Below are positions 1-64,000 of a stretch of DNA of 64,000 bases, piece after piece (the stretch's first letter is position 1; every line of letters starts with the position of its first letter). The notes beneath the pieces were generated by a model. It had not been told where the DNA came from, did not search any database, and worked only from the letters and a program-made list of their open reading frames with translations. The position numbers and the translations under genes are program-made. The DNA is from Candidatus Saccharimonadota bacterium. GTDB lineage: Bacteria; Patescibacteriota; Saccharimonadia; Saccharimonadales; Saccharimonadaceae. Location of the stretch: NCBI GenBank assembly GCA_028289065.1, contig JAQGHA010000013.1, positions 1 to 64,000 on the forward strand. Reading direction: 5' to 3'.

Positions 1-38
1 GTCATTCGTCTAGCTTAGCACCTGCTTACACCACGCTC

Positions 39-80
39 GCCACCTGTTGAAGGAAGCTATCCTTCGACGGGTGGCTTTTT
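39..80 (+). terminator. Intrinsic terminator hairpin
   Basis: GCCACC..GAAGGA agcta TCCTTC..GGGTGGC followed by TTTTTT. Confidence 0.75.
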
Positions 81-159
81 TCATATTTTTTGAACATAGA
101 AAAGGCCCACCGAAGCGGTGAAGAATAAATTCCTCAAACCTTTTCGACGGGCGTACCCT

Positions 160-714
160 TCAATGAGATGCCGGACGCTGGTAGCGATGCTGCAGAAGGC
201 CGGGTGCTCCGGCGGCTTCAGCCTTCTCGCCGACAGGAACGAACCCATGGCGTAAAGCAATCTTCAGCAGCGGGTCCTGTTCGTAGATGGAAATGTTCAC
301 CGTACGAGGTTCGCCGCTTTCAGGGTCCTTGAAAGAATACACCAGCAAGCTCTCCAGGACGTACTCGCGTATGTCTCTGTCCAGCTCATCTGATGCGACC
401 AGTCCGAAGATGCCCCACTGGTTAATCGGTTCGGGACCTTTGTAAGGTTCCTCATCACCGGCCAGCCAGTAGTTCTGCACCATGAATGCGATCAGCTGTC
501 CATTCAGTGTGTAACCACTGTAGCGTTCGGGGTGGCGAATGTGCCGCCATAACTGCTTCAGCACTAACTTGGTGTTAGAGGGGTCGGCATCCTCGAGAGG
601 GTTCTTGAAGCCAGCCGCCACCCTGTCCTGAAGCTTCAGGCTTTCGACGCCTTTGGCCGTCTTGAAGGTTTGGCTGATTACGGGAACGAATCTGAGTCCG
701 AGGGAAGAGAACAT
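160..714 (-). CDS. GNAT-like acetyltransferase / hypothetical protein (C/G-ending codons)
   Basis: 184 aa ORF, AAGGAGCTCTCATG start context; C-terminal pattern LLKIALRHGFVPVGE..LLQHRY resembles the GNAT C-terminus. Confidence 0.5.
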   Translation of the reverse strand: MFSSLGLRFVPVISQTFKTAKGVESLKLQDRVAAGFKNPLEDADPSNTKLVLKQLWRHIRHPERYSGYTLNGQLIAFMVQNYWLAGDEEPYKGPEPINQWGIFGLVASDELDRDIREYVLESLLVYSFKDPESGEPRTVNISIYEQDPLLKIALRHGFVPVGEKAEAAGAPGLLQHRYQRPASH

Positions 715-806
715 GAGAGCTCCTTGGTCTTGGGTACAACTCCGAGTGAAGCATAAATAATATTATATCATATTTATTCATTATGGTCTATGAAGAATGG
801 AGGAAA

Positions 807-1265
807 CTACCAATTTTGCGATCGATAGACGGACATAATTTTTCGTTGCACCTGACCAAAATGAATATCGTGTTTAAAAACTTTTTGTTCATTCGATGAG
901 GTGCTAATAGCAAGGTTGTCGCCAATATAAAAACCAATATGTTGACTAGGGTTATCGTCATCACGGCCGGACCATACTATAACGTCACCAGCTTTCATAT
1001 CATTTTCATCTACAAGCTCCCAACCCGATTCTTCAAGGTCTGTAATAACACTTTTAACGGTTGCATGGACGCTTTTTTGCTTGCCGAAAACCAATAAGAT
1101 AGTGGAGACATAAAAGGCGCAGGCATTTTCACCAGAACCAATAATATCAGTTACTGGGCCATCATTCACCCGCACATAAAAACTACGAAACATTTCTGTA
1201 CCAACAGAATTATCAATCATAGCTAAATAAGATTTGAAGTATTGGCGTTCAACTTTATCGGTCAT
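807..1265 (-). CDS. NlpC/P60 or CHAP-like cysteine peptidase/amidase
   Basis: ENACAFYVS (candidate Cys), AGDVIVWSG, HIGFYIGDNLAIS (candidate His) order typical of the NlpC/P60/CHAP fold. Confidence 0.5.
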   Translation of the reverse strand: MTDKVERQYFKSYLAMIDNSVGTEMFRSFYVRVNDGPVTDIIGSGENACAFYVSTILLVFGKQKSVHATVKSVITDLEESGWELVDENDMKAGDVIVWSGRDDDNPSQHIGFYIGDNLAISTSSNEQKVFKHDIHFGQVQRKIMSVYRSQNW

Positions 1266-1355
1266 GAAATTAGTATAGCAAATGATTATTGTAGTGGTGG
1301 TATACTGGTGCTATTAAAAGAACTTACTGTTTAATTCATATAGAGGAAATACATT

Positions 1356-1595
1356 ATGCCGAACGAAACCGAATTCCCACCATGCATTAGTCAACACAAC
1401 TGTGAAACAGCAGCGCGAATATATAACGAATTACAAGAAGCAGAAATTCCAGACAACTTACTTTTTCTAAAAGAAAGGTGCCTTGGTATGAAGGCCTTAT
1501 TAGAAAGTATGGGTGACCCCGTGACCGCAAGTGATTGCCCTCAGGTACTTTTTAAGAAGTATTTGCCAGAAGCTGCTTTTACGCAGGAAGCATAG
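1356..1595 (+). CDS. hypothetical protein
   Basis: 79 aa ORF with upstream AGAGG. Confidence 0.5.
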   Translation: MPNETEFPPCISQHNCETAARIYNELQEAEIPDNLLFLKERCLGMKALLESMGDPVTASDCPQVLFKKYLPEAAFTQEA

Positions 1596-1615
1596 TAGTT
1601 AGACTTTTGATTTTG

Positions 1616-1694
1616 AAAAGAGTCCGTACGTTAAACGACGAACGAATCGACGTTGAACAAATTCAACGGACTCTTTTCGTGTAAACGTACGGAC
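1616..1694. terminator. Overlapping alternative hairpins (terminator region)
   Basis: AAAAGAGTCCGT(1616-1627)/ACGGACTCTTTT(1666-1677) perfect 12-bp IR overlapping GTCCGTACGTT(1622-1632)/AACGTACGGAC(1684-1694) perfect 11-bp IR. Confidence 0.7.
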
Positions 1695-1695
1695 T

Positions 1696-1986
1696 TCAAA
1701 GCCCGGACTTAGCCACTTGGACTTGACCATTCTTCCCAGTTGCCTTCAGCTCGGCTCTCGGCGATCGCCCGCTCCAGCGAGGGGAGGTACTCGTTGGGAT
1801 GACTACCGCCATAGTTAAAAGAAAGGCAGTCGTCAGCCATTGTGCGGCGAGCGCCGTAATGCCGAGGTCGGCCATGAGGTGCGGAATCGCAACACCCATA
1901 ACGGTTTCATTAAGAATAACGACAAAAGCCGAAATAATCAGCAAATTGATAATAAGTTTGTTTTGTTTAGCCGTTGATTCAGTCAT
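1696..1986 (-). pseudogene. Truncated MFS (DHA2/EmrB-like) transporter N-terminus fused to the tail of an unrelated GC-rich gene
   Basis: MTESTAKQNKLIINLLIISAFVVILNETVMGVAIPHLMADLGITALAAQWLTTAFLLTMAVVIPT is MFS TM1-TM2; similarity stops abruptly near 1800. Confidence 0.75.
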
Positions 1987-2171
1987 GAGAAGGTCTCCTT
2001 TGAGCAACCTTCTAAGTGTATAGAGTTAGGGGGATATTAGCAAAGGTTTAAATGTTTGAAAAACTTTTCAGTCAACAAAGCCAACTTCTCAACATGGCTG
2101 TACCGTATCACAACAAATCTATATGAAGTTCACAAAAAATATAACCACTGTGGTGGTTCTATTTTTTGTTA

Positions 2172-2435
2172 TTAATCTTGAATTCGGCGGAAAGCTTCGT
2201 AGCCTTCATAGATATCAATTGCGTTTGCGGCTAAATCCTCGGGTTCAGCAGGTTGCATGTAGGCAGTCGCTTCCGGAATGAGTGACCATGCATAGCTTAT
2301 AACTTCATCTTCACTTAATGCAGGGTTATCGTGAGCGATTTGGTTAATTAACTTTTTTGCATCCTCGCCAAATACTCGACTGATGTCTAATTTTTGTTCG
2401 GTTTGTTTATCAAACTTCGGTGTGTTAAATTCCAT
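2172..2435 (-). CDS. hypothetical protein
   Basis: 87 aa ORF bounded by a terminator-like hairpin at about 2135-2170. Confidence 0.55.
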   Translation of the reverse strand: MEFNTPKFDKQTEQKLDISRVFGEDAKKLINQIAHDNPALSEDEVISYAWSLIPEATAYMQPAEPEDLAANAIDIYEGYEAFRRIQD

Positions 2436-2484
2436 AGACTTACTTTAGATTACATATTATTTTGATGCAAACACAATCGATAAT

Positions 2485-2554
2485 AAAAAGACTTAAAAAC
2501 CGAGTCTTTAAGTATAAATATCTTGGATATGGATAGTGGATGTGTTCAAGAATT
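2485..2554 (-). repeat. tRNA-Gln 3'-end-like repeat R1 plus terminator hairpin
   Basis: AAAGACT..AGTCTTT hairpin followed by CTTGGATATGGATAGTGGATGTGTTCAAGAA, degenerate match to CTTGGCTGGGGTTAGTGGTCGTGTTCCAGGAA. Confidence 0.5.
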
Positions 2555-2638
2555 AATTACTTAATTAATTCTGCGCCCTCCTGCTAAAGTCTTGTAAAAT
2601 TGCGACTTCACCAACAAGGGAGGATACGATACCTTTTT

Positions 2639-2674
2639 CTTGGCTTGAGTTAGTGGTCGTGTTTCAGGAAATTA
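2639..2674 (-). repeat. tRNA-Gln 3'-end-like repeat R2
   Basis: CTTGGCTTGAGTTAGTGGTCGTGTTTCAGGAAAT; close match to R3. Confidence 0.7.
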
Positions 2675-3052
2675 CTTTGAATCCTGCGTAGGGTAGCCTT
2701 TTAAGTCCTTGTCAAACGTTAACACATCGCCGACTGAGTATTGATTAAACATAGCTTCGTTTACCTCAATCTGCAATTCGATACATCCGCTGTCATCGGA
2801 AATTGTTTCATCCCCACGGTCGCATTGCTCAATAGTCATATGGTATACATCTTCATAATGTGGGAAGCCGGGGCTTTCTTGCGCAGATACAAATCTTTCA
2901 GACTCTTGTTTATCTAAAACTTCAACAGGTTGGTGAGCTATTACCTGATATGAACCGACGGAACAGCCAGCAAGACCAAGCGCGACACCTCCGAATAAAG
3001 CGACGCTCATAAGTGGTTTGCGAAATTTTTCATATCTATTTTTTAATTCCAT
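2672..3052 (-). CDS. lipoprotein, hypothetical
   Basis: N-terminal signal peptide with lipobox LAGC; start MELKNRYEKF. Confidence 0.7.
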   Translation of the reverse strand: MELKNRYEKFRKPLMSVALFGGVALGLAGCSVGSYQVIAHQPVEVLDKQESERFVSAQESPGFPHYEDVYHMTIEQCDRGDETISDDSGCIELQIEVNEAMFNQYSVGDVLTFDKDLKGYPTQDSK

Positions 3053-3097
3053 GTACTTTAGCCTACCATTAGGTAGCGTTGATGCAAGCATAATTAT

Positions 3098-3132
3098 CTT
3101 GGCTGGGGTTAGTGGTCGTGTTCCAGGAAGAA
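3098..3132 (-). repeat. tRNA-Gln 3'-end-like repeat R3
   Basis: CTTGGCTGGGGTTAGTGGTCGTGTTCCAGGAAGAA; first 11 nt identical to the tRNA-Gln 3' end (CCCCAGCCAAG). Confidence 0.75.
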
Positions 3133-3136
3133 ACTT

Positions 3137-3325
3137 CTATTTTTGAGATTTTTGAAGAAGTAGTTCGTATGTAAGACTTAAATTATCTCGCTCAGCTTTT
3201 GTCTTTTGTAATTCAAAATTAAAATACAAAAATAATGCTGTTACGATAATCGAATAAGTAATAAAAATACTTAATAAAATAATAAGTTTGTTGTTTTTTG
3301 ATTCCAGATTATCTTTTTTAAACAT
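3137..3325 (-). CDS. small membrane-anchored coiled-coil protein
   Basis: 62 aa ORF, one TM segment. Confidence 0.55.
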   Translation of the reverse strand: MFKKDNLESKNNKLIILLSIFITYSIIVTALFLYFNFELQKTKAERDNLSLTYELLLQKSQK

Positions 3326-3345
3326 AATCTGATTATAACAAACAA

Positions 3346-3414
3346 AAAGACTCCAATATGGAGTCTTTAAGCATAATCTTCTTGGCCGGGATTAATGAAT
3401 ATGCTTCAGGAAAT
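3346..3414 (-). repeat. tRNA-Gln 3'-end-like repeat R4 plus terminator hairpin
   Basis: AAAGACTCcaatatgGAGTCTTT then CTTGGCCGGGATTAATGAATATGCTTCAGGAAATG. Confidence 0.65.
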
Positions 3415-3487
3415 GGAAGCACCCTCTTTCGAGGGGCCTCCGTGATGGACGCACTCCTTTCGAGAGGGTGAATAGGTAGACGACGAG

Positions 3488-3742
3488 CTACGTCTCGATT
3501 CGGATGTGATCGCCTTGTTCCTCGTCGCGTTCCAGAGAAACTCTCCAGCCAGCTTTCCGGTATTCGTTTATCACGAGTTGCTCCAGAGCCGGGGTGTTGA
3601 AGCGGCTACGAAGGATGCCGAGCGCGGTGCCCGTACCGACATTGTCGACGAGTTCGGCGTCAATCTGTTTGCAAATCCACTCGAGCGGATGAGTATCTCG
3701 CATACGGGATAGATCTTCCGCTTCGTTAGGCGCGATGGGCAT
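3488..3742 (-). CDS. hypothetical protein (C/G-ending codons)
   Basis: 84 aa ORF; AGGATCAGAGATG leader; codon bias unlike the neighbours. Confidence 0.6.
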   Translation of the reverse strand: MPIAPNEAEDLSRMRDTHPLEWICKQIDAELVDNVGTGTALGILRSRFNTPALEQLVINEYRKAGWRVSLERDEEQGDHIRIET

Positions 3743-3856
3743 CTCTGATCCTACCTGTCTCTAAAGTTGAGTAGAGACAAAACTCATTTCCAACAGATGT
3801 TAGAACTATATCTTATCATATTGTGATAAAAAAGCAATTAGCTTAGCCTTCTGAGT

Positions 3857-3890
3857 CGGATGAGGGATTCGAATTCAAAATTCCAAGGTG
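3857..3890 (-). repeat. tRNA T-arm-like repeat L1
   Basis: GGATGAGGGATTCGAATTCAAAATTCCAAGGTG; shares GGATGAGGGATTCGAA with the tRNA-Gln T-arm/acceptor and with L3. Confidence 0.7.
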
Positions 3891-3935
3891 AAATTAGTGA
3901 ATGTATTCATGAAAATATATTTTATAAATCGTTCT

Positions 3936-4904
3936 TTAATATTCACGGAAAAGGGGTTTAATATCACCGATTTTCAACGCTTCCGAGGCATCAGCCGTGG
4001 AATACATGTAATGCTTATTTCGTCTAGAATCAAGAGATGGATCTTTAACGACCACAGTAATATTAACATTTGGAGATTTTATTGTGAGCTCATTAGCTCT
4101 ATTGATTACTTGATTAATGATCAATTTCAGTTTAGCATTATCTATTTCTGATAAATTATTTACTTCGTATAGATAGTAAGCATTATAGCCTTGTTTAGCT
4201 CTTACATCAGGCGAAAGTTGCTCTAGAGATTCTTTAAGCTTGTGGGTTCTATCATCAATCATATCGTCCTGAAATTTCCCATAACCCGTATAAACATATG
4301 CTTTTCCGTCTAATCCACTACTTAACCTTAAGGCGTTTAAGCTTTCACTTTCGCGTTTACTCCAAAGTGCAAAAAAGTAATCATCCGTAAAATCAGTGTC
4401 TTGTTTTGTTTTGCACTGAGACAAACATTTGCGTACATAAAAATTGATAGAAGTATCATTTTTCGGCGAGTATCGTTTACTGTAGCTAATAGGTTCCCCT
4501 AAAGTACTAGAACTCCCACCCTTGGTCAGAACAAATTCTTCATTATACTTTTCTCTTAGATATGTAGTTGCGAGTGGATCTTGAGGAATGATAGCTTGTA
4601 AGCTGAACTGATTTAGCCATAAAAATATAAATGCTAATATTAGAACTGCTGACTGAATTATTACCCATATGCTAGCAATTATCGTTATCACAACTTTAGG
4701 TGCCGTACGCCATCCAGAGAACGACCATAGTAATACAATTCCAAGAAAGGGTGTGAAAATTAAAGCTACTACCGTCCAGGCACTTTTGGCAAATGAATGT
4801 TTATTCTGCGTAAGCGTAGAAGTCGGTACTTCGTTTTCATTAATCATTGCTTTCACATTAACATTAGAAGAATAATTTTGCGAACGTTTCTGCGTAAATC
4901 GCAT
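3936..4904 (-). CDS. membrane protein, hypothetical
   Basis: 322 aa, two N-terminal TM segments. Confidence 0.65.
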   Translation of the reverse strand: MRFTQKRSQNYSSNVNVKAMINENEVPTSTLTQNKHSFAKSAWTVVALIFTPFLGIVLLWSFSGWRTAPKVVITIIASIWVIIQSAVLILAFIFLWLNQFSLQAIIPQDPLATTYLREKYNEEFVLTKGGSSSTLGEPISYSKRYSPKNDTSINFYVRKCLSQCKTKQDTDFTDDYFFALWSKRESESLNALRLSSGLDGKAYVYTGYGKFQDDMIDDRTHKLKESLEQLSPDVRAKQGYNAYYLYEVNNLSEIDNAKLKLIINQVINRANELTIKSPNVNITVVVKDPSLDSRRNKHYMYSTADASEALKIGDIKPLFREY

Positions 4905-4908
4905 TGTT

Positions 4909-5060
4909 CAGGGATAAAAAATTTGAACTAAAAATTTCAAGGCGGGGTTTTGCGTTGCAAAAAAAGTGAGTCGAGCCACAGCTCTAGTCAAGAAAAAAGA
5001 CAGTAGTTCGACTGTCTTTTTTCTTGAGTGTGGTTACTGGTCGTGTTCCAGGAAGAACAC
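4909..5060 (-). repeat. Composite repeat L2 + terminator hairpin + R5
   Basis: AGGGATAAAAAATTTGAACTAAAAATTTCAAGGCGGGGTTTTGCGTTGC..; hairpin AAGAAAAAAGACAGTagttcgACTGTCTTTTTTCTT; then CTTGAGTGTGGTTACTGGTCGTGTTCCAGGAAGAA. Confidence 0.7.
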
Positions 5061-5094
5061 TAGATAGAATGCCTTCTGAGCGTATAATGTAAAT

Positions 5095-5970
5095 ATGAAG
5101 AAAGGTCGATACTACGAAGAAAAAACTGCCGAAATTGTGCAGCAAAATAACCCTAAAGCTCAAGTCTTTCAAGGCATTAGGGTATTGGGTAAGTTAACGG
5201 ACTTAAAGCGAGAAATTGATGTCCAACTCGTAGACGCTTCTCAATACGATAATCTCGTATTTGAATGCAAAGACCATAAAGCAAAAGTTGACATAGAGCT
5301 AGTTGAAGCCTTGGTTACAAAGTTATTAGATATCGGCTCAACGAAGGGCGCTATTGTTTCGAACTCAGGCTTTACGAAGGGAGCATACAAAGCAGGCGCA
5401 GCACACGGAATAGATTTGCTATCAATTGTTGACAGTAATGACGAAAAAATTCGAACTAAGGTTTTTGCACCTCAAATTACTGAGGACTTGTATTTATCAA
5501 AGGCGTCATTATCACTTAACAATATACGCATGGCACATAACTTCGGCCCTGACTTGACGGGTACTCTCATTAAAACACCGCAAGGAAATATAGGTTGGGA
5601 TATAGTGCTAGGCAAACATTGGAATAATGTACATATGAAAAATAATCCCAAACCAGGCGAGTATTTCTTAAAAATCGAAGATGGTACTGTTATTGACCTT
5701 TCGAAAAATAATATTCCAGTCGGCGAAATTACAATTCGCTATTTCGTTGAAAAACGTTATTATCTACGAAACCTTGAACTTATCGAAACACAAGGTATAT
5801 ATGACGTAGCACGCCAGACCTATCAAACTAGTAGTTTAACGACCGAAATGATAAAAGTGGAAGATTTCAATAACCCTCAAAAGTGGGAAGTTATAGATGA
5901 AGAAACAGCAAAGAAAATGATAGTTCCAGTGCGAATGAAAATAATCACTCCACTGCCAGACAAAATATAG
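5095..5970 (+). CDS. PD-(D/E)XK nuclease, Mrr-like restriction endonuclease
   Basis: REIDVQL..LVFECKDHKAKVDIELVEAL..GAIVSNSGFTKGAYKAGAAHGIDLLS typical of the Mrr_cat fold. Confidence 0.7.
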   Translation: MKKGRYYEEKTAEIVQQNNPKAQVFQGIRVLGKLTDLKREIDVQLVDASQYDNLVFECKDHKAKVDIELVEALVTKLLDIGSTKGAIVSNSGFTKGAYKAGAAHGIDLLSIVDSNDEKIRTKVFAPQITEDLYLSKASLSLNNIRMAHNFGPDLTGTLIKTPQGNIGWDIVLGKHWNNVHMKNNPKPGEYFLKIEDGTVIDLSKNNIPVGEITIRYFVEKRYYLRNLELIETQGIYDVARQTYQTSSLTTEMIKVEDFNNPQKWEVIDEETAKKMIVPVRMKIITPLPDKI

Positions 5971-6028
5971 TTATCAAGATTGTACTTCAGAACGTGGAAT
6001 TTCACGAAGAACAACTTAGGTGAAATAA

Positions 6029-6104
6029 AAAAAGCCATACATTCGATGGCTTTTTATACAGATACTTTTCTTGGCTGGGGTTAATGGTTGTGTTCCAGGA
6101 AGAA
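6029..6104 (-). repeat. tRNA-Gln 3'-end-like repeat R6 plus terminator hairpin
   Basis: AAAAAGCCATacattcgATGGCTTTTT then CTTGGCTGGGGTTAATGGTTGTGTTCCAGGAAGAA. Confidence 0.75.
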
Positions 6105-6105
6105 T

Positions 6106-6891
6106 TTATAAATTCTCTGCTAGAATCTTGTCGCAACTATGAGCAAAACCTATCCCCGTATTTGAAGACCTTTTGATATTTTCAGATACGACTTTCATCT
6201 GTTCCTGTGTTGCAATCAAGACTTTTACCGGATCTATGCCCCCTATGGACATATTTGCCTTAACACTACTCATAACTTTTATATTATTATCGTAGCTTTT
6301 AATCAAATCATCGAATTCACTGAATAGACCTGTTCTTTTTTTAGTCACTACACCAATTAACTCTTTTGTTTTGATGTCTATCAACGGGCCGCCAGAGTTG
6401 CCATTGTTAACACTCGCATCAAGCTGTAAAGTTTTTACATTATTTTCAGTAAAAATAGCTGAGATTCTACCGACATGTGATGTCATATACTTAGTGTTAA
6501 AAGGGTAGCCGCAGAGTAACACACTTTGCCCCTCGTATGAATTGTCGGGTTTAAGTACAAACTGATACCTGTTGCTAGTATCTATAGGAAGTTTATACAC
6601 GATGTAATCATAAGAATATTGGTCTGAACCTGCATAAGGTGTGAATGAACCATATCTAATAACAACATCATCGTTCGCATACTGTGGAGTATCTCCGAAC
6701 CTTAAACGAACTTCGGTTTCGGGCTTAAATTGTGAGTATTTAGGATTAAATACATGATTATTGGATATTAAATATCCTTTATAAACAAAGCCCGACCCAC
6801 CTGCTAAAACCTCATTTTCATAATAAAATGTAATTCCTACTACCGCGCTTCTAACGTCACTAATAATCGCTGATACTTCTTCAGAATCCAT
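6106..6891 (-). CDS. trypsin-like serine protease
   Basis: GSGFVYKGYLISNNHVF (His), SYDYIVYKL (Asp region), NNGNSGGPLID (Ser) catalytic motifs. Confidence 0.8.
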   Translation of the reverse strand: MDSEEVSAIISDVRSAVVGITFYYENEVLAGGSGFVYKGYLISNNHVFNPKYSQFKPETEVRLRFGDTPQYANDDVVIRYGSFTPYAGSDQYSYDYIVYKLPIDTSNRYQFVLKPDNSYEGQSVLLCGYPFNTKYMTSHVGRISAIFTENNVKTLQLDASVNNGNSGGPLIDIKTKELIGVVTKKRTGLFSEFDDLIKSYDNNIKVMSSVKANMSIGGIDPVKVLIATQEQMKVVSENIKRSSNTGIGFAHSCDKILAENL

Positions 6892-6968
6892 ATATCCTCC
6901 TTTATTATGGTAATTTTATCAGTATAGCCCGTAGATATAAAAACAAATAGAATTCGAAATATAAATTA

Positions 6969-7083
6969 GAGGATGAGGGATTCGAACTAAAAATTCCAAG
7001 GTGGGGTTTTGCTTTGCAAAACGGGGGTTCGAGCCGAATCTCGGGCAAGAAAAAATACGAACAGATAGTTCGTATTTTTTCTT
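6969..7083 (-). repeat. Composite repeat L3 + terminator of tRNA-Gln
   Basis: GAGGATGAGGGATTCGAACTAAAAATTCCAAGGTGGGGTTTTGCTTTGCAAAACGGGGGTTCGAGCC; then hairpin AAGAAAAAATACGAACagataGTTCGTATTTTTTCTT abutting the tRNA. Confidence 0.75.
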
Positions 7084-7157
7084 GGCTGGGGATGAGGGAT
7101 TCGAACCCCCGAATACTGGTACCAGAAACCAGTGCCTTACCACTTGGCGAATCCCCA
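7083..7157 (-). tRNA. tRNA-Gln (CTG anticodon), CCA encoded
   Basis: Reverse complement TGGGGATTCGCCAAGTGGTAAGGCACTGGTTTCTGGTACCAGTATTCGGGGGTTCGAATCCCTCATCCCCAGCCA folds as a cloverleaf; loop TTCTGGT. Confidence 0.95.
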
Positions 7158-7224
7158 GTGCTATGAACGTTCATTATTTTACCATATCTGGTGGCAATGT
7201 TGCTGCTTATGCTACAATTATGCT

Positions 7225-8868
7225 ATGACGAAACGGGGTGGTTTTACTCTAGTAGAACTTGTGGTGGTAATTGCGGCAATCGGCATTTTAGCCGGTTTAG
7301 CTGTGATTGGTATTTCACGCTACCAAGCCGATAGGCGAGATGCGCAGCGGAGTGCTAGTGTCAGCACCGTTGCCAATGCCCTGGAACAATACTTTACCGA
7401 GAACGGAAATTACCCTAGCTGTAAGGCAATTACTGCCGATGGGGCGACGCTGACTGCAAATACATTAAAAGGGTTGAATAAAACCGCCTTAGTTATGCCG
7501 GGCGCATCAGCTGATGAAACGAACTCCATTCGTTGCGGGCAAACGCTTGCTTTAGCAGGTGATGATTTTATTGAATACCGAGGTGATGGCAGTTCCGATT
7601 GTGCCGGAGCTGGTTCATGTTCGACGTATACATTAATCTATCGCAATGAACTAAATAGTACGGTTGAAGAAGTCGCAAGCAGGGGACTACCAACCGGCAA
7701 TAACCCTCAGCCAGCCCCAACACCCGCACCAACCACTCAAGTGACTGATTTAAAGTTAGGCATTCCTAATTTAACCGTAACGGCAAATTCAGACACGCAA
7801 ATTACCGCCAACTGGACAGCACCGGCTAATGCGTCTGAAGATACAACGTATACATTAGTTCGGGCCACCAATAATACTTTTACAACCGGCGTCATTACAA
7901 CAACTGGTATTAACTCGACGAGTCAGGTATCCAGCGGCTTGGCTGCTAACCGAGCCTATTATTATAAAGTTCAAGCTGTCTCGCCAAATGACCGCAGCGA
8001 ATTTTCTAACATCGCATCCAACCTAGTTACGCCAGCCACGCCAACCGAAGTAAGTGCAACCGCTAATGCTGCTACCCAAATAACCATCACCTGGCAGGCG
8101 GCTGCAAACGCAACTGGCTATACAGTTAAATATGGCTTAACCGACGGCGCCGACACTTTTTCAGTAACCACAAAAACTACCAGCCTACCAATTATCGCTA
8201 ACATCACCCAAGGAACGCAGTGGTTTTTTAAAGTCTATGCCACCGCGAATGGGCTAGAGAGTATCGGTTCAGCTACAGTCACAGCAACCACACCGATTGG
8301 TGCTCCGGCGGCATATACCATTGATACATCCAACGACGGTTTGTCGCTGACCGGTAGCGCCGCGACGGCAGCTTGCCCAGCTGGTACAACCAAGTACTTT
8401 TTATGGAAGGCCAATGACACCACCTGGTTGCAGGGAACAAATTATGTTCGTCCAACGTATCCATTAGCCTATGGCCAAAGCGTCACATTGAAATCAGCTG
8501 TACGCTGCCAAAAGGGGTCAGTCGCCAGCGCCTACACGCAGGCAACTAACTCAATTAGCTATACGCGGCCAGGTATGAACTTAACACTTACGCCAGGTGA
8601 AGATGATTGCCGGGCAAATTATTGTGGTCGCACTATCAATGCCAACTGGACGAATATTTGCGGAACAAACGCACCAACTATAAAAGCTAAACAACTCGGC
8701 TCGGTTGCCACCTGGAAAGCCGCCAGCGCATCGTCGGATTCCATTAAATGGAAGGGTGCCACAAGCCCTGGCGTGCGGGTCAGTTACTATGAAGTAAATA
8801 TTGGTTGTACTTCATCGGCGGCGACCATCAACGTTATCAGTGCCTATAAATGTACGGGGTGTAGTTAA
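7225..8868 (+). CDS. type IV pilin-like protein with fibronectin type III repeats
   Basis: GGFTLVELVVVIAAIGILAGLAVIGISRYQADRRDAQR prepilin motif; two FN3-like repeats; Cys-containing C-terminal domain; likely start MTKRGG. Confidence 0.8.
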   Translation: MTKRGGFTLVELVVVIAAIGILAGLAVIGISRYQADRRDAQRSASVSTVANALEQYFTENGNYPSCKAITADGATLTANTLKGLNKTALVMPGASADETNSIRCGQTLALAGDDFIEYRGDGSSDCAGAGSCSTYTLIYRNELNSTVEEVASRGLPTGNNPQPAPTPAPTTQVTDLKLGIPNLTVTANSDTQITANWTAPANASEDTTYTLVRATNNTFTTGVITTTGINSTSQVSSGLAANRAYYYKVQAVSPNDRSEFSNIASNLVTPATPTEVSATANAATQITITWQAAANATGYTVKYGLTDGADTFSVTTKTTSLPIIANITQGTQWFFKVYATANGLESIGSATVTATTPIGAPAAYTIDTSNDGLSLTGSAATAACPAGTTKYFLWKANDTTWLQGTNYVRPTYPLAYGQSVTLKSAVRCQKGSVASAYTQATNSISYTRPGMNLTLTPGEDDCRANYCGRTINANWTNICGTNAPTIKAKQLGSVATWKAASASSDSIKWKGATSPGVRVSYYEVNIGCTSSAATINVISAYKCTGCS

Positions 8869-8870
8869 CT

Positions 8871-9488
8871 ATGAAAGCAAAAAAATCACCAATCAAATCA
8901 TTCTTCGCTCGAATAGTGGTACTACTTATTATATTAGCAACCGTTGCTGGGCTGTACTTCATTACACCCAAAGCTGCGCCGCCGCCACCAGTTTCAAAAA
9001 TTAGCCTTACTCAAACACCTGATTATAATGCCTGCCAAATCATTTCTACCGAAGCTATTAAAACCACCTACTTTGCCGATTTAGTGACAGGTATTAGCGA
9101 AGGGGTGCGTGCGGGGATGAACGCACCAAATGGTACCATCGCCGATAGCTGTGGCTTTGGGTTTACGACCGCTAAATCACTCGACAATAATTTGTTTGTG
9201 GAGGTGTACCCTTACACGGCAACTATCAATGGTGCCAATAAAGAAATGGTCGACGCTTCGTGGTCTGAAGTGGCTACCTCAAACCCTAAGGCCTATTTCG
9301 GTAAGGATATTGATGGGGATACCATTATATATAAGCTAAGGGTTATTCCTGGTGGTAAAAATGTAATGTTTGAAATTCGTCAGCCACTATTAGAGCGGGC
9401 AATTGATGAGCCAAGCGCTTTAGATTTCTTAGTCGGTTTAGCAGCCAAAGCTAAATACGATGTAGTTGACCCACCAATAACTGACTAG
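8871..9488 (+). CDS. membrane-anchored hypothetical protein
   Basis: N-terminal TM anchor; adjacent to the pilin-like gene. Confidence 0.6.
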   Translation: MKAKKSPIKSFFARIVVLLIILATVAGLYFITPKAAPPPPVSKISLTQTPDYNACQIISTEAIKTTYFADLVTGISEGVRAGMNAPNGTIADSCGFGFTTAKSLDNNLFVEVYPYTATINGANKEMVDASWSEVATSNPKAYFGKDIDGDTIIYKLRVIPGGKNVMFEIRQPLLERAIDEPSALDFLVGLAAKAKYDVVDPPITD

Positions 9489-9973
9489 CTGGTTCGAATG
9501 CGGCGGTAGCTGAACTTAGCGTGTGGGCGCCAATTGTTTTTACTGTCGCTATCATATTGAAAAATGGTGCCGGTTTTTACTTCTTGAATAAGTATCAAAG
9601 CCGGGCTATAGGGTGCAAGGGTACGGTAGAAGGAAATATCTTCCGGGTTAACGACTTTTCGGCCTGGAAAGATTTCACGAAACTTTCGCGTACCAATATC
9701 GTCAAAGTAGTGTGGTTGGTTTTTAGGTGGCATATATAATTCTGCCGTTAAGCCAACCCGTGAAACAATTTTTTGAACATCGGAAAATAATAATTTCACT
9801 TCACCGTGGATATATAGAAATAATTGCTTTTTAGCCGTTAAGAAAAGTGTCGCTTCCACACTTCGGCCAACCGGAATACGGCGGGCAATCACCGAATCTA
9901 TCTCTGCGATTACGCCAAATTGCTCTTTTAGCAGCCGCTCTAAAGCGTAATCATCATATATCTGCTCATTCAT
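9485..9973 (-). CDS. conserved hypothetical protein
   Basis: Start MNEQIYDDYALERL; overlaps the end of the preceding ORF convergently. Confidence 0.55.
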   Translation of the reverse strand: MNEQIYDDYALERLLKEQFGVIAEIDSVIARRIPVGRSVEATLFLTAKKQLFLYIHGEVKLLFSDVQKIVSRVGLTAELYMPPKNQPHYFDDIGTRKFREIFPGRKVVNPEDISFYRTLAPYSPALILIQEVKTGTIFQYDSDSKNNWRPHAKFSYRRIRTS

Positions 9974-10011
9974 GTCAACATTGTACCATCTGTGACGTGT
10001 ATAATGAATGA

Positions 10012-13000
10012 ATGGGTTTCGAAGCACGCTATAAACAGCTAAATGATGCACAAAAACAAGCCGTTGATACAATCGACGGCCCGGTTATGATTGTCGCCGG
10101 TCCGGGCACTGGTAAAACCGAGCTTTTGAGCGTGCGAATTGCCAACATTCTTAAAAAAACCGACACATTACCGCAAAATATTTTGTGTTTAACCTTTACC
10201 GATAGCGGCGCGCAGGCCATGCGCGAACGCTTAGTCGATATTATTGGTAAAGATGCTTACAAAGTGTCAATTCACACCTTCCACAGTTTTGGTAGCGAAA
10301 TTATCAACCAAAACCGTGAATACTTTTACAACAATGCCTTATTCGAGCCAGCCGACGAGCTGCGCCAATACGAAATTTTGCGCGGTATCTTTGATAGCCT
10401 GGATAAAAATAAAAACCCACTAGCCAGCATGATGAACGGCGAGTACACCTATTTATCTGATGCTAAAAGTGTCATCTCGCAGTTGAAACGAAATAGCGCT
10501 TTAACCAGCGACGAATTATTAGCGGTTATTCAACAAAGCGAAGATTCATTGGATAGCATTGAACGCTTAGTCGTGCCGATATTAGAGCAGGGGATTAAGA
10601 AAACAACCGCCGCCAGCCTGGAAGCTGCCTATGCCCAGTTAGCCCAAGAAGCCAACGATACCGAAGCTTTGTATGGCGTGGCGCCGTTAGTGCGCATTTT
10701 TTCAGATTCATTGGCGACTGTATTGGAACAAGCCAGTACCGTCCACCCTACCAAACCAGTGACAGCTTGGAAAAACCGTTGGTTCGAACGTAACGATCAA
10801 AAGCAATTAGTCGGCAAAGACCGCAAGCGACTCACCAAGCTAAAAGCCTTGTCTTTCATTTACTACGAGTACTTAACGGAAATGGAAAAATCCGGCTTAT
10901 TTGATTACGACGATATGATTATGCAAGTAGTGCACGCTGTGGAAGTGAATGATGATTTGAAGTTTAACCTGCAAGAAAAATATTTGTACTTTATGGTTGA
11001 TGAGTTCCAAGATACCAACCTGGCGCAGATGCGTATTCTACATAACCTTACCGACAACCCGGTCAACGAAGGTTCGCCAAATATTTTAGTAGTCGGTGAT
11101 GACGACCAGGCGGTCTATGGTTTCCAAGGTGCCGACATTTCTAACATTTTAAATTTTAGTTTAGTTTACCCAGACGCCCAGCAAATTGTGCTCACCAACA
11201 ACTATCGTTCTGGGCCGACTATTCTAGAAGCATCACGAGCAGTTATTCAACAAGGTGAAGATCGCCTGGAGTACCGTTTCCCTGAACTCAACAAGCAGCT
11301 GCTATCCCATAGTAGCCAGCCTGACAGTGTCTCGCTCTACCAGGCACCGGCGCCACACTCCGAACGGCACTGGTTGGTTAACGATATTAAACGCCGCCTG
11401 GATGCTGGTGAAGCGCCAGGTGAGATTGCCGTATTAGCCCGACGCCACGCTGAAATTCAGAGTTTATTACCATACTTCAACCGCTACGGAATTTCGGTTC
11501 GCTACGAGCGTGAGGATAACGTTTTAGAGCAGCCGCCGATTATTTTACTAGAGCAAACTGCCAATATATTAGTCAGTTTAGCAAATGGCGACCACGACCG
11601 GGTGAACGCCGAGTTGCCTCAATTGTTAGCGCACCCAGCTTGGGGTATTTCTGCCAAGGATTTATGGAAGCTGAGCGTTAATGCCTACGACGCCCGCCAA
11701 TCGTGGATGAGTATTATGGAAACAACGCCAGAATTTGTAGACATCCATACTTGGTTAATTGAACGGGCCTCTGAAAGTATACACACGCCACTTGAACCAA
11801 TGTTAGATAAAATCATCGGCCAAGACGAAGAAGCGCCTAGCCCGTTATTCACATATTTCTTCGATACCAAGCAGCTCGAAAACCACCCAGAAGAATATCT
11901 GCTATACCTTGAAGCTCTGCGGACAATTCGCTCGAAACTACGTGAGCACCGGCCTGGTGTTACCCTGAAGTTAAAAGAATTTGTGGACTGTATTGAGCTG
12001 TATCGTCGCCTGGGTATTAGTATTGGCACCACCAGCTATTCGCTGGCCAGCGACATTCCGGCCGTGCAACTATTAACGGCCCATAAATCAAAAGGCCTCG
12101 AGTTCAACACAGTATATGTATTTAACGGTGTCGATAGTACGTGGGGTCACACCGCCCGTCACCGCAGCAGTTCTATTTCATACCCAGAGAACCTACCGCT
12201 TGAACCAGCCGGCAATAGTGCCGATGAACGCCTGCGTTTGTTTTACGTCGCCATGACCCGCGCCCGCCATAACCTGATTATTAGTTTCAGCGATCGTAAC
12301 GACAGTGACAAAGCCACACTCATGGCAGACTTTTTACTAGCGACCAACATCGAACCTGTGGCAATGCCCGAAAGCATCCAAGCTGAATACGTTGAGGCTG
12401 TTGAACTAGCTTGGTACCAATCGTTAATTGAAACTACCCATGATTTGAAAACATTATTAGCACCCCAACTTGAACATTTCAAGCTGAGTGCAACTTCATT
12501 AAATAATTTCTTAGATGTTTCCCGTGGCGGTCCACAGCACTTCTTGCTTAATAGCTTACTGCATTTCCCGGGTGCAAAATCGCCATCGGCTTCATACGGA
12601 ACCGCCGTGCACCGCGCTATGCAACAAGCCCATGTACACTTGAACGCAACTGGCGAGCAGAAACCGTTGGAAGATATTTTGCATGACTTTGAAATTGCCC
12701 TCGAAAGCCAGCGGCTGAGCCCAGAAGATTTTAATACCTACCTGCATAAGGGGAGTGAACAGTTATCCGCCTTTATTGGCTCGGGCGCCCTGCCGTTTTC
12801 GCCTACCCAAAAAGCCGAGTTTGGCTTTGCAAACCAGAACGTAAATGTCGATGGTGCTTGGTTGACTGGGTCGCTCGACATGGTTGATATTAATGAAGAG
12901 AATAGCGAAATGGTCGTGACCGATTATAAAACTGGTCACCCGGCGGAATCGTGGAGCAGGGGAGACGAACGCACTAAAATGAAGCTGCACCGCTACCGTC

Positions 13001-13281
13001 AACAATTAATTTTTTATAAAATTTTAGTTGAGAACTCGCGCGATTACAACCGGTATACCGTTACCAGTGGCCAATTAGCCTTCATTGAACCAGCACGATC
13101 TGGCGAGGTGATTATACTGACGACCGACTTTACGCCTGAAGAAGTCGAACGGACTAAAAAGCTGATTTGTGCAGTCTGTAAGCACATTACCGAACTTAAC
13201 TTACCAGACGTTAGTAATTACGCCCCAACCTTGGCGGATATGATTCGTTTTGAAGACGACCTTATTGACGAAACAGTATAG
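10012..13281 (+). CDS. UvrD/PcrA-family ATP-dependent helicase with C-terminal RecB/AddB-like PD-(D/E)XK nuclease domain
   Basis: GPGTGKTELLSVR Walker A; DEFQDTN; GDDDQAVYGFQGA; VTDYKTGHP nuclease motif. Confidence 0.9.
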   Translation: MGFEARYKQLNDAQKQAVDTIDGPVMIVAGPGTGKTELLSVRIANILKKTDTLPQNILCLTFTDSGAQAMRERLVDIIGKDAYKVSIHTFHSFGSEIINQNREYFYNNALFEPADELRQYEILRGIFDSLDKNKNPLASMMNGEYTYLSDAKSVISQLKRNSALTSDELLAVIQQSEDSLDSIERLVVPILEQGIKKTTAASLEAAYAQLAQEANDTEALYGVAPLVRIFSDSLATVLEQASTVHPTKPVTAWKNRWFERNDQKQLVGKDRKRLTKLKALSFIYYEYLTEMEKSGLFDYDDMIMQVVHAVEVNDDLKFNLQEKYLYFMVDEFQDTNLAQMRILHNLTDNPVNEGSPNILVVGDDDQAVYGFQGADISNILNFSLVYPDAQQIVLTNNYRSGPTILEASRAVIQQGEDRLEYRFPELNKQLLSHSSQPDSVSLYQAPAPHSERHWLVNDIKRRLDAGEAPGEIAVLARRHAEIQSLLPYFNRYGISVRYEREDNVLEQPPIILLEQTANILVSLANGDHDRVNAELPQLLAHPAWGISAKDLWKLSVNAYDARQSWMSIMETTPEFVDIHTWLIERASESIHTPLEPMLDKIIGQDEEAPSPLFTYFFDTKQLENHPEEYLLYLEALRTIRSKLREHRPGVTLKLKEFVDCIELYRRLGISIGTTSYSLASDIPAVQLLTAHKSKGLEFNTVYVFNGVDSTWGHTARHRSSSISYPENLPLEPAGNSADERLRLFYVAMTRARHNLIISFSDRNDSDKATLMADFLLATNIEPVAMPESIQAEYVEAVELAWYQSLIETTHDLKTLLAPQLEHFKLSATSLNNFLDVSRGGPQHFLLNSLLHFPGAKSPSASYGTAVHRAMQQAHVHLNATGEQKPLEDILHDFEIALESQRLSPEDFNTYLHKGSEQLSAFIGSGALPFSPTQKAEFGFANQNVNVDGAWLTGSLDMVDINEENSEMVVTDYKTGHPAESWSRGDERTKMKLHRYRQQLIFYKILVENSRDYNRYTVTSGQLAFIEPARSGEVIILTTDFTPEEVERTKKLICAVCKHITELNLPDVSNYAPTLADMIRFEDDLIDETV

Positions 13282-13567
13282 AATGTGCTATAATAGGTAA
13301 GTACTCAAGTGGAGTTACGAGACGAAAACATCAGTAATGGTGTTTTTATTACGCAAACCCTTGTTCGTACTTTTACAGAGTTAGTGATTACGTGTAGCTG
13401 ATAAGGCTTACTGGCAAACCTGCCACATCGATTTCCCACAGACAGGGGGAGTCTTGCAAGAAGCTTTAAACAGTATCGACAACGATGTCGAAGCTGTTTA
13501 CTGAACAATGTGGGGCTCCTCCGCTCATTCCCATTCGAATCGAGTTCACCCGAGGAGGTGAAAACAG

Positions 13568-13723
13568 TTGGCAAGTGCAGAAGAAATTCGCGCCTGGGCG
13601 CAGCAGAAGGCAGAGGGCAAGACCCTCGACTCCTTCCAGCAAGCAGCCGTCGATCGCACCACGTCGCAGGCCGGCTCCGAAGGCCGAGCCGTCACCCGCA
13701 TCCTCGGAGGCGGCAAGGCCTAG
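13568..13723 (+). CDS. small hypothetical protein, TTG start (51 aa)
   Basis: [72 protein letters not shown]-ending codons; followed by GATGGGCGCCCgcaaGGGCGCCCATC hairpin. Confidence 0.65.
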
Positions 13724-13737
13724 CGGCCGTCACACCG

Positions 13738-13763
13738 GATGGGCGCCCGCAAGGGCGCCCATC
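13738..13763 (+). terminator. Strong GC hairpin (terminator/3' stabiliser, no T-tract)
   Basis: GATGGGCGCCC gcaa GGGCGCCCATC. Confidence 0.6.
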
Positions 13764-13853
13764 CAACCCGCACTATCACTAACTCTGTGCGCAACACTCA
13801 TCATGAATTATCGTGGTCGGTGTTGCGTATTTTTTTATGAGATAATAAGAACA

Positions 13854-14813
13854 ATGAACAATTTTTGGAACGAACTACCTAAACCCTTTTTTATTCTCGC
13901 CCCAATGGAGGCGGTGACTGATGTAGTCTTTCGCCATGTAGTTGCTAAAGCCGGACGGCCTGATATATTTTTTACAGAGTTTACCAATACCGCCAGCTTT
14001 TGTAGCCCAAAAGGTTTACATAGTACCCGCGGGCGTTTAGCCTTTAGCGAAGATGAGCACCCAATGGTTGCGCAAATTTGGGGTAAAAACCCTGACCATT
14101 TTCGACAAATGGCGCATGGCTTAAAAGAACTTGGCTTTAAGGGTATCGATATTAATATGGGCTGTCCAGATAAATCCGTCGTTCATGGTGGGGCGGGGAG
14201 TGGTTTAATTCGCACGCCAGAACTTGCCGCCGAAATTATTGCTGCCACCAAAGAAGCCGGCTTGCCGGTAAGTGTAAAAACCCGACTTGGTGATGTTCGT
14301 CCCGACGAATGGCGTGAATGGCTAACGCATATCCTTAAACAAGATATCGTTAACCTTACTATTCACTTACGCACCCGCAAAGAAATGAGTAAAGTTGAAG
14401 CCCACTTCGAACTTATTCCTGAAATCAAAGCTTTACGCGATGAAATTGCTCCAAACACATTGCTTACTATTAATGGTGACATTCGCGACCGCGCCCATGG
14501 CCTGGAATTGGTTGAAGAATACGGCGTGGACGGTATTATGATTGGTCGTGGTATTTTTCAAAATCCCTACGCCTTTGCTGAAGTGCAACCTGAAAAAACA
14601 TCGGACGTGTTACTCGGACTTCTTAACTTCCAATTAGACTTATTCGACAAATACAATGAAGAGCTCGAACCTAGAAAGTTCGATCCGCTTAAGCGCTATT
14701 TTAAAATTTACGTCCGTGACTTTGCTGGCGCATCCGAATTACGTGAAAAGTTGATGCATACTAAAACGACTACGGACGTGCGCGTGCTTCTTCGTGATTA
14801 TTCCAATTCCTAA
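13854..14813 (+). CDS. dus: tRNA-dihydrouridine synthase
   Basis: [36 protein letters not shown] motifs; true start MNNFWNE. Confidence 0.9.
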
Positions 14814-14908
14814 GTCCACATAAGTATATGAAATTAGGAACTGCCAGGAGAATGAGCGACGTAATAGCCGCTCGTTCTCCTGATGTAGTGCTAGTTGTGC
14901 GAGTAGAT

Positions 14909-15202
14909 CTACTCCACGGTCCCATTCTCGGCAGCATCCAGACCGTCTGCGAAGACGGGCCAGTACGGTACCTGTCCTGCAAAGCGGCTGAGCGGCTGTT
15001 CGGAATCAGAGTGGCTGAACTTGATGTTCTCGTGTCGGATCGGGTGGAGGATGGTCTCGGGATACGTGTGCTCTATCTTGTGGTTTTCGTGTTCCACCAG
15101 GTCGAGCATGCGCTCATCGATCTTCAGCACGGGTGCCGGCTCGATGAACCTCAGGGTTCGAGGCGCGATACCGAAGATCTCATTTTCGCGATCAGTTGAC
15201 AT
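14909..15202 (-). CDS. hypothetical protein (C/G-ending codons)
   Basis: 97 aa ORF with AAGGAAAACAACCATG; downstream hairpin AGGAGAA..TTCTCCT at about 14850-14882. Confidence 0.6.
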   Translation of the reverse strand: MSTDRENEIFGIAPRTLRFIEPAPVLKIDERMLDLVEHENHKIEHTYPETILHPIRHENIKFSHSDSEQPLSRFAGQVPYWPVFADGLDAAENGTVE

Positions 15203-15312
15203 GGTTGTTTTCCTTAATCTACTCGGGCTAGCAATGAAAGGTGCATGGAATATTTCTACTCAACAAAAGTAGTAATATTTTAGCATTTAATTGGGTAAAC
15301 GTCAATAAACGG

Positions 15313-15738
15313 CTAGCGTTGTCGTCGGTGTCGTTGCAAGTCAGCAACCCGTAAACGTACCTGCGATTGAGTAATTAGCTGCATAGCTTTTTCAATGTCA
15401 ACCTGGCTAGTGGCGTTATCGCGTAATTTCATTGCTCGGTCGAGGGCAGCTTTTGAATCGGCCTCGGTGATATCAGCTCCAGCATCAGCTTCATCAACCA
15501 ACACACGGACGTACTTAGGATTGATTTCAATAATGCCACCACTAATTGCGAAGTATTCCAGCTTTTCATCTTTGTCGCCTTTTTCAGTGCGAACCGCAAG
15601 CACCCCAGGCGCGGCCATTGTTACTAATGGTTCGTGGCCTGGGAAAACAGCAATATCACCGGCCGTGGTTGGGGCCATTAACTCATAAACATCTTTGTCG
15701 ATGCTTACGCCAGTTAAAGTGATAAGTTGCAAATGCAT
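15313..15738 (-). CDS. atpC: ATP synthase F1 subunit epsilon
   Basis: Position after atpD; MHLQLITLTGVSIDKDVYELMAPTTAGDIAVFPGHEPLVT. Confidence 0.95.
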   Translation of the reverse strand: MHLQLITLTGVSIDKDVYELMAPTTAGDIAVFPGHEPLVTMAAPGVLAVRTEKGDKDEKLEYFAISGGIIEINPKYVRVLVDEADAGADITEADSKAALDRAMKLRDNATSQVDIEKAMQLITQSQVRLRVADLQRHRRQR

Positions 15739-15740
15739 GA

Positions 15741-17171
<1,431 letters not shown>

Positions 17172-17183
17172 TCAGTTTGGGAT

Positions 17184-18053
17184 TTATTCATTCAATGCCT
17201 CCGCGCCGGCGCTGATTTCGGCAAGTTCCTGGGTAATTGCACCTTGCCGGGCTTTATTCATTGCCAACGATAAATCATCGATTAAGTCTGAAGCGTTATC
17301 GGTTGCATTCTTCATGGCAATCATACGCATACTGTATTCACTGGCTCGCGAATCAAGCAAAGCTTGGAATAATTGCGCACCAACTAAGCGGTAGGCGATA
17401 CCATTCAAAACTTCTTCAGTGCTTGGCTCGTAAGTAGCATCGGAAACGGCAGTCGGTTCGTCATCGTCTTCAAACCCAGCTGGTAAGACGCGTTGCACTT
17501 TAGCTACTTGGGTAATACTGGTGACGTAGTCGGTGTAAATAACATCAACGGCATCAACATCACCAGAAACAAATAGTTCACGTGCGGTATTAAGAATTGC
17601 GCGAAGTTCACTGCCATCTGGACGGTCGGGGAGTTCTTCGTATGAACCAATGACGTTAATATTTTTAACGCGTGATACGAACTGCGCTGCTTTTTTACCA
17701 ACCGTAAGTGTTTGGTTTTTAACGCCAGCTTTTTCGTCAGATCGTACTTCATTGGTATACACCTTAATGATGTTGCTGTTATACGCACCAGCCAGACCTT
17801 TGTCGGATGCAATCAGAATAATTAAACGAGAGTTCACTTTTCGGGTTGCAAACAACGGGTGAGTCTTAACGGAATTATGCGTTGAAATAGCCGCCAAAAG
17901 TTCGCGCGCTGCCAAGGTATACGGCGAAGAAGCCTTAGTAGCTTCTTGCGCTTTACGCATTTTGCTCGCAGCCACAAGTTGCATCGCCTTGGTAATTTGG
18001 CGAGTGCTTTTGACGCTGCGAATGCGCTGTTTTAAACCTTGGGTATTAGCCAT
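17184..18053 (-). CDS. atpG: ATP synthase F1 subunit gamma
   Basis: LKQRIRSVKSTRQITKAMQLVAASKMRKAQ; SDKGLAGAYNSN. Confidence 0.97.
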   Translation of the reverse strand: MANTQGLKQRIRSVKSTRQITKAMQLVAASKMRKAQEATKASSPYTLAARELLAAISTHNSVKTHPLFATRKVNSRLIILIASDKGLAGAYNSNIIKVYTNEVRSDEKAGVKNQTLTVGKKAAQFVSRVKNINVIGSYEELPDRPDGSELRAILNTARELFVSGDVDAVDVIYTDYVTSITQVAKVQRVLPAGFEDDDEPTAVSDATYEPSTEEVLNGIAYRLVGAQLFQALLDSRASEYSMRMIAMKNATDNASDLIDDLSLAMNKARQGAITQELAEISAGAEALNE

Positions 18054-18056
18054 GTA

Positions 18057-19583
18057 TTATCCTTCAAATCCCTTTGCAGCTGCAATAGCGGTTACTTCAA
18101 TTGATTTCAAAATCTCATCAGTTGGTTTTGCGCCCTTATCAAGTTCAGACATGTCCTTTTTATGGTCAGCCCATAAACGGGTAATCATTGAAGCTTGCGC
18201 TGCTTTAATTTTTGCGGCCGGTACTTTATCAAAGTAGCCCTTGGTTACTGAAAGGATACTGGCAACTTGTTGCCAGACGCTCATTGGGTTGTATTGGTGT
18301 TGCTTCAAAAGCTCGGTCAAACGTTGACCACGCTCAATTTGGCTTTTGGTCGCTTCATCGAGGTCACTACCAAATTGCGCAAAGCTGGCAAGTTCACGGA
18401 ATTGGCTTAAGCCAAGCTTCAAACCACCAGATACGCTTTTAATAGCACCAGATTGCGCCGCACCACCAACACGTGATACTGAAAGTCCGGCAGAAATAGC
18501 TGGTCGAATACCTTGGTAAAATAAGTCAGTTTCAAGGAAAATCTGGCCGTCAGTAATAGAAATCACGTTAGTAGGAATGTACGCCGAGATGTCACCAGCT
18601 TGGGTTTCGATAATTGGTAGGGCAGTTAATGAACCAGCACCTAAGTCATCAGACAGTTTTGCTGAACGTTCCAGCAAACGAGAGTGCAGGTAGAAGACAT
18701 CACCTGGATAAGCTTCGCGTCCTGGTGGACGGCGAAGTAGCAGTGACATTTGACGGTAAGCAACAGCGTGCTTGGTCAGGTCATCGTAAATCATCAAAGC
18801 GTGCTGAGAGTTGTCACGGAAGTATTCGCCCATGGCAGTTGCGGCGTACGGTGCTAAGTAGAGGAGGGAAGCTGGGTCAGCTGGGCTAGTCGCCACGATA
18901 ATGGTTTGATCCATCACGCCTTCTTGCTTCAAACGCTCAACCAAACGAGCAATCTTTGAACGCTTCTGACCAATAGCAACGTACACATTCACCACGCCGG
19001 TGTTTTGCTTACCTTGGTTAATCATAGTGTCGATAGCCAGCGCAGTTTTACCAGTTTGGCGGTCACCAATAATAAGTTCACGTTGGCCACGGCCAATAGG
19101 GAACATAACGTCGATAGCCGAGATACCAGTCATAAGTGGTTCGTGGACAGATTTTCGGCCCATCACACCAATCGCTTCACGCTCTACTAAACCTTGTTGT
19201 TTAGTCTTAATTGCTGGTCCACCGTCGATAGCCCGACCAAGTGGGTCGACAACGCGGCCAAGTAGTTCTGGGCCAATTGGAACGCTTAACACGCTTCCTT
19301 TAAGACGAACTGTTTGTCCGGCTTTAACCTTCGAGTCTTCACCCAAAAGTACAGCACCGATTTCATCTTCCATAAGGTTCAAAGCAAAGGCTTCAACAAT
19401 ACCTTCTTCGGTTTCAATTTGTAGCACTTCGTTATAGCCAGCGTTACGAAGGCCGCGTACCCAAGCTACGCCGTCACCAACGCGAAGGACAACACCAACT
19501 TCATCTAAATTGCCGGTGGTTTCAAGCTTAGCAATGGCGTTGCGTAAGTCGTTTGATAATTCTGTAATAGATAATTCGCTCAT
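18057..19583 (-). CDS. atpA: ATP synthase F1 subunit alpha
   Basis: IIGDRQTGKTALAIDTMINQ; AISAGLSVSRVGGAAQ. Confidence 0.98.
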   Translation of the reverse strand: MSELSITELSNDLRNAIAKLETTGNLDEVGVVLRVGDGVAWVRGLRNAGYNEVLQIETEEGIVEAFALNLMEDEIGAVLLGEDSKVKAGQTVRLKGSVLSVPIGPELLGRVVDPLGRAIDGGPAIKTKQQGLVEREAIGVMGRKSVHEPLMTGISAIDVMFPIGRGQRELIIGDRQTGKTALAIDTMINQGKQNTGVVNVYVAIGQKRSKIARLVERLKQEGVMDQTIIVATSPADPASLLYLAPYAATAMGEYFRDNSQHALMIYDDLTKHAVAYRQMSLLLRRPPGREAYPGDVFYLHSRLLERSAKLSDDLGAGSLTALPIIETQAGDISAYIPTNVISITDGQIFLETDLFYQGIRPAISAGLSVSRVGGAAQSGAIKSVSGGLKLGLSQFRELASFAQFGSDLDEATKSQIERGQRLTELLKQHQYNPMSVWQQVASILSVTKGYFDKVPAAKIKAAQASMITRLWADHKKDMSELDKGAKPTDEILKSIEVTAIAAAKGFEG

Positions 19584-19592
19584 AAATCTCCT

Positions 19593-19991
19593 CTATGCTT
19601 TTTTAAATCGGGTTTTTAGAACGGTAAGGCTGCGGCTGACAGTGGCATCGAGTTCTCGGCCAGGGATACTGACTTTGACGCCACCAATGACTGATGGGTC
19701 AATAAGACTATCAAGCGCAACAGTTTTTGCACCGGTCTGTTCTTTAATATATCTCTCAATTGCTTTTTTAGTTTCAGCCGTAAGAGTTGTTGCGGTGGTA
19801 ATCGTACCGGAAACCGAACCGGTTTCAGATAGGTAAAACTGAATATCGCGAACAATCAACGACAGCTCTTTTGTCCGACGAGTATCTACTAGAAAAGCCG
19901 CTAACTGCAAAATAACTTTTTTAGAGTCAGCTTGGCTGGTTAGTTGCTCAGCAACATAGGTAGCAATCGCTCGTCGAGACAATTTAGCCAT
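19593..19991 (-). CDS. atpH: ATP synthase F1 subunit delta
   Basis: Position in operon; GGVKVSIPGRELDATVSRSLTVLK. Confidence 0.85.
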   Translation of the reverse strand: MAKLSRRAIATYVAEQLTSQADSKKVILQLAAFLVDTRRTKELSLIVRDIQFYLSETGSVSGTITTATTLTAETKKAIERYIKEQTGAKTVALDSLIDPSVIGGVKVSIPGRELDATVSRSLTVLKTRFKKA

Positions 19992-20537
19992 TTATTTTGT
20001 TTCCTTCAGTGCTGCGGCAATTAAAGCGGCGTCAGCCTTTTTATCGAGCTTAGTATGAATAACTTTTTCAGTCGCCAGCGCAATTAACTCGAGTGTTTCA
20101 TCGTGTAATTCACGCTTAGCGTTTTCGATACTTTTTTCAACTTCAATACGCGCTTCAGCAGCAATTTTTTCAGCCGTCGAACGAGCTTTTTCTTCGCTGG
20201 CGCTGAGCATTTGGGTTGCTTCGAGTTTGGCCGTATCAACAATTTCCGCTGCTTGAGTGCGCGCTTCGTGCATTAAGGCTTCAACTTCTTGCTGACTTTC
20301 AGCTGCTGAGGCCTGGGCTTCAGTGGCTGCTTTTGCAGCTGCTTCGATAGCAGTTTGTCGTTCATCAACTTGCTTCATCAACCATGGGTAGACAAATTTA
20401 CCCAGCAAAAACACCAAAATCAAAAAGGCGATAATTTGCAAAATCAACAAACGCCAGTCAATACCTAAGGCACTAAAAACGTCGCCTGAAGCTTCAGGAG
20501 CGGCAGCAGTTTCGGCAATGTAGTTGATAAAACTCAC
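19992..20537 (-). CDS. atpF: ATP synthase Fo subunit b
   Basis: N-terminal TM and long amphipathic helix; operon position. Confidence 0.92.
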   Translation of the reverse strand: MSFINYIAETAAAPEASGDVFSALGIDWRLLILQIIAFLILVFLLGKFVYPWLMKQVDERQTAIEAAAKAATEAQASAAESQQEVEALMHEARTQAAEIVDTAKLEATQMLSASEEKARSTAEKIAAEARIEVEKSIENAKRELHDETLELIALATEKVIHTKLDKKADAALIAAALKETK

Positions 20538-20547
20538 GAGTTAACCC

Positions 20548-20760
20548 CTACAAGAACTTCGCGATAACAGCAACAACGATACCGATAATTGCCAATGAGT
20601 CGGCGAAGACGATAGCTGTAATCATTAGTGTACGAATGTCACCTAATTTTTCAGGGTTACGACCGAATGCGTTCAACGCACCAGCACCAATAAATCCAAT
20701 ACCCATTGCAGCACCAAGTGCCGGCAAGGCGTAGGTTAAACCAAAAGCCAATTGTTCCAT
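20548..20760 (-). CDS. atpE: ATP synthase Fo subunit c
   Basis: 70 aa two-TM hairpin GIGFIGAGALNAFGRNPE..ITAIVFADSLAIIGIVVAVI. Confidence 0.95.
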   Translation of the reverse strand: MEQLAFGLTYALPALGAAMGIGFIGAGALNAFGRNPEKLGDIRTLMITAIVFADSLAIIGIVVAVIAKFL

Positions 20761-20838
20761 ATTATTAATTTCTCCTTAATTTACTTTCTTAATTATATCA
20801 TGACAGGGGTAGGCAATTTCACCACTCCTGGGCACGCA

Positions 20839-21657
20839 TCACGCCCTACCGACCGCTTTTTTCTTCTTAGCAGGCGCGGGTGAGTGATCAGGTGAGGGGC
20901 CATGGTGTGACACGGCGAGTGAGGTAAAAATCAGACAGAGGACAAAGAATACGTAGGCCTGAATAAAGCCAATAAACAGCTCGAAGGCTAGGAAAGCCGG
21001 TAGTACGACGGCAGAAAGGTAGCTTGTTAAAACAGCGATTACAATTAGCAGCACTTCGCCAGCAAAGGCGTTTCCGAATAAACGAAGTGCCAAGGCGACA
21101 CCACGAGAGAACTCACCAATGAGCTCTAAAATACCTTCAAACGAACCAATTGGGTCTTTGATTGGGTTTCGGAAGTAACGGCCACCGTTTCCAAAAGCAC
21201 CGAGGTATTTAATGGCATACATTTGCACCGTCACAATAGTAATAACCGCTAAAGCGAGCGTAAAGTTCAAGTCGGCAGCCAGGCTTCGAAGCACCGGTAC
21301 ACCGTTCCAGGTAATTGATTCGAGCCCAGGCACCACACTTAGCCAGTAGTTAATAAGGACCATAAAGAAAATCGTCACAGCTAATGGGGTAATTTTACGA
21401 GCTAGTTTTTTATCAGGGATAATATCGTTAATTTGTTTCAACAAACCTTCAAATACCCATTGCACCAGGCCAACAAAGCGGTTGTATTTGCCGCGTTTAA
21501 CTTTGCCGCCAACGTACCATAAAATTGCTAGCGTAATAATAACACCCACTAAACCAGTCAACATAGCGTTGGTAACAGGAATACTCCACAGGTGGAACAC
21601 CGGCTGGGATGAAATAGAAACATGTAGTTCCATAGCGGCAAATAGTGAAGCGGACAT
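20839..21657 (-). CDS. atpB: ATP synthase Fo subunit a
   Basis: Multi-TM; SRGVALALRLFGNAFAGEVLL; FELFIGFIQAYVF. Confidence 0.95.
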   Translation of the reverse strand: MSASLFAAMELHVSISSQPVFHLWSIPVTNAMLTGLVGVIITLAILWYVGGKVKRGKYNRFVGLVQWVFEGLLKQINDIIPDKKLARKITPLAVTIFFMVLINYWLSVVPGLESITWNGVPVLRSLAADLNFTLALAVITIVTVQMYAIKYLGAFGNGGRYFRNPIKDPIGSFEGILELIGEFSRGVALALRLFGNAFAGEVLLIVIAVLTSYLSAVVLPAFLAFELFIGFIQAYVFFVLCLIFTSLAVSHHGPSPDHSPAPAKKKKAVGRA

Positions 21658-21926
21658 TATTTATTCTTCCTTACTGAAATAAGTTGACGGGCTATAAGCA
21701 GTGTACTGGCTGCAAAGCCAAGAATCAAACAAATAATAGTGGCGATAGGCGCAATATTAAATAAATGATCTAGGCCAATACCAAGGAACGTCCCGCCAAT
21801 TGTTGGAACGAAGGCCCTCCAGGTAGTATCGAGTGCAGTCATTAGGAGCACCATTGGACCGGATAGGCCCGACGGTTGCACCTCTGACTTGCCTGGCTGT
21901 TTTGTCAGTCGAGGCGACGTAGTCAT
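21657..21926 (-). CDS. AtpI/AtpZ-like membrane protein
   Basis: Two TM, first gene of the atp operon; TATAAT just upstream. Confidence 0.6.
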   Translation of the reverse strand: MTTSPRLTKQPGKSEVQPSGLSGPMVLLMTALDTTWRAFVPTIGGTFLGIGLDHLFNIAPIATIICLILGFAASTLLIARQLISVRKNK

Positions 21927-22061
21927 ATGCGTCTATTATACCAAATATAGAGGCGGTTGTATATGTGCAACCCAGACTAATCGTTATATACTATAGCCAA
22001 TGAACTAAGTTTACTGTATAATGTATAGTGAAATGTATATCAATCAGGGGGATATAAAATT

Positions 22062-22334
22062 ATGAGCACCGACACTCCACAAGTAACTATTTACCGCACC
22101 AGCTGGTGCGCCTTTTGTCACACTGAAATGCAATGGCTTGACCGTATGGGCATTCCATACATCGCTAAAGACATTGAAGCTGACCAAGCTGCCAACGACG
22201 AGTTAATGGCTAAAATTAACGGTGACTTCCGCGGCGTGCCTGTCACCGACATCGCTGGCGATATCATCCTTGGCTTTGACCGCCCTAAATTGCAAGAAGC
22301 AATTAAGGCCCATAACTTAGCACCAGCTGCGTAA
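22062..22334 (+). CDS. glutaredoxin family protein
   Basis: TIYRTSWCAFCHTEM (CxxC); GVPVTDI cis-Pro motif. Confidence 0.9.
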   Translation: MSTDTPQVTIYRTSWCAFCHTEMQWLDRMGIPYIAKDIEADQAANDELMAKINGDFRGVPVTDIAGDIILGFDRPKLQEAIKAHNLAPAA

Positions 22335-22343
22335 TCTAATCAC

Positions 22344-22384
22344 AAAAAAGAAACACCCTCGATACAATTCGAGGGTGTTTTTGT
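22344..22384 (+). terminator. Intrinsic terminator
   Basis: AAACACCCTCGatacaattCGAGGGTGTTTTTG. Confidence 0.85.
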
Positions 22385-22404
22385 TTATACCGTATAATAG
22401 ACAT

Positions 22405-23211
22405 ATGCCCACCAATTCTTCCGCCAAAGCGGCTACCAAACAAACTATCGTTATGATTCACGGCTTCCGCGGTACTCACCACGGGCTTATACCGATTGCA
22501 AACCACCTAAAAGGTAACCGTTTAGTCGTGCCTGACTTGCCTGGGTTTGGTAAAGGCGAGAAGTTAAAAACATATGATCTTGATAATTACGTTCTATGGC
22601 TACATCGTTATATTAAGGCATTAAATTTACCCAACCCACCGGTTCTTTTAGGTCACTCATTTGGGAGCATTATTTGTGCAGCCTACGCCGAGAAATACCC
22701 TAAAACGATTGTTCGGTTAATCCTAGTAAACCCGATTGGTTCACCAGCTTTAGAAGGACCAAACAAGGTCATGACAAAATTAGCCGTGGCCTATTATAAA
22801 ATTGGTGCGAAGTTACCCGAAAAATCAGCCTATAAATGGCTATCAGCCCAACCGATTGTAAAAGTAATGAGCGTGACGTTAGCAAAAACTCACAATAAAG
22901 AGCTTCGGGCCTTTATTCATAAAGAACACCGTCAGCACTTTAGCCGGTTTCACAGCGCCCAATCAGTTTTAGAAGGGTTTAAAACCTCCATCAGCCACAC
23001 CGTTCGTGATTTTGCTCCGAATATTCCAACACCTACTTTATTAATTGCAGGTTCATTAGATGATATTACACCGCTCGGTGACCAATATGCCTTGGTAAAA
23101 TTATTTCCAAAAGCAACCTTAAAAGTGATTAACGATGTAGGGCATTTGACCCACTACGAAACACCCGAAGTGGTTGCCAAGTACGTTCAGGCGTTTATTA
23201 AATCAGTATAG
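22405..23211 (+). CDS. alpha/beta hydrolase
   Basis: IHGFRGTHHG; LLGHSFGSI nucleophile elbow; DDITPLGD; NDVGHLTHYE. Confidence 0.85.
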   Translation: MPTNSSAKAATKQTIVMIHGFRGTHHGLIPIANHLKGNRLVVPDLPGFGKGEKLKTYDLDNYVLWLHRYIKALNLPNPPVLLGHSFGSIICAAYAEKYPKTIVRLILVNPIGSPALEGPNKVMTKLAVAYYKIGAKLPEKSAYKWLSAQPIVKVMSVTLAKTHNKELRAFIHKEHRQHFSRFHSAQSVLEGFKTSISHTVRDFAPNIPTPTLLIAGSLDDITPLGDQYALVKLFPKATLKVINDVGHLTHYETPEVVAKYVQAFIKSV

Positions 23212-24356
23212 ATTTGTTCGAATTTATTAAGCGTCGCTTGCAGGTCGTGGGTTTGAGCAATTTCTAAACTTTGCTTACTCATAGCCGTTCGCTTTTTTGA
23301 ATCAGTAACAATTGCCGTTAGGCATTCACCAATAGTCGCGCTATCATCTTGGTCGCAGAGGTAACCGTTACGTTCGTTTTGGCAAAGTTCTTTAAGCGCA
23401 CCGGCATCAACCGCTACAATTGGCTGGCCGCTGGCCATAGCTTCAAGGGTTGCGATACTTTGTAGTTCGGCAGGGGACGGCATACAATATACTGTTCCAA
23501 CTTTATGCAGCTCAACTAAATCCTCATCGGAAACGCGGCCAGTAAATGTAACGCTGTCTTTAAAACCAAGCTCCCGTGATAACGATTCAAGCATTGGACG
23601 GTCATTACCGTCACCAACAATCAATAGGTGAGCGTTGGGAACAGCTTCTTTTACAATTTTGAAGGCTTTTAGCAGTACTGGCATGTGTTTTTCGGTGTCG
23701 AGACGACCGATATAACTAACAATCGGAACCTTCGTTGGAATTTTGAATTTCTTATAAGTATCGGCTGTGGCAGATGTTGGCGTAAAGCGAGCTAAATCGA
23801 TACCGTTTGAAACAGCTTCCATTGGTACACCGATACGGTCACCAGCGTTTAACATGTCGATTGCGGATTGCGTTGGTAGGGTTACGTAATCGGCTTTTGA
23901 GTGGAAACGGGCACCGTAGGCTTTTAGAATATAGTTAATTGGTCGAGAAACTGGTGCTAATAATCGTAAGTTGTCCATCAAGTTTTCTGGAATGGCGTGG
24001 TTAGTACTAACAATCGGAATACCCATTTTATTCCCAATCTTCATAGCAGCTTGGCCAATACCCATTAACATTTGAATGTGAATAACGTCAGGGTCAAAAT
24101 CAGTAACGATCTTTTTAACTTCACGAATTGGGTTAAGAGAGATTCGATAGTTTTGGTAGAAAGGGAAGGGAACCGAAACGGTGCGAACAATAACGTGGTT
24201 GCCGTCAACTTCTTTTGATTTTTTGCCATTTTGGCTTGGGGCAATCACTAACACTTCATGGCCATGTGCAGCCAAGCCGCGCGCCAAGTTGCGGCTAAAC
24301 GACGCAACACCATTTATAGTCGGGTAATGTAAATCCGACGCAATAAGTATTTTCAT
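23187..24356 (-). CDS. glycosyltransferase family 4
   Basis: MKILIASDLHYPTINGVASFSRNLARGLAAHGHEV; GT4 C-terminal motifs PSPAELQSIATLEAMASGQPIV; true start at 24356, downstream of the longest-ORF start. Confidence 0.9.
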   Translation of the reverse strand: MKILIASDLHYPTINGVASFSRNLARGLAAHGHEVLVIAPSQNGKKSKEVDGNHVIVRTVSVPFPFYQNYRISLNPIREVKKIVTDFDPDVIHIQMLMGIGQAAMKIGNKMGIPIVSTNHAIPENLMDNLRLLAPVSRPINYILKAYGARFHSKADYVTLPTQSAIDMLNAGDRIGVPMEAVSNGIDLARFTPTSATADTYKKFKIPTKVPIVSYIGRLDTEKHMPVLLKAFKIVKEAVPNAHLLIVGDGNDRPMLESLSRELGFKDSVTFTGRVSDEDLVELHKVGTVYCMPSPAELQSIATLEAMASGQPIVAVDAGALKELCQNERNGYLCDQDDSATIGECLTAIVTDSKKRTAMSKQSLEIAQTHDLQATLNKFEQIYTDLINA

Positions 24357-24370
24357 ATTGGTTTGATTAT

Positions 24371-24547
24371 AACACGGCCTGCCTGGTAGTTTTAGATTGC
24401 CTCTGGTGAAACCATAAATTTTTATAAGGGAGCCTTGCGCGGCGAGTATGTCTGAGCACCGCGAGTTCCGCAGACGCCAAAGCGACCGCATGAAAATTTA
24501 TAAGGCTTGAGCCATCCGCAATCTAAAACTACCAGGCAGGCCGTGTT
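24371..24547. repeat. 177-bp element bounded by 30-bp perfect inverted repeats
   Basis: AACACGGCCTGCCTGGTAGTTTTAGATTGC (24371-24400) and its exact reverse complement at 24518-24547. Confidence 0.95.
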
Positions 24548-24560
24548 AAAATAACATCAT

Positions 24561-25631
24561 ATGAAAATTTTCTTTGATGCGCGCTTTATTCGCACCGACT
24601 TTCACGATGGCATTAGCCGGTATAGTACCGAGCTTGGAAAGGCGTTGGCGAAGTTAACGAAGGTGACGTTTATTATATGTGATGAGCAACAATTAGACTT
24701 TCTCCCTAAAAAAGCAAAGTTTATTAAAATCCATGCACCGGTTTCAGTAAAAGAACCGTTTACGTCGCTGATTTTAAATAAATATAAACCCGACGTGGTA
24801 TTTTCACCGATGCAGGTCATGGGAACGATGGGGCGAAAATTCAAACTTATCTTAACTTCACACGATATGATTTTTTATCACTACAATGTGGCACCGATTG
24901 GCCAACCATTGTTACTGCAACTAGGCTGGAAAGCGTACCACGCTACGAAAATTCCGGAACGGATTGCCTTAAATGGTGCTGATTTAGTCGCCACCGTCAG
25001 CAAAGCGATGCGAGCCGAATTTGAAGATGCTCATTTGACAAAGCGGCCAATTATCGTCGTTCCTAATGCACCACAAAAATTAGCAAAGTTAATTAAAAAA
25101 CAGCCTGCCGGCCTAAAGCCACGTAATTTGGTATACATGGGTTCATTGATGGAATACAAAAACGCCGAAACGCTCATTAAAGGCATGCGCTATTTGCCAG
25201 GATACACATTACATATTTTAAGCAAAAGCACCCCAGCTCGTATTGAAGAACTAAAAGCCTTAATTCCAAAGAAAGCTAACGTTATTTTCTATAACGGCGT
25301 CACCGACCAAAAGTACGCCGAATTGCTCGCTCAGCGAGCGGCCTTGGTAAGCGGAAGTTTAGCCGAAGGCTTTGGCGTTCCAGCGGTCGAAGCCTTAGCG
25401 CTGGGTGTGCCGGCGGTCTTAAGCAACATTCCGGTTTTCCACGAAGTAGCTGACGGTGGGGCATTATACTTTGAGCCCCTCAACCCTAAAGATTTCGCTC
25501 GAAAAGTAAAAGAGCTGGATAATAAATCCACCCGCGACCAAATCGTTGCCCAAGGCAAAAGCCACGCCGCTAGCTTTACCTGGAAGTCATCGGCTCAAAC
25601 CCTGTTTAACGCCATCAAATCACTAGTGTAA
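24561..25631 (+). CDS. glycosyltransferase family 1/4
   Basis: MKIFFDARFIRTDFHDGISRYSTELGKAL; SLAEGFGVPAVEALALGVPAVLSNIPVFHEV. Confidence 0.9.
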   Translation: MKIFFDARFIRTDFHDGISRYSTELGKALAKLTKVTFIICDEQQLDFLPKKAKFIKIHAPVSVKEPFTSLILNKYKPDVVFSPMQVMGTMGRKFKLILTSHDMIFYHYNVAPIGQPLLLQLGWKAYHATKIPERIALNGADLVATVSKAMRAEFEDAHLTKRPIIVVPNAPQKLAKLIKKQPAGLKPRNLVYMGSLMEYKNAETLIKGMRYLPGYTLHILSKSTPARIEELKALIPKKANVIFYNGVTDQKYAELLAQRAALVSGSLAEGFGVPAVEALALGVPAVLSNIPVFHEVADGGALYFEPLNPKDFARKVKELDNKSTRDQIVAQGKSHAASFTWKSSAQTLFNAIKSLV

Positions 25632-25651
25632 TCTGTTATAATATAGCCATT

Positions 25652-26113
25652 ATGGCTCAAAAGAAGAAAAAGAAAGTATCTACTGGCGCGATTGTTAATC
25701 GCCGCGCTTCTTTTGACTATGCTTTAGACGAAGACTTAATCGTTGGTATTGCCCTAACTGGCCGTGAAGCTCGAGCAGCCCGTGATAGGCGAGTGCAACT
25801 AAAGGGCTCATTCGTAACAATTCGAAATAATGAACTTTGGTTGAATAATGCTAGCTTTAGCTTGGTACTAAATTCCAAAGGGGTAAACGATGCGACCGTC
25901 GACACATCAGCTCGAAAACTTCTTGCCAGCCGCAAGCAAATTGACGATTTAGCCGAGCGTAAACAAGCCGGTATGAGTATTGTGCCACTGAAGCTTCTTA
26001 CTCAAGGCCGCTTCATTAAGGTCGTTATTGCCCTCGGTAAGGGTAAAAAGAATTACGATAAACGCCAAGCAATCAAAAAACGCGACCAAGAACGCGATAG
26101 TCACAAACAATAA
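25652..26113 (+). CDS. smpB: SsrA-binding protein
   Basis: NRRASFDYALDEDLIVGIALTGREARAARDRRVQLKGSFV; C-terminal KKNYDKRQAIKKRD. Confidence 0.93.
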   Translation: MAQKKKKKVSTGAIVNRRASFDYALDEDLIVGIALTGREARAARDRRVQLKGSFVTIRNNELWLNNASFSLVLNSKGVNDATVDTSARKLLASRKQIDDLAERKQAGMSIVPLKLLTQGRFIKVVIALGKGKKNYDKRQAIKKRDQERDSHKQ

Positions 26114-26115
26114 AA

Positions 26116-26155
26116 AGCCCGGATCCATTGCTGAATCCGGGTTGTTCTTTTTAAC
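26116..26155. terminator. Bidirectional terminator
   Basis: CCCGGATccattgctgaATCCGGG flanked by A-rich and T-rich runs, between convergent genes. Confidence 0.8.
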
Positions 26156-26162
26156 CGCTTAG

Positions 26163-26570
26163 CTAGGAGCCAGTGAACCGCTTGCTGGCAACACCCTTGC
26201 GGATGGTAATTTGCTTGTCGCCGTCCGCGTAAATCGTCGCAATCGACAAGCCTTTTTGGCAGCTACCGTAGGCACGATAGACAGTCACACCCCAGCCGGC
26301 TTTGACTTCAATCTTCTCCTCACGTACCAGTAGCGACTGCATTGAACCTTTGCCCGTGTAGGCGTTTTCGACGTAGCGGTTTTCGTAGATGGGTATGAAG
26401 ATGGTTGCGTCCGCTGGCGCGATCGCGATGAGGTTACCGCTTTTGCCGTAGTTGCTTTTGTGTCCCTCGATCCTAATTTCCTGTTTTGGATTGGCCTTCT
26501 TGTAGGCCTCGATGACCGAATCAAGCCAATCCGAAACGTTCACCTTTAATTCCGAAGCGTTCATGATCAA
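26163..26570 (-). CDS. hypothetical protein (C/G-ending codons)
   Basis: 135 aa ORF; AAAGGATTGATCATGA start context. Confidence 0.6.
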   Translation of the reverse strand: MIMNASELKVNVSDWLDSVIEAYKKANPKQEIRIEGHKSNYGKSGNLIAIAPADATIFIPIYENRYVENAYTGKGSMQSLLVREEKIEVKAGWGVTVYRAYGSCQKGLSIATIYADGDKQITIRKGVASKRFTGS

Positions 26571-26668
26571 TCCTTTAAAGTCGGTGTAAAGAACTTGGCA
26601 TATTTATACCATTTAACACAAAAGCGTACAACATTATCAACCCGTATTCAAGCTGCTATACTTATTGT

Positions 26669-27469
26669 ATGAAACTTTACTCCTGGAACGTCAACGGTAT
26701 TCGCGCCGTACTTAACAAAGGCACTTTTCAAGCTTTTATGGCCGAACATCAGCCTGATGTTTTATGTTTGCAAGAAACCAAAGCCAAGCCCGAACAAGTT
26801 GAACTAGACCTCCCAGGCTACCACCTACATTGGAATAGCGCCGAAAAAGCCGGTTATAGCGGCACTGCAATTTTTAGTAAACAAAAACCGCTCACTGTTT
26901 TGAACGGGTTCACTGAAGACATTGCCCAAAAGTATGGTTTAGCTGGCGATAGTTATGGTGACCCAACCAAAGAAGGTCGGGTTATTTCTGCAGAGTTTGA
27001 ACACTTTTGGGTAGTAACCGTGTACACGCCAAATGCGAAAGGGGATTTATCGCGCCTGGGGCTTCGGCATAAACAATGGGACCCCGCCTTTTTAGAACAC
27101 CTTAAAGAATTAGAAAAAACTAAACCAGTTTTATTTTGCGGTGACCTGAACGTAGCGCATAACGAAATTGACTTGTCAAACCCGAAACCAAACGTTGGTA
27201 AACACGGTTTTACCAACGAAGAACGCGAGGGCTTCGATAACTTTGAAGAAGCCGGCTTTGTAGATACACTGCGAGCTGCTCATCCGGAAACCACTGAACT
27301 GTATACCTGGTGGACCCACTGGGCGAACGCTCGGGCTCGAAACATTGGTTGGCGGATTGATTATTGGTTAGCGAGTAAGTCCATTGCTGACAAAACCTCA
27401 AAACCAGATATTCACCCGAACGTTTTAGGCTCCGACCACTGCCCGGTGAGCATTGAAGTAAACCTGTAA
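26669..27469 (+). CDS. xth: exodeoxyribonuclease III
   Basis: MKLYSWNVNGIRAVL; LQETKAKPEQV; GDLNVAHNEID; GSDHCPVSIEV. Confidence 0.95.
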   Translation: MKLYSWNVNGIRAVLNKGTFQAFMAEHQPDVLCLQETKAKPEQVELDLPGYHLHWNSAEKAGYSGTAIFSKQKPLTVLNGFTEDIAQKYGLAGDSYGDPTKEGRVISAEFEHFWVVTVYTPNAKGDLSRLGLRHKQWDPAFLEHLKELEKTKPVLFCGDLNVAHNEIDLSNPKPNVGKHGFTNEEREGFDNFEEAGFVDTLRAAHPETTELYTWWTHWANARARNIGWRIDYWLASKSIADKTSKPDIHPNVLGSDHCPVSIEVNL

Positions 27470-28263
27470 TGGATTTCGACTACTGGAAAAAACAGTCTCC
27501 CGATACGCCAATTTTTCCAGACGTTGAATGGAGTAAACCGGAAACCAAGACGCACTCTGGTAAGTTGGGGATTATTGGTGGCAATAAGCTTGGTTTCGCG
27601 GGCGTCGCCGAGGCATATTCAATTGCTATTAAAAGTGGAGTAGGGCAAGTACGAGTATTGCTACCGGATGCTTTAAAAAAGGCTATACCGAAAACAATTT
27701 CCGACACGGTATATGCACCAACAAACCCATCCGGCAGTCTGTCAAAAGATGCCATTGCCGAGATGGTAGCGCTTGGCGCTTGGGCGGACGAAGTGTTACT
27801 TATTGGGGATGCCGGCCGGAGTAGCGAAACCGCCATCGTCTATGAACAATTCCTACAAAGCTATTCTGGTAAATTAGTTGTTACCCGCGATGCTATCGAT
27901 TTAGTGAAAAATAACACCCAGGCACTTATTGAGCGACCTAACACCTTATTAATCGCATCGTTTGCCCAATTACAAAAAATATTTCAAGCTGTCTATTACC
28001 CAAAAGTGCTGACTTTTAGCATGCAATTAACTCAATTAATTGAAGCGGTCCATAAATTTACCATCACATATCCAGTGAGTATTGCAGTCCTTCATAAAGA
28101 CTATTTAATTATTGCCCATGATGGTCAGGTGGTTTCAACCGAGTGGGGTAACCCAATGGCAATCTGGCGTGGTGACGTCGCCAGTAAAGCAGCCGCCTAT
28201 TGGCTGTGGAACCCAACCAAGCCGCTCGAAGCTGCGGCAACCGCCATTGTGGCTAAATTCTAG
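27469..28263 (+). CDS. NAD(P)H-hydrate dehydratase / carbohydrate kinase-like (NnrD family)
   Basis: GKLGIIGGNKLGFAGVAEAYSIAIKSGVGQVRVLLPD. Confidence 0.65.
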   Translation: MDFDYWKKQSPDTPIFPDVEWSKPETKTHSGKLGIIGGNKLGFAGVAEAYSIAIKSGVGQVRVLLPDALKKAIPKTISDTVYAPTNPSGSLSKDAIAEMVALGAWADEVLLIGDAGRSSETAIVYEQFLQSYSGKLVVTRDAIDLVKNNTQALIERPNTLLIASFAQLQKIFQAVYYPKVLTFSMQLTQLIEAVHKFTITYPVSIAVLHKDYLIIAHDGQVVSTEWGNPMAIWRGDVASKAAAYWLWNPTKPLEAAATAIVAKF

Positions 28264-28300
28264 GCATAAAAAACGAGCTATAAAAGCTCGTTAATAATTG

Positions 28301-28387
28301 TGGTGGGCGAGGGGGGACTTGAACCCCCACTCTATTGCTAGAACCAGATTTTGAGTCTAGCGCGTCTACCGATTCCGCCACTCGCCC
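28301..28387 (-). tRNA. tRNA-Leu (CAA anticodon), CCA encoded
   Basis: Reverse complement GGGCGAGTGGCGGAATCGGTAGACGCGCTAGACTCAAAATCTGG..GGGGGTTCAAGTCCCCCCTCGCCCACCA; anticodon loop CTCAAAA. Confidence 0.95.
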
Positions 28388-28401
28388 GTGTATTGTATGC
28401 G

Positions 28402-28442
28402 CTAGCGCGTCTACGCATGTTACGTAATCCGCCACTCGCCCG
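28402..28442 (-). pseudogene. Partial duplicate of the tRNA-Leu 5' half
   Basis: CGGGCGAGTGGCGGATT-acgtaacatgc-GTAGACGCGCTAGC versus functional CGGGCGAGTGGCGGAATCGGTAGACGCGCTAGA. Confidence 0.75.
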
Positions 28443-28507
28443 TAACATAAGAGCTCTCGCTCAAACACTTTAAGTATTGTACAATAAAAACTAGTAGGAA
28501 TATAGAT

Positions 28508-29734
28508 ATGAAGCCTGAAATCAGCAGTTCTGGTGGGAACCTTTCGAACGGCACACCAGCAAATCAAAATCAAAATGCCGCTGCGAATGTAATCCGTTCG
28601 CAGATTGATGCTATGTACGGCGGTAATGCCGTCGCTTCGCCACAGCCGCAAACCCAACCCCAAGCTGCCGCTCCACTTCAGGATCAATCTCAACCACAAG
28701 CTCAACATACGGCCAATCCATACGACCGTAATCACGAGCAACACCCTCAGCCTGAAGCCGAACAATGGAAACAATACCATAGTGCTTGGCAAACGTATTA
28801 CCAAAAGTATTACGAAGGCTATTATGCCGCTCAACAAACCCCAGCCGCACCCACCAGCCAACAGCCTACCCAAGCAATTGGCTCGGCATCTAGCAGCGAT
28901 GGTTTTTTTACCCAACAAACCGACCTGGAAGCAACTACTGATGAATTAAACAAAGACCAAGCTTTATACGAACTTCGCCAAAAGCTTCTTGGCAAAGTGC
29001 AAGATTCCGCTAAGAAAATTCGCGGTAGCCGACACTTTATTCCAATCGCCGCATCACTGGCAGTTGTTCTTATCTTCGTATTCTTGCAGTACAACCGTAT
29101 ATTTATTGCGAGCGTGAATGCCTACGTATCACCCGGTACGATTAGCCAGCAAAATATTGTCATCGACCCATCTGGCGACACATCGGTAACAGCAGAATCT
29201 CGTTTGATCATTCCTAAAATCAACGTTGATGTACCGGCAATTTATAACGTTGGCAACGACTACAATTCACAAATGGCTGCTATGTCTAATGGAGTAGCGC
29301 ACTTTGCTATTCCAGGCGCCTCAAGCCACCCCGGCCAAGTTGGTAATACGGTTTTGTCAGGTCACAGTAGCAACGACTTATTCGATGGCGGTGATTATAA
29401 GTTCATCTTTGCTCAACTCGAAAAAATGGCCGTAGGCGATACCATTTACACAAACTATGAAAGTAAACGCTATACCTACGTGGTTACTAAAACCGAAGTG
29501 GTCAAGCCATCTGAAGTAGGCAAGTTAGTCTATCCAACTACTAAACCAATGCTGACACTTATTACTTGTACGCCACTAGGAACAGCGTTGAACCGTCTAT
29601 TAGTAACTGCCGAACAAGTCAGCCCGGACCCAGCACAAGCTGTCGTAGCACCAGTTGATGACGGTACAACGGCTGATGCGGATATCCCTGGTAACTCACC
29701 GACCTTTTTCGAACGATTGTTTGGCGCTCGCTAA
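28508..29734 (+). CDS. sortase with Q/P-rich N-terminal extension and TM
   Basis: GVAHFAIPGASSHPGQVGNTVLSGHSS; LTLITCTPLGTALNRLLV (catalytic His, Cys, Arg). Confidence 0.88.
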   Translation: MKPEISSSGGNLSNGTPANQNQNAAANVIRSQIDAMYGGNAVASPQPQTQPQAAAPLQDQSQPQAQHTANPYDRNHEQHPQPEAEQWKQYHSAWQTYYQKYYEGYYAAQQTPAAPTSQQPTQAIGSASSSDGFFTQQTDLEATTDELNKDQALYELRQKLLGKVQDSAKKIRGSRHFIPIAASLAVVLIFVFLQYNRIFIASVNAYVSPGTISQQNIVIDPSGDTSVTAESRLIIPKINVDVPAIYNVGNDYNSQMAAMSNGVAHFAIPGASSHPGQVGNTVLSGHSSNDLFDGGDYKFIFAQLEKMAVGDTIYTNYESKRYTYVVTKTEVVKPSEVGKLVYPTTKPMLTLITCTPLGTALNRLLVTAEQVSPDPAQAVVAPVDDGTTADADIPGNSPTFFERLFGAR

Positions 29735-29747
29735 ATAAGCTATTCGT

Positions 29748-31220
29748 TTATTCGAGAATCATTTTGACGCGCTGTAATGTAAAGCCATCACCAGCTTTAC
29801 CAATACTATAGAAGAAACGTCCATTTTGGCTAATGCTGGCATCAAAATCGCCTGTTACTGCACTAATTGAGTAGATGTTCGAGTTATCAAAGTCACGCAT
29901 GACCAGTTTGCCGTTTTGTTGGTTCCAGACGTGGGCTATATCTAGCCATTTTAGCGGCGTAGAGGCAGCCGCTTCGGTAGCATCCAGGTTACCGGTAGCG
30001 CTGCGAGAATGTTCTAATTCGTAGGTGATAAACGATGTACCAGCTTGCGCTAAAATGTAATCACTTTTAGGGCTAAACGTTAATTGAGTAACAGGGCCGA
30101 CAAGGTCCATGGTTGCAAATTGTTTTAAGTTCGTCATGTCATCGTTTCCAGAAACTTGGTAATTGCCTTTAAGAATAGTTACTTTGGCTCCTTCGGCAAT
30201 GGCAACGTAGTTATCATTGAAATAATTTCCAACTGCAATTTTCAGGACTGTATCAAGTGAGTCAACCTGGCGGAGTACATGCGGTTGGTCGTCGCCATCA
30301 CGATATACGCCTGCAACCCGCTTCGTGTTGTCTGACGGGTTAATGCCAACATAGCTGATTGTATTAGTATCAAAGAGTTCGAATGACTCTACGTTCGATA
30401 CTAATGCCCGTGAAATTGTAGCTGAAGATATATCTAATTTACGAATAATATTGTCGTCGGCCAGGCCAAACAGGGTGCGACCATTAGTACCAGCAAACTT
30501 CATGTCTTTAAAGCCAACGCTGAGAAGTCGAGTAATATTAATACTTTGTGAAACGTTTTCAGTATCAACCATCAGCCATTCTAGCTGGCCATTGAATTCG
30601 TGCTTGATAAGAACATAACGACCGCCATTATTCCATTCATTCAACGTGAAGCTATGCACCACACCAACAGTTGCTGGGTCGCTATATAATGTAGCCGGCA
30701 ATGTCAGGCTTGATAGACTTACGTCAGCCGATTGTAAATCAGCCAGCTGAAAGACTGGTTGGTCGGCTGTTTCTTGCAACAACATAAATTTATTATTCGG
30801 TGAGGATTTTGCTCCGACGATATTCTTATAGTTTGCTACTGTTTGCGGAGAGCGTTCTTTTGGAACAAAGCGAGCATAATCAAGCCAGGTCAGCGTACCA
30901 GCCGCAAAATCCAACTGACGAGACCAGTCCTCGTATTTATCCCTTTTAAAGAGTACCGAGTGAATACCAGCGGCAACGGTTTGCTTCCCAGCCGTACGAA
31001 CGCCAGTATTTTTGCCATCTATATATACTTCGGCATTATTAGGGGTTGAGTCAAATTGTAGCAGGGCGCCCTGAGCCAGCCGGCCATTGCCACTATCGAG
31101 GCGAAAGCCCAATAAGAAAAGAATCGTAACTGTTAATATAATCAGCACCGAAATAGTGGCGATAACTGAAAAGAAAATGCGCCGGAAAAGTAGTTGTTTT
31201 TTAGTAGGTCGTTTAAACAT
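29748..31220 (-). CDS. PEGA-domain membrane protein
   Basis: N-terminal TM; LLQFDSTPNNAEVYIDGKNTGVRTAGKQTVAAGIHSVLFKRDKYEDW. Confidence 0.75.
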   Translation of the reverse strand: MFKRPTKKQLLFRRIFFSVIATISVLIILTVTILFLLGFRLDSGNGRLAQGALLQFDSTPNNAEVYIDGKNTGVRTAGKQTVAAGIHSVLFKRDKYEDWSRQLDFAAGTLTWLDYARFVPKERSPQTVANYKNIVGAKSSPNNKFMLLQETADQPVFQLADLQSADVSLSSLTLPATLYSDPATVGVVHSFTLNEWNNGGRYVLIKHEFNGQLEWLMVDTENVSQSINITRLLSVGFKDMKFAGTNGRTLFGLADDNIIRKLDISSATISRALVSNVESFELFDTNTISYVGINPSDNTKRVAGVYRDGDDQPHVLRQVDSLDTVLKIAVGNYFNDNYVAIAEGAKVTILKGNYQVSGNDDMTNLKQFATMDLVGPVTQLTFSPKSDYILAQAGTSFITYELEHSRSATGNLDATEAAASTPLKWLDIAHVWNQQNGKLVMRDFDNSNIYSISAVTGDFDASISQNGRFFYSIGKAGDGFTLQRVKMILE

Positions 31221-31370
31221 AAAAGTGCCTTTATAGTATAGCAAAATTTAATGACTTTTTATGAAGTGCTTGCATAAGCATAATGCTTTGCTCTACTATA
31301 GGCTATAACGATGTGTGGGCACGGAGGCTTACATATTAATGCGAGTAAACCTGCGAGGATTTAACACCAG

Positions 31371-32390
31371 ATGCCAAACAATAAAACGATTACAATCAAC
31401 GGACGCGCCTACGACGCGGTGACCGGCCTTCCTATTAGTGAACGAGTATACGACCAAGTCAGTCGTGTCTCAAATGCTAACAAAGTAGCTGCCAAAAAAC
31501 CTGAAGCCGAGGCTAAACCGAAACCGGCCCCTAAACCAGCTGTCAAACGTGATGCCGCTACGGCAGCGACCGCTGTTCACAGCCAAACTCAACGCTCACA
31601 AACATTACTACGCCGAGCTACCAAAAAACCGGCGGCAGCTGCTAAACGCCCAACCACTGGCCGTCACATGGACATGGCCCGTAGCACCAGCGTTAGTAAA
31701 TTCGCTCCGCACCCAGTTGTCAGTGAAACTCCTAAACCGAAGGCTCCGGTTACACCAGATAAAGCCCCTCAAGTTCACCCAGTAGCCGCCAAAGCTGTTG
31801 CACGATCATCAGCTGCTAAAGCAGTAGCCGCCAAACCAGCTACTGCCAAGCAAGTGAAGGATACGGCAATTGCAAACGCCTTAGCCGCTCCTAAGCAAAA
31901 GCCAGCTAAAGCCGATAAAATGACTAATAAATTGCGAGGCCGAGTGTTTATCGTCATTGCCATCATTTTAGCAGTCGCCTTAGGCCTCTATGCCGTATAC
32001 CATTTCGTCCCAAGCGTATCGGTAAGTATTGCCTCAGCTCAATCCGGTGTCAAAGCCAGCTATCCTGAATACGTTCCAGATGGATTTAGCCTTAACCACC
32101 CGGTTACGTATAGCGATGGTGAAGTAGTACTGAAGTTTAAATCGAACAGCAATGAAAACAGTTACACCATTACCCAAACTCGCAGCTCATGGGATTCATC
32201 AGCCGTTCTTGATAACGTAGTCCGCCCAGATGCTGGCGAAAACTACATTACTACTAAAGAACGTGGCCTGACAGTTTACTCTTACGGCAACAATGCTGCC
32301 TGGGTTAACGGCGGCGTCCTGTACGTCATCTCCAGCAACAACGCACCACTTTCCGGCGAACAAATTAGACACATCGCCACAAGCCTTTAA
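31371..32390 (+). CDS. A/K/P-rich membrane-anchored hypothetical protein
   Basis: Low-complexity AKP N-terminus, TM RVFIVIAIILAVALGLYAVYHF. Confidence 0.7.
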   Translation: MPNNKTITINGRAYDAVTGLPISERVYDQVSRVSNANKVAAKKPEAEAKPKPAPKPAVKRDAATAATAVHSQTQRSQTLLRRATKKPAAAAKRPTTGRHMDMARSTSVSKFAPHPVVSETPKPKAPVTPDKAPQVHPVAAKAVARSSAAKAVAAKPATAKQVKDTAIANALAAPKQKPAKADKMTNKLRGRVFIVIAIILAVALGLYAVYHFVPSVSVSIASAQSGVKASYPEYVPDGFSLNHPVTYSDGEVVLKFKSNSNENSYTITQTRSSWDSSAVLDNVVRPDAGENYITTKERGLTVYSYGNNAAWVNGGVLYVISSNNAPLSGEQIRHIATSL

Positions 32391-32409
32391 TTATTGAATA
32401 TCTCGCATA

Positions 32410-32539
32410 GGCAGAGGCATACCACCGTACTTACAGGTGGGTAGAGCTAGCGCCATGGGCGTAAGCTTCCTCCGTTCCAAAAACGGAAGAAGCTACCCCA
32501 TAAAGCGCCCACCTGAAAGTACGGTGGTATGCCTCAGCC
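32410..32539. repeat. 130-bp inverted-repeat element
   Basis: GGCAGAGGCATACCACCGTACTT (32410-32432) versus AAGTACGGTGGTATGCCTCAGCC (32517-32539), 22/23 complementary, plus inner stems AGGTGGG/CCCACCT and GGGTAG/CTACCC. Confidence 0.92.
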
Positions 32540-32572
32540 TAATCCGTTAAACATGCTATAATTAAAGTAATT

Positions 32573-34006
32573 ATGACAATCGTTCGATCTCGTTTCGCCC
32601 CAAGCCCGACTGGCTATATGCATGTCGGTGGTGTTCGTACTGCGCTGTTTTCGTGGCTACTTGCGCGCCAAGCAGGGACTGATGGCACGTTTATTCTTCG
32701 GATTGAAGATACCGACAAGGTACGTGAAGTTGAAGGTAGTATTGTTCAAATTGAAAATAGCCTGCGCTGGTTAGGCATTGAATGGGATGAAGGTATTGAT
32801 AAGGGTGGGCCAGATGCGCCGTACCTACAATCGGAACGGTTAACCATTTATAAAGAATGGGCACAAAAGCTAATTGATTCTGGCCGGGCTTATGCCGACC
32901 CTTATACGTCTGAAGAAGTTGAAGCTTTTCGACAATTAGCTAAGGACGAAAAACGGCCATTTCTTTACCGCGACCATCGTCCCGAGAACCCACCGGTTTG
33001 GGATGGAACGCAACCTTTGCGTTTCAAATCTGATCCAAAGCCATATAAATGGACCGATGCTGTTATGGGCGAACTTTCCACCGGCCCGGATGCAATTGAT
33101 GATTTTATTCTTGTTAAAGGTGATGGTTACCCAACTTATAATTTTTGTCACATCGTTGATGACGCTATTATGGGCATTACACACGTGCTGCGCAGCCAAG
33201 AATTTATCGCCAGTACGCCTAAATTCTTAAACCTTTATGATGCTTTAGAGGTTACTCCTCCGACCTTGGCCACTTTACCGTATGTCATGGCAATCGACGG
33301 CAAGAAGAAACTTGGCAAACGTGACGGTGCTAAAGATATTTTGGAATATGGTAACGAAGGCTACTTACCAGAAGCAATGGCGAATTTCTTAGCAACACTT
33401 GGATGGAACGATGGTACCGAGCAAGAAATCTTTACTATCGACGAACTTCTTGAAAAGTTCTCACTGGACCGTGTTCAAAAAAGCCCAGCCCGTTTTGATG
33501 AGCAGCGCCTGCTTTGGCTGAATGGCCAGCACATTCGCTTGCTTTCACTCGACGACCTTTATATTCGAAGCCTCAGTTTCTGGAGCAAGAATGCGCTTGA
33601 AGCCGGCGAAGCCCGACAAAAGCAAGTATTAGAACTCGTGAAAGATCGCTTGAAAACACTGGCTGACATTCCAACTATTACTGACTATTTCTTTGAAGAA
33701 CCAACTCCTAATTGGTCAATGATCGAGGGCAACAAACAATTAGTTGCCTTAGGTAAAGAGGGGATTTTGCCACTTCTTCAACAAGCGAAGGTAGCACTTT
33801 CTGAAAGTGACTATACACCCGAAGCCTTGCAAGAAACCCTTAACGGTTTGCTTGAAACTACTGGTCAAAAACCAGGTATTCTTTTTAGCCTCATTCGTTT
33901 AGCGGTATCATGGGCACCATTTAGCCCAGCACTTAACGACACACTCGCTGTCCTAGGAAAAGAGACGGTAATTAACCGCCTCGAAGTATCTATCAACGCG
34001 TTATAA
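32573..34006 (+). CDS. gltX: glutamyl-tRNA synthetase
   Basis: RFAPSPTGYMHVGGVRTALFSWLLAR; KKKLGKRDGA. Confidence 0.97.
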   Translation: MTIVRSRFAPSPTGYMHVGGVRTALFSWLLARQAGTDGTFILRIEDTDKVREVEGSIVQIENSLRWLGIEWDEGIDKGGPDAPYLQSERLTIYKEWAQKLIDSGRAYADPYTSEEVEAFRQLAKDEKRPFLYRDHRPENPPVWDGTQPLRFKSDPKPYKWTDAVMGELSTGPDAIDDFILVKGDGYPTYNFCHIVDDAIMGITHVLRSQEFIASTPKFLNLYDALEVTPPTLATLPYVMAIDGKKKLGKRDGAKDILEYGNEGYLPEAMANFLATLGWNDGTEQEIFTIDELLEKFSLDRVQKSPARFDEQRLLWLNGQHIRLLSLDDLYIRSLSFWSKNALEAGEARQKQVLELVKDRLKTLADIPTITDYFFEEPTPNWSMIEGNKQLVALGKEGILPLLQQAKVALSESDYTPEALQETLNGLLETTGQKPGILFSLIRLAVSWAPFSPALNDTLAVLGKETVINRLEVSINAL

Positions 34007-34007
34007 A

Positions 34008-34196
34008 TCAGTCGGATGATCGGCTAATCGTTTGACCATCGTCTTCATCGTAGTCAGGCTCAGATTGATCCATGACATTACCAGAAATACCAAATGCTCG
34101 GGCAGCAATTTCTCGTTGTATATTCTCTAAATCTTCAAATAGGTAGACTTCCCGAAGTTGATGGGTTACTTCTTGGTTGCGTTCTAGAATTTTCAT
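34008..34196 (-). CDS. small hypothetical protein
   Basis: 62 aa ORF convergent with gltX. Confidence 0.5.
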   Translation of the reverse strand: MKILERNQEVTHQLREVYLFEDLENIQREIAARAFGISGNVMDQSEPDYDEDDGQTISRSSD

Positions 34197-34237
34197 AATT
34201 AAACACAGTATACCACTTTTTCGCGTCTGTTATAATA

Positions 34238-35350
34238 ATGCTTATGCAAAGGCCTTCCGCGAAGAAGCCAGCCGATTCATTTCTGCCCAAAATGCTCGTG
34301 TGGTTCAAACAACACAAAAAGCTCGCAATAATCTTGGGTATTATTTTAGTGCTGTGTATTGCGGCCGCATCGGTTGCAGCCTTTTATTCTTTAACTCAAA
34401 AGCCGCCTGTAGAAGTAACGCAAACAGTGAAACCGGCGCCATTACCCGTTCCTGAGCCAATTAAATATTATTCACCATTAACTGGTGCACTCGTTGAAAC
34501 CGAAGCTGCCACTCACCAAGCTGTAACTGGCCTTATGATGGAAAACAGCCCAGATGCTCGGCCGCAATCTGGGTTAAAAAATAGTGGCGTAGTATTTGAG
34601 GCCATTGCCGAAGGTGGCATAACCCGTTTCTTAGCCTTATACCAAGAACAAAAGCCTCAGCTTATCGGCCCGGTCCGTAGTGTTCGTTTGTACTACGTTG
34701 ATTGGGTGGCTGCCTTTGACGCTAGCGTCGCCCATATTGGCGGTAGCGCCGCGGCCTTAAAAGAAGTTCGTAACGGCAACTATCGCGACATCGACCAGTT
34801 CTTTAACGCCCCGGCTTATTGGCGAGCCAGTGACCGTTATGCACCTCATAATGTATATACGAGTTTTGAAAAACTGGATGCTTTGAATGCGAAAAAAGGC
34901 TACACCACTTCTGATTTCACAGGTTTCACTCGTAAAGATAGCGTTGCAACAATTCCTGCAGCCAGCAGTATCGACGTTAAAATAAGTGGCCCTTTGTTTA
35001 ATAGCCATTACAATTACAACCCGACAAATAACACCTACGACCGTTCGCAAGCTGGCGCGGCCCATACCGATAGGGAAGCCGGCCAAATAAGCCCACGAGT
35101 GGTTATTGCTATGAAAGTAGACCAGAAAAAGATATTTGAAGATGGCTACCGTGAACAAATTGATGCTATTGGCAGTGGTTCAGCCACTATATTCCAAGAT
35201 GGCACCGTCCAGGAAGTAACCTGGCGCAAAACCAGCAAAACCGCTCAAATTACGTTCACCGATGCCGCCGGCAAAGATGTACCATTAGCTCGAGGGCAAA
35301 CTTGGATTACGGCGATTCCAAATGGCAGCGGGAGCGTATCATGGCAGTAA
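34238..35350 (+). CDS. DUF3048-type lipoprotein/membrane protein
   Basis: ALYQEQKPQLIGPVRSVRLYYVDWV; APHNVYTS. Confidence 0.8.
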   Translation: MLMQRPSAKKPADSFLPKMLVWFKQHKKLAIILGIILVLCIAAASVAAFYSLTQKPPVEVTQTVKPAPLPVPEPIKYYSPLTGALVETEAATHQAVTGLMMENSPDARPQSGLKNSGVVFEAIAEGGITRFLALYQEQKPQLIGPVRSVRLYYVDWVAAFDASVAHIGGSAAALKEVRNGNYRDIDQFFNAPAYWRASDRYAPHNVYTSFEKLDALNAKKGYTTSDFTGFTRKDSVATIPAASSIDVKISGPLFNSHYNYNPTNNTYDRSQAGAAHTDREAGQISPRVVIAMKVDQKKIFEDGYREQIDAIGSGSATIFQDGTVQEVTWRKTSKTAQITFTDAAGKDVPLARGQTWITAIPNGSGSVSWQ

Positions 35351-36912
35351 TTAATAAACCACAACTGGTTAAGGATTTCTTCCCTCGCTTCAAACGTGGC
35401 GCTATTTTTCTTATCATTATTTTGCAGGTAGTTATTCTTTTATCCATCGCCGTTGCCTTACAATACTTTGGCTTCTTCAATGACAACCCGCTGGCATTTG
35501 TGGGCACATTAGTTGCCCAAAGCGTACTAGGTGTCATCGCGTCACTCATATTATTCCGTTTCGTGGCTCAGCCAATTAAACACCTACTAGCCGCCATCAC
35601 CCATATTGCTGGGGAACCAACCAGCACCACACCACCAAACCCTAACGAAGAACACTTTGCTAAAAACGGCTTCAAACCGGTGCTTCAAACTATCTACCAA
35701 TTAGCAGCCGATACACCAAACCCCTTAGCCGAAGGCGAGGCTCAACTTAATAAAGCAACGTCAACCGGCGTTATTGAAACCAGCTCAAAAGCGTCAATTG
35801 AAGGGGCGCTGGATGCAACGATCTGTGGGTTTGTGGTGATGAATTCTGATCGAAAAATTACCTATGCTAATAAAGCGACGCCGTTACGAGTCGACCAAAA
35901 TGGCGTTCAATCTTTGGACCTCTTGTTTAACGAAAACGACACCATTGATACCTGGTGGGATGAGTGCGACAAGAATGCAGTTCGGGCTGAGAACACTTGG
36001 CCGCGCATTACCAACAAAATGCCAAACGAAGAGGATCGCCGCTATTTCGACGTAATTGCTTCATATAACAAAGGTACTTCCAGCGAAGTTGTTATTACTT
36101 TGATTGATCGCACCCATCTATATAGCGTTGGCGAAGAAGAGCTGGATTTCATTGCCTTTGCTGCCCACGAACTTCGGGGGCCAATTACGGTTATTCGCGG
36201 TTACCTTGACGTGTTACAAGATGAATTAAGTGAAGTATTGCAACCGGACCAAAAAGAATTATTCCACCGGCTGACGGTTTCGGCAAACCGATTGTCGGGC
36301 TATATTAATAATATTTTGAACACCTCACGCTTTGACAGGCGACACCTTAAAATGCACTTGGCCCAAACTACCTTGGCGGACGTCTACGATACCATCCGCG
36401 ACGACATGCAGTTACGGGCTAGCTCTCAAGCCCGCTCGTTGGCCGTTACTATACCCGATGGCCTACCAAATATTGCCGCCGATACAGCCAGCCTCAGCGA
36501 AGTGTTCGCTAACCTGATCGATAACGCGATTAAATATAGTAACGATGGTGGAGTGATTAATGTCATTGCCACCTCGAAGGGTGACACGGTTGAAATTGCT
36601 ATTGAAGACTTCGGAATCGGTATGCCCGGAAACGTAGTTAGTAACCTATTCCAAAAGTTCTACCGCTCACACCGTTCACGGGAATCCGTAGCCGGGACAG
36701 GCATCGGCTTATACATAAGTAAGGCAATCGTCGAATCACATGGCGGAAATATAAGTGTACGCAGCGAAGACGGCAAGGGCAGCACATTTACCGTATCGCT
36801 ACCAACCTACCAAATAGTTGCAGACAAGCTCAAAGCAGGTAATAATGGAAATGAAGTATTGATTAATAACGAAGGTGGATGGATTAAAAACCATACCATG
36901 TATAGGGGATAA
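35341..36912 (+). CDS. sensor histidine kinase
   Basis: FAAHELRGPITVIRGYLDVLQ; NLIDNAIKYSNDGG; GTGIGLYISKAIVESHGG; start overlaps the previous stop. Confidence 0.92.
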   Translation: MAVINKPQLVKDFFPRFKRGAIFLIIILQVVILLSIAVALQYFGFFNDNPLAFVGTLVAQSVLGVIASLILFRFVAQPIKHLLAAITHIAGEPTSTTPPNPNEEHFAKNGFKPVLQTIYQLAADTPNPLAEGEAQLNKATSTGVIETSSKASIEGALDATICGFVVMNSDRKITYANKATPLRVDQNGVQSLDLLFNENDTIDTWWDECDKNAVRAENTWPRITNKMPNEEDRRYFDVIASYNKGTSSEVVITLIDRTHLYSVGEEELDFIAFAAHELRGPITVIRGYLDVLQDELSEVLQPDQKELFHRLTVSANRLSGYINNILNTSRFDRRHLKMHLAQTTLADVYDTIRDDMQLRASSQARSLAVTIPDGLPNIAADTASLSEVFANLIDNAIKYSNDGGVINVIATSKGDTVEIAIEDFGIGMPGNVVSNLFQKFYRSHRSRESVAGTGIGLYISKAIVESHGGNISVRSEDGKGSTFTVSLPTYQIVADKLKAGNNGNEVLINNEGGWIKNHTMYRG

Positions 36913-36914
36913 CC

Positions 36915-37286
36915 GTGGCTATTAAAACTATTCTGATTGTCGAAGACGACCGATTCATTGGTGAAATGTACGTACGCAGCTTGAAAAAGTCCGGCTACGA
37001 AGTTGACTGGATGGTGGATGGCAACGATGGGTTGATCGCCGCTCGCAATAAACAATACGACCTTATACTTCTCGACGTTATGCTACCCGAACGACGTGGC
37101 AGTGAAATTTTAGAAGCGCTACGTGGCACCGAAGATTTAATTCCACATTCAAAAGTTCTGGTACTCACCAACTTCGAACAAGATGACGAATCACGTATGG
37201 CTATGGAAGCCCGGGCCGATGGTTACCTTATTAAAGCGGAGATTACCCCAAGTAAATTACTCTCTGTCATTGAACGGCTTGGCTAA
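36915..37286 (+). CDS. response regulator (receiver-only)
   Basis: ILIVEDDRFIGEMY; LILLDVMLP; VLTNFEQD; GTG start. Confidence 0.9.
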   Translation: MAIKTILIVEDDRFIGEMYVRSLKKSGYEVDWMVDGNDGLIAARNKQYDLILLDVMLPERRGSEILEALRGTEDLIPHSKVLVLTNFEQDDESRMAMEARADGYLIKAEITPSKLLSVIERLG

Positions 37287-37287
37287 T

Positions 37288-37950
37288 ATGGACAGCAATC
37301 ATCAGCTTGATGCGCCTAATGATACCGAGTTTAAAAACATCGAACACATCCAAGATCGAAGTGACCTCACGGGCATTTACCGCGAAGCTGGCAAGCCATA
37401 TGAAGGTGAAATTCTTTCGGCTGAAGACCGTGCCAAAACAAAGGCCGAAGAACTTGAAGCCATTACCAGCGGACTTGGACGGTCAGCGCTTAGCATTGGC
37501 CTGTTCGTGCCATACCCGTTCATAAGCGGGCTATTACTGTCTGTAGGGCTGTATACTGCCGTAGGTATACATCCAATTGTCTTAGCAATATTGGTTTTTC
37601 TGGCTGGTGGCTTTTGGTTAATTAGTTCGTACAAAGCATACTCGTCAATTTTTAAAACCTTTTATAAACACGCTCTGCGCGCTGGACCATTCTTGGTAGT
37701 GGCACTTATTAATATAATGTTGGCATCGCAAATAATTTACGACTTGGTCGTTAACGAATTCGCCAGCGAGTCATTGTTATTCAACGCCGCCTTAATGTCG
37801 TTGTTACTGCTAATGTACAGCCTTATCGTGACGTACATATTATTAGGGATCTGGGGTAACTCGAAACTCAGTTCTGCTATAAAAGTGCTCGTATCGGCAC
37901 TTACTATCGCCGTTTCTGGCTTTTTCGTACTGATTACCTACCTGAACTAG
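37288..37950 (+). CDS. integral membrane protein
   Basis: Start MDSNHQLDAPND; several hydrophobic segments. Confidence 0.65.
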   Translation: MDSNHQLDAPNDTEFKNIEHIQDRSDLTGIYREAGKPYEGEILSAEDRAKTKAEELEAITSGLGRSALSIGLFVPYPFISGLLLSVGLYTAVGIHPIVLAILVFLAGGFWLISSYKAYSSIFKTFYKHALRAGPFLVVALINIMLASQIIYDLVVNEFASESLLFNAALMSLLLLMYSLIVTYILLGIWGNSKLSSAIKVLVSALTIAVSGFFVLITYLN

Positions 37951-38088
37951 AGTGGACAGGGAAGAGGGGATTTGGTAAGATTGCTTAGTTGTAATAACAA
38001 CAAATTCACAAAATTTGGTCCCGTACTTTGTACGGACCCACTCGGCTCGGTAATCTAAACCAAGCTTTCAGATTACGCTCACCTTCAT

Positions 38089-38163
38089 GGTCCCGTCGTC
38101 TAACGGTTAGGACACCAGGTTCTCATCCTGGCAATCGGAGTTCGATTCTCCGCGGGATCACCA
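38089..38163 (+). tRNA. tRNA-Glu (CTC anticodon), CCA encoded
   Basis: GGTCCCGTCGTCTAACGGTTAGGACACCAGGTTCTCATCCTGGCAATCGGAGTTCGATTCTCCGCGGGATCACCA; loop TTCTCAT. Confidence 0.95.
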
Positions 38164-38197
38164 TAGAAAGTACGTCACGTTATGTGGCGTTTTTTCT
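38154..38197 (+). repeat. tRNA-Glu att-like repeat E1 (tRNA 3' end + terminator)
   Basis: GGGATCACCATAGAAAGTACGTCACGTTATGTGGCGTTTTTTCT. Confidence 0.85.
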
Positions 38198-38243
38198 ATT
38201 CTATACTACTATTGTTCGTCAACTTATTTGATACAATAATGGC

Positions 38244-39146
38244 ATGGAACCTAATTCTGAATATAGTCAGTCAAATGAGAATAGTAATAATGATACTTCC
38301 GGTAGCGTATTTATGCGATTTTTTCGGAAACACCGTCGGAGCTCCACAGAAGATAGTTATCCCACTACAACACTACAACAACCCGAAAAAAAAGAACTTT
38401 TTTCGCTTGAGGCAAAACCAACATGGGGCAATCCGACAGTTTTAAAGCTAATGCCACAGCAAATTACAGAGACGTTATACAATGCAGGCATTGAGCAAAG
38501 ACCAGAAGAGGCACAGGTCGTCCGGTATGTCGGCGGAATTGATCCAGACTTAACCATTGACGCTCAACTTACCTTTAGTGACTATGCCAAAAAACACAAT
38601 CTCGACACCTCAAAACCACTGGAGGCGGTTTCACTTTACACAGGTAGTCTAACCCTAGACGATTACTCCATTTTGCGTGATATAACAGGCTATTTACCTG
38701 ATAGTGATTCAAAACCAAATGTTAAGGCTCTTCTAAGTAAGATGACTCCGGCAGGTAAGGAGTTTATGGAAAACGTGGTACTACCTGCAAATCTTAAGAT
38801 TGGAGCCGCGTGGGAGGCCATGCTCGATGGCAATAAAAAACCTATTTCGTATTTTTATAATTTAAAGTTATCATTCACACCAAATATAGAAACCAAAACC
38901 GCGTATTGGGTCGGAGAAAATTATGGTGGAGAAATCTCCCGAACGTTCGGTCCTGCTATTGAAAACGGTGGTAGCGCAGGTCCAATTGCTAGTGGAGAAA
39001 TTATAGTTAAATTGAGAGATAACGTAGCGGGTCTACTATACATCAATAGCCTGCAAGCTAACACAACACAGTGGGCGGTCGACTCTTTTATACGGACTCA
39101 TATTTTGAATGAAAACGAAAATCGAATTGTCGCGACTCGTGGTTAA
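38244..39146 (+). CDS. hypothetical protein (cassette gene)
   Basis: 300 aa ORF; TACAAT just upstream of the ATG. Confidence 0.65.
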   Translation: MEPNSEYSQSNENSNNDTSGSVFMRFFRKHRRSSTEDSYPTTTLQQPEKKELFSLEAKPTWGNPTVLKLMPQQITETLYNAGIEQRPEEAQVVRYVGGIDPDLTIDAQLTFSDYAKKHNLDTSKPLEAVSLYTGSLTLDDYSILRDITGYLPDSDSKPNVKALLSKMTPAGKEFMENVVLPANLKIGAAWEAMLDGNKKPISYFYNLKLSFTPNIETKTAYWVGENYGGEISRTFGPAIENGGSAGPIASGEIIVKLRDNVAGLLYINSLQANTTQWAVDSFIRTHILNENENRIVATRG

Positions 39147-39225
39147 TGCTATTCTTTTTTCAAGTTTATCGTATCGTTACAACTGACTACTTCCGCCACT
39201 ATAGAGTTAAAAATCAGATAGGGAA

Positions 39226-39268
39226 GGGTCACCAAGCAAAGTACGTCACTTCGGTGGCGTTTTTTGTT
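39226..39268 (+). repeat. tRNA-Glu att-like repeat E2
   Basis: GGGTCACCAAGCAAAGTACGTCACTTCGGTGGCGTTTTTTGTT; shares AAAGTACGTCAC and GTGGCGTTTTTT plus TCACCA with E1. Confidence 0.85.
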
Positions 39269-39370
39269 TGGATTTTTACTAAACATAAGTATGTTTAGTA
39301 CTTCATATTTGATGTTACTATGCATTTATGTTAAAGTATGTTTATACTATTATTCAATGGAGGTCGAAAA

Positions 39371-39637
39371 ATGAACGAAGCATCATTTGAGTCGAAAAAA
39401 TCAACAGAATCTGACAGTCTTTCAAACGAAGACATTGAATTTTTTGAAGAAGATATTACAAGTTATATCATTGGTGAGTTTGGTGAAATACTCACAGAAG
39501 ACCCTGAGAAAAATCCTCTCGATTATGTTGATAGCATATCAAGTAAGTTAGGCGCAAACAGAAACACCGTACAGCTCTTGGCAACTCAACTTCGAGAAAT
39601 GCAAGTTCAAGGTCGCCGTCCATTTTTAGATAAGTAA
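39371..39637 (+). CDS. small acidic hypothetical protein (cassette gene)
   Basis: MNEASFESKKSTESDSLSNEDIEFFEED; 88 aa. Confidence 0.55.
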   Translation: MNEASFESKKSTESDSLSNEDIEFFEEDITSYIIGEFGEILTEDPEKNPLDYVDSISSKLGANRNTVQLLATQLREMQVQGRRPFLDK

Positions 39638-39667
39638 TTATGATTCATTTATAAATCGGGTAGCTTA

Positions 39668-39736
39668 GGTTCACCATAGTAGCATTACATATATAGAAAA
39701 GTGTCTTATAGTTGAAACGACTATGAGGCACTTTTT
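39668..39736 (+). repeat. tRNA-Glu att-like repeat E3 plus terminator
   Basis: GGTTCACCATAG (1 mismatch to GGATCACCATAG of the tRNA 3' end) followed by AAAAGTGtCTTATAGTtgaaacgACTATgAGGCACTTTTT. Confidence 0.55.
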
Positions 39737-39831
39737 GGTATGTGCTAAATTGTTTGTTTTTGTCATGGTATTAAGCTCTGAAAAGTGTTGAGCCCCGTCC
39801 TTACGGAGCAAGGCTCAACGTTTAGACGGGG

Positions 39832-40182
39832 CTAGATGTCTTCAAAAAAAGGCAGGTTCGGTTCGGTTTGGTCGAACGACCAACCTTCGAAGTCTCGCAG
39901 GTCTGGCCATGAGTTTGCCATGGATCCATCTTCGAAGAGCAGGGTCATGTTCGCCTGAAGGTTACTGCGCTCAACGGCGTAGGAAATAGTCACGTGCACG
40001 ACCGCGCCGTGACCTTCTGGCACTTCCAGGTTCTCCCAGTTAACGGGACCGTAATGTCCAGAACCAGTGGCTTTCCACGCCACCGAACCGTCTTCGCGCA
40101 GTGCTCCCCAAACCGTTTCCATGTGAGTGTGAATGGTTGCCGATGCGCGGTCAACCTGTACAACCTTAGGTGCGTCCATCAT
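39832..40182 (-). CDS. hypothetical protein (C/G-ending codons)
   Basis: 116 aa; TAGGAGATATGATGG start context; downstream hairpin AGCCCCGTC..GACGGGGCT. Confidence 0.6.
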   Translation of the reverse strand: MMDAPKVVQVDRASATIHTHMETVWGALREDGSVAWKATGSGHYGPVNWENLEVPEGHGAVVHVTISYAVERSNLQANMTLLFEDGSMANSWPDLRDFEGWSFDQTEPNLPFFEDI

Positions 40183-40277
40183 ATCTCCTATCGTTGATGC
40201 GGACTAATGATACAATACAACTTTAATGGATTTTAGTCAATATAAGTCGAAAGGCTTATTTTTGTTATTATAACTAA

Positions 40278-40919
40278 ATGATTGAAAAGCGAACAAAACT
40301 TATTATCGTTCCGGGGCATGCTTCCTTTAAAGAAGATGTGACATTGCCACTCTCCGCAAAAGTGGACGATGACAGCCTATGGGCACTTCAAAGCTTTCAA
40401 GCCGGTGAGCCTGGATTCTACATTAAACATATCAAAAAGGGATTGGAATTAACGGACGAAGATTCGCTCCTAATGTTTTCCGGTGGTCGCACAAGAGCTG
40501 CATCAGGGAAGTTCTGGAGTGAAGCTAAAACCTACTCTGAAATCGCAAAGCTTCTTTCGACTAAAGCACCACATGCCGTTCTGGAGGAATACGCACGAGA
40601 TTCATACCAAAATCTCGACTATAGTTTGCGCGAATTCAAATCTATTACTGGGGCGATGCCTACGAAAGTCTTTGTAGTTGGATGGGCGTTTAAAGCAGAC
40701 CGCTACCAATTTCATGCACAGACGCTTGGCATCCCAATGCAAAATTTTGAATATATAGGCGTCAATAATCCTATAGAAAGCGAGCTTGCTGGTGCACTAA
40801 AAGGTGAACTAGTCACATTAGAAGCATTCAAGGCTACGCCGCTTGGCAACGAGGGTGTTCTTTTAGAGAAAAGGCTTCAGCGGGATCCTTGGGGTGATGG
40901 AGAACCGCAGGATTATTAA
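40278..40919 (+). CDS. DUF218/YdcF-like protein
   Basis: IIVPGHASFKED..LLMFSGGRTRAA..EEYARDSYQNLDYS..VFVVGWAFKADRYQFHA. Confidence 0.65.
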   Translation: MIEKRTKLIIVPGHASFKEDVTLPLSAKVDDDSLWALQSFQAGEPGFYIKHIKKGLELTDEDSLLMFSGGRTRAASGKFWSEAKTYSEIAKLLSTKAPHAVLEEYARDSYQNLDYSLREFKSITGAMPTKVFVVGWAFKADRYQFHAQTLGIPMQNFEYIGVNNPIESELAGALKGELVTLEAFKATPLGNEGVLLEKRLQRDPWGDGEPQDY

Positions 40920-41019
40920 AACTTTACTTGCCTGCACGATATATTGACTTTATTAGCATTTTATTTTACAATATAACTGTCCTTTAAAATCGATTGTCTA
41001 CCTTGGAATAGGAACATCA

Positions 41020-41478
41020 ATGCGCCTCATCACGAATCTGTCATCCGCACAGTTGGAAGTCAACGGGAACACATTGCGACTCGACTGCCAAGCACTTCTA
41101 CTAGAGGGCACGGCGATTGGCAAGGCTACGCCTATCCAGCGCCTTCGAGGTTTCGGCCCCGATTCCGCCTGGCCAGTTTTCAGCCTGTGGCTGAGCTGCA
41201 ACCATCTCGAGTACAAGATGGAGAACGCCGAAAGCGACCAGCTCATCCTGAACAGCGATGTACAGCCGGAGGGTCGTCCGATCTTCAGCGGTGCAACCAT
41301 GAAGTTCGTCGATGGCACCGAGCTGTCCCTACATGCCCAAGATGACGAGCAACCATTCGACATCTCCGACCACGAGGACTACGAGGTTGTCTGGAAAGAG
41401 CTATTTTATAGGTCGGTTAGTTACTACAACGGCCCTAATTTCCCTCTACTCCAATTCGTTCCAAAGTACCTCGTGTAG
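41020..41478 (+). CDS. hypothetical protein (C/G-ending codons)
   Basis: 152 aa; followed by CGCCCCGC..GCGGGGCG terminator (about 41491-41549). Confidence 0.6.
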   Translation: MRLITNLSSAQLEVNGNTLRLDCQALLLEGTAIGKATPIQRLRGFGPDSAWPVFSLWLSCNHLEYKMENAESDQLILNSDVQPEGRPIFSGATMKFVDGTELSLHAQDDEQPFDISDHEDYEVVWKELFYRSVSYYNGPNFPLLQFVPKYLV

Positions 41479-41490
41479 ACACGGACATCC

Positions 41491-41549
41491 CGCCCCGCAA
41501 GCAAGCAACGTCATCACTGGCGATGTTAGCTAGCGGGGCGTTCGCTTTT
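41491..41549 (+). terminator. Terminator hairpin
   Basis: CGCCCCGC..GCGGGGCG TTCGCTTTTT. Confidence 0.7.
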
Positions 41550-41580
41550 TATATACAACTCACGCCAATCAACAATTTCT

Positions 41581-42318
41581 TCATTTTAATAAGAAAATCG
41601 CGCCTACCAACGCACCAAATGCTAATGCATATTTCGCAAACGTCTCACCCTTTTTAATAGCGAATCGGGTGCCAATATAGCTCCCTATACTACCACCAAG
41701 AATAGCTGCTAAAGCATGCAGGAGTAAAAAATTACCCTGAAAAGCGAGAATAGCAAATATCACCCCTGATTGCACCAGCCCAATGAGCCTTCGTAGTGCT
41801 GTACTTTGTAAAATGGTTAAATCGAATAACTGCGATAATCCGATGGCAATCAATATTGAAAATGCACTACTAGAAATGATAGAGCTTGCTAGAAGTAACA
41901 GTGTCAATAATCCAACACCTACATTTCGATATTGTGTAGGTATTTTTATTTTACGTCGATCAATAAACAACATAGGAATGGATAGGATTGTAATCACCGC
42001 TAGCATAGTTTTAAACGAACTTGTATCAATATGTATGAGTGTGAGCGCGCCGATGATTGAAACAATGGCTGTAATTATTACCAAAGTTATTGTCCGTTTT
42101 TTATGAGAAGGGAAATGGTCTGTTTTACGAAAAGCCGCTAATGAGCTTGCGCCCATGCCAATTGCCATAAACCCGCCAGTTGTTGCACCCTGTGCTGGCG
42201 TCATACCGCTCAAAAGCCAATATGGTGCCATCAGGTAGCCACCACCGCCACCAGCGATACCGCTTAAAATACTTGATATCAGAGCAACGAGAAATGTTGC
42301 CAAATAAATAACTTCCAT
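41581..42318 (-). CDS. TauE/SafE family sulfite/anion exporter
   Basis: SSILSGIAGGGGGYLMAPYWLLSGMTPAQGATTG..GSIGSYIGTRFAIK. Confidence 0.85.
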   Translation of the reverse strand: MEVIYLATFLVALISSILSGIAGGGGGYLMAPYWLLSGMTPAQGATTGGFMAIGMGASSLAAFRKTDHFPSHKKRTITLVIITAIVSIIGALTLIHIDTSSFKTMLAVITILSIPMLFIDRRKIKIPTQYRNVGVGLLTLLLLASSIISSSAFSILIAIGLSQLFDLTILQSTALRRLIGLVQSGVIFAILAFQGNFLLLHALAAILGGSIGSYIGTRFAIKKGETFAKYALAFGALVGAIFLLK

Positions 42319-42651
42319 TATTTTCCTTGTTTGTTTTGTTATAAGAGAATGCGCTGAATAGCGGCTAATATAATTCTATTATAGCATAGGCATTTTAATA
42401 TGTCAAGTAAGTAAAGTTCCATCAACGTTCCTAGTTGTAAGCAACCCGCCTCAGTCGTATAATTAATACCAGACGACACATACACTGGCATTCGCAAAGC
42501 ATCCCTGGAAGTCTATATACAATCTCGGCTCCCTGTCGCGAGGATACTATCAACGGTTAGTACACTCCACCAGTTAGCCTTATAAATTAAACCCGTACAG
42601 CTAAGCAGTTTGTTTTAGTTGTTTTTTATTTATAAAGACTATGGAGATTAC

Positions 42652-42804
42652 ATGAAGACCACAAATGATATTGAACTAATTAGTTACATTGCGACACCTC
42701 GGCGCACTACATCAGAACCAGTAAAAATCGACGCTATTCTTGAAGCGCGCATGCGAGCGTTTTTGCGGGCTAGGCGGGTTCGACGCTGGATGTCTGCTAA
42801 GTAG
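42652..42804 (+). CDS. small basic hypothetical protein
   Basis: MKTTNDIELISYIATPRRTTSEPVKIDAILEARMRAFLRARRVRRWMSAK. Confidence 0.45.
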   Translation: MKTTNDIELISYIATPRRTTSEPVKIDAILEARMRAFLRARRVRRWMSAK

Positions 42805-42811
42805 AGTAGGT

Positions 42812-42853
42812 AGGGAACACCAAAAAAGCGTCATAGTGTATGGCGCTTTTTAT
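42812..42853 (+). repeat. tRNA-Glu att-like repeat E4 plus terminator
   Basis: AGGGAACACCAAAAAAGCGTCATAGTGTATGGCGCTTTTTAT; same architecture as E2 (TAGGGAAG..TCACCAAG..AAAG..CGTCA..TGGCG..TTTTT). Confidence 0.55.
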
Positions 42854-42954
42854 AATTAAACTGAATTATTGTTATTAATGACAATAAGTGTTATAAAAAT
42901 ACTACCAGTCATCCGACTCGGTATTCCGCTCCTTATACAATTAGGTGATACATC

Positions 42955-44028
42955 ATGGCAAAAGATGCTGAACTCGACCGCTTGAACGATGTCCAACAGC
43001 GTGCTTACGAGCAGAAACAAACCGCTCACAAAGCCCAGCAATCCGCGTGGGACCGAAAGAAATCCACAGGAGACGCCCTCCATGCCGCTTTTGAAGAGAA
43101 GGATCGTGCATACGTAGCACAGCAGTCGTCCTGGGAGAACCTGCAGCGGCTGCGAGACAGCTACGGACCTCGGATCGAGCACTTGAATACATCTCAAGAA
43201 AAAGCTTTTCGAAACATGGGCGCCGCTTTCGATAGCGCGTCCAATGCACACGATCGTCATGACGGAGCAAGCGCTAAAATGTACGCCGAGCAAGGGCATA
43301 CATATAAGGCTGAATCCAAAGGCTACGTCGAGGAACGTCGCAGGCTTGTAGATGAACTGCGATCCGCTGCCGCCCGGCATCAACCGTACGTGACCGCTTT
43401 TCAAGTCGCTAAAGAACATTTCAGTACTGCGAAACACAATTACGAAGCAGCAAAGGCTGCGCACGAGCGAGCGATGAAGGAGTATAGGACAGCTAAGGCT
43501 GCCTTCGATACTGCCAGCAAAGCCTTCCAGGCGAGGCTGGCCATCGTCAAAGCAGAAAACGCCAAAAAGACGAAGGACAAACGTTCAATTGCCGAACGTG
43601 CAGGCGTACCCTACGCTCATCGTGACAACGTCTATACCAAGACCGACCCTGACGGCACTATCCAAATCTACTTCGGTGGAGTGGGTGAGCCGAACGGACC
43701 CGGTCATGGTCACTACACCATGGATCGATCAGGGAAAGTGACCTACAAGCGAGACCCGTTCGACCCGCACGGCCAACAGAATTTCGAAGGCCCTGGCAAG
43801 GACGGACACCGAGGAGGCTTCTTGAAGTCACAGCATGGATGGATTGATAACTATCCAGTAACATTCGCACTTGGATGGGGTACGAAGCAAGGTCACACTC
43901 TTATAGCCGATGGACACCTTTCTCAAGACCACTTCCGCGACAGCCGACACCACGACCATTATGGTCCAGGCGAAGGACCTAACAGTAACGGTACGTTGCG
44001 TCGTCAGTACACCGGACCTGGAGCATAG
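42955..44028 (+). CDS. coiled-coil protein with G/H/D-rich C-terminal domain (C/G-ending codons)
   Basis: 357 aa; long alpha-helical A/K/E/Q region then GHGHYTMDRSGKVTYKRDPFDPHGQQNFEGPGKDGHRGG. Confidence 0.7.
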   Translation: MAKDAELDRLNDVQQRAYEQKQTAHKAQQSAWDRKKSTGDALHAAFEEKDRAYVAQQSSWENLQRLRDSYGPRIEHLNTSQEKAFRNMGAAFDSASNAHDRHDGASAKMYAEQGHTYKAESKGYVEERRRLVDELRSAAARHQPYVTAFQVAKEHFSTAKHNYEAAKAAHERAMKEYRTAKAAFDTASKAFQARLAIVKAENAKKTKDKRSIAERAGVPYAHRDNVYTKTDPDGTIQIYFGGVGEPNGPGHGHYTMDRSGKVTYKRDPFDPHGQQNFEGPGKDGHRGGFLKSQHGWIDNYPVTFALGWGTKQGHTLIADGHLSQDHFRDSRHHDHYGPGEGPNSNGTLRRQYTGPGA

Positions 44029-44097
44029 TTTTACAGACCTGAGTCATGTCTTAAAACTGACTCTCTTAAATTTGCGGTATAATAAAGGCAAACCATT

Positions 44098-44367
44098 ATG
44101 AAATTTATATCTCAAGACCAAATACAGTACACTAAACTCGCATTATCACTATTCGATTTAGAAAAACCAAACATAAAAACTATTGAAACTATTCTAGAAT
44201 TTGGTGAATTAATCAAAAAGTACGCGACTGACGATAATGCGATTATTTATGATGTAACAGAATATATATATGAACAGCTTCGCATTATTAATAACGAGCC
44301 GGGAGCTTTCAATAATGTCGAGATTCGTCAAGAATTAGAAACAAGAATTAGAAACAACAAAGCCTAA
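44098..44367 (+). CDS. small hypothetical protein
   Basis: 89 aa ORF. Confidence 0.5.
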   Translation: MKFISQDQIQYTKLALSLFDLEKPNIKTIETILEFGELIKKYATDDNAIIYDVTEYIYEQLRIINNEPGAFNNVEIRQELETRIRNNKA

Positions 44368-44434
44368 ATTTGTTTTTTCATATCAATCGTAAAAAGTAGG
44401 CGACAAATCTTCGCAATAATGAGATAATAGTTGC

Positions 44435-46405
44435 TTGATGACCACGCCTACACCTTCTTCCAATCCCTCAACTCATCCGGCATCGTCTCTTGATGTACGG
44501 TATCTGCATAATTTGGAACAATATATCGCCGATGGTAACAAAGCGGATATTTTATATAAGCACCAAAAAGCAATTATTAAAGATACCGTTGAGTTTTTAC
44601 GAGGCGGTAATAAACGGGGTTATATTGAAGCACCAACTGGTACCGGCAAGACGGTTTTATTCGTTACCTTAGCCGAGGCTTTCAGCTACCAGGCTGAAAA
44701 ACCACCAAAAATCCTGGTCGTTACACCAACTAAAGACCTTGTGCGCCAAACACTTGGCGGCAGTAGTGGCGATAAGGGCTTCGCCGGCTTTGCACCAAAT
44801 ATGAGCGTTGGTACCTTTTACAGTGACACTCCTAGTGGCCTGCGTGGTTTGGAAGCTCAAGTAACTATTACTACCTATGCTTCACTGGTGAAGCTTGCGG
44901 CCACTCCAATTACAACCACCGACCAGCAGGGGAATCAGCACACTAAATTAGTGAATATGGTAAACGAACGGTTCGATATTATTTTTCTTGATGAAGGCCA
45001 CAAAGCCCTAGGCGCCAGCAGCCGCCGTATCGTCAACGACATTAATGACGAAACACTTATCATCGGCTTTACGGCCACACCGGATTACCACGCCTCTCGC
45101 AGCCTGGAAAGTTTACTCCCAGCCTTAATCCACCGCTTAGACCTCAAAGAAGCCATCGAGTTGGACATGCTTTCGTCGGTGATTCCTATCGCCATTCCGG
45201 CGCCAACAACAACGGCGCAAGAATTTTCAATTGGCGCACTAGGTGAGTACGAAAACAAAAGTTTGAAACAACTAATTCATAACCGCTCGCGCAACCAAAT
45301 GGTTGTTTCGATTGCGACCCAGTTAATCAAAGCTGGTAATACACCCATCATAGCCTGCATTCCTGGTGATACCATGGCTCATCCTCACTTATTAGCTGAC
45401 ATGCTTAGCGAACAGTATGTTGATGATGCCGATGGCATTCCGAGGCCAATTCGAGTCAGCGCTATTACCAGTTCAATTTCTGCGGCTGCTCGCCAAAAAA
45501 TATATGCGGAGCTGGAAAAGGGGACAATTGATGCTTTGACGTACATTGACGTTCTAACTGAAGGTTGGGATAGCCAACGGGCCAATGTTATTATCAATGC
45601 CCGACCTACAAGGTCGCTGGTATCAGCTCGCCAACGCACCGGGCGCATTTTGCGTAACAAACCTGATAACCGGCCGGCCTTAGCTATCGATATCGTTGAT
45701 TTAATAGCCGCGAATACCGCACCACAAGTTTCAATGGCTGATATTTTTACCCTGAAAACCATTACCAACGGTTCAGCCATCGGCGCCATCGACCCAGCCC
45801 ACGAAGCCCCAATGAAAAAATCCATCCAAGCCATCTTTAAACATTATGGCGCTGTTGAAACTATTATTAACAACTACACCTTGTACAATGAACTACTCGA
45901 AACGCTACCGCACTTAACCCGCGGCCAAGCCTCAATTAAACAAGATGGTAAAGTGCGCACCTTCGCCTCAGCCGGCCGCTTATTTACCCGCCTCAACGTT
46001 GATAGCTTTGCCCTGGAATACCTAAAGCAACACGAAAACATCGATGTGCGTATGGTTCGTCGTCACCATGAAGCCATTGAAGCCTACGACGAAGAACAAA
46101 TTCAGTTATACCTGGCGAATCTTCCTAATGCTGTCCACACTGGCCAAGGCTTAAAAGTAGGTGATAAGTCGTATGTCAGCCTAAACGAGCTGGTGACAAT
46201 TATTCGTCAAAAATACTCGTTCAGTGACGTAACTTATCGAACTGTCGAAATTATTGCCCATGAAGTTATTAAATCGGATGAAGATTTATACTTTACAAAA
46301 AGGTTCCGAGCTCGAACCCACCGCGGAATCATGCTCTACACCTGCCAAACTATGGTTTCCATAGCTGTCGGGCAATCTATTGTCGAAGCTTGTCGCGAAG
46401 AATAA
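44435..46405 (+). CDS. DEAD/DEAH-box helicase, SSL2/type III-like superfamily 2
   Basis: GYIEAPTGTGKTVLFVTLAE; IIFLDEGHKALG; GFTATPDYHASR; SARQRTGRILR. Confidence 0.9.
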   Translation: MMTTPTPSSNPSTHPASSLDVRYLHNLEQYIADGNKADILYKHQKAIIKDTVEFLRGGNKRGYIEAPTGTGKTVLFVTLAEAFSYQAEKPPKILVVTPTKDLVRQTLGGSSGDKGFAGFAPNMSVGTFYSDTPSGLRGLEAQVTITTYASLVKLAATPITTTDQQGNQHTKLVNMVNERFDIIFLDEGHKALGASSRRIVNDINDETLIIGFTATPDYHASRSLESLLPALIHRLDLKEAIELDMLSSVIPIAIPAPTTTAQEFSIGALGEYENKSLKQLIHNRSRNQMVVSIATQLIKAGNTPIIACIPGDTMAHPHLLADMLSEQYVDDADGIPRPIRVSAITSSISAAARQKIYAELEKGTIDALTYIDVLTEGWDSQRANVIINARPTRSLVSARQRTGRILRNKPDNRPALAIDIVDLIAANTAPQVSMADIFTLKTITNGSAIGAIDPAHEAPMKKSIQAIFKHYGAVETIINNYTLYNELLETLPHLTRGQASIKQDGKVRTFASAGRLFTRLNVDSFALEYLKQHENIDVRMVRRHHEAIEAYDEEQIQLYLANLPNAVHTGQGLKVGDKSYVSLNELVTIIRQKYSFSDVTYRTVEIIAHEVIKSDEDLYFTKRFRARTHRGIMLYTCQTMVSIAVGQSIVEACREE

Positions 46406-46543
46406 CATAGTCGTTTGGTACGGTGAATTACCAGCGTGCAGCAAAAGCCGCTGATACCTGCCGAGCCTCATCCAGCACAGCAGTAGGTGATCCGGACCTT
46501 CACGTCACCGTAGCGGGAAATGCTAGTGTATAGTAAGTCTACT

Positions 46544-47614
46544 ATGCAACATCTTATTGATATCGAGACAGCCAAACAGCTTACCGATGATTATATTAAA
46601 AACTATTGTCAAACTCGTTTGAACGAATCCCAACAACTCGGCCCGACATATACCCGACTTTGGCAGTCAATTGAGAGCCTACTGCTGGCAGGCGGGAAAC
46701 GGTTCCGGCCATTCATGGTGCTAGCTACCTATCAGGCATATAATCCGCAAGGTGCACTAAATGACGTACTGCCGGCGGCTGTCGCCCAAGAGCTGATTCA
46801 CACAGCAATGCTCATCCATGATGACATTATTGACCGCGACAGCGTCCGCTATGGCATTAGTAATATTAGTGGGCAATACAAACAATATTACAGCCGTTTT
46901 TTGAATGACGAAACCGAACAAATGCACATGTCGATAAGTGCTGCACTGTTAGGTGGCGATGCCTTAATCAGTGATGCGCACCGGCTGCTTCGAAAGACAA
47001 ACCGGCCAACACTGCTTATTGAACAAGCCGATGAAATATTTAATAAAGCCATTTTCGAAGTGATCGGTGGTGAACTATTAGATACAGAAGCGTCTTTTCT
47101 ACCTGAAGGTGAAATTAGTGCTTTATCAATTGCCAAATACAAAACAGCTAGTTACTCGTTTATAAGCCCTATAACCATGGGGGCAATTCTAGCCGAAGCA
47201 CCCGAGCAAGACGTCAAGATTTTAACCCAATTTTCTGAAATTTTAGGTATTGGCTATCAACTCCGTGATGATTTACTTGGTATGTTTGGCAATGAAACTG
47301 CCACTGGTAAAAGTATCACTACGGACATCACCGAAGGAAAGCATACCTACCTGATTGAACAATTTGAGCTATTAGCAACGCCCGAACAATCCGAAGCTTT
47401 TAAAGCGGTTTTTCATTATAAGGATGCAACTGTCGATGAAATCAACACAGCCAAACTTTTATTAATTGAGTCAGGGGCCAGTATAGCCGTTGAAGAAAAT
47501 ATTAATACAATGAAATTGATGGCCTTCGAAAAAATTACCAATCTTACTATTTCGCAAGAGTCAAAACTAATTTATAAAAATCTGGTTGAGCGTAGTTTGA
47601 ATAGGGAATCGTAA
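46544..47614 (+). CDS. polyprenyl synthetase (isoprenyl diphosphate synthase)
   Basis: LLAGGKRFRPFMVLA; IHDDIIDRD; QLRDDLLGMFG. Confidence 0.93.
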   Translation: MQHLIDIETAKQLTDDYIKNYCQTRLNESQQLGPTYTRLWQSIESLLLAGGKRFRPFMVLATYQAYNPQGALNDVLPAAVAQELIHTAMLIHDDIIDRDSVRYGISNISGQYKQYYSRFLNDETEQMHMSISAALLGGDALISDAHRLLRKTNRPTLLIEQADEIFNKAIFEVIGGELLDTEASFLPEGEISALSIAKYKTASYSFISPITMGAILAEAPEQDVKILTQFSEILGIGYQLRDDLLGMFGNETATGKSITTDITEGKHTYLIEQFELLATPEQSEAFKAVFHYKDATVDEINTAKLLLIESGASIAVEENINTMKLMAFEKITNLTISQESKLIYKNLVERSLNRES

Positions 47615-47703
47615 TAAAGTTTTATAGTTATTGACTAACCATTCGAAAGTGATATTATACCAGTAACTCAAATTGAGTCGTTTCACGAGTGAATGGAAGT
47701 AGA

Positions 47704-47940
47704 ATGCTCCTCACAACAATTGAAGGTCCGAGGGTGGCTATCGACAAAAAACAAATCGTAAAGGTCGAAGGACCTTGCATGCGCCAGTTCTTAGGCCTTG
47801 ACCTGGGCGGGTTGTTCAGAGCTCCCGCCACCGTCACATACGAACCTCTAGATGAGCGCATAACCGAACGCGCCGTGGTATATATCACGGACGAGTCGTG
47901 GCGTAACCTGGTTCGAGAGATCGGCGCAGCTCCGCTGTAG
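47704..47940 (+). CDS. small hypothetical protein (C/G-ending codons)
   Basis: MLLTTIEGPRVAIDKKQIVKVEGPCMRQFLGLDLGG; GGAAGTAGA-ATG; downstream ACCCGCTGC..GCAGCGGGT hairpin. Confidence 0.55.
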   Translation: MLLTTIEGPRVAIDKKQIVKVEGPCMRQFLGLDLGGLFRAPATVTYEPLDERITERAVVYITDESWRNLVREIGAAPL

Positions 47941-47980
47941 CGCATCACCCTCTCCGCCACCACCCAAAATGAATTACTGA

Positions 47981-48032
47981 TACCCGCTGCAAAGCAATGT
48001 CGAGCCTCGCTCCGTTGCAATAACGCAGCGGG
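47981..48032 (+). terminator. GC-rich hairpin
   Basis: ACCCGCTGC..GCAGCGGGT. Confidence 0.6.
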
Positions 48033-48173
48033 TTCGTCATATCTGGTATATGTTTTAATTGTTCAAATACAGCACCGCTTTATGCGGTGTTTTTTAATTT
48101 GTTTCAGGTTGTATTCTTTCCTCCAATCCGTCATACTAACCATAAGTATTTAAAAGGGTAGGCAACACTTATA

Positions 48174-50165
48174 ATGACTCCGCTCCGATTGTCGCACACC
48201 TGGCATCGTCGTTTGTACGTGGCAATTTTTTTGCTGTCGTTCTCACTTGTAGCTATTTACGCGCTCAAGTTAGCAGCGGTTTTTTCTGTCCCCGAATCTT
48301 TTGAAGTAAACCTTGTAACAGCAATTATCGCTGGCCTTGCAGCCATCGCGAGCGCCACATTCTTCTTTATGGAAGAAAAGTTGTCTGGCTTTGGTTATAG
48401 CATGACAGCTTTCACACTTCTTACGTTAGCCGTTGGCTGGCAAGTGCTCCATACCGGTGGCCTGGCATCACCATATTTTGTCTTTTGGACCTTAATTGCG
48501 TTCTTTGCAGCATTATTTGGTGCCTACGGTTGGTTAGCGATTACATTTTTAATCGGTAGTTATATTGCTGGGGTCTACTTGGCACATACCTATAGTTTTG
48601 AAACTTTTGGCTTACTTTTCCTCGGTACGGCTTTACCATTAGTCATCGGTATTTTGGTGTGGCGAGAGCAAGGAGAAATTGACGATTCGACTAAGAATGT
48701 CAAAAACCTAGCTAATCAACTATCCGAGGTTGCCTCGAAATCTGAAATAGTTATTAACGCCATTGGTGATGGGGTTATTGCCATTGATTCAACCGCCACT
48801 ATCCAACTTATCAACCCAGCAGCTCAACAAATGCTTGGCTGGGGCAAACAGGACGCTTTGAAGCTAAGCTATAAATCAATTCTTAAACTTGAAGATGAAA
48901 GGGGCACCGACCTCGACCCGGCAATGGACCCAATTGAACAAGTTCTCAATACCAACCAACAATCACGCGCCAAGCACTTAATCGCCCTGACGAAATCTGG
49001 CAAAAAGATTTCGGTATCGTTGGTAGTTAACCCAATTGGCGATACGGGTTCAGGGGCAATTATTGTTTTTCGAGACATTACTAAAGAACGCGCCGAAGAA
49101 CGTGAACAAGCGGAATTTATTAGTACCGCCAGCCATGAAATGCGCACACCGGTTGCGGCCATTGAAGGCTACCTCGGCCTGGCTATGAACGCTACTACTG
49201 CCACAGTCGATGCTCGGGCTAAAGACTTCATTATGAAAGCCCACGAAGCCGCGCAGCACCTTGGCCGTTTATTCCAAGACTTACTGGACGTATCAAAAAG
49301 TGACGACGGCCGGCTAACAAATGTTCCAAAAGTAGTTGATGTTGTTTCTCTCACCGAGACAATTATTCAAGGTTTGAACGAAAAGGCTGTTAATAAAGGG
49401 CTGAAGCTTATTTTCAACTCGGCTAATACCGCAGCGGCCAGTAGTTCACAAAAGAAAATTATGCCAGTGTACTATGTGAATCAAGACAACGACCACATCC
49501 GCGAAATCCTTGATAACCTAATCGATAACGCTATAAAATACACTCCTCAAGGCGAAGTGATTGTCGATGTTAGTGGCGATGAAGACAAAGTTATTATAAG
49601 CGTCAAAGATTCTGGGCTTGGTATTCCACCCGAAGATATTCCACACCTCTTCCAGAAGTTTTACCGGGTTAATAACATGGACCGCCAAGAAATTGGCGGC
49701 ACCGGCCTTGGTTTATACCTAGTACGCCGTTTAACCGAAAATATGCAGGGTCGTATTTGGGTAGAAAGCGTTTATCAAAAGGGGAGTACTTTCTTCTTCC
49801 AGTTGCCTCGTATCGAAACCCAAGAAGCGGAGCACCTTAAAGAGCAGCAGGGGGCTAAAGCCCTTCAAGTTGCCGCCAGTACTCCCGTGGCTGCACCGGC
49901 GCCTATTCCGGCATCAAATGCCGCACCTATGCCAATACCAGCATCGACGCCTGCGCCATCTGCTACGCCAATGCCAGTACCATCAGCTCCAATCGTGGCA
50001 CCAGCAGCCATACCCGTTCCTCAAGAATTGCCTGTAGCCCCACCGGCTGCGCGCCCAGCGACCAGTGTGCCGAGGGGCGAAACGCTCACACGGGAGCAAA
50101 TTAATGAACGCGTTAAACAACTCGAGGCCTTATCCAAACAGCAACGAGGGCAAAGCGGAAGATGA
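48174..50165 (+). CDS. membrane PAS-domain sensor histidine kinase with P/A-rich tail
   Basis: FISTASHEMRTPVAAIEGYLG; NLIDNAIKYTPQGE; GGTGLGLYLVRRL; C-terminal PIPASNAAPMPIPASTPAPS. Confidence 0.92.
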   Translation: MTPLRLSHTWHRRLYVAIFLLSFSLVAIYALKLAAVFSVPESFEVNLVTAIIAGLAAIASATFFFMEEKLSGFGYSMTAFTLLTLAVGWQVLHTGGLASPYFVFWTLIAFFAALFGAYGWLAITFLIGSYIAGVYLAHTYSFETFGLLFLGTALPLVIGILVWREQGEIDDSTKNVKNLANQLSEVASKSEIVINAIGDGVIAIDSTATIQLINPAAQQMLGWGKQDALKLSYKSILKLEDERGTDLDPAMDPIEQVLNTNQQSRAKHLIALTKSGKKISVSLVVNPIGDTGSGAIIVFRDITKERAEEREQAEFISTASHEMRTPVAAIEGYLGLAMNATTATVDARAKDFIMKAHEAAQHLGRLFQDLLDVSKSDDGRLTNVPKVVDVVSLTETIIQGLNEKAVNKGLKLIFNSANTAAASSSQKKIMPVYYVNQDNDHIREILDNLIDNAIKYTPQGEVIVDVSGDEDKVIISVKDSGLGIPPEDIPHLFQKFYRVNNMDRQEIGGTGLGLYLVRRLTENMQGRIWVESVYQKGSTFFFQLPRIETQEAEHLKEQQGAKALQVAASTPVAAPAPIPASNAAPMPIPASTPAPSATPMPVPSAPIVAPAAIPVPQELPVAPPAARPATSVPRGETLTREQINERVKQLEALSKQQRGQSGR

Positions 50166-50222
50166 ACATAAACGTAAGCACTATGGTATTTTCCATAGAT
50201 ATTAAGTAGAATAAAGGTAATT

Positions 50223-51140
50223 ATGGCAAAAATCCTATTAGTTGAAGACGATAAAAGTTTACGCGAAATTTACGGCGTACGTTTAATGGCTGAGGGGTAC
50301 GAAATTGTCTCAGCTGGCGACGGCGAAGAAGCCCTAGCAATGGCAATCAAAGAACGGCCTGACCTGATCGTCAGCGACGTCATGATGCCAAAGATCAGCG
50401 GTTTCGACATGCTGGATATTCTCCGGAGCACTACTGAAACCAAAAACGTCAAAGTTATTATGATGACCGCGCTATCTAGCGAGGACCAACGCGCCCGCGG
50501 CGAAGCCCTTGGTGCTGACCGTTACCTGGTGAAATCACAAGTTGGTATTGAAGATGTTGTTCGCACTGTTCACGACGTCTTAGGTGATGGCGTACCAAAT
50601 GCAGCCCCAGCACCAGTCTACACAACCGCCGAAGCTCCTGTTCAACCTATTGCTGCACCTGTTGAAGCTGCTCCAGTAGCCGCTGCCGCTCCAGTAGCCA
50701 TTGAATTTCCAGATACTCCAGTATTAAGTGAGTTGCCAACTCCTACCGCACCGTTGCCTGTTTTAGAAGCAGTTCCGGTTGCCTTGCCAACACCTTCGCC
50801 AGTCCCAACATTCACCCCAGCACCCGCCGCTTTTGATGTTCCGGTTTCACCTGTTGCGCCAGCCGAGCCTATCGCACCAGTCACACCGGTCGCTCCCATC
50901 GCTCCTATAGCACCAGTCGCTACTCCGGCACCATTCCCAGCACCCGCGCCTGTAGCTGCACCAGCTGCAATGCCACAACCAACCGCGCCCTTTTCAGCAC
51001 CAGCAACATTAGGTGAACGGGTAATTGCACCGCTTAGTGACTTTACAAGCCAACCAGGCCCTGGCGTACTTGATTTATCAAGTCAGATGGACCAAGCGCT
51101 TAATAGCCCAAGCGTCCCACCTACGCCACCAACAGTTTAG
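50223..51140 (+). CDS. response regulator with about 185-aa P/A-rich low-complexity tail
   Basis: ILLVEDDKSLREIYGVRL; LIVSDVMMPKISG; MMTALSSED; tail PAPVYTTAEAPVQPIAAPVEAAPVAAAAP. Confidence 0.92.
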   Translation: MAKILLVEDDKSLREIYGVRLMAEGYEIVSAGDGEEALAMAIKERPDLIVSDVMMPKISGFDMLDILRSTTETKNVKVIMMTALSSEDQRARGEALGADRYLVKSQVGIEDVVRTVHDVLGDGVPNAAPAPVYTTAEAPVQPIAAPVEAAPVAAAAPVAIEFPDTPVLSELPTPTAPLPVLEAVPVALPTPSPVPTFTPAPAAFDVPVSPVAPAEPIAPVTPVAPIAPIAPVATPAPFPAPAPVAAPAAMPQPTAPFSAPATLGERVIAPLSDFTSQPGPGVLDLSSQMDQALNSPSVPPTPPTV

Positions 51141-51157
51141 CTGTTATACTTAAACCA

Positions 51158-51829
51158 GTGAGTGAACGTCTTAATAAATATTTAGCATTTCAACTTGGCG
51201 TCTCTCGGCGCGAAGCTGACAATAGCATCGCCGCCGGGCATGTGAAGGTGAACGGCCAAACGGCTGTATTAGGTGGCCGCTTTGAAGAAAGCGACACCAT
51301 TACCTATAAGTCAAAGCCCTTAGCAAAAAGGGTAGCCTATACCTATGTCGCATTGAACAAGCCAATCGGTTATGTTTCTTCCCGCAAGCAGCAAGGTGAC
51401 GTACCTACACTGTATTCGTTATTACCAGAGAAATATCATAATTTAAAACCAGTCGGCCGCTTGGATAAAGACAGTAGTGGGCTCCTGCTTCTAACTGATG
51501 ATGGCGACTTTGCCTACAACATGACCCACCCCAAGTTTTATAAGGTCAAAACCTACGAAGTATCGCTTGATACCGAGCTAGCACCACTTCATCAACAAAT
51601 GATCAGTGATTTTGGGATCGAACTGGAAGACGGACCAAGCAAATTAAGCCTGGAAAAGCGCGATAGTGCCAAAGACTGGCTGGTTACCATGCACGAAGGC
51701 CGCAACCGCCAAATCCGCCGAACATTTAGTAGCCTTGGATACACCGTTACAGCGCTGCACCGGATTAGCTTCGGAACTTACACACTTGAAGCTTTAAAGC
51801 CGGGTGAATTCGCTGAAATAAGCAAATAG
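51158..51829 (+). CDS. pseudouridine synthase, RsuA/RluB family (GTG start)
   Basis: S4 domain; PVGRLDKDSSGLLLLTDDGD; EGRNRQIRRTFSSLG. Confidence 0.93.
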   Translation: MSERLNKYLAFQLGVSRREADNSIAAGHVKVNGQTAVLGGRFEESDTITYKSKPLAKRVAYTYVALNKPIGYVSSRKQQGDVPTLYSLLPEKYHNLKPVGRLDKDSSGLLLLTDDGDFAYNMTHPKFYKVKTYEVSLDTELAPLHQQMISDFGIELEDGPSKLSLEKRDSAKDWLVTMHEGRNRQIRRTFSSLGYTVTALHRISFGTYTLEALKPGEFAEISK

Positions 51830-51892
51830 AAAAATTCTGCATGCCGCTTATGCTAGCGTGAAGAGCGTTTTTCTGCTATAATTACCTCTGTT

Positions 51893-53467
51893 ATGGCTTC
51901 AAAACTTCCTACAGTTGCGATTATTGGTCAAGCGAACGTCGGAAAGAGTTCGCTTTTTAATCGTTTTGTAAAATCCAAGCAAGCAATTGTTGCCCGCGAA
52001 GCCGGGACTACACGTGACAACGTGTTGGGAAAAGTTACTCACCTTAACCATACCTTTTGGATGGTTGATACCGCTGGTTTAAAAGACCCTAACGACGAAT
52101 TCGAAGCATCAATTCAAGAGCAAATTACCGAAGCGGCTGATGCTGCTGACGTCATTTTAGTAATGGTTGATGGTACTCAGTACGTTAGCGACGAAGACCG
52201 CATTGTGGCTAAAAAAGCCCTTAAAAGCAAAAAACCAGTTATCTTGCTAATCAATAAAACCGACCTGGCTGGTGCTCTCCCAACCGATGAATTCCGTCGC
52301 CTTGGTATTAAAGAAATTATTCGTACTAGTGCTGAACACAGTACCGGTGTTTTAGAAACGCTCGATACGGTTACTGACCTTATCCCTGAAGCTACCGAGC
52401 GCGAAGATACTGATGTTATTCGGGTTTCGTTAATTGGCCGTCCAAATGTTGGTAAAAGCAACCTCTTCAACACCCTTGCCGGTAAGCAACAAGCTTTGGT
52501 TGCGAACATCGCCGGGACTACCCGCGACATCAACCGTGTAAAGGTAAAGTATAAAACGCAAACCATTGAATTGCTCGACACCGCTGGCATGCGTAAACCA
52601 GGTAAGCAAGAAGTCGGCATTGAAAAGTTCAGCGTACTTCGTAGCCTGCAAGCGATTGAAGAGAGCGACATCTGTTTCCTCTTAATGGACGTGAACGAAA
52701 TCAACACTCAACTTGACCAACGCCTGGCCGGTATTATCGATGAAGCTGGCAAAGGTTTAGTTATCGTTGTCAGCAAGTGGGACAGTGTAGAAGGCAAGGA
52801 TGCCTATACTCGCGACGCCCTAGCGCCTAAAATTTCTCAAAACTTTAAGTTTGTTCCATGGGCACCGCTTATTTTTACTAGCAGCGTTACTGGCCAAAAC
52901 GTTTCAAAGTTATTCGACCTTATTTTAGAAATTGACGAACGTCGTCACCAAGAAGTTAAAACTCGTAAACTTAACGATATGCTCCAAAATGTTGTTTCAC
53001 GCCACCCGCCGGCTGGCCTTAAAAATACCCATCCGAAACTTCGCTATATGGTACAAACCGATAATTCGCCACCATGGTTCGTTATCTACGGTAGCAACCT
53101 GAAGTTCATTCACTGGAGCTACAAACGCCACCTGGAACGCATTTTACGTGAAGAGTTCGACTTTGTCGGTACAGCCATTCGCTTTAGCTTCCGCGACGAG
53201 AAGCAAATTAAAGCTAACCGTGAAAAAGCCGAATACGAAGAGAAAGCTGCCGCGAAAGCACTGGCTAACCCTGAAGCATTTGTTGATGCTGAAGTTGAGA
53301 CGGAAGTAAAAGCCGAAGTTAAACCTAAAGTCGTAAAGCCAAAAGTTGAAGTAAAGCCTATTGGCTTAGCTAAGGCTAGCAAACCTCAAGTGAAACCAAA
53401 CTACAAAGCTAAAGTAATCACTAAAGCTTCCAAAGGAACAAAAAAACCGTTCAAAAACGGTAAATAA
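51893..53467 (+). CDS. der: ribosome-associated GTPase Der
   Basis: Two tandem GTPase domains (GQANVGKSSLFNRF; GRPNVGKSNLFNTL), KH-like C-terminus. Confidence 0.95.
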   Translation: MASKLPTVAIIGQANVGKSSLFNRFVKSKQAIVAREAGTTRDNVLGKVTHLNHTFWMVDTAGLKDPNDEFEASIQEQITEAADAADVILVMVDGTQYVSDEDRIVAKKALKSKKPVILLINKTDLAGALPTDEFRRLGIKEIIRTSAEHSTGVLETLDTVTDLIPEATEREDTDVIRVSLIGRPNVGKSNLFNTLAGKQQALVANIAGTTRDINRVKVKYKTQTIELLDTAGMRKPGKQEVGIEKFSVLRSLQAIEESDICFLLMDVNEINTQLDQRLAGIIDEAGKGLVIVVSKWDSVEGKDAYTRDALAPKISQNFKFVPWAPLIFTSSVTGQNVSKLFDLILEIDERRHQEVKTRKLNDMLQNVVSRHPPAGLKNTHPKLRYMVQTDNSPPWFVIYGSNLKFIHWSYKRHLERILREEFDFVGTAIRFSFRDEKQIKANREKAEYEEKAAAKALANPEAFVDAEVETEVKAEVKPKVVKPKVEVKPIGLAKASKPQVKPNYKAKVITKASKGTKKPFKNGK

Positions 53468-53489
53468 ATTCTTTAAGTTGTAAGCACCC

Positions 53490-53527
53490 TGAGGCCTCGT
53501 CATCCGTTTGGAAGACGAGGCCTCAGT
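53490..53527. terminator. Strong hairpin between convergent genes
   Basis: CTGAGGCCTCGTC..GACGAGGCCTCAG perfect 13-bp stem. Confidence 0.7.
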
Positions 53528-53542
53528 AGCACTGGGTGAACG

Positions 53543-53917
53543 TTACGAGCGGCGGTTGAGCTTGGTCCCGATCTTCGGGACCTTCTTCTTGTACTTGGAC
53601 ATCACTCTTCTGCAGTGCTTCGACATGGCGAAGAGCACAACTACTGCGATCGCCGCTCCGAACAGTACTGCGAAGTGAACCAGGGGGTCGGCACTTTCGT
53701 ACGCGATAGCCGGAAGACATGCGAACAAGACGTAGAAACCGGCCACGAACGCGACCACCTTTGATCCAAAGATGGCTTCCTTCGCGTCGTAATCTACCTC
53801 CGTGTACTTCTTCAGCGGCGACAATGCGTGCATCAGATACGCCACCGAGAGCAGGATTATCAGGACAACCCCCCACAGGATGGTGTTAAGCGGGTGCTGG
53901 ATGATGTAGTCCATCAT
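53543..53917 (-). CDS. membrane protein, hypothetical (C/G-ending codons)
   Basis: Three hydrophobic segments; TTGGAGGGATGATGG leader. Confidence 0.6.
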   Translation of the reverse strand: MMDYIIQHPLNTILWGVVLIILLSVAYLMHALSPLKKYTEVDYDAKEAIFGSKVVAFVAGFYVLFACLPAIAYESADPLVHFAVLFGAAIAVVVLFAMSKHCRRVMSKYKKKVPKIGTKLNRRS

Positions 53918-54099
53918 CCCTCCAATCTTTTTTGGTAAAAACGAATGATGACACGATCAACTGCGGGCTGGTGTTAAGTAGCCTTAAAAATTCCTCTCAA
54001 CTCTGCTCGTAATGTTCGAGTTCCGGATAATTCAACAAAACTAGGTGATATTATGGCATATTTCTTGATTTTATTCAATACGGTACAATAGAAGCAGTT

Positions 54100-54669
54100 A
54101 TGAAACTACTTTTTGCTCAAGGAAATCCCGGTCGCCAATATGCGCGCACTCGTCACAATACTGGCTTTATTGCCCTTGATGCTTTAGCAGAGGCGCAAGG
54201 TGGCACTTGGCGGACTCAAGAGAAGTTCCGAGCGGACATTGCCGAAATTTCATTACAAGGCGAAAAAATACTTCTAGTTAAGCCGTTGTCTTTCTACAAT
54301 GAAACCGGCCAAGTAGCTCGTGGCTTGGTTGATTTCTACAAACTGAACATCGCCGGGGACGTCCTTGTTATTCATGATGAGCTCGCCTTACCGTTTGGTA
54401 CCATTCGAGTGCGCGAAAAGGGGAGTGATGCTGGTAACAATGGCATTAAAAGTTTGAATGCCCACCTAGGTCAAAGTTACGCTCGTATTCGCATCGGTAT
54501 TTGGAATGAGCGACGCGATAGTATGAATGACGCGGATTTTGTATTAAGCGCATTTTCGGAAGAAGAAATAAAGCAGCTCCATCAACTTATCGAAACGAAA
54601 ATTACCGAACTTATTGAAGCCTTTGTAAAAGGCGACCTGGAGCCAGTCAGCCATACACTCGAGGCATAA
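54100..54669 (+). CDS. pth: peptidyl-tRNA hydrolase
   Basis: LLFAQGNPGRQYARTRHNTGF; VIHDELALPFGTIRVREKGSDAGNNGIKS. Confidence 0.95.
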   Translation: MKLLFAQGNPGRQYARTRHNTGFIALDALAEAQGGTWRTQEKFRADIAEISLQGEKILLVKPLSFYNETGQVARGLVDFYKLNIAGDVLVIHDELALPFGTIRVREKGSDAGNNGIKSLNAHLGQSYARIRIGIWNERRDSMNDADFVLSAFSEEEIKQLHQLIETKITELIEAFVKGDLEPVSHTLEA

Positions 54670-54789
54670 CGAGCCTATGCTTGCACCAGATCGTCTTTTA
54701 TCGCATACTTACTGCTAGTTTTCGGTCGAGCTGACCACACCGCAGTCAGACTCCCGAAAAGGTAGTTTGACAGAACATTGGAGTAAGTT

Positions 54790-55224
54790 ATGGGGAATAA
54801 GCTAGAACGAGTACTGCTGATCGACGATGTCGTTGAGGCGATCAAAGCGTTCATCCCTCGCACACCGAATACGGTCCATTTTTACCTGCGAAGGCAAAAA
54901 ACCGTGACTGTGAGCAGCCTGATTCTGGGCCGCCCGAAGAAGAAGGTGGTGTACGTACACGAGCACATCGAAGCTTCCGAAGTCGGCTGCACACATGACG
55001 ACTACCACCTGCACATTACCGTCTACATCGACAAGCGGCCCAACAAGGAAAACCGCTGCTTCATCCTGCTGGTAGTTCCCTACAGGCAGAGTAAGGTCAT
55101 CGAGCTGAACCGTGAGTCGCTGATTAAGATGAACGCGAAGCAGCTCAAAGCGATTCGTAACCTGCTAGCAGGGAAGCCCACGGCCAGTACCTCGGAAGCA
55201 GAAGTAGCCACAGTCGCCGCCTGA
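54790..55224 (+). CDS. hypothetical protein (C/G-ending codons)
   Basis: 144 aa; TTGGAGTAAGTT-ATG; downstream CCCCCCGCTC..GAGCGGGGGG terminator. Confidence 0.6.
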   Translation: MGNKLERVLLIDDVVEAIKAFIPRTPNTVHFYLRRQKTVTVSSLILGRPKKKVVYVHEHIEASEVGCTHDDYHLHITVYIDKRPNKENRCFILLVVPYRQSKVIELNRESLIKMNAKQLKAIRNLLAGKPTASTSEAEVATVAA

Positions 55225-55260
55225 ACCTTGCATCGCCCCATCTCCATCTGAAAAACAAAA

Positions 55261-55290
55261 CCCCCCGCTCTAAGTAGAGCGGGGGGTTTT
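55261..55290. terminator. Strong intrinsic terminator
   Basis: CCCCCCGCTCTAAGTAGAGCGGGGGGTTTT. Confidence 0.9.
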
Positions 55291-55741
55291 CAAATATTAT
55301 TTCTAGGTACCAGGTAAGGGTGGGCATCACCTGGCACCAATTTACCCTTTAACCCACCCAGGAATGTTCGAGTGAAGCGTCGCGACCGATAAAATAAATA
55401 TGGAGCGCGCCTGATTGAATCTCGCAGAGGACAATCACTACTGTATAGTCACTGATGAACATTCCTTTAATTGGGAGTCCAGTTCTACTAATAAATTAAC
55501 AGAAAGGGCGTTAAAGGGATTAGTAAACACGCAAGGCTGTCAAGATTAATCTAAGCTTAGAAAGTGGAGGGTATTTACTTTAGAAGCGCCTTGCATGCTA
55601 CCTAACATAAGCAGTACAATAAATTGTACTACCGTTAGAAATAGGGGGTATAAGGTGCTTGATATAGCTATATTGCTGTATCAATCGTTTTGAAGTATAG
55701 CACTTTGTTGACTTAGTGTCAATACTTATTTTAGGGTAAAC

Positions 55742-56602
55742 ATGAAAATCATTAATATCAATAGAGAAAGTATAGTAAGCGAAAGCTTTTTATCACCCCT
55801 GTTACAGCTAGCAAAAATACCAGAAAATTTGTACATAAAAGGGAATTTACCAGTCTTAAGGCAACCAGTTGTCGCCATAATAGGCACGCGCCGTCCAACA
55901 CCCTACGGGCGAGAAGTAACACAAACATTGGCCACCGATTTAGCCCGAAGCGGGGTAGTGGTGGTCAGCGGTTTAGCTGCCGGTATCGATACTATTGCTC
56001 ATACCGCCACACTTGAGGCAGGCGGCACCACAATCGCCGTTTTAGCCCAAGGGCTACATAGTGTATACCCAGCATCCAACCGGGGCTTAGCCGACCGCAT
56101 AAGCAAACATGGCGCCCTTATTACCGAGTACGATACTGGTGTTGATGCTTTGAAACATCACTTCTTAGCACGCAACCGGATTGTAAGCGGGTTAGCAGAC
56201 GCCGTTATTGTTACCGAAGCCGCAGATCGCAGCGGCACCTTTTCGACCGTGGCACACGCCCTGGAGCAGAATAAAGAGGTGTTTGCTGTGCCTGGACCGA
56301 TTACAAGTTTGTTATCAGCGGGGCCAAATAGGCTATTACAGCAAGGTGCGCATGTAGCCTTATCTGCCGATGACATATTAAATGTCATTGCACCGCATTT
56401 AGTAGCCGGGCAACGAAAGTTTGTGTTTGGAAATACACCCTTAGAAGTAAGGATTATTGAATTAATTCAGCAGGGTGTGCGAAGCGGGGATGAGTTACTC
56501 GCGAAGTCTGAAGCTAGCGCCAGTGAGTTCATGGAAGCGATGACGATGATGGAACTGAACGGCACCGTTCGCGCACTCGGCGGTAACCAGTGGACTATAT
56601 AA
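55742..56602 (+). CDS. dprA: DNA processing protein DprA
   Basis: AIIGTRRPTPYGREVT; VVSGLAAGIDTIAH; ALEQNKEVFAVPGPI. Confidence 0.93.
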   Translation: MKIININRESIVSESFLSPLLQLAKIPENLYIKGNLPVLRQPVVAIIGTRRPTPYGREVTQTLATDLARSGVVVVSGLAAGIDTIAHTATLEAGGTTIAVLAQGLHSVYPASNRGLADRISKHGALITEYDTGVDALKHHFLARNRIVSGLADAVIVTEAADRSGTFSTVAHALEQNKEVFAVPGPITSLLSAGPNRLLQQGAHVALSADDILNVIAPHLVAGQRKFVFGNTPLEVRIIELIQQGVRSGDELLAKSEASASEFMEAMTMMELNGTVRALGGNQWTI

Positions 56603-56657
56603 GGTAATATTGTATAATTCGCAGAGGACTTTCGTACATCAATAGATTGGGACCTTC

Positions 56658-57053
56658 ATGAATGATGAAAGAAGTACACTTGACAAGCTCGACTTTGGTG
56701 TCGGGCTGGCGGCAGGACTAGTACTACGAGGTGAAACAACGATTAACGAGCGGAACCTCGCGGTACTGCATGAATCCTTCCTCGAAGCCTTCAAAGTTGT
56801 CGAGACTCAGCTCGACCACGACAACCTCCGGTTTGCCATCATCCTCCACAGGGTGCACCGCACCAGCACTGATGTGTTCAACATCATGAGCTACTGGTTG
56901 GGGTTATGGGCAACCAGAGATGCGCCCGGCACTATCTACAGGTTCAGAATGGACGAAGAGAGTGCCGAGAAGCTACTAGCCAAACTGCCCGGCGGCCGAC
57001 AGATGTTCCTGGACGCAGCCGACGCCTTCTTGTTGCGCTACCGCAACACCTAA
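56658..57053 (+). CDS. hypothetical protein (C/G-ending codons)
   Basis: 131 aa; followed by GGCCGCCACA..TGTGTGGCGGCC terminator. Confidence 0.6.
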   Translation: MNDERSTLDKLDFGVGLAAGLVLRGETTINERNLAVLHESFLEAFKVVETQLDHDNLRFAIILHRVHRTSTDVFNIMSYWLGLWATRDAPGTIYRFRMDEESAEKLLAKLPGGRQMFLDAADAFLLRYRNT

Positions 57054-57068
57054 CCGAAAGTCCACCCA

Positions 57069-57105
57069 AGGCCGCCACATTCTGTGTGGCGGCCCTTAAC
57101 TTTTA
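57069..57105 (+). terminator. Intrinsic terminator
   Basis: GGCCGCCACAttcTGTGTGGCGGCCC then TTAACTTTT. Confidence 0.8.
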
Positions 57106-57262
57106 CAACGCTTTATATATGTAGCTGCCGAGAAGGGGTAATGCTTAATTTAATAGATACTTTACAAATGATAGTAATTTGTATAAACTCAGGCCTTGTG
57201 TTTAGCTAATACACGATTCGTCACATAAAAATATAAGAATAGAAACGTACAATAGAATATAT

Positions 57263-59656
57263 ATGAGCAAGAATTTAGTTATCGTAGAGTCCCCAGCAAA
57301 AGCTAAAACCATCGAGAAGTATCTCGGTAGCGACTTTACTGTACTCTCAAGTGTAGGTCATATTCGTTCTATCGCTAAAAAAACCAAAGACGGCACACCT
57401 CCAATCGATGTTAGCAACAACTTCAACACTACTTACGAAGTCGATGTTGAAAAGAAAAAAACAATTACCGAGCTGAAAAAAGCAACAAAAATTGCCGAGC
57501 AAGTCTGGCTGGCAACCGATGAAGACCGCGAAGGCGAAGCAATTGCTTGGCACCTCTGTGAAGTGTTAGGCCTCGACCCTACAAAAACCAAGCGAATTGT
57601 TTTTCATGAAATTACCAAAACGGCAATTGAAGAGGCGGTCAAAAACCCTCGTACCGTTGATATGGAATTAGTCCAAGCTCAACAAGCCCGTCAAATTTTA
57701 GACCGTTTGGTTGGTTTTGAGCTTAGCCCTGTTATCTGGCAAAAAGTTCCCGGCGGTAAATCTGCTGGCCGCGTACAATCACCAGCCGTGCGTTTACTCG
57801 TCGAGCGTGAACGCGAAATTCAAGGCTTCGAAGGTTCATTCCAATTTAAAGTTACTGCTGAATTTACCCAAAGTGGTGAAACCGTTAAGGCTGAATTGCC
57901 ACAACGCTTTGATACCGAAGAAGAAGCTCAAAGCTTCCTTGATTCTTTGAAAGACGCTACCTTTAGCGTTTCGGATGTTACTACTAGCCCTGGTACCCGT
58001 AACCCTGGCGCACCATTTACTACCAGTACCCTTCAACAAGAAGCCAACAGCAAGCTTAGCTTTGGTGCTCGGGCAACCATGAGCAGCGCTCAAAAGCTGT
58101 ACCAAGAGGGTAAAATTACCTACATGCGTACCGACTCTAACACCTTAAGCGGCCAGGCAATTGCTGCTGCCGCTGATTATATTAAGAGTGCTTTCGGTGA
58201 AGAATATTCACAAGTTCGTCAGTTTAAAACGAAATCATCCAGCGCTCAAGAAGCTCACGAAGCCATTCGCCCAACTGATATGTCTGCCGAGCGGGGGAGT
58301 TCTAATGAATACGACCAAAAGCTCTACGACCTTATCCGTCGCCGTACCTTAGCCAGCCAAATGGCTCCGGCTAAACTTGAAAAGACGGTTGTGACAATTA
58401 CTATTAGTACCTCTAATAAAACCTTTGAAGCCAAGGGTGAGGTTATTATATTCCCTGGTTTCTTAAAAGTGTATGGCGCTGGTAAAAAAGACCCTGATAT
58501 TCTTCCGGCTATGTCAACTGGCGATTCCTTACAGCTGGAACATGCTGACGCCCGCCAAACTTTTGCCCGTCCACCAGCTCGCTTTACCGAAGGTTCTTTA
58601 GTGAAAAAGCTTGAAGAGCTTGGCATCGGCCGGCCATCAACCTATGCCACTATTATCAATACTATTCAAGTCCGCGATTACGCCGAAAAGGGTGAAGGCG
58701 AAGGCGACGAACGTGATGTTATTACTTTAGGTGTTACACCAGGTAACGATGTTGTTCGCGAAGTCGTGAAAGAAAAAACCGGTGCCGACCGTGGCAAATT
58801 AGTACCAACCGCTATCGGTATGATGATTAGCGACTTCTTAACTGAACACTTTGAACAAATTGTTAACTTTGGCTTTACCGCTGAAGTAGAACAAGACTTC
58901 GACCAAATCGCCACCGGCGCTTTAGCTCGTAACGTTATGCTTGATAAATTCTACCAACCCTTCCATAAACTCATTGAAGGCGCTGGCGACATTGACCGCT
59001 CGAAAGTTGCGCAATCGACACCTATTGGCACCGACCCTAAGTCCGGAAAAATGATTTACGCCCGCTTCGGTCGTTTTGGCCCAATGCTGCAACTTGGTGA
59101 CACTGAAAGTGAAGAAAAACCGACCTTCGCGCCAATGCCAAAAGGTTCACGTATCGAAACAGTTACCCTCGACGAAGCCTTAAGGGCGTTCCAATTACCA
59201 CGCCTTGTAGGCGAAACTAAGGACGGCCTACCAATTAAAGCCAATATTGGTCGTTTCGGTCCTTATATTCAAGTTGATAAACTTTTCGTCAGCATTAAAC
59301 CACTCGACCCGCACGACATTACCCTCGAACAAGCCCTTGAAGTGTACGCGGAAAAGTTAAAAACTGAAGCTGAAAAGAATATCTCTGACTTCGGTGATGG
59401 TATTAAAGTATTAAATGGTCGCTACGGTCCATATATTACTGATGGTAAAAAGAATGCTAAAATTCCTAAAACCCAAAAACCTGAAGAAATTACCCACGAA
59501 CAAGCCAAGCAAATGCTCTCCGATGCACCCGCTGCGAAAACCAAAGGTCGGTTTGCGAAACGTACCACTACAAAGAAACCTGCAGCTAAAAAGACGGCGG
59601 TTAAAAAAGCCACAAAGCCTAAAACTGTTAAAGCGACACGGACTGTTAAAAAATAG
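57263..59656 (+). CDS. topA: DNA topoisomerase I
   Basis: NLVIVESPAKAKTIEKYLG; ATDEDREGEAIAWHL; ITYMRTDSNTLS; K/A-rich C-terminus. Confidence 0.97.
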   Translation: MSKNLVIVESPAKAKTIEKYLGSDFTVLSSVGHIRSIAKKTKDGTPPIDVSNNFNTTYEVDVEKKKTITELKKATKIAEQVWLATDEDREGEAIAWHLCEVLGLDPTKTKRIVFHEITKTAIEEAVKNPRTVDMELVQAQQARQILDRLVGFELSPVIWQKVPGGKSAGRVQSPAVRLLVEREREIQGFEGSFQFKVTAEFTQSGETVKAELPQRFDTEEEAQSFLDSLKDATFSVSDVTTSPGTRNPGAPFTTSTLQQEANSKLSFGARATMSSAQKLYQEGKITYMRTDSNTLSGQAIAAAADYIKSAFGEEYSQVRQFKTKSSSAQEAHEAIRPTDMSAERGSSNEYDQKLYDLIRRRTLASQMAPAKLEKTVVTITISTSNKTFEAKGEVIIFPGFLKVYGAGKKDPDILPAMSTGDSLQLEHADARQTFARPPARFTEGSLVKKLEELGIGRPSTYATIINTIQVRDYAEKGEGEGDERDVITLGVTPGNDVVREVVKEKTGADRGKLVPTAIGMMISDFLTEHFEQIVNFGFTAEVEQDFDQIATGALARNVMLDKFYQPFHKLIEGAGDIDRSKVAQSTPIGTDPKSGKMIYARFGRFGPMLQLGDTESEEKPTFAPMPKGSRIETVTLDEALRAFQLPRLVGETKDGLPIKANIGRFGPYIQVDKLFVSIKPLDPHDITLEQALEVYAEKLKTEAEKNISDFGDGIKVLNGRYGPYITDGKKNAKIPKTQKPEEITHEQAKQMLSDAPAAKTKGRFAKRTTTKKPAAKKTAVKKATKPKTVKATRTVKK

Positions 59657-59808
59657 TCATATATTGACTTTTAAAGGTGTTTATGCTATTATATCAGCGT
59701 TAAGTCTTGCCAAGCGTTTACGCTACAAAGCTTTGGCCCTTAAACCTTAACTGTTATCCAAGCAGTTTTTCCGTTGCCACCTGGCAACCCAAACGAGAGA
59801 AGTGAACC

Positions 59809-60564
59809 GTGAACAGCATGCGTAAGGTAGTACCCGCGTTTATCGTGGCAGTCGCCCTGGCAGTCGGCCTGACAGGCTGCACCAGCGGATGGTTCAGCGA
59901 AACCGTCGAACCTGAGTCCAACTACCCAACGGTCGAACCTTCGATGGAGGCGGTGTACGTCAACCCGAACACCGGCCTCATCACGAAGTACATCGGCTAC
60001 GAAGGCGAAGTCCTGTTCAACCAGGGCTACTCCAAGGTGGATCTCAAGAGCCGAATTTTCGGCAACGAGATCTCTCCCGCTTCTTCAATGGCGATCTACG
60101 AGACCGTCGAAGTTGAAGGAAAGTCGTACCCGGTCGTTTCAACTCTGCAATGGGACAACCTTCCGACGGCCACCGAGCTGGTCACGTACTACAACGAGCA
60201 CATCGCGAAGAGTACGCCGAACCTGCCCGACATCCTTAAGGGGTATTCGGTCAGTGGGATGGTTACCCGTTACATACACGGCGAGGTCACATCAGCAATC
60301 AGCAGTGGTACGCTGCCCAAGATTCAGTACAGCCTGACTGAACAGTCGTCGGTGAAATCCGACGCGCGCGTCGCGCAGCTCCAAGCCGATAGTGTTCCCG
60401 CCTGGGCGGCCTACAAGGAGCTCAACGGTTCTGTCGATCCAGGAAGGCAGTATCACTATTCGTACTACTGCGGCATGTACTCTGTTCAATCCAACGCCGA
60501 TGAGATGCTCGCTGCCTTGAATGCCCGTTTCGCGGGCAGCGGAACTCACTTCACTGGACTGTAG
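59809..60564 (+). CDS. lipoprotein, hypothetical (GTG start, C/G-ending codons)
   Basis: VALAVGLTGC lipobox; 251 aa; GAGAGAAGTGAACC-GTG. Confidence 0.7.
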   Translation: MNSMRKVVPAFIVAVALAVGLTGCTSGWFSETVEPESNYPTVEPSMEAVYVNPNTGLITKYIGYEGEVLFNQGYSKVDLKSRIFGNEISPASSMAIYETVEVEGKSYPVVSTLQWDNLPTATELVTYYNEHIAKSTPNLPDILKGYSVSGMVTRYIHGEVTSAISSGTLPKIQYSLTEQSSVKSDARVAQLQADSVPAWAAYKELNGSVDPGRQYHYSYYCGMYSVQSNADEMLAALNARFAGSGTHFTGL

Positions 60565-60715
60565 ACTTCACAGATGATGCTTGTCGAGACCGCGCAACCC
60601 TGCGAGGTTCTCGATGATGTTCAGCAGCCTGTGAAGGACCCCAGCATGGATGTGTCCCCGTTCTAGAACAGGGAACCACAGGAGGGCATGGATAATTAAA
60701 TAACGAGCTTTAAGG

Positions 60716-60746
60716 GAAAGGGACGGTAGCAATACCGCCCCTTTTT
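60716..60746 (+). terminator. Intrinsic terminator
   Basis: AAGGGACGGTAgcaaTACCGCCCCTTTTTC. Confidence 0.8.
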
Positions 60747-60971
60747 CATGACTCGACATAATAAAGAAGTGTTTTATAGAGCCATATAACACCACATCTG
60801 TGGATAACTAAAAGCCTCACAACACACTGTACAAACCCTGTCTACTATATGCTATAATTGATTTAATATATAAAGTCTTTGACATTATCGATATAATCTT
60901 ATATAATGATGTTAACAATATATAGAATCTAAATACCTGTAGTTTGGTGAAAAGAAAGAAAAGAATACACA

Positions 60972-62024
60972 ATGGCCGATACTGCAACCGAAACGAAACA
61001 AATTGACCTGAAAACTGGGGTGAGTGATATCATCGCCCTCATCGATCAAGAACGAGAACGTGAAATTATTACACGTCGTTTTGGACTCTACGACCGTCGC
61101 GAGACGCTTGAACAAATTGGTGAACTGCTTGGGATTACCCGAGAACGTGTTCGTCAGCTTGAAAAAGCAATCTTAATACGTCTAAAAATAGCTGCCGAAA
61201 ATGGCAAAACAGATGCTGTTTCACAACTGGAAAAGGTGTTCATTCGCACTTTAAGCGAAATTGGCCGTGCTGCCCGCACCCAAGACCTTGCCGATAAAAT
61301 TTATGGCAAAGCCACTAACCAACAAGAGCGTGCTCACGTTGCTTTCATTGCAACTTTAGCCCCAGGCTTAACCACTCTTGATGAAAATGACAATTACTTC
61401 CAAGCGGTAACTATCGCTGATTACGGTGATGAGAAAAAGCTCAAAGGCCGAGTGGATGAAATCGTGGCAACCGTAAAAGAAGCTGGCGTTCCACAAAGCG
61501 TTGACCAACTTTTCGACAAGCTCAATTACGAAAACCCACTTCAAGTTAGCGCCCTTGCGAGCATCAGCAAGCAATTAGCTCACCTTAAAGATTCTTGGGG
61601 TCTTACCAAATGGCCAACCGTTAACCCTAAAAATATTCGTGATAAAATTTACGTTATTCTTGCGGATAACAAAAAGCCTATGCACTTTTCTGAAATTGCC
61701 AAGTCAATTAAGGGAAGTACTTTCAAGCGTAAAGACGTTACTACTCAAGCCATTCACAACGAGCTCATCAAAGACAAGCGCTTTGTGCTTATTGGCCGTG
61801 GAATTTATGCCCTCGATAACTGGGGTTACAGCAAAGGTACCGTTAGCGACATCATTTCAAGTGTTTTGAAAGATGCCAAAGAACCATTGCACCGCGATGA
61901 AATCGTCAAACGTGTTCTTAAAAGCCGTCAAGTAAAAGAAACAACTATTCTTTTAAACTTGCAAAGCAAAGCTCAATTCAAACGTGTAGCTAAAGCTACC
62001 TACATTTTAGCTGACGAAGCGTAA
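60972..62024 (+). CDS. sigma-70 region 4-like HTH protein with HARE-HTH domains (RpoE-delta-like)
   Basis: ITRRFGLYDRRETLEQIGELLGITRERVRQLEKAILIRL (sigma region 4); PMHFSEIAKSIKGSTFKRKDVTTQAIHNELIKDKRFVLIGRGIYAL (HARE-HTH). Confidence 0.88.
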   Translation: MADTATETKQIDLKTGVSDIIALIDQEREREIITRRFGLYDRRETLEQIGELLGITRERVRQLEKAILIRLKIAAENGKTDAVSQLEKVFIRTLSEIGRAARTQDLADKIYGKATNQQERAHVAFIATLAPGLTTLDENDNYFQAVTIADYGDEKKLKGRVDEIVATVKEAGVPQSVDQLFDKLNYENPLQVSALASISKQLAHLKDSWGLTKWPTVNPKNIRDKIYVILADNKKPMHFSEIAKSIKGSTFKRKDVTTQAIHNELIKDKRFVLIGRGIYALDNWGYSKGTVSDIISSVLKDAKEPLHRDEIVKRVLKSRQVKETTILLNLQSKAQFKRVAKATYILADEA

Positions 62025-62040
62025 AACTTCCAAGACTAAT

Positions 62041-62068
62041 AAAGGACCTCTTTACCCTGAGGTCCTTT
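62041..62068 (+). terminator. Intrinsic terminator
   Basis: AAAGGACCTCtttaccctGAGGTCCTTTTAT. Confidence 0.85.
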
Positions 62069-62169
62069 TATATTGAAATTTTATAATATTATGCTATAGT
62101 ATATCTACTAGAAAAGCGTACCTTTCACCCCAAAACGTTCCCTGAAAATCACTTTGGAATTGGAGCCTC

Positions 62170-62934
62170 ATGACCGACACAAGCAAGCAGACTCACTACG
62201 AGAAACTTGGTGTGGCACGAGATGCTACAACCGAGGAGATCAAAAAGGCTTTCCGCAAATTAGCTCGCGAATATCACCCCGACAGGCTTACTCATTTATC
62301 GGCAACTGATCCCACGAGAATTGATGCGGATAAGAAGATGAAACAGCTCACCCAAGCCTACGACGTACTCAGCGATACAAACAAACGCCGTGCCTACGAC
62401 CTAAGACCAATAAGCGACATACCGCCACTTTTTACAAATGCTCGTCCAGACGATGGATACGACCATTCGGAATATCTGCAGGAACACAGAAGAATATACG
62501 CCGAACAACTGCGCCGAGATGTAGAGATAAAATCCGCAGACAAGCGTGTTCGAACCAGCACTTTGTTCAAGATGTTTTGGTTCATATTGCAATCTACCCG
62601 AATCATGAAATGGGTGACAATAGGATGCCTAATAAGTGTATTCGTCATATCGTATACGGCCGGAGATAACGTTGGTGCATTCATTTTCACGTCTTCATCA
62701 CAGCCTGAAAGTAATAGTGCATTGCCAATCTTCACCGGCTTTGCCTTTGTGCTTTTAGGTGGGATTGTTCAGTTTATTTGCCAGTTTTATATAAGCGTGA
62801 TGGTTGCGTTACATGCAGTAATGCCGTTGCCCTCTGTAAATAGTTTGGTGCAACTACAGCGAAGTGTCTCGGCGTGGACATATATCATACCCTGGTTCTT
62901 TAGTGGACTAGTAGTAGGTAGTTTGCTTTTCTAG
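62170..62934 (+). CDS. DnaJ-domain membrane protein
   Basis: HYEKLGVARDATTEEIKKAFRKLAREYHPDR (HPD); two TM regions. Confidence 0.9.
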   Translation: MTDTSKQTHYEKLGVARDATTEEIKKAFRKLAREYHPDRLTHLSATDPTRIDADKKMKQLTQAYDVLSDTNKRRAYDLRPISDIPPLFTNARPDDGYDHSEYLQEHRRIYAEQLRRDVEIKSADKRVRTSTLFKMFWFILQSTRIMKWVTIGCLISVFVISYTAGDNVGAFIFTSSSQPESNSALPIFTGFAFVLLGGIVQFICQFYISVMVALHAVMPLPSVNSLVQLQRSVSAWTYIIPWFFSGLVVGSLLF

Positions 62935-62964
62935 CGGGTCGCCGGAGGCCCTTAATCTCCGGCA

Positions 62965-63018
62965 CACCCCATAGGTTTTAGTCGATCAAAATCGATAACG
63001 CTAAAGGTTATGGGGTGA
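62965..63018. repeat. Long imperfect hairpin
   Basis: CACCCCATA..TATGGGGTG outer stem and TCGATcaaaATCGA inner stem. Confidence 0.7.
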
Positions 63019-63086
63019 TGTATTTATAAAACCAATACAGGTTATGTTGCCTTATCCCACCAGAGGTGAGAGAATAGAAATAATAT

Positions 63087-64000
63087 ATGGAATTCATTGG
63101 ATTCATTTTCAACTTTTTACTGCAATGGTACGTCTGGCTACCAATCGTTTTGGTACTCGCATACCTTACCTGGAAGAACTACCGAAAAGCTGAAGTCATC
63201 GCCAATATGGACGGTATTTTATTGATTTTGGAGATACCAAAAACCAATGATAAAAGCGAGCTTGCGGCTGAACAAATGTTTGCCAGCCTTCACGGTATTT
63301 TACGCGACAAAGGCGAGCTAAAAGAAAACGGGGGAGTACAAGAACACTTGAGTTTTGAATTTGCTTCAGTAAGTGGACAAATCCGTTTTTACGTATGGGT
63401 GCCTAAAAACTTACGTAGTTTCGTAGAAGGCCAAATTTACTCGCAATATCCAACCGTACAAATTCGGCCAGCTGATGAAGACTATACCGCCCACGAAGGT
63501 GAACATAGCATTGTCTATTCGACAAGCATCACTCTGTCTGAAACAGATTTCTTACCTATTAAATCCTTCCAAAGTTTCGAAGTAGACCCACTGGCCGGTA
63601 TAACTGGAACGCTAGCAAAACTTGAAGCCACCGGTGAAGAAATTTGGGTGCAAATTCTAGCTAGGCCTACCGCTGATGATTGGCACAAGCAAACCAGCAA
63701 ATGGGTAAAGGGTGTTCGCGACGGTAAAAGTAGCTCAATGAAATTAGGTTTTTCTTGGGTACCTCAAATGCTTGAAGCACTTTGGAAACCACCGGAAGCT
63801 GGCGCCGGCGGAACGGTTACTATTAAAGAACTCAGCGATCGCGATAAAACGCGTATTGCTGAAGCTGAAAAGAAAGCAACAAAGCTTGGTTACGAAGTAA
63901 AAATTCGGATAGCGTATTTAGGTGATAGCACAGTAAATGCCCGCCAACAAATGCAGGCGATTGTTGGTACTTTCAAGCAGTTCAATAGTACAAACCTAAA
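63087..64000 (+). CDS. Conserved membrane protein (truncated by window end)
   Basis: Open frame MEFIGFIFNFLLQWYVWLPIVLVLAYLTWKNYRKAEVIANMDGILLILEIPK.. continues past 64000. Confidence 0.75.
   Translation, partial: MEFIGFIFNFLLQWYVWLPIVLVLAYLTWKNYRKAEVIANMDGILLILEIPKTNDKSELAAEQMFASLHGILRDKGELKENGGVQEHLSFEFASVSGQIRFYVWVPKNLRSFVEGQIYSQYPTVQIRPADEDYTAHEGEHSIVYSTSITLSETDFLPIKSFQSFEVDPLAGITGTLAKLEATGEEIWVQILARPTADDWHKQTSKWVKGVRDGKSSSMKLGFSWVPQMLEALWKPPEAGAGGTVTIKELSDRDKTRIAEAEKKATKLGYEVKIRIAYLGDSTVNARQQMQAIVGTFKQFNSTNL

Follow-up and report, generated by a model that had tools for sequence, protein, structure and literature searches.

The array behind tRNA-Gln

The window considered here is a 64-kb stretch of DNA from a Candidatus Saccharimonadota bacterium, in which an intact tRNA-Gln(CTG) gene is followed by a series of units, each made up of about one gene and a recombination-site/terminator module. 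This is the organization that an earlier note, made from the letters of the DNA, had described as a serial integron-like array on tRNA-Gln, and its main elements have been recovered: the tRNA itself, six copies of a motif (at 2514, 2631, 3090, 3373, 5015 and 6062), and a hairpin with a T-run at five of the seven positions, the real tRNA among them. The features are as follows.

7083-7157, minus strand: tRNA-Gln(CTG) with an encoded CCA, on which the array is anchored
7046-7084, minus: terminator hairpin right behind the tRNA CCA
6970-7082, minus: non-coding first unit, with a terminator, an inverted T-arm copy and then a GTTTTGC/GCAAAAC hairpin
6106-6891, minus: cassette 1 gene, trypsin-like protease (PF13365)
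6062-6104, minus: recombination site 1
5961-6086, plus: 3' remnant of a large serine recombinase (LSR) gene of the tRNA-Gln type, running into site 1
6029-6055, minus: terminator behind site 1
5095-5970, plus: cassette 2 gene, Mrr-type nuclease
5015-5057, minus: recombination site 2
4988-5027, minus: terminator behind site 2
4909-4980, minus: copy of the non-coding unit of 6970-7082, diverged
3936-4904, minus: cassette 3 gene, membrane protein without a Pfam family
3858-3890, minus: third copy of the tRNA T-arm module
3488-3742, minus: 84-aa gene without a family
3373-3415, minus: recombination site 3
3346-3368, minus: terminator behind site 3
3137-3325, minus: cassette 4 gene, 62-aa membrane protein
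3090-3132, minus: recombination site 4, nearest to the family consensus
2672-3091, minus: cassette 5 gene, lipoprotein of 139 aa
2631-2673, minus: recombination site 5, which overlaps the lipoprotein gene's stop
2514-2556, minus: recombination site 6, the most decayed of the six
about 2487-2509: terminator behind site 6
2172-2435, minus: 87-aa gene past site 6, the last one recognised; it may be the next cassette

The 3' end of the tRNA, CCCCAGCCA, is the recombination core, and the non-coding first unit closes with GTTCGAATCCCTCATCC, a copy of this 3' end whose tail has decayed. A second module, also pointed out earlier, is real at 3858, 4912 and 6971, and the tRNA T-arm is copied at its end; the module adjoins the other tRNA-Gln gene of the genome, tRNA-Gln(TTG), as well (C1:22284-22472, 81% identity). 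The nuclease gene is oriented opposite to the array, an orientation that it shares with the LSR remnant. At 3895-3908 there may be a decayed site, where the score of 2.7 bits is not significant.

The recombination site and its distribution

Each site in the window is 43 nt long and belongs to a family with the consensus TTCTTCCTGAAACACATCCACTAGCCCCAGCCAAG. The earlier note took the modules for degenerate tRNA 3' ends with a degenerated T-arm. This part did not hold: identity with the tRNA is confined to 9-11 bp, and the stretch upstream of the tRNA-shared CCCCAGCCAAG is a separate conserved arm of about 24 bp (AAACAYATCCACTA; TTCTTCCTGAAACACATCCACTA). Imperfect inverted arms, AAACAYA...TRTGTTT, are seen at the junction. 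To avoid circularity, the site profile was trained solely on sites of other genomes and then run on the 64-kb window. It gave the six sites 35.6, 33.2, 26.2, 20.5, 18.5 and 14.5 bits, against no score above 5.9 bits in the rest of the window and a top score of 7.7 bits across 30 dinucleotide shuffles of the 64 kb, so that the sites stand far beyond shuffled sequence.

Of the 394 genomes of the bacterial family, 58 have such sites, in 22 of the 61 genera, and all 88 mapped sites lie on the same strand, with none on the opposite one. When 85,462 species genomes were searched with the exact 24-mer pattern, matches were limited to records titled Saccharibacteria or Saccharimonadia and a single MAG titled 'bacterium'. 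The anchor is tRNA-Gln in the first place; later loci include an array at tRNA-Trp and a unit at tRNA-Asn, in which the arm is kept and the core changes with the tRNA. Two genomes from different families (G063 and G478) have 6.6 kb in common at 100% identity, possibly through cross-binning, and this pair was counted once.

Cassettes and their shuffling

That the units form a cassette array is well supported. Most of them carry a single gene, with a median length of 637 bp and functions unrelated to one another; gene stops cluster 27-46 nt before the end of the cassette and starts at 50-60 nt, and each cassette bears its own terminator and usually promoter-like sequence, the promoters being called by eye. 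Turnover shows in the comparison with relatives: the six array genes of the window recur in none of the other fetched loci, and strong presence/absence variation is accompanied by shuffling of units at the modules. The two outcomes that the earlier note had named as refuting its idea, modules no better than shuffled sequence and a fixed gene order, did not come about. One cassette family is found at one tRNA-Gln gene or the other, depending on the genome. Two cassettes, A and B, stand in swapped order in G238 and G166, with a homology of 87-93% that stops at CCCAGCC; this permutation is direct comparative evidence for shuffling in a site-specific manner.

The same region might be read as a tRNA hotspot where elements integrated and were deleted independently of each other, with modules that are leftover attachment ends and no cassette system at all. 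Long, multi-gene or decayed units do exist, the window sites range from near-consensus to decayed, and LSR remnants are present, all of which would fit. This explanation is nevertheless very improbable, given one conserved site over 22 genera, single-gene units with clustered stops and starts, and permuted cassettes with exact borders.

Candidate enzymes and known systems

Which enzyme would move the cassettes? The earlier note saw no integrase in cis, and indeed none is intact at the array; what remains there is the LSR remnant, which matches an intact LSR gene with 74.8% DNA identity over 111 bp (E 5e-10). Elsewhere LSR units are part of the arrays themselves. LSR genes lie between an anchor or site and the following site at five loci (L102, L136, L090, L095 and L180) and adjoin a site at a sixth (L089); they end inside the tRNA or the site, and their units finish in the same site. 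Among 22 further LSRs, 12 overlap the 3' end of a tRNA in antisense and another one is 83 bp off. These proteins have Resolvase and Recombinase domains and, in most cases, a zinc ribbon. The genome of the window has three LSRs, at tRNA-Leu, tRNA-Met and tRNA-Trp, and no intact one at tRNA-Gln. LSRs are present in 18 of 20 array-bearing and 21 of 25 array-less genomes, two array genomes having no LSR match; since this does not separate the two groups, the case for an LSR rests on position, not on co-occurrence. The cassette start AGATGATTATGCTTAAA, like those of other classes, matches the start of LSR units only loosely, and the junctions between cassettes imply recombination that would go beyond plain attP x attB.

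On these grounds we consider it reasonably probable that the locus is a tRNA-anchored gene-cassette array moved by an LSR, the cassettes being satellites of tRNA-targeting LSR elements. Units would have been added serially behind tRNA-Gln, each closing in a recombination site, after which a terminator and usually promoter-like sequence would open the next unit. A circular cassette would recombine at CCCCAGCC(A) with either the end of the tRNA or an adjacent site, so that units are added, removed or reordered and the tRNA stays intact. The LSR of tRNA-targeting elements would most likely be the enzyme, mobilising the small, non-autonomous cassettes in trans. The sites, the arrays and their turnover, the permutation at the site, the LSR genes at the same sites and the LSR remnant of the window are all seen in the sequences compared; from this comparative evidence we infer the LSR as catalyst as well as circular intermediates and present-day activity.

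A tyrosine recombinase as the mover, for which the earlier note proposed a genome-wide search, is probably wrong, because array-rich relatives often have only Xer and it is the LSRs that are physically tied to the sites. The search of the window's genome returned an Xer together with one integrase next to tRNA-Arg; this Xer reaches 151 bits on the IntI model, whose cut-off is 265, and PF00589 loci lie away from the arrays. The classic targets of tyrosine integrases are tRNA 3' ends. An integrase of this kind from a visiting helper element, acting on an ordinary tRNA 3'-end site with a core of 8-9 bp and inverted arms, would suit the targets, the shared core of 7-11 bp and the imperfect arms at the junction. 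It is unlikely all the same: none of the ten extra tyrosine recombinases whose context was inspected adjoins a site, no exact site match occurs in 2.9 million viral contigs, and it is LSRs, not such integrases, that are found at the sites. Phage records likewise gave no match to the Mrr nuclease. The extra Xer-like recombinases of G178 and G218, considered as cassette integrases, adjoin tRNA-Gly 3' ends and were set aside; one of the two lies near terminase genes.

The housekeeping Xer could also act in trans on the same array, with the start AGATGA-TTATGCTTAAA resembling a 6-bp spacer plus XerD arm and CCCCAGCCA serving as the XerC-side arm. Many array-bearing genomes have exactly one tyrosine recombinase, an Xer, and TTATGYTTAAA is frequent at a dif-like 11-6-11 spacing. 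The XerD-like arm is, however, present in part of the cassettes and missing from many, all sites share one direction, such arms are missing on the tRNA side, and two search patterns for canonical or palindromic dif yielded matches at chance level or none that were consistent, the best candidate (in G097) being a promoter-like stretch before a gene. We regard this explanation as quite unlikely. The dif/pdif module islands of Acinetobacter are linear multi-module gene arrays between short recombination sites (PMC12907356). The present array resembles them in these respects and in a recombinase that would act in trans, but no XerC/XerD site pair was found in it, and it has a single site orientation and a tRNA anchor.

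Additive flexible genomic islands and tycheposons share with the array an island behind a tRNA and a repeated tRNA-end sequence. The array differs in its arm of about 24 bp outside the tRNA identity, mostly single-gene units and exact borders, and, from tycheposons, in having no linked tyrosine recombinase. In composite islands of the staphylococcal cassette chromosome (SCC), Ccr LSRs insert at the rlmH 3' end, giving tandem direct-repeat att sites and units without a recombinase. LSRs, insertion at the 3' end of a conserved gene, tandem accumulation, direct-repeat sites and recombinase-less units are common to both, whereas the array targets tRNA-Gln, tRNA-Trp and tRNA-Asn, has mostly single-gene cassettes and a longer shared site, and involves one LSR without a known ccrAB pair.

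Saccharibacteria are organisms with very small genomes that live on other bacteria, and little is known of the ways in which they acquire adaptive genes. If true, a dedicated platform for cassettes behind their tRNA genes would explain the fast turnover of single genes there, represent a cassette array independent of IntI/attC, and supply compact serine integrases as a family whose tRNA targets are defined. We see about even chances that it is an integron-like capture system non-homologous to integrons and apparently restricted to Saccharibacteria, in which tRNA-targeting LSRs would assemble and reshuffle mostly single-gene cassettes behind tRNA genes, with a fixed arm and a core that varies with the tRNA (Gln, Trp, Asn). 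The open-access papers searched contained no account of such arrays in Saccharibacteria, for which this type of gene capture appears to be undescribed.

The attC sites of integrons vary in sequence but keep their secondary structure, and promoters are missing from most integron cassettes (PMC9024848). The array is not an integron, because it has no IntI, its sites have no attC-like fold and its cassettes come with a terminator and promoter-like sequence of their own. Its sites are conserved in sequence without a predicted common fold: in the test for attC-type folding, RNAalifold paired no positions across 90 aligned sites. The anchor, too, is a tRNA gene and not attI. With integrons and CALINs the array shares serial single-gene cassettes in one orientation, a site 3' of the gene, shuffling, and similar cargo, which includes Nudix, GNAT, HIT and Hsp20 proteins, a methyltransferase and unknowns.

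The recombination site and its tRNA anchors

The array consists of mostly single-gene units downstream of tRNA-Gln (window 7083-7157, minus strand), and this anchor and the six motif copies separating the units lie where an earlier note had placed them. A site profile, trained solely on sites of other genomes to avoid circularity, retrieves exactly these six sites in the 64-kb window (14.5-35.6 bits), the best score of 30 dinucleotide-shuffled windows being 7.7 bits. The tRNA runs along the minus strand, on which the site reads TTCTTCCTGGAACACGACCACTAACCCCAGCCAAG. The motif had been regarded as derived from the tRNA 3′ end; its agreement with that end is limited to CCCCAGCCAAG, the preceding part being a separate conserved arm. 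No common fold is predicted among the sites, their conservation being in sequence, whereas the attC sites of integrons vary in sequence and keep their secondary structure (PMC9024848).

With a sequence-only model, sites were detected in 58 of 394 Saccharimonadaceae genomes (22 of 61 genera; at most 12 per genome). A second search, using an exact degenerate 24-mer against 85,462 species (one genome each), matched 22 stretches, 21 of them titled Saccharibacteria or Saccharimonadia and one in an unplaced "bacterium" MAG; 2.9 million viral contigs gave no match to the 24-mer. All 88 sites of the loci compared first lie on one strand, and tRNA-Gln was the sole tRNA type detected in array loci by the first tRNA scan. 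Later loci revealed a tRNA-Trp anchor with site AAACACATCCACTAACCCTTGCCA and a tRNA-Asn anchor with site AAACATGTCCACTAGGGGGAGCCA, the 3′ end of tRNA-Asn being repeated about 190 bp beyond the latter site. Judged from these sequences, the arm is constant between anchors and the core, the part shared with the tRNA, changes with the tRNA. At 17 of 41 loci, and in the window at 6970-7082, tRNA-Gln is followed by a non-coding unit of roughly 110-220 bp that ends in a tRNA 3′-end copy; a comparable one lies behind one tRNA-Trp.

Cassette content and shuffling

The intervals between sites have a median of 637 bp (n = 74). Among the 67 of up to 1.8 kb, the longest ORF runs in the array direction in 50 and in the opposite direction in 14, with starts concentrated 50-60 nt past the site and stops 27-46 nt ahead of the cassette end. 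The usual order is the site, about 17 nt, a terminator hairpin, a -10-like sequence and a nearby ATG, promoters being judged by eye. The 47 cassette proteins compared are largely unrelated to each other and many belong to no family; those assigned include Nudix, GNAT, HIT, NADAR, Hsp20, ASCH, methyltransferases, trypsin-like and Mrr proteins.

Cassettes change places between genomes. Two cassettes shared by genomes G238 and G166, A of about 0.5 kb (87% identical) and B of 1.1 kb (93% identical), are ordered A-X-B in G238 and B-A right after the tRNA unit in G166; homology of both stops at CCCAGCC on either side, where the flanks are unrelated. Three arrays contain members of a cassette family of 703 bp, with different neighbours each time; one genome has it at tRNA-Gln(TTG), another at tRNA-Gln(CTG). 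The six array genes of the window match nothing in the other loci compared, not even in arrays from the same genus. One genome per species was compared, so the turnover is that between species, not strains; MAG contigs bound the array ends, and the window itself begins at a contig end. In a genome of the same genus (G003), the gene lying about 3.7 kb downstream of tRNA-Gln shares 72% DNA identity with an NlpC/P60 gene of the window (807-1282); the island may extend past the recognised sites. Array contigs of two genomes, G009 and G010, carry stretches with 76% identity to a membrane-transporter-like gene fragment (window 1794-1986).

Large serine recombinases at tRNA ends

Large serine recombinase (LSR) genes, encoding Resolvase and Recombinase domains and mostly a zinc ribbon, lie after the anchor, a tRNA or a site, and before the following site in loci L102, L136, L095 and L090 and, for tRNA-Asn, L180; in L089 the gene adjoins a site. 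The frame enters the tRNA 3′ end antisense in L102, L136, L095 and L180, and a site in L090, and all five units are terminated by a cassette-type site. Several LSR units carry a terminator hairpin directly behind the tRNA, which is what the tRNA would need following insertion of an LSR unit. Of 22 further LSRs, 12 overlap the 3′ end of a tRNA (Leu, Met, Trp, Glu, Asn or Gly) in antisense; another is separated from tRNA-Gln by 83 bp. LSR presence alone (18 of 20 array-bearing versus 21 of 25 array-less genomes) does not separate the two groups.

The window itself holds an LSR remnant: 5961-6086 matches an LSR gene 3′ end (DNA 74.8% over 111 bp, E 5e-10) and a remnant in L095 (82.5% over 80 bp, E 4e-12), and the match, also seen in translation, runs into site 1 (6062-6104, minus strand). 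The Mrr nuclease gene points the other way, which fits a past as cargo of an LSR unit. Because LSR genes are positioned at tRNA ends and sites, LSR units end in a cassette-type site and the window retains this remnant, we infer from sequence that the small cassettes would be satellites of tRNA-Gln LSR elements. Among serine-recombinase systems, the closest parallel to the array is found in SCC composite islands.

The genome of the window has three LSR genes outside it, each antisense over a tRNA 3′ end (tRNA-Leu, tRNA-Met and tRNA-Trp); LSRs that target tRNAs look widespread in the family.

LSR loci of the window's own genome (G000), antisense to tRNA 3′ end
Contig C1, locus L207
Contig C5, locus L208
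Contig C6, locus L209

The tRNA-Trp element spans L209:7091-16060, and CCCTGCCAAGCATAAGTATTATAG at 16046 resembles the start of another cassette. The gene adjoining the LSR in three elements encodes a protein of 268-286 aa with similar motifs, a candidate directionality factor or accessory protein.

LSR-adjacent genes for the 268-286 aa protein
L136:7242-8102
L090:2260-3105
L209:8706-9512

Loci L180 and L181 share 6.6 kb at 100% identity in genomes assigned to two families, reflecting either recent transfer or cross-binning.

Known arrays and tyrosine recombinases

In Methylophilaceae, tRNA-end repeats mark additive islands (PMC10872708), and dif-module arrays have been described in Acinetobacter (PMC12907356). 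Searches of open-access papers turned up no description of arrays of the present kind in Saccharibacteria. The two tyrosine recombinases of the own genome are Xer, the housekeeping enzyme, and an integrase adjoining tRNA-Arg; Xer is the only one in many array-bearing relatives. Xer-like integrases, 52% identical, adjoin tRNA-Gly 3′ ends in two genera (loci L193 and L194), and the L194 element is likely a prophage, since terminase-like genes lie close to its integrase.
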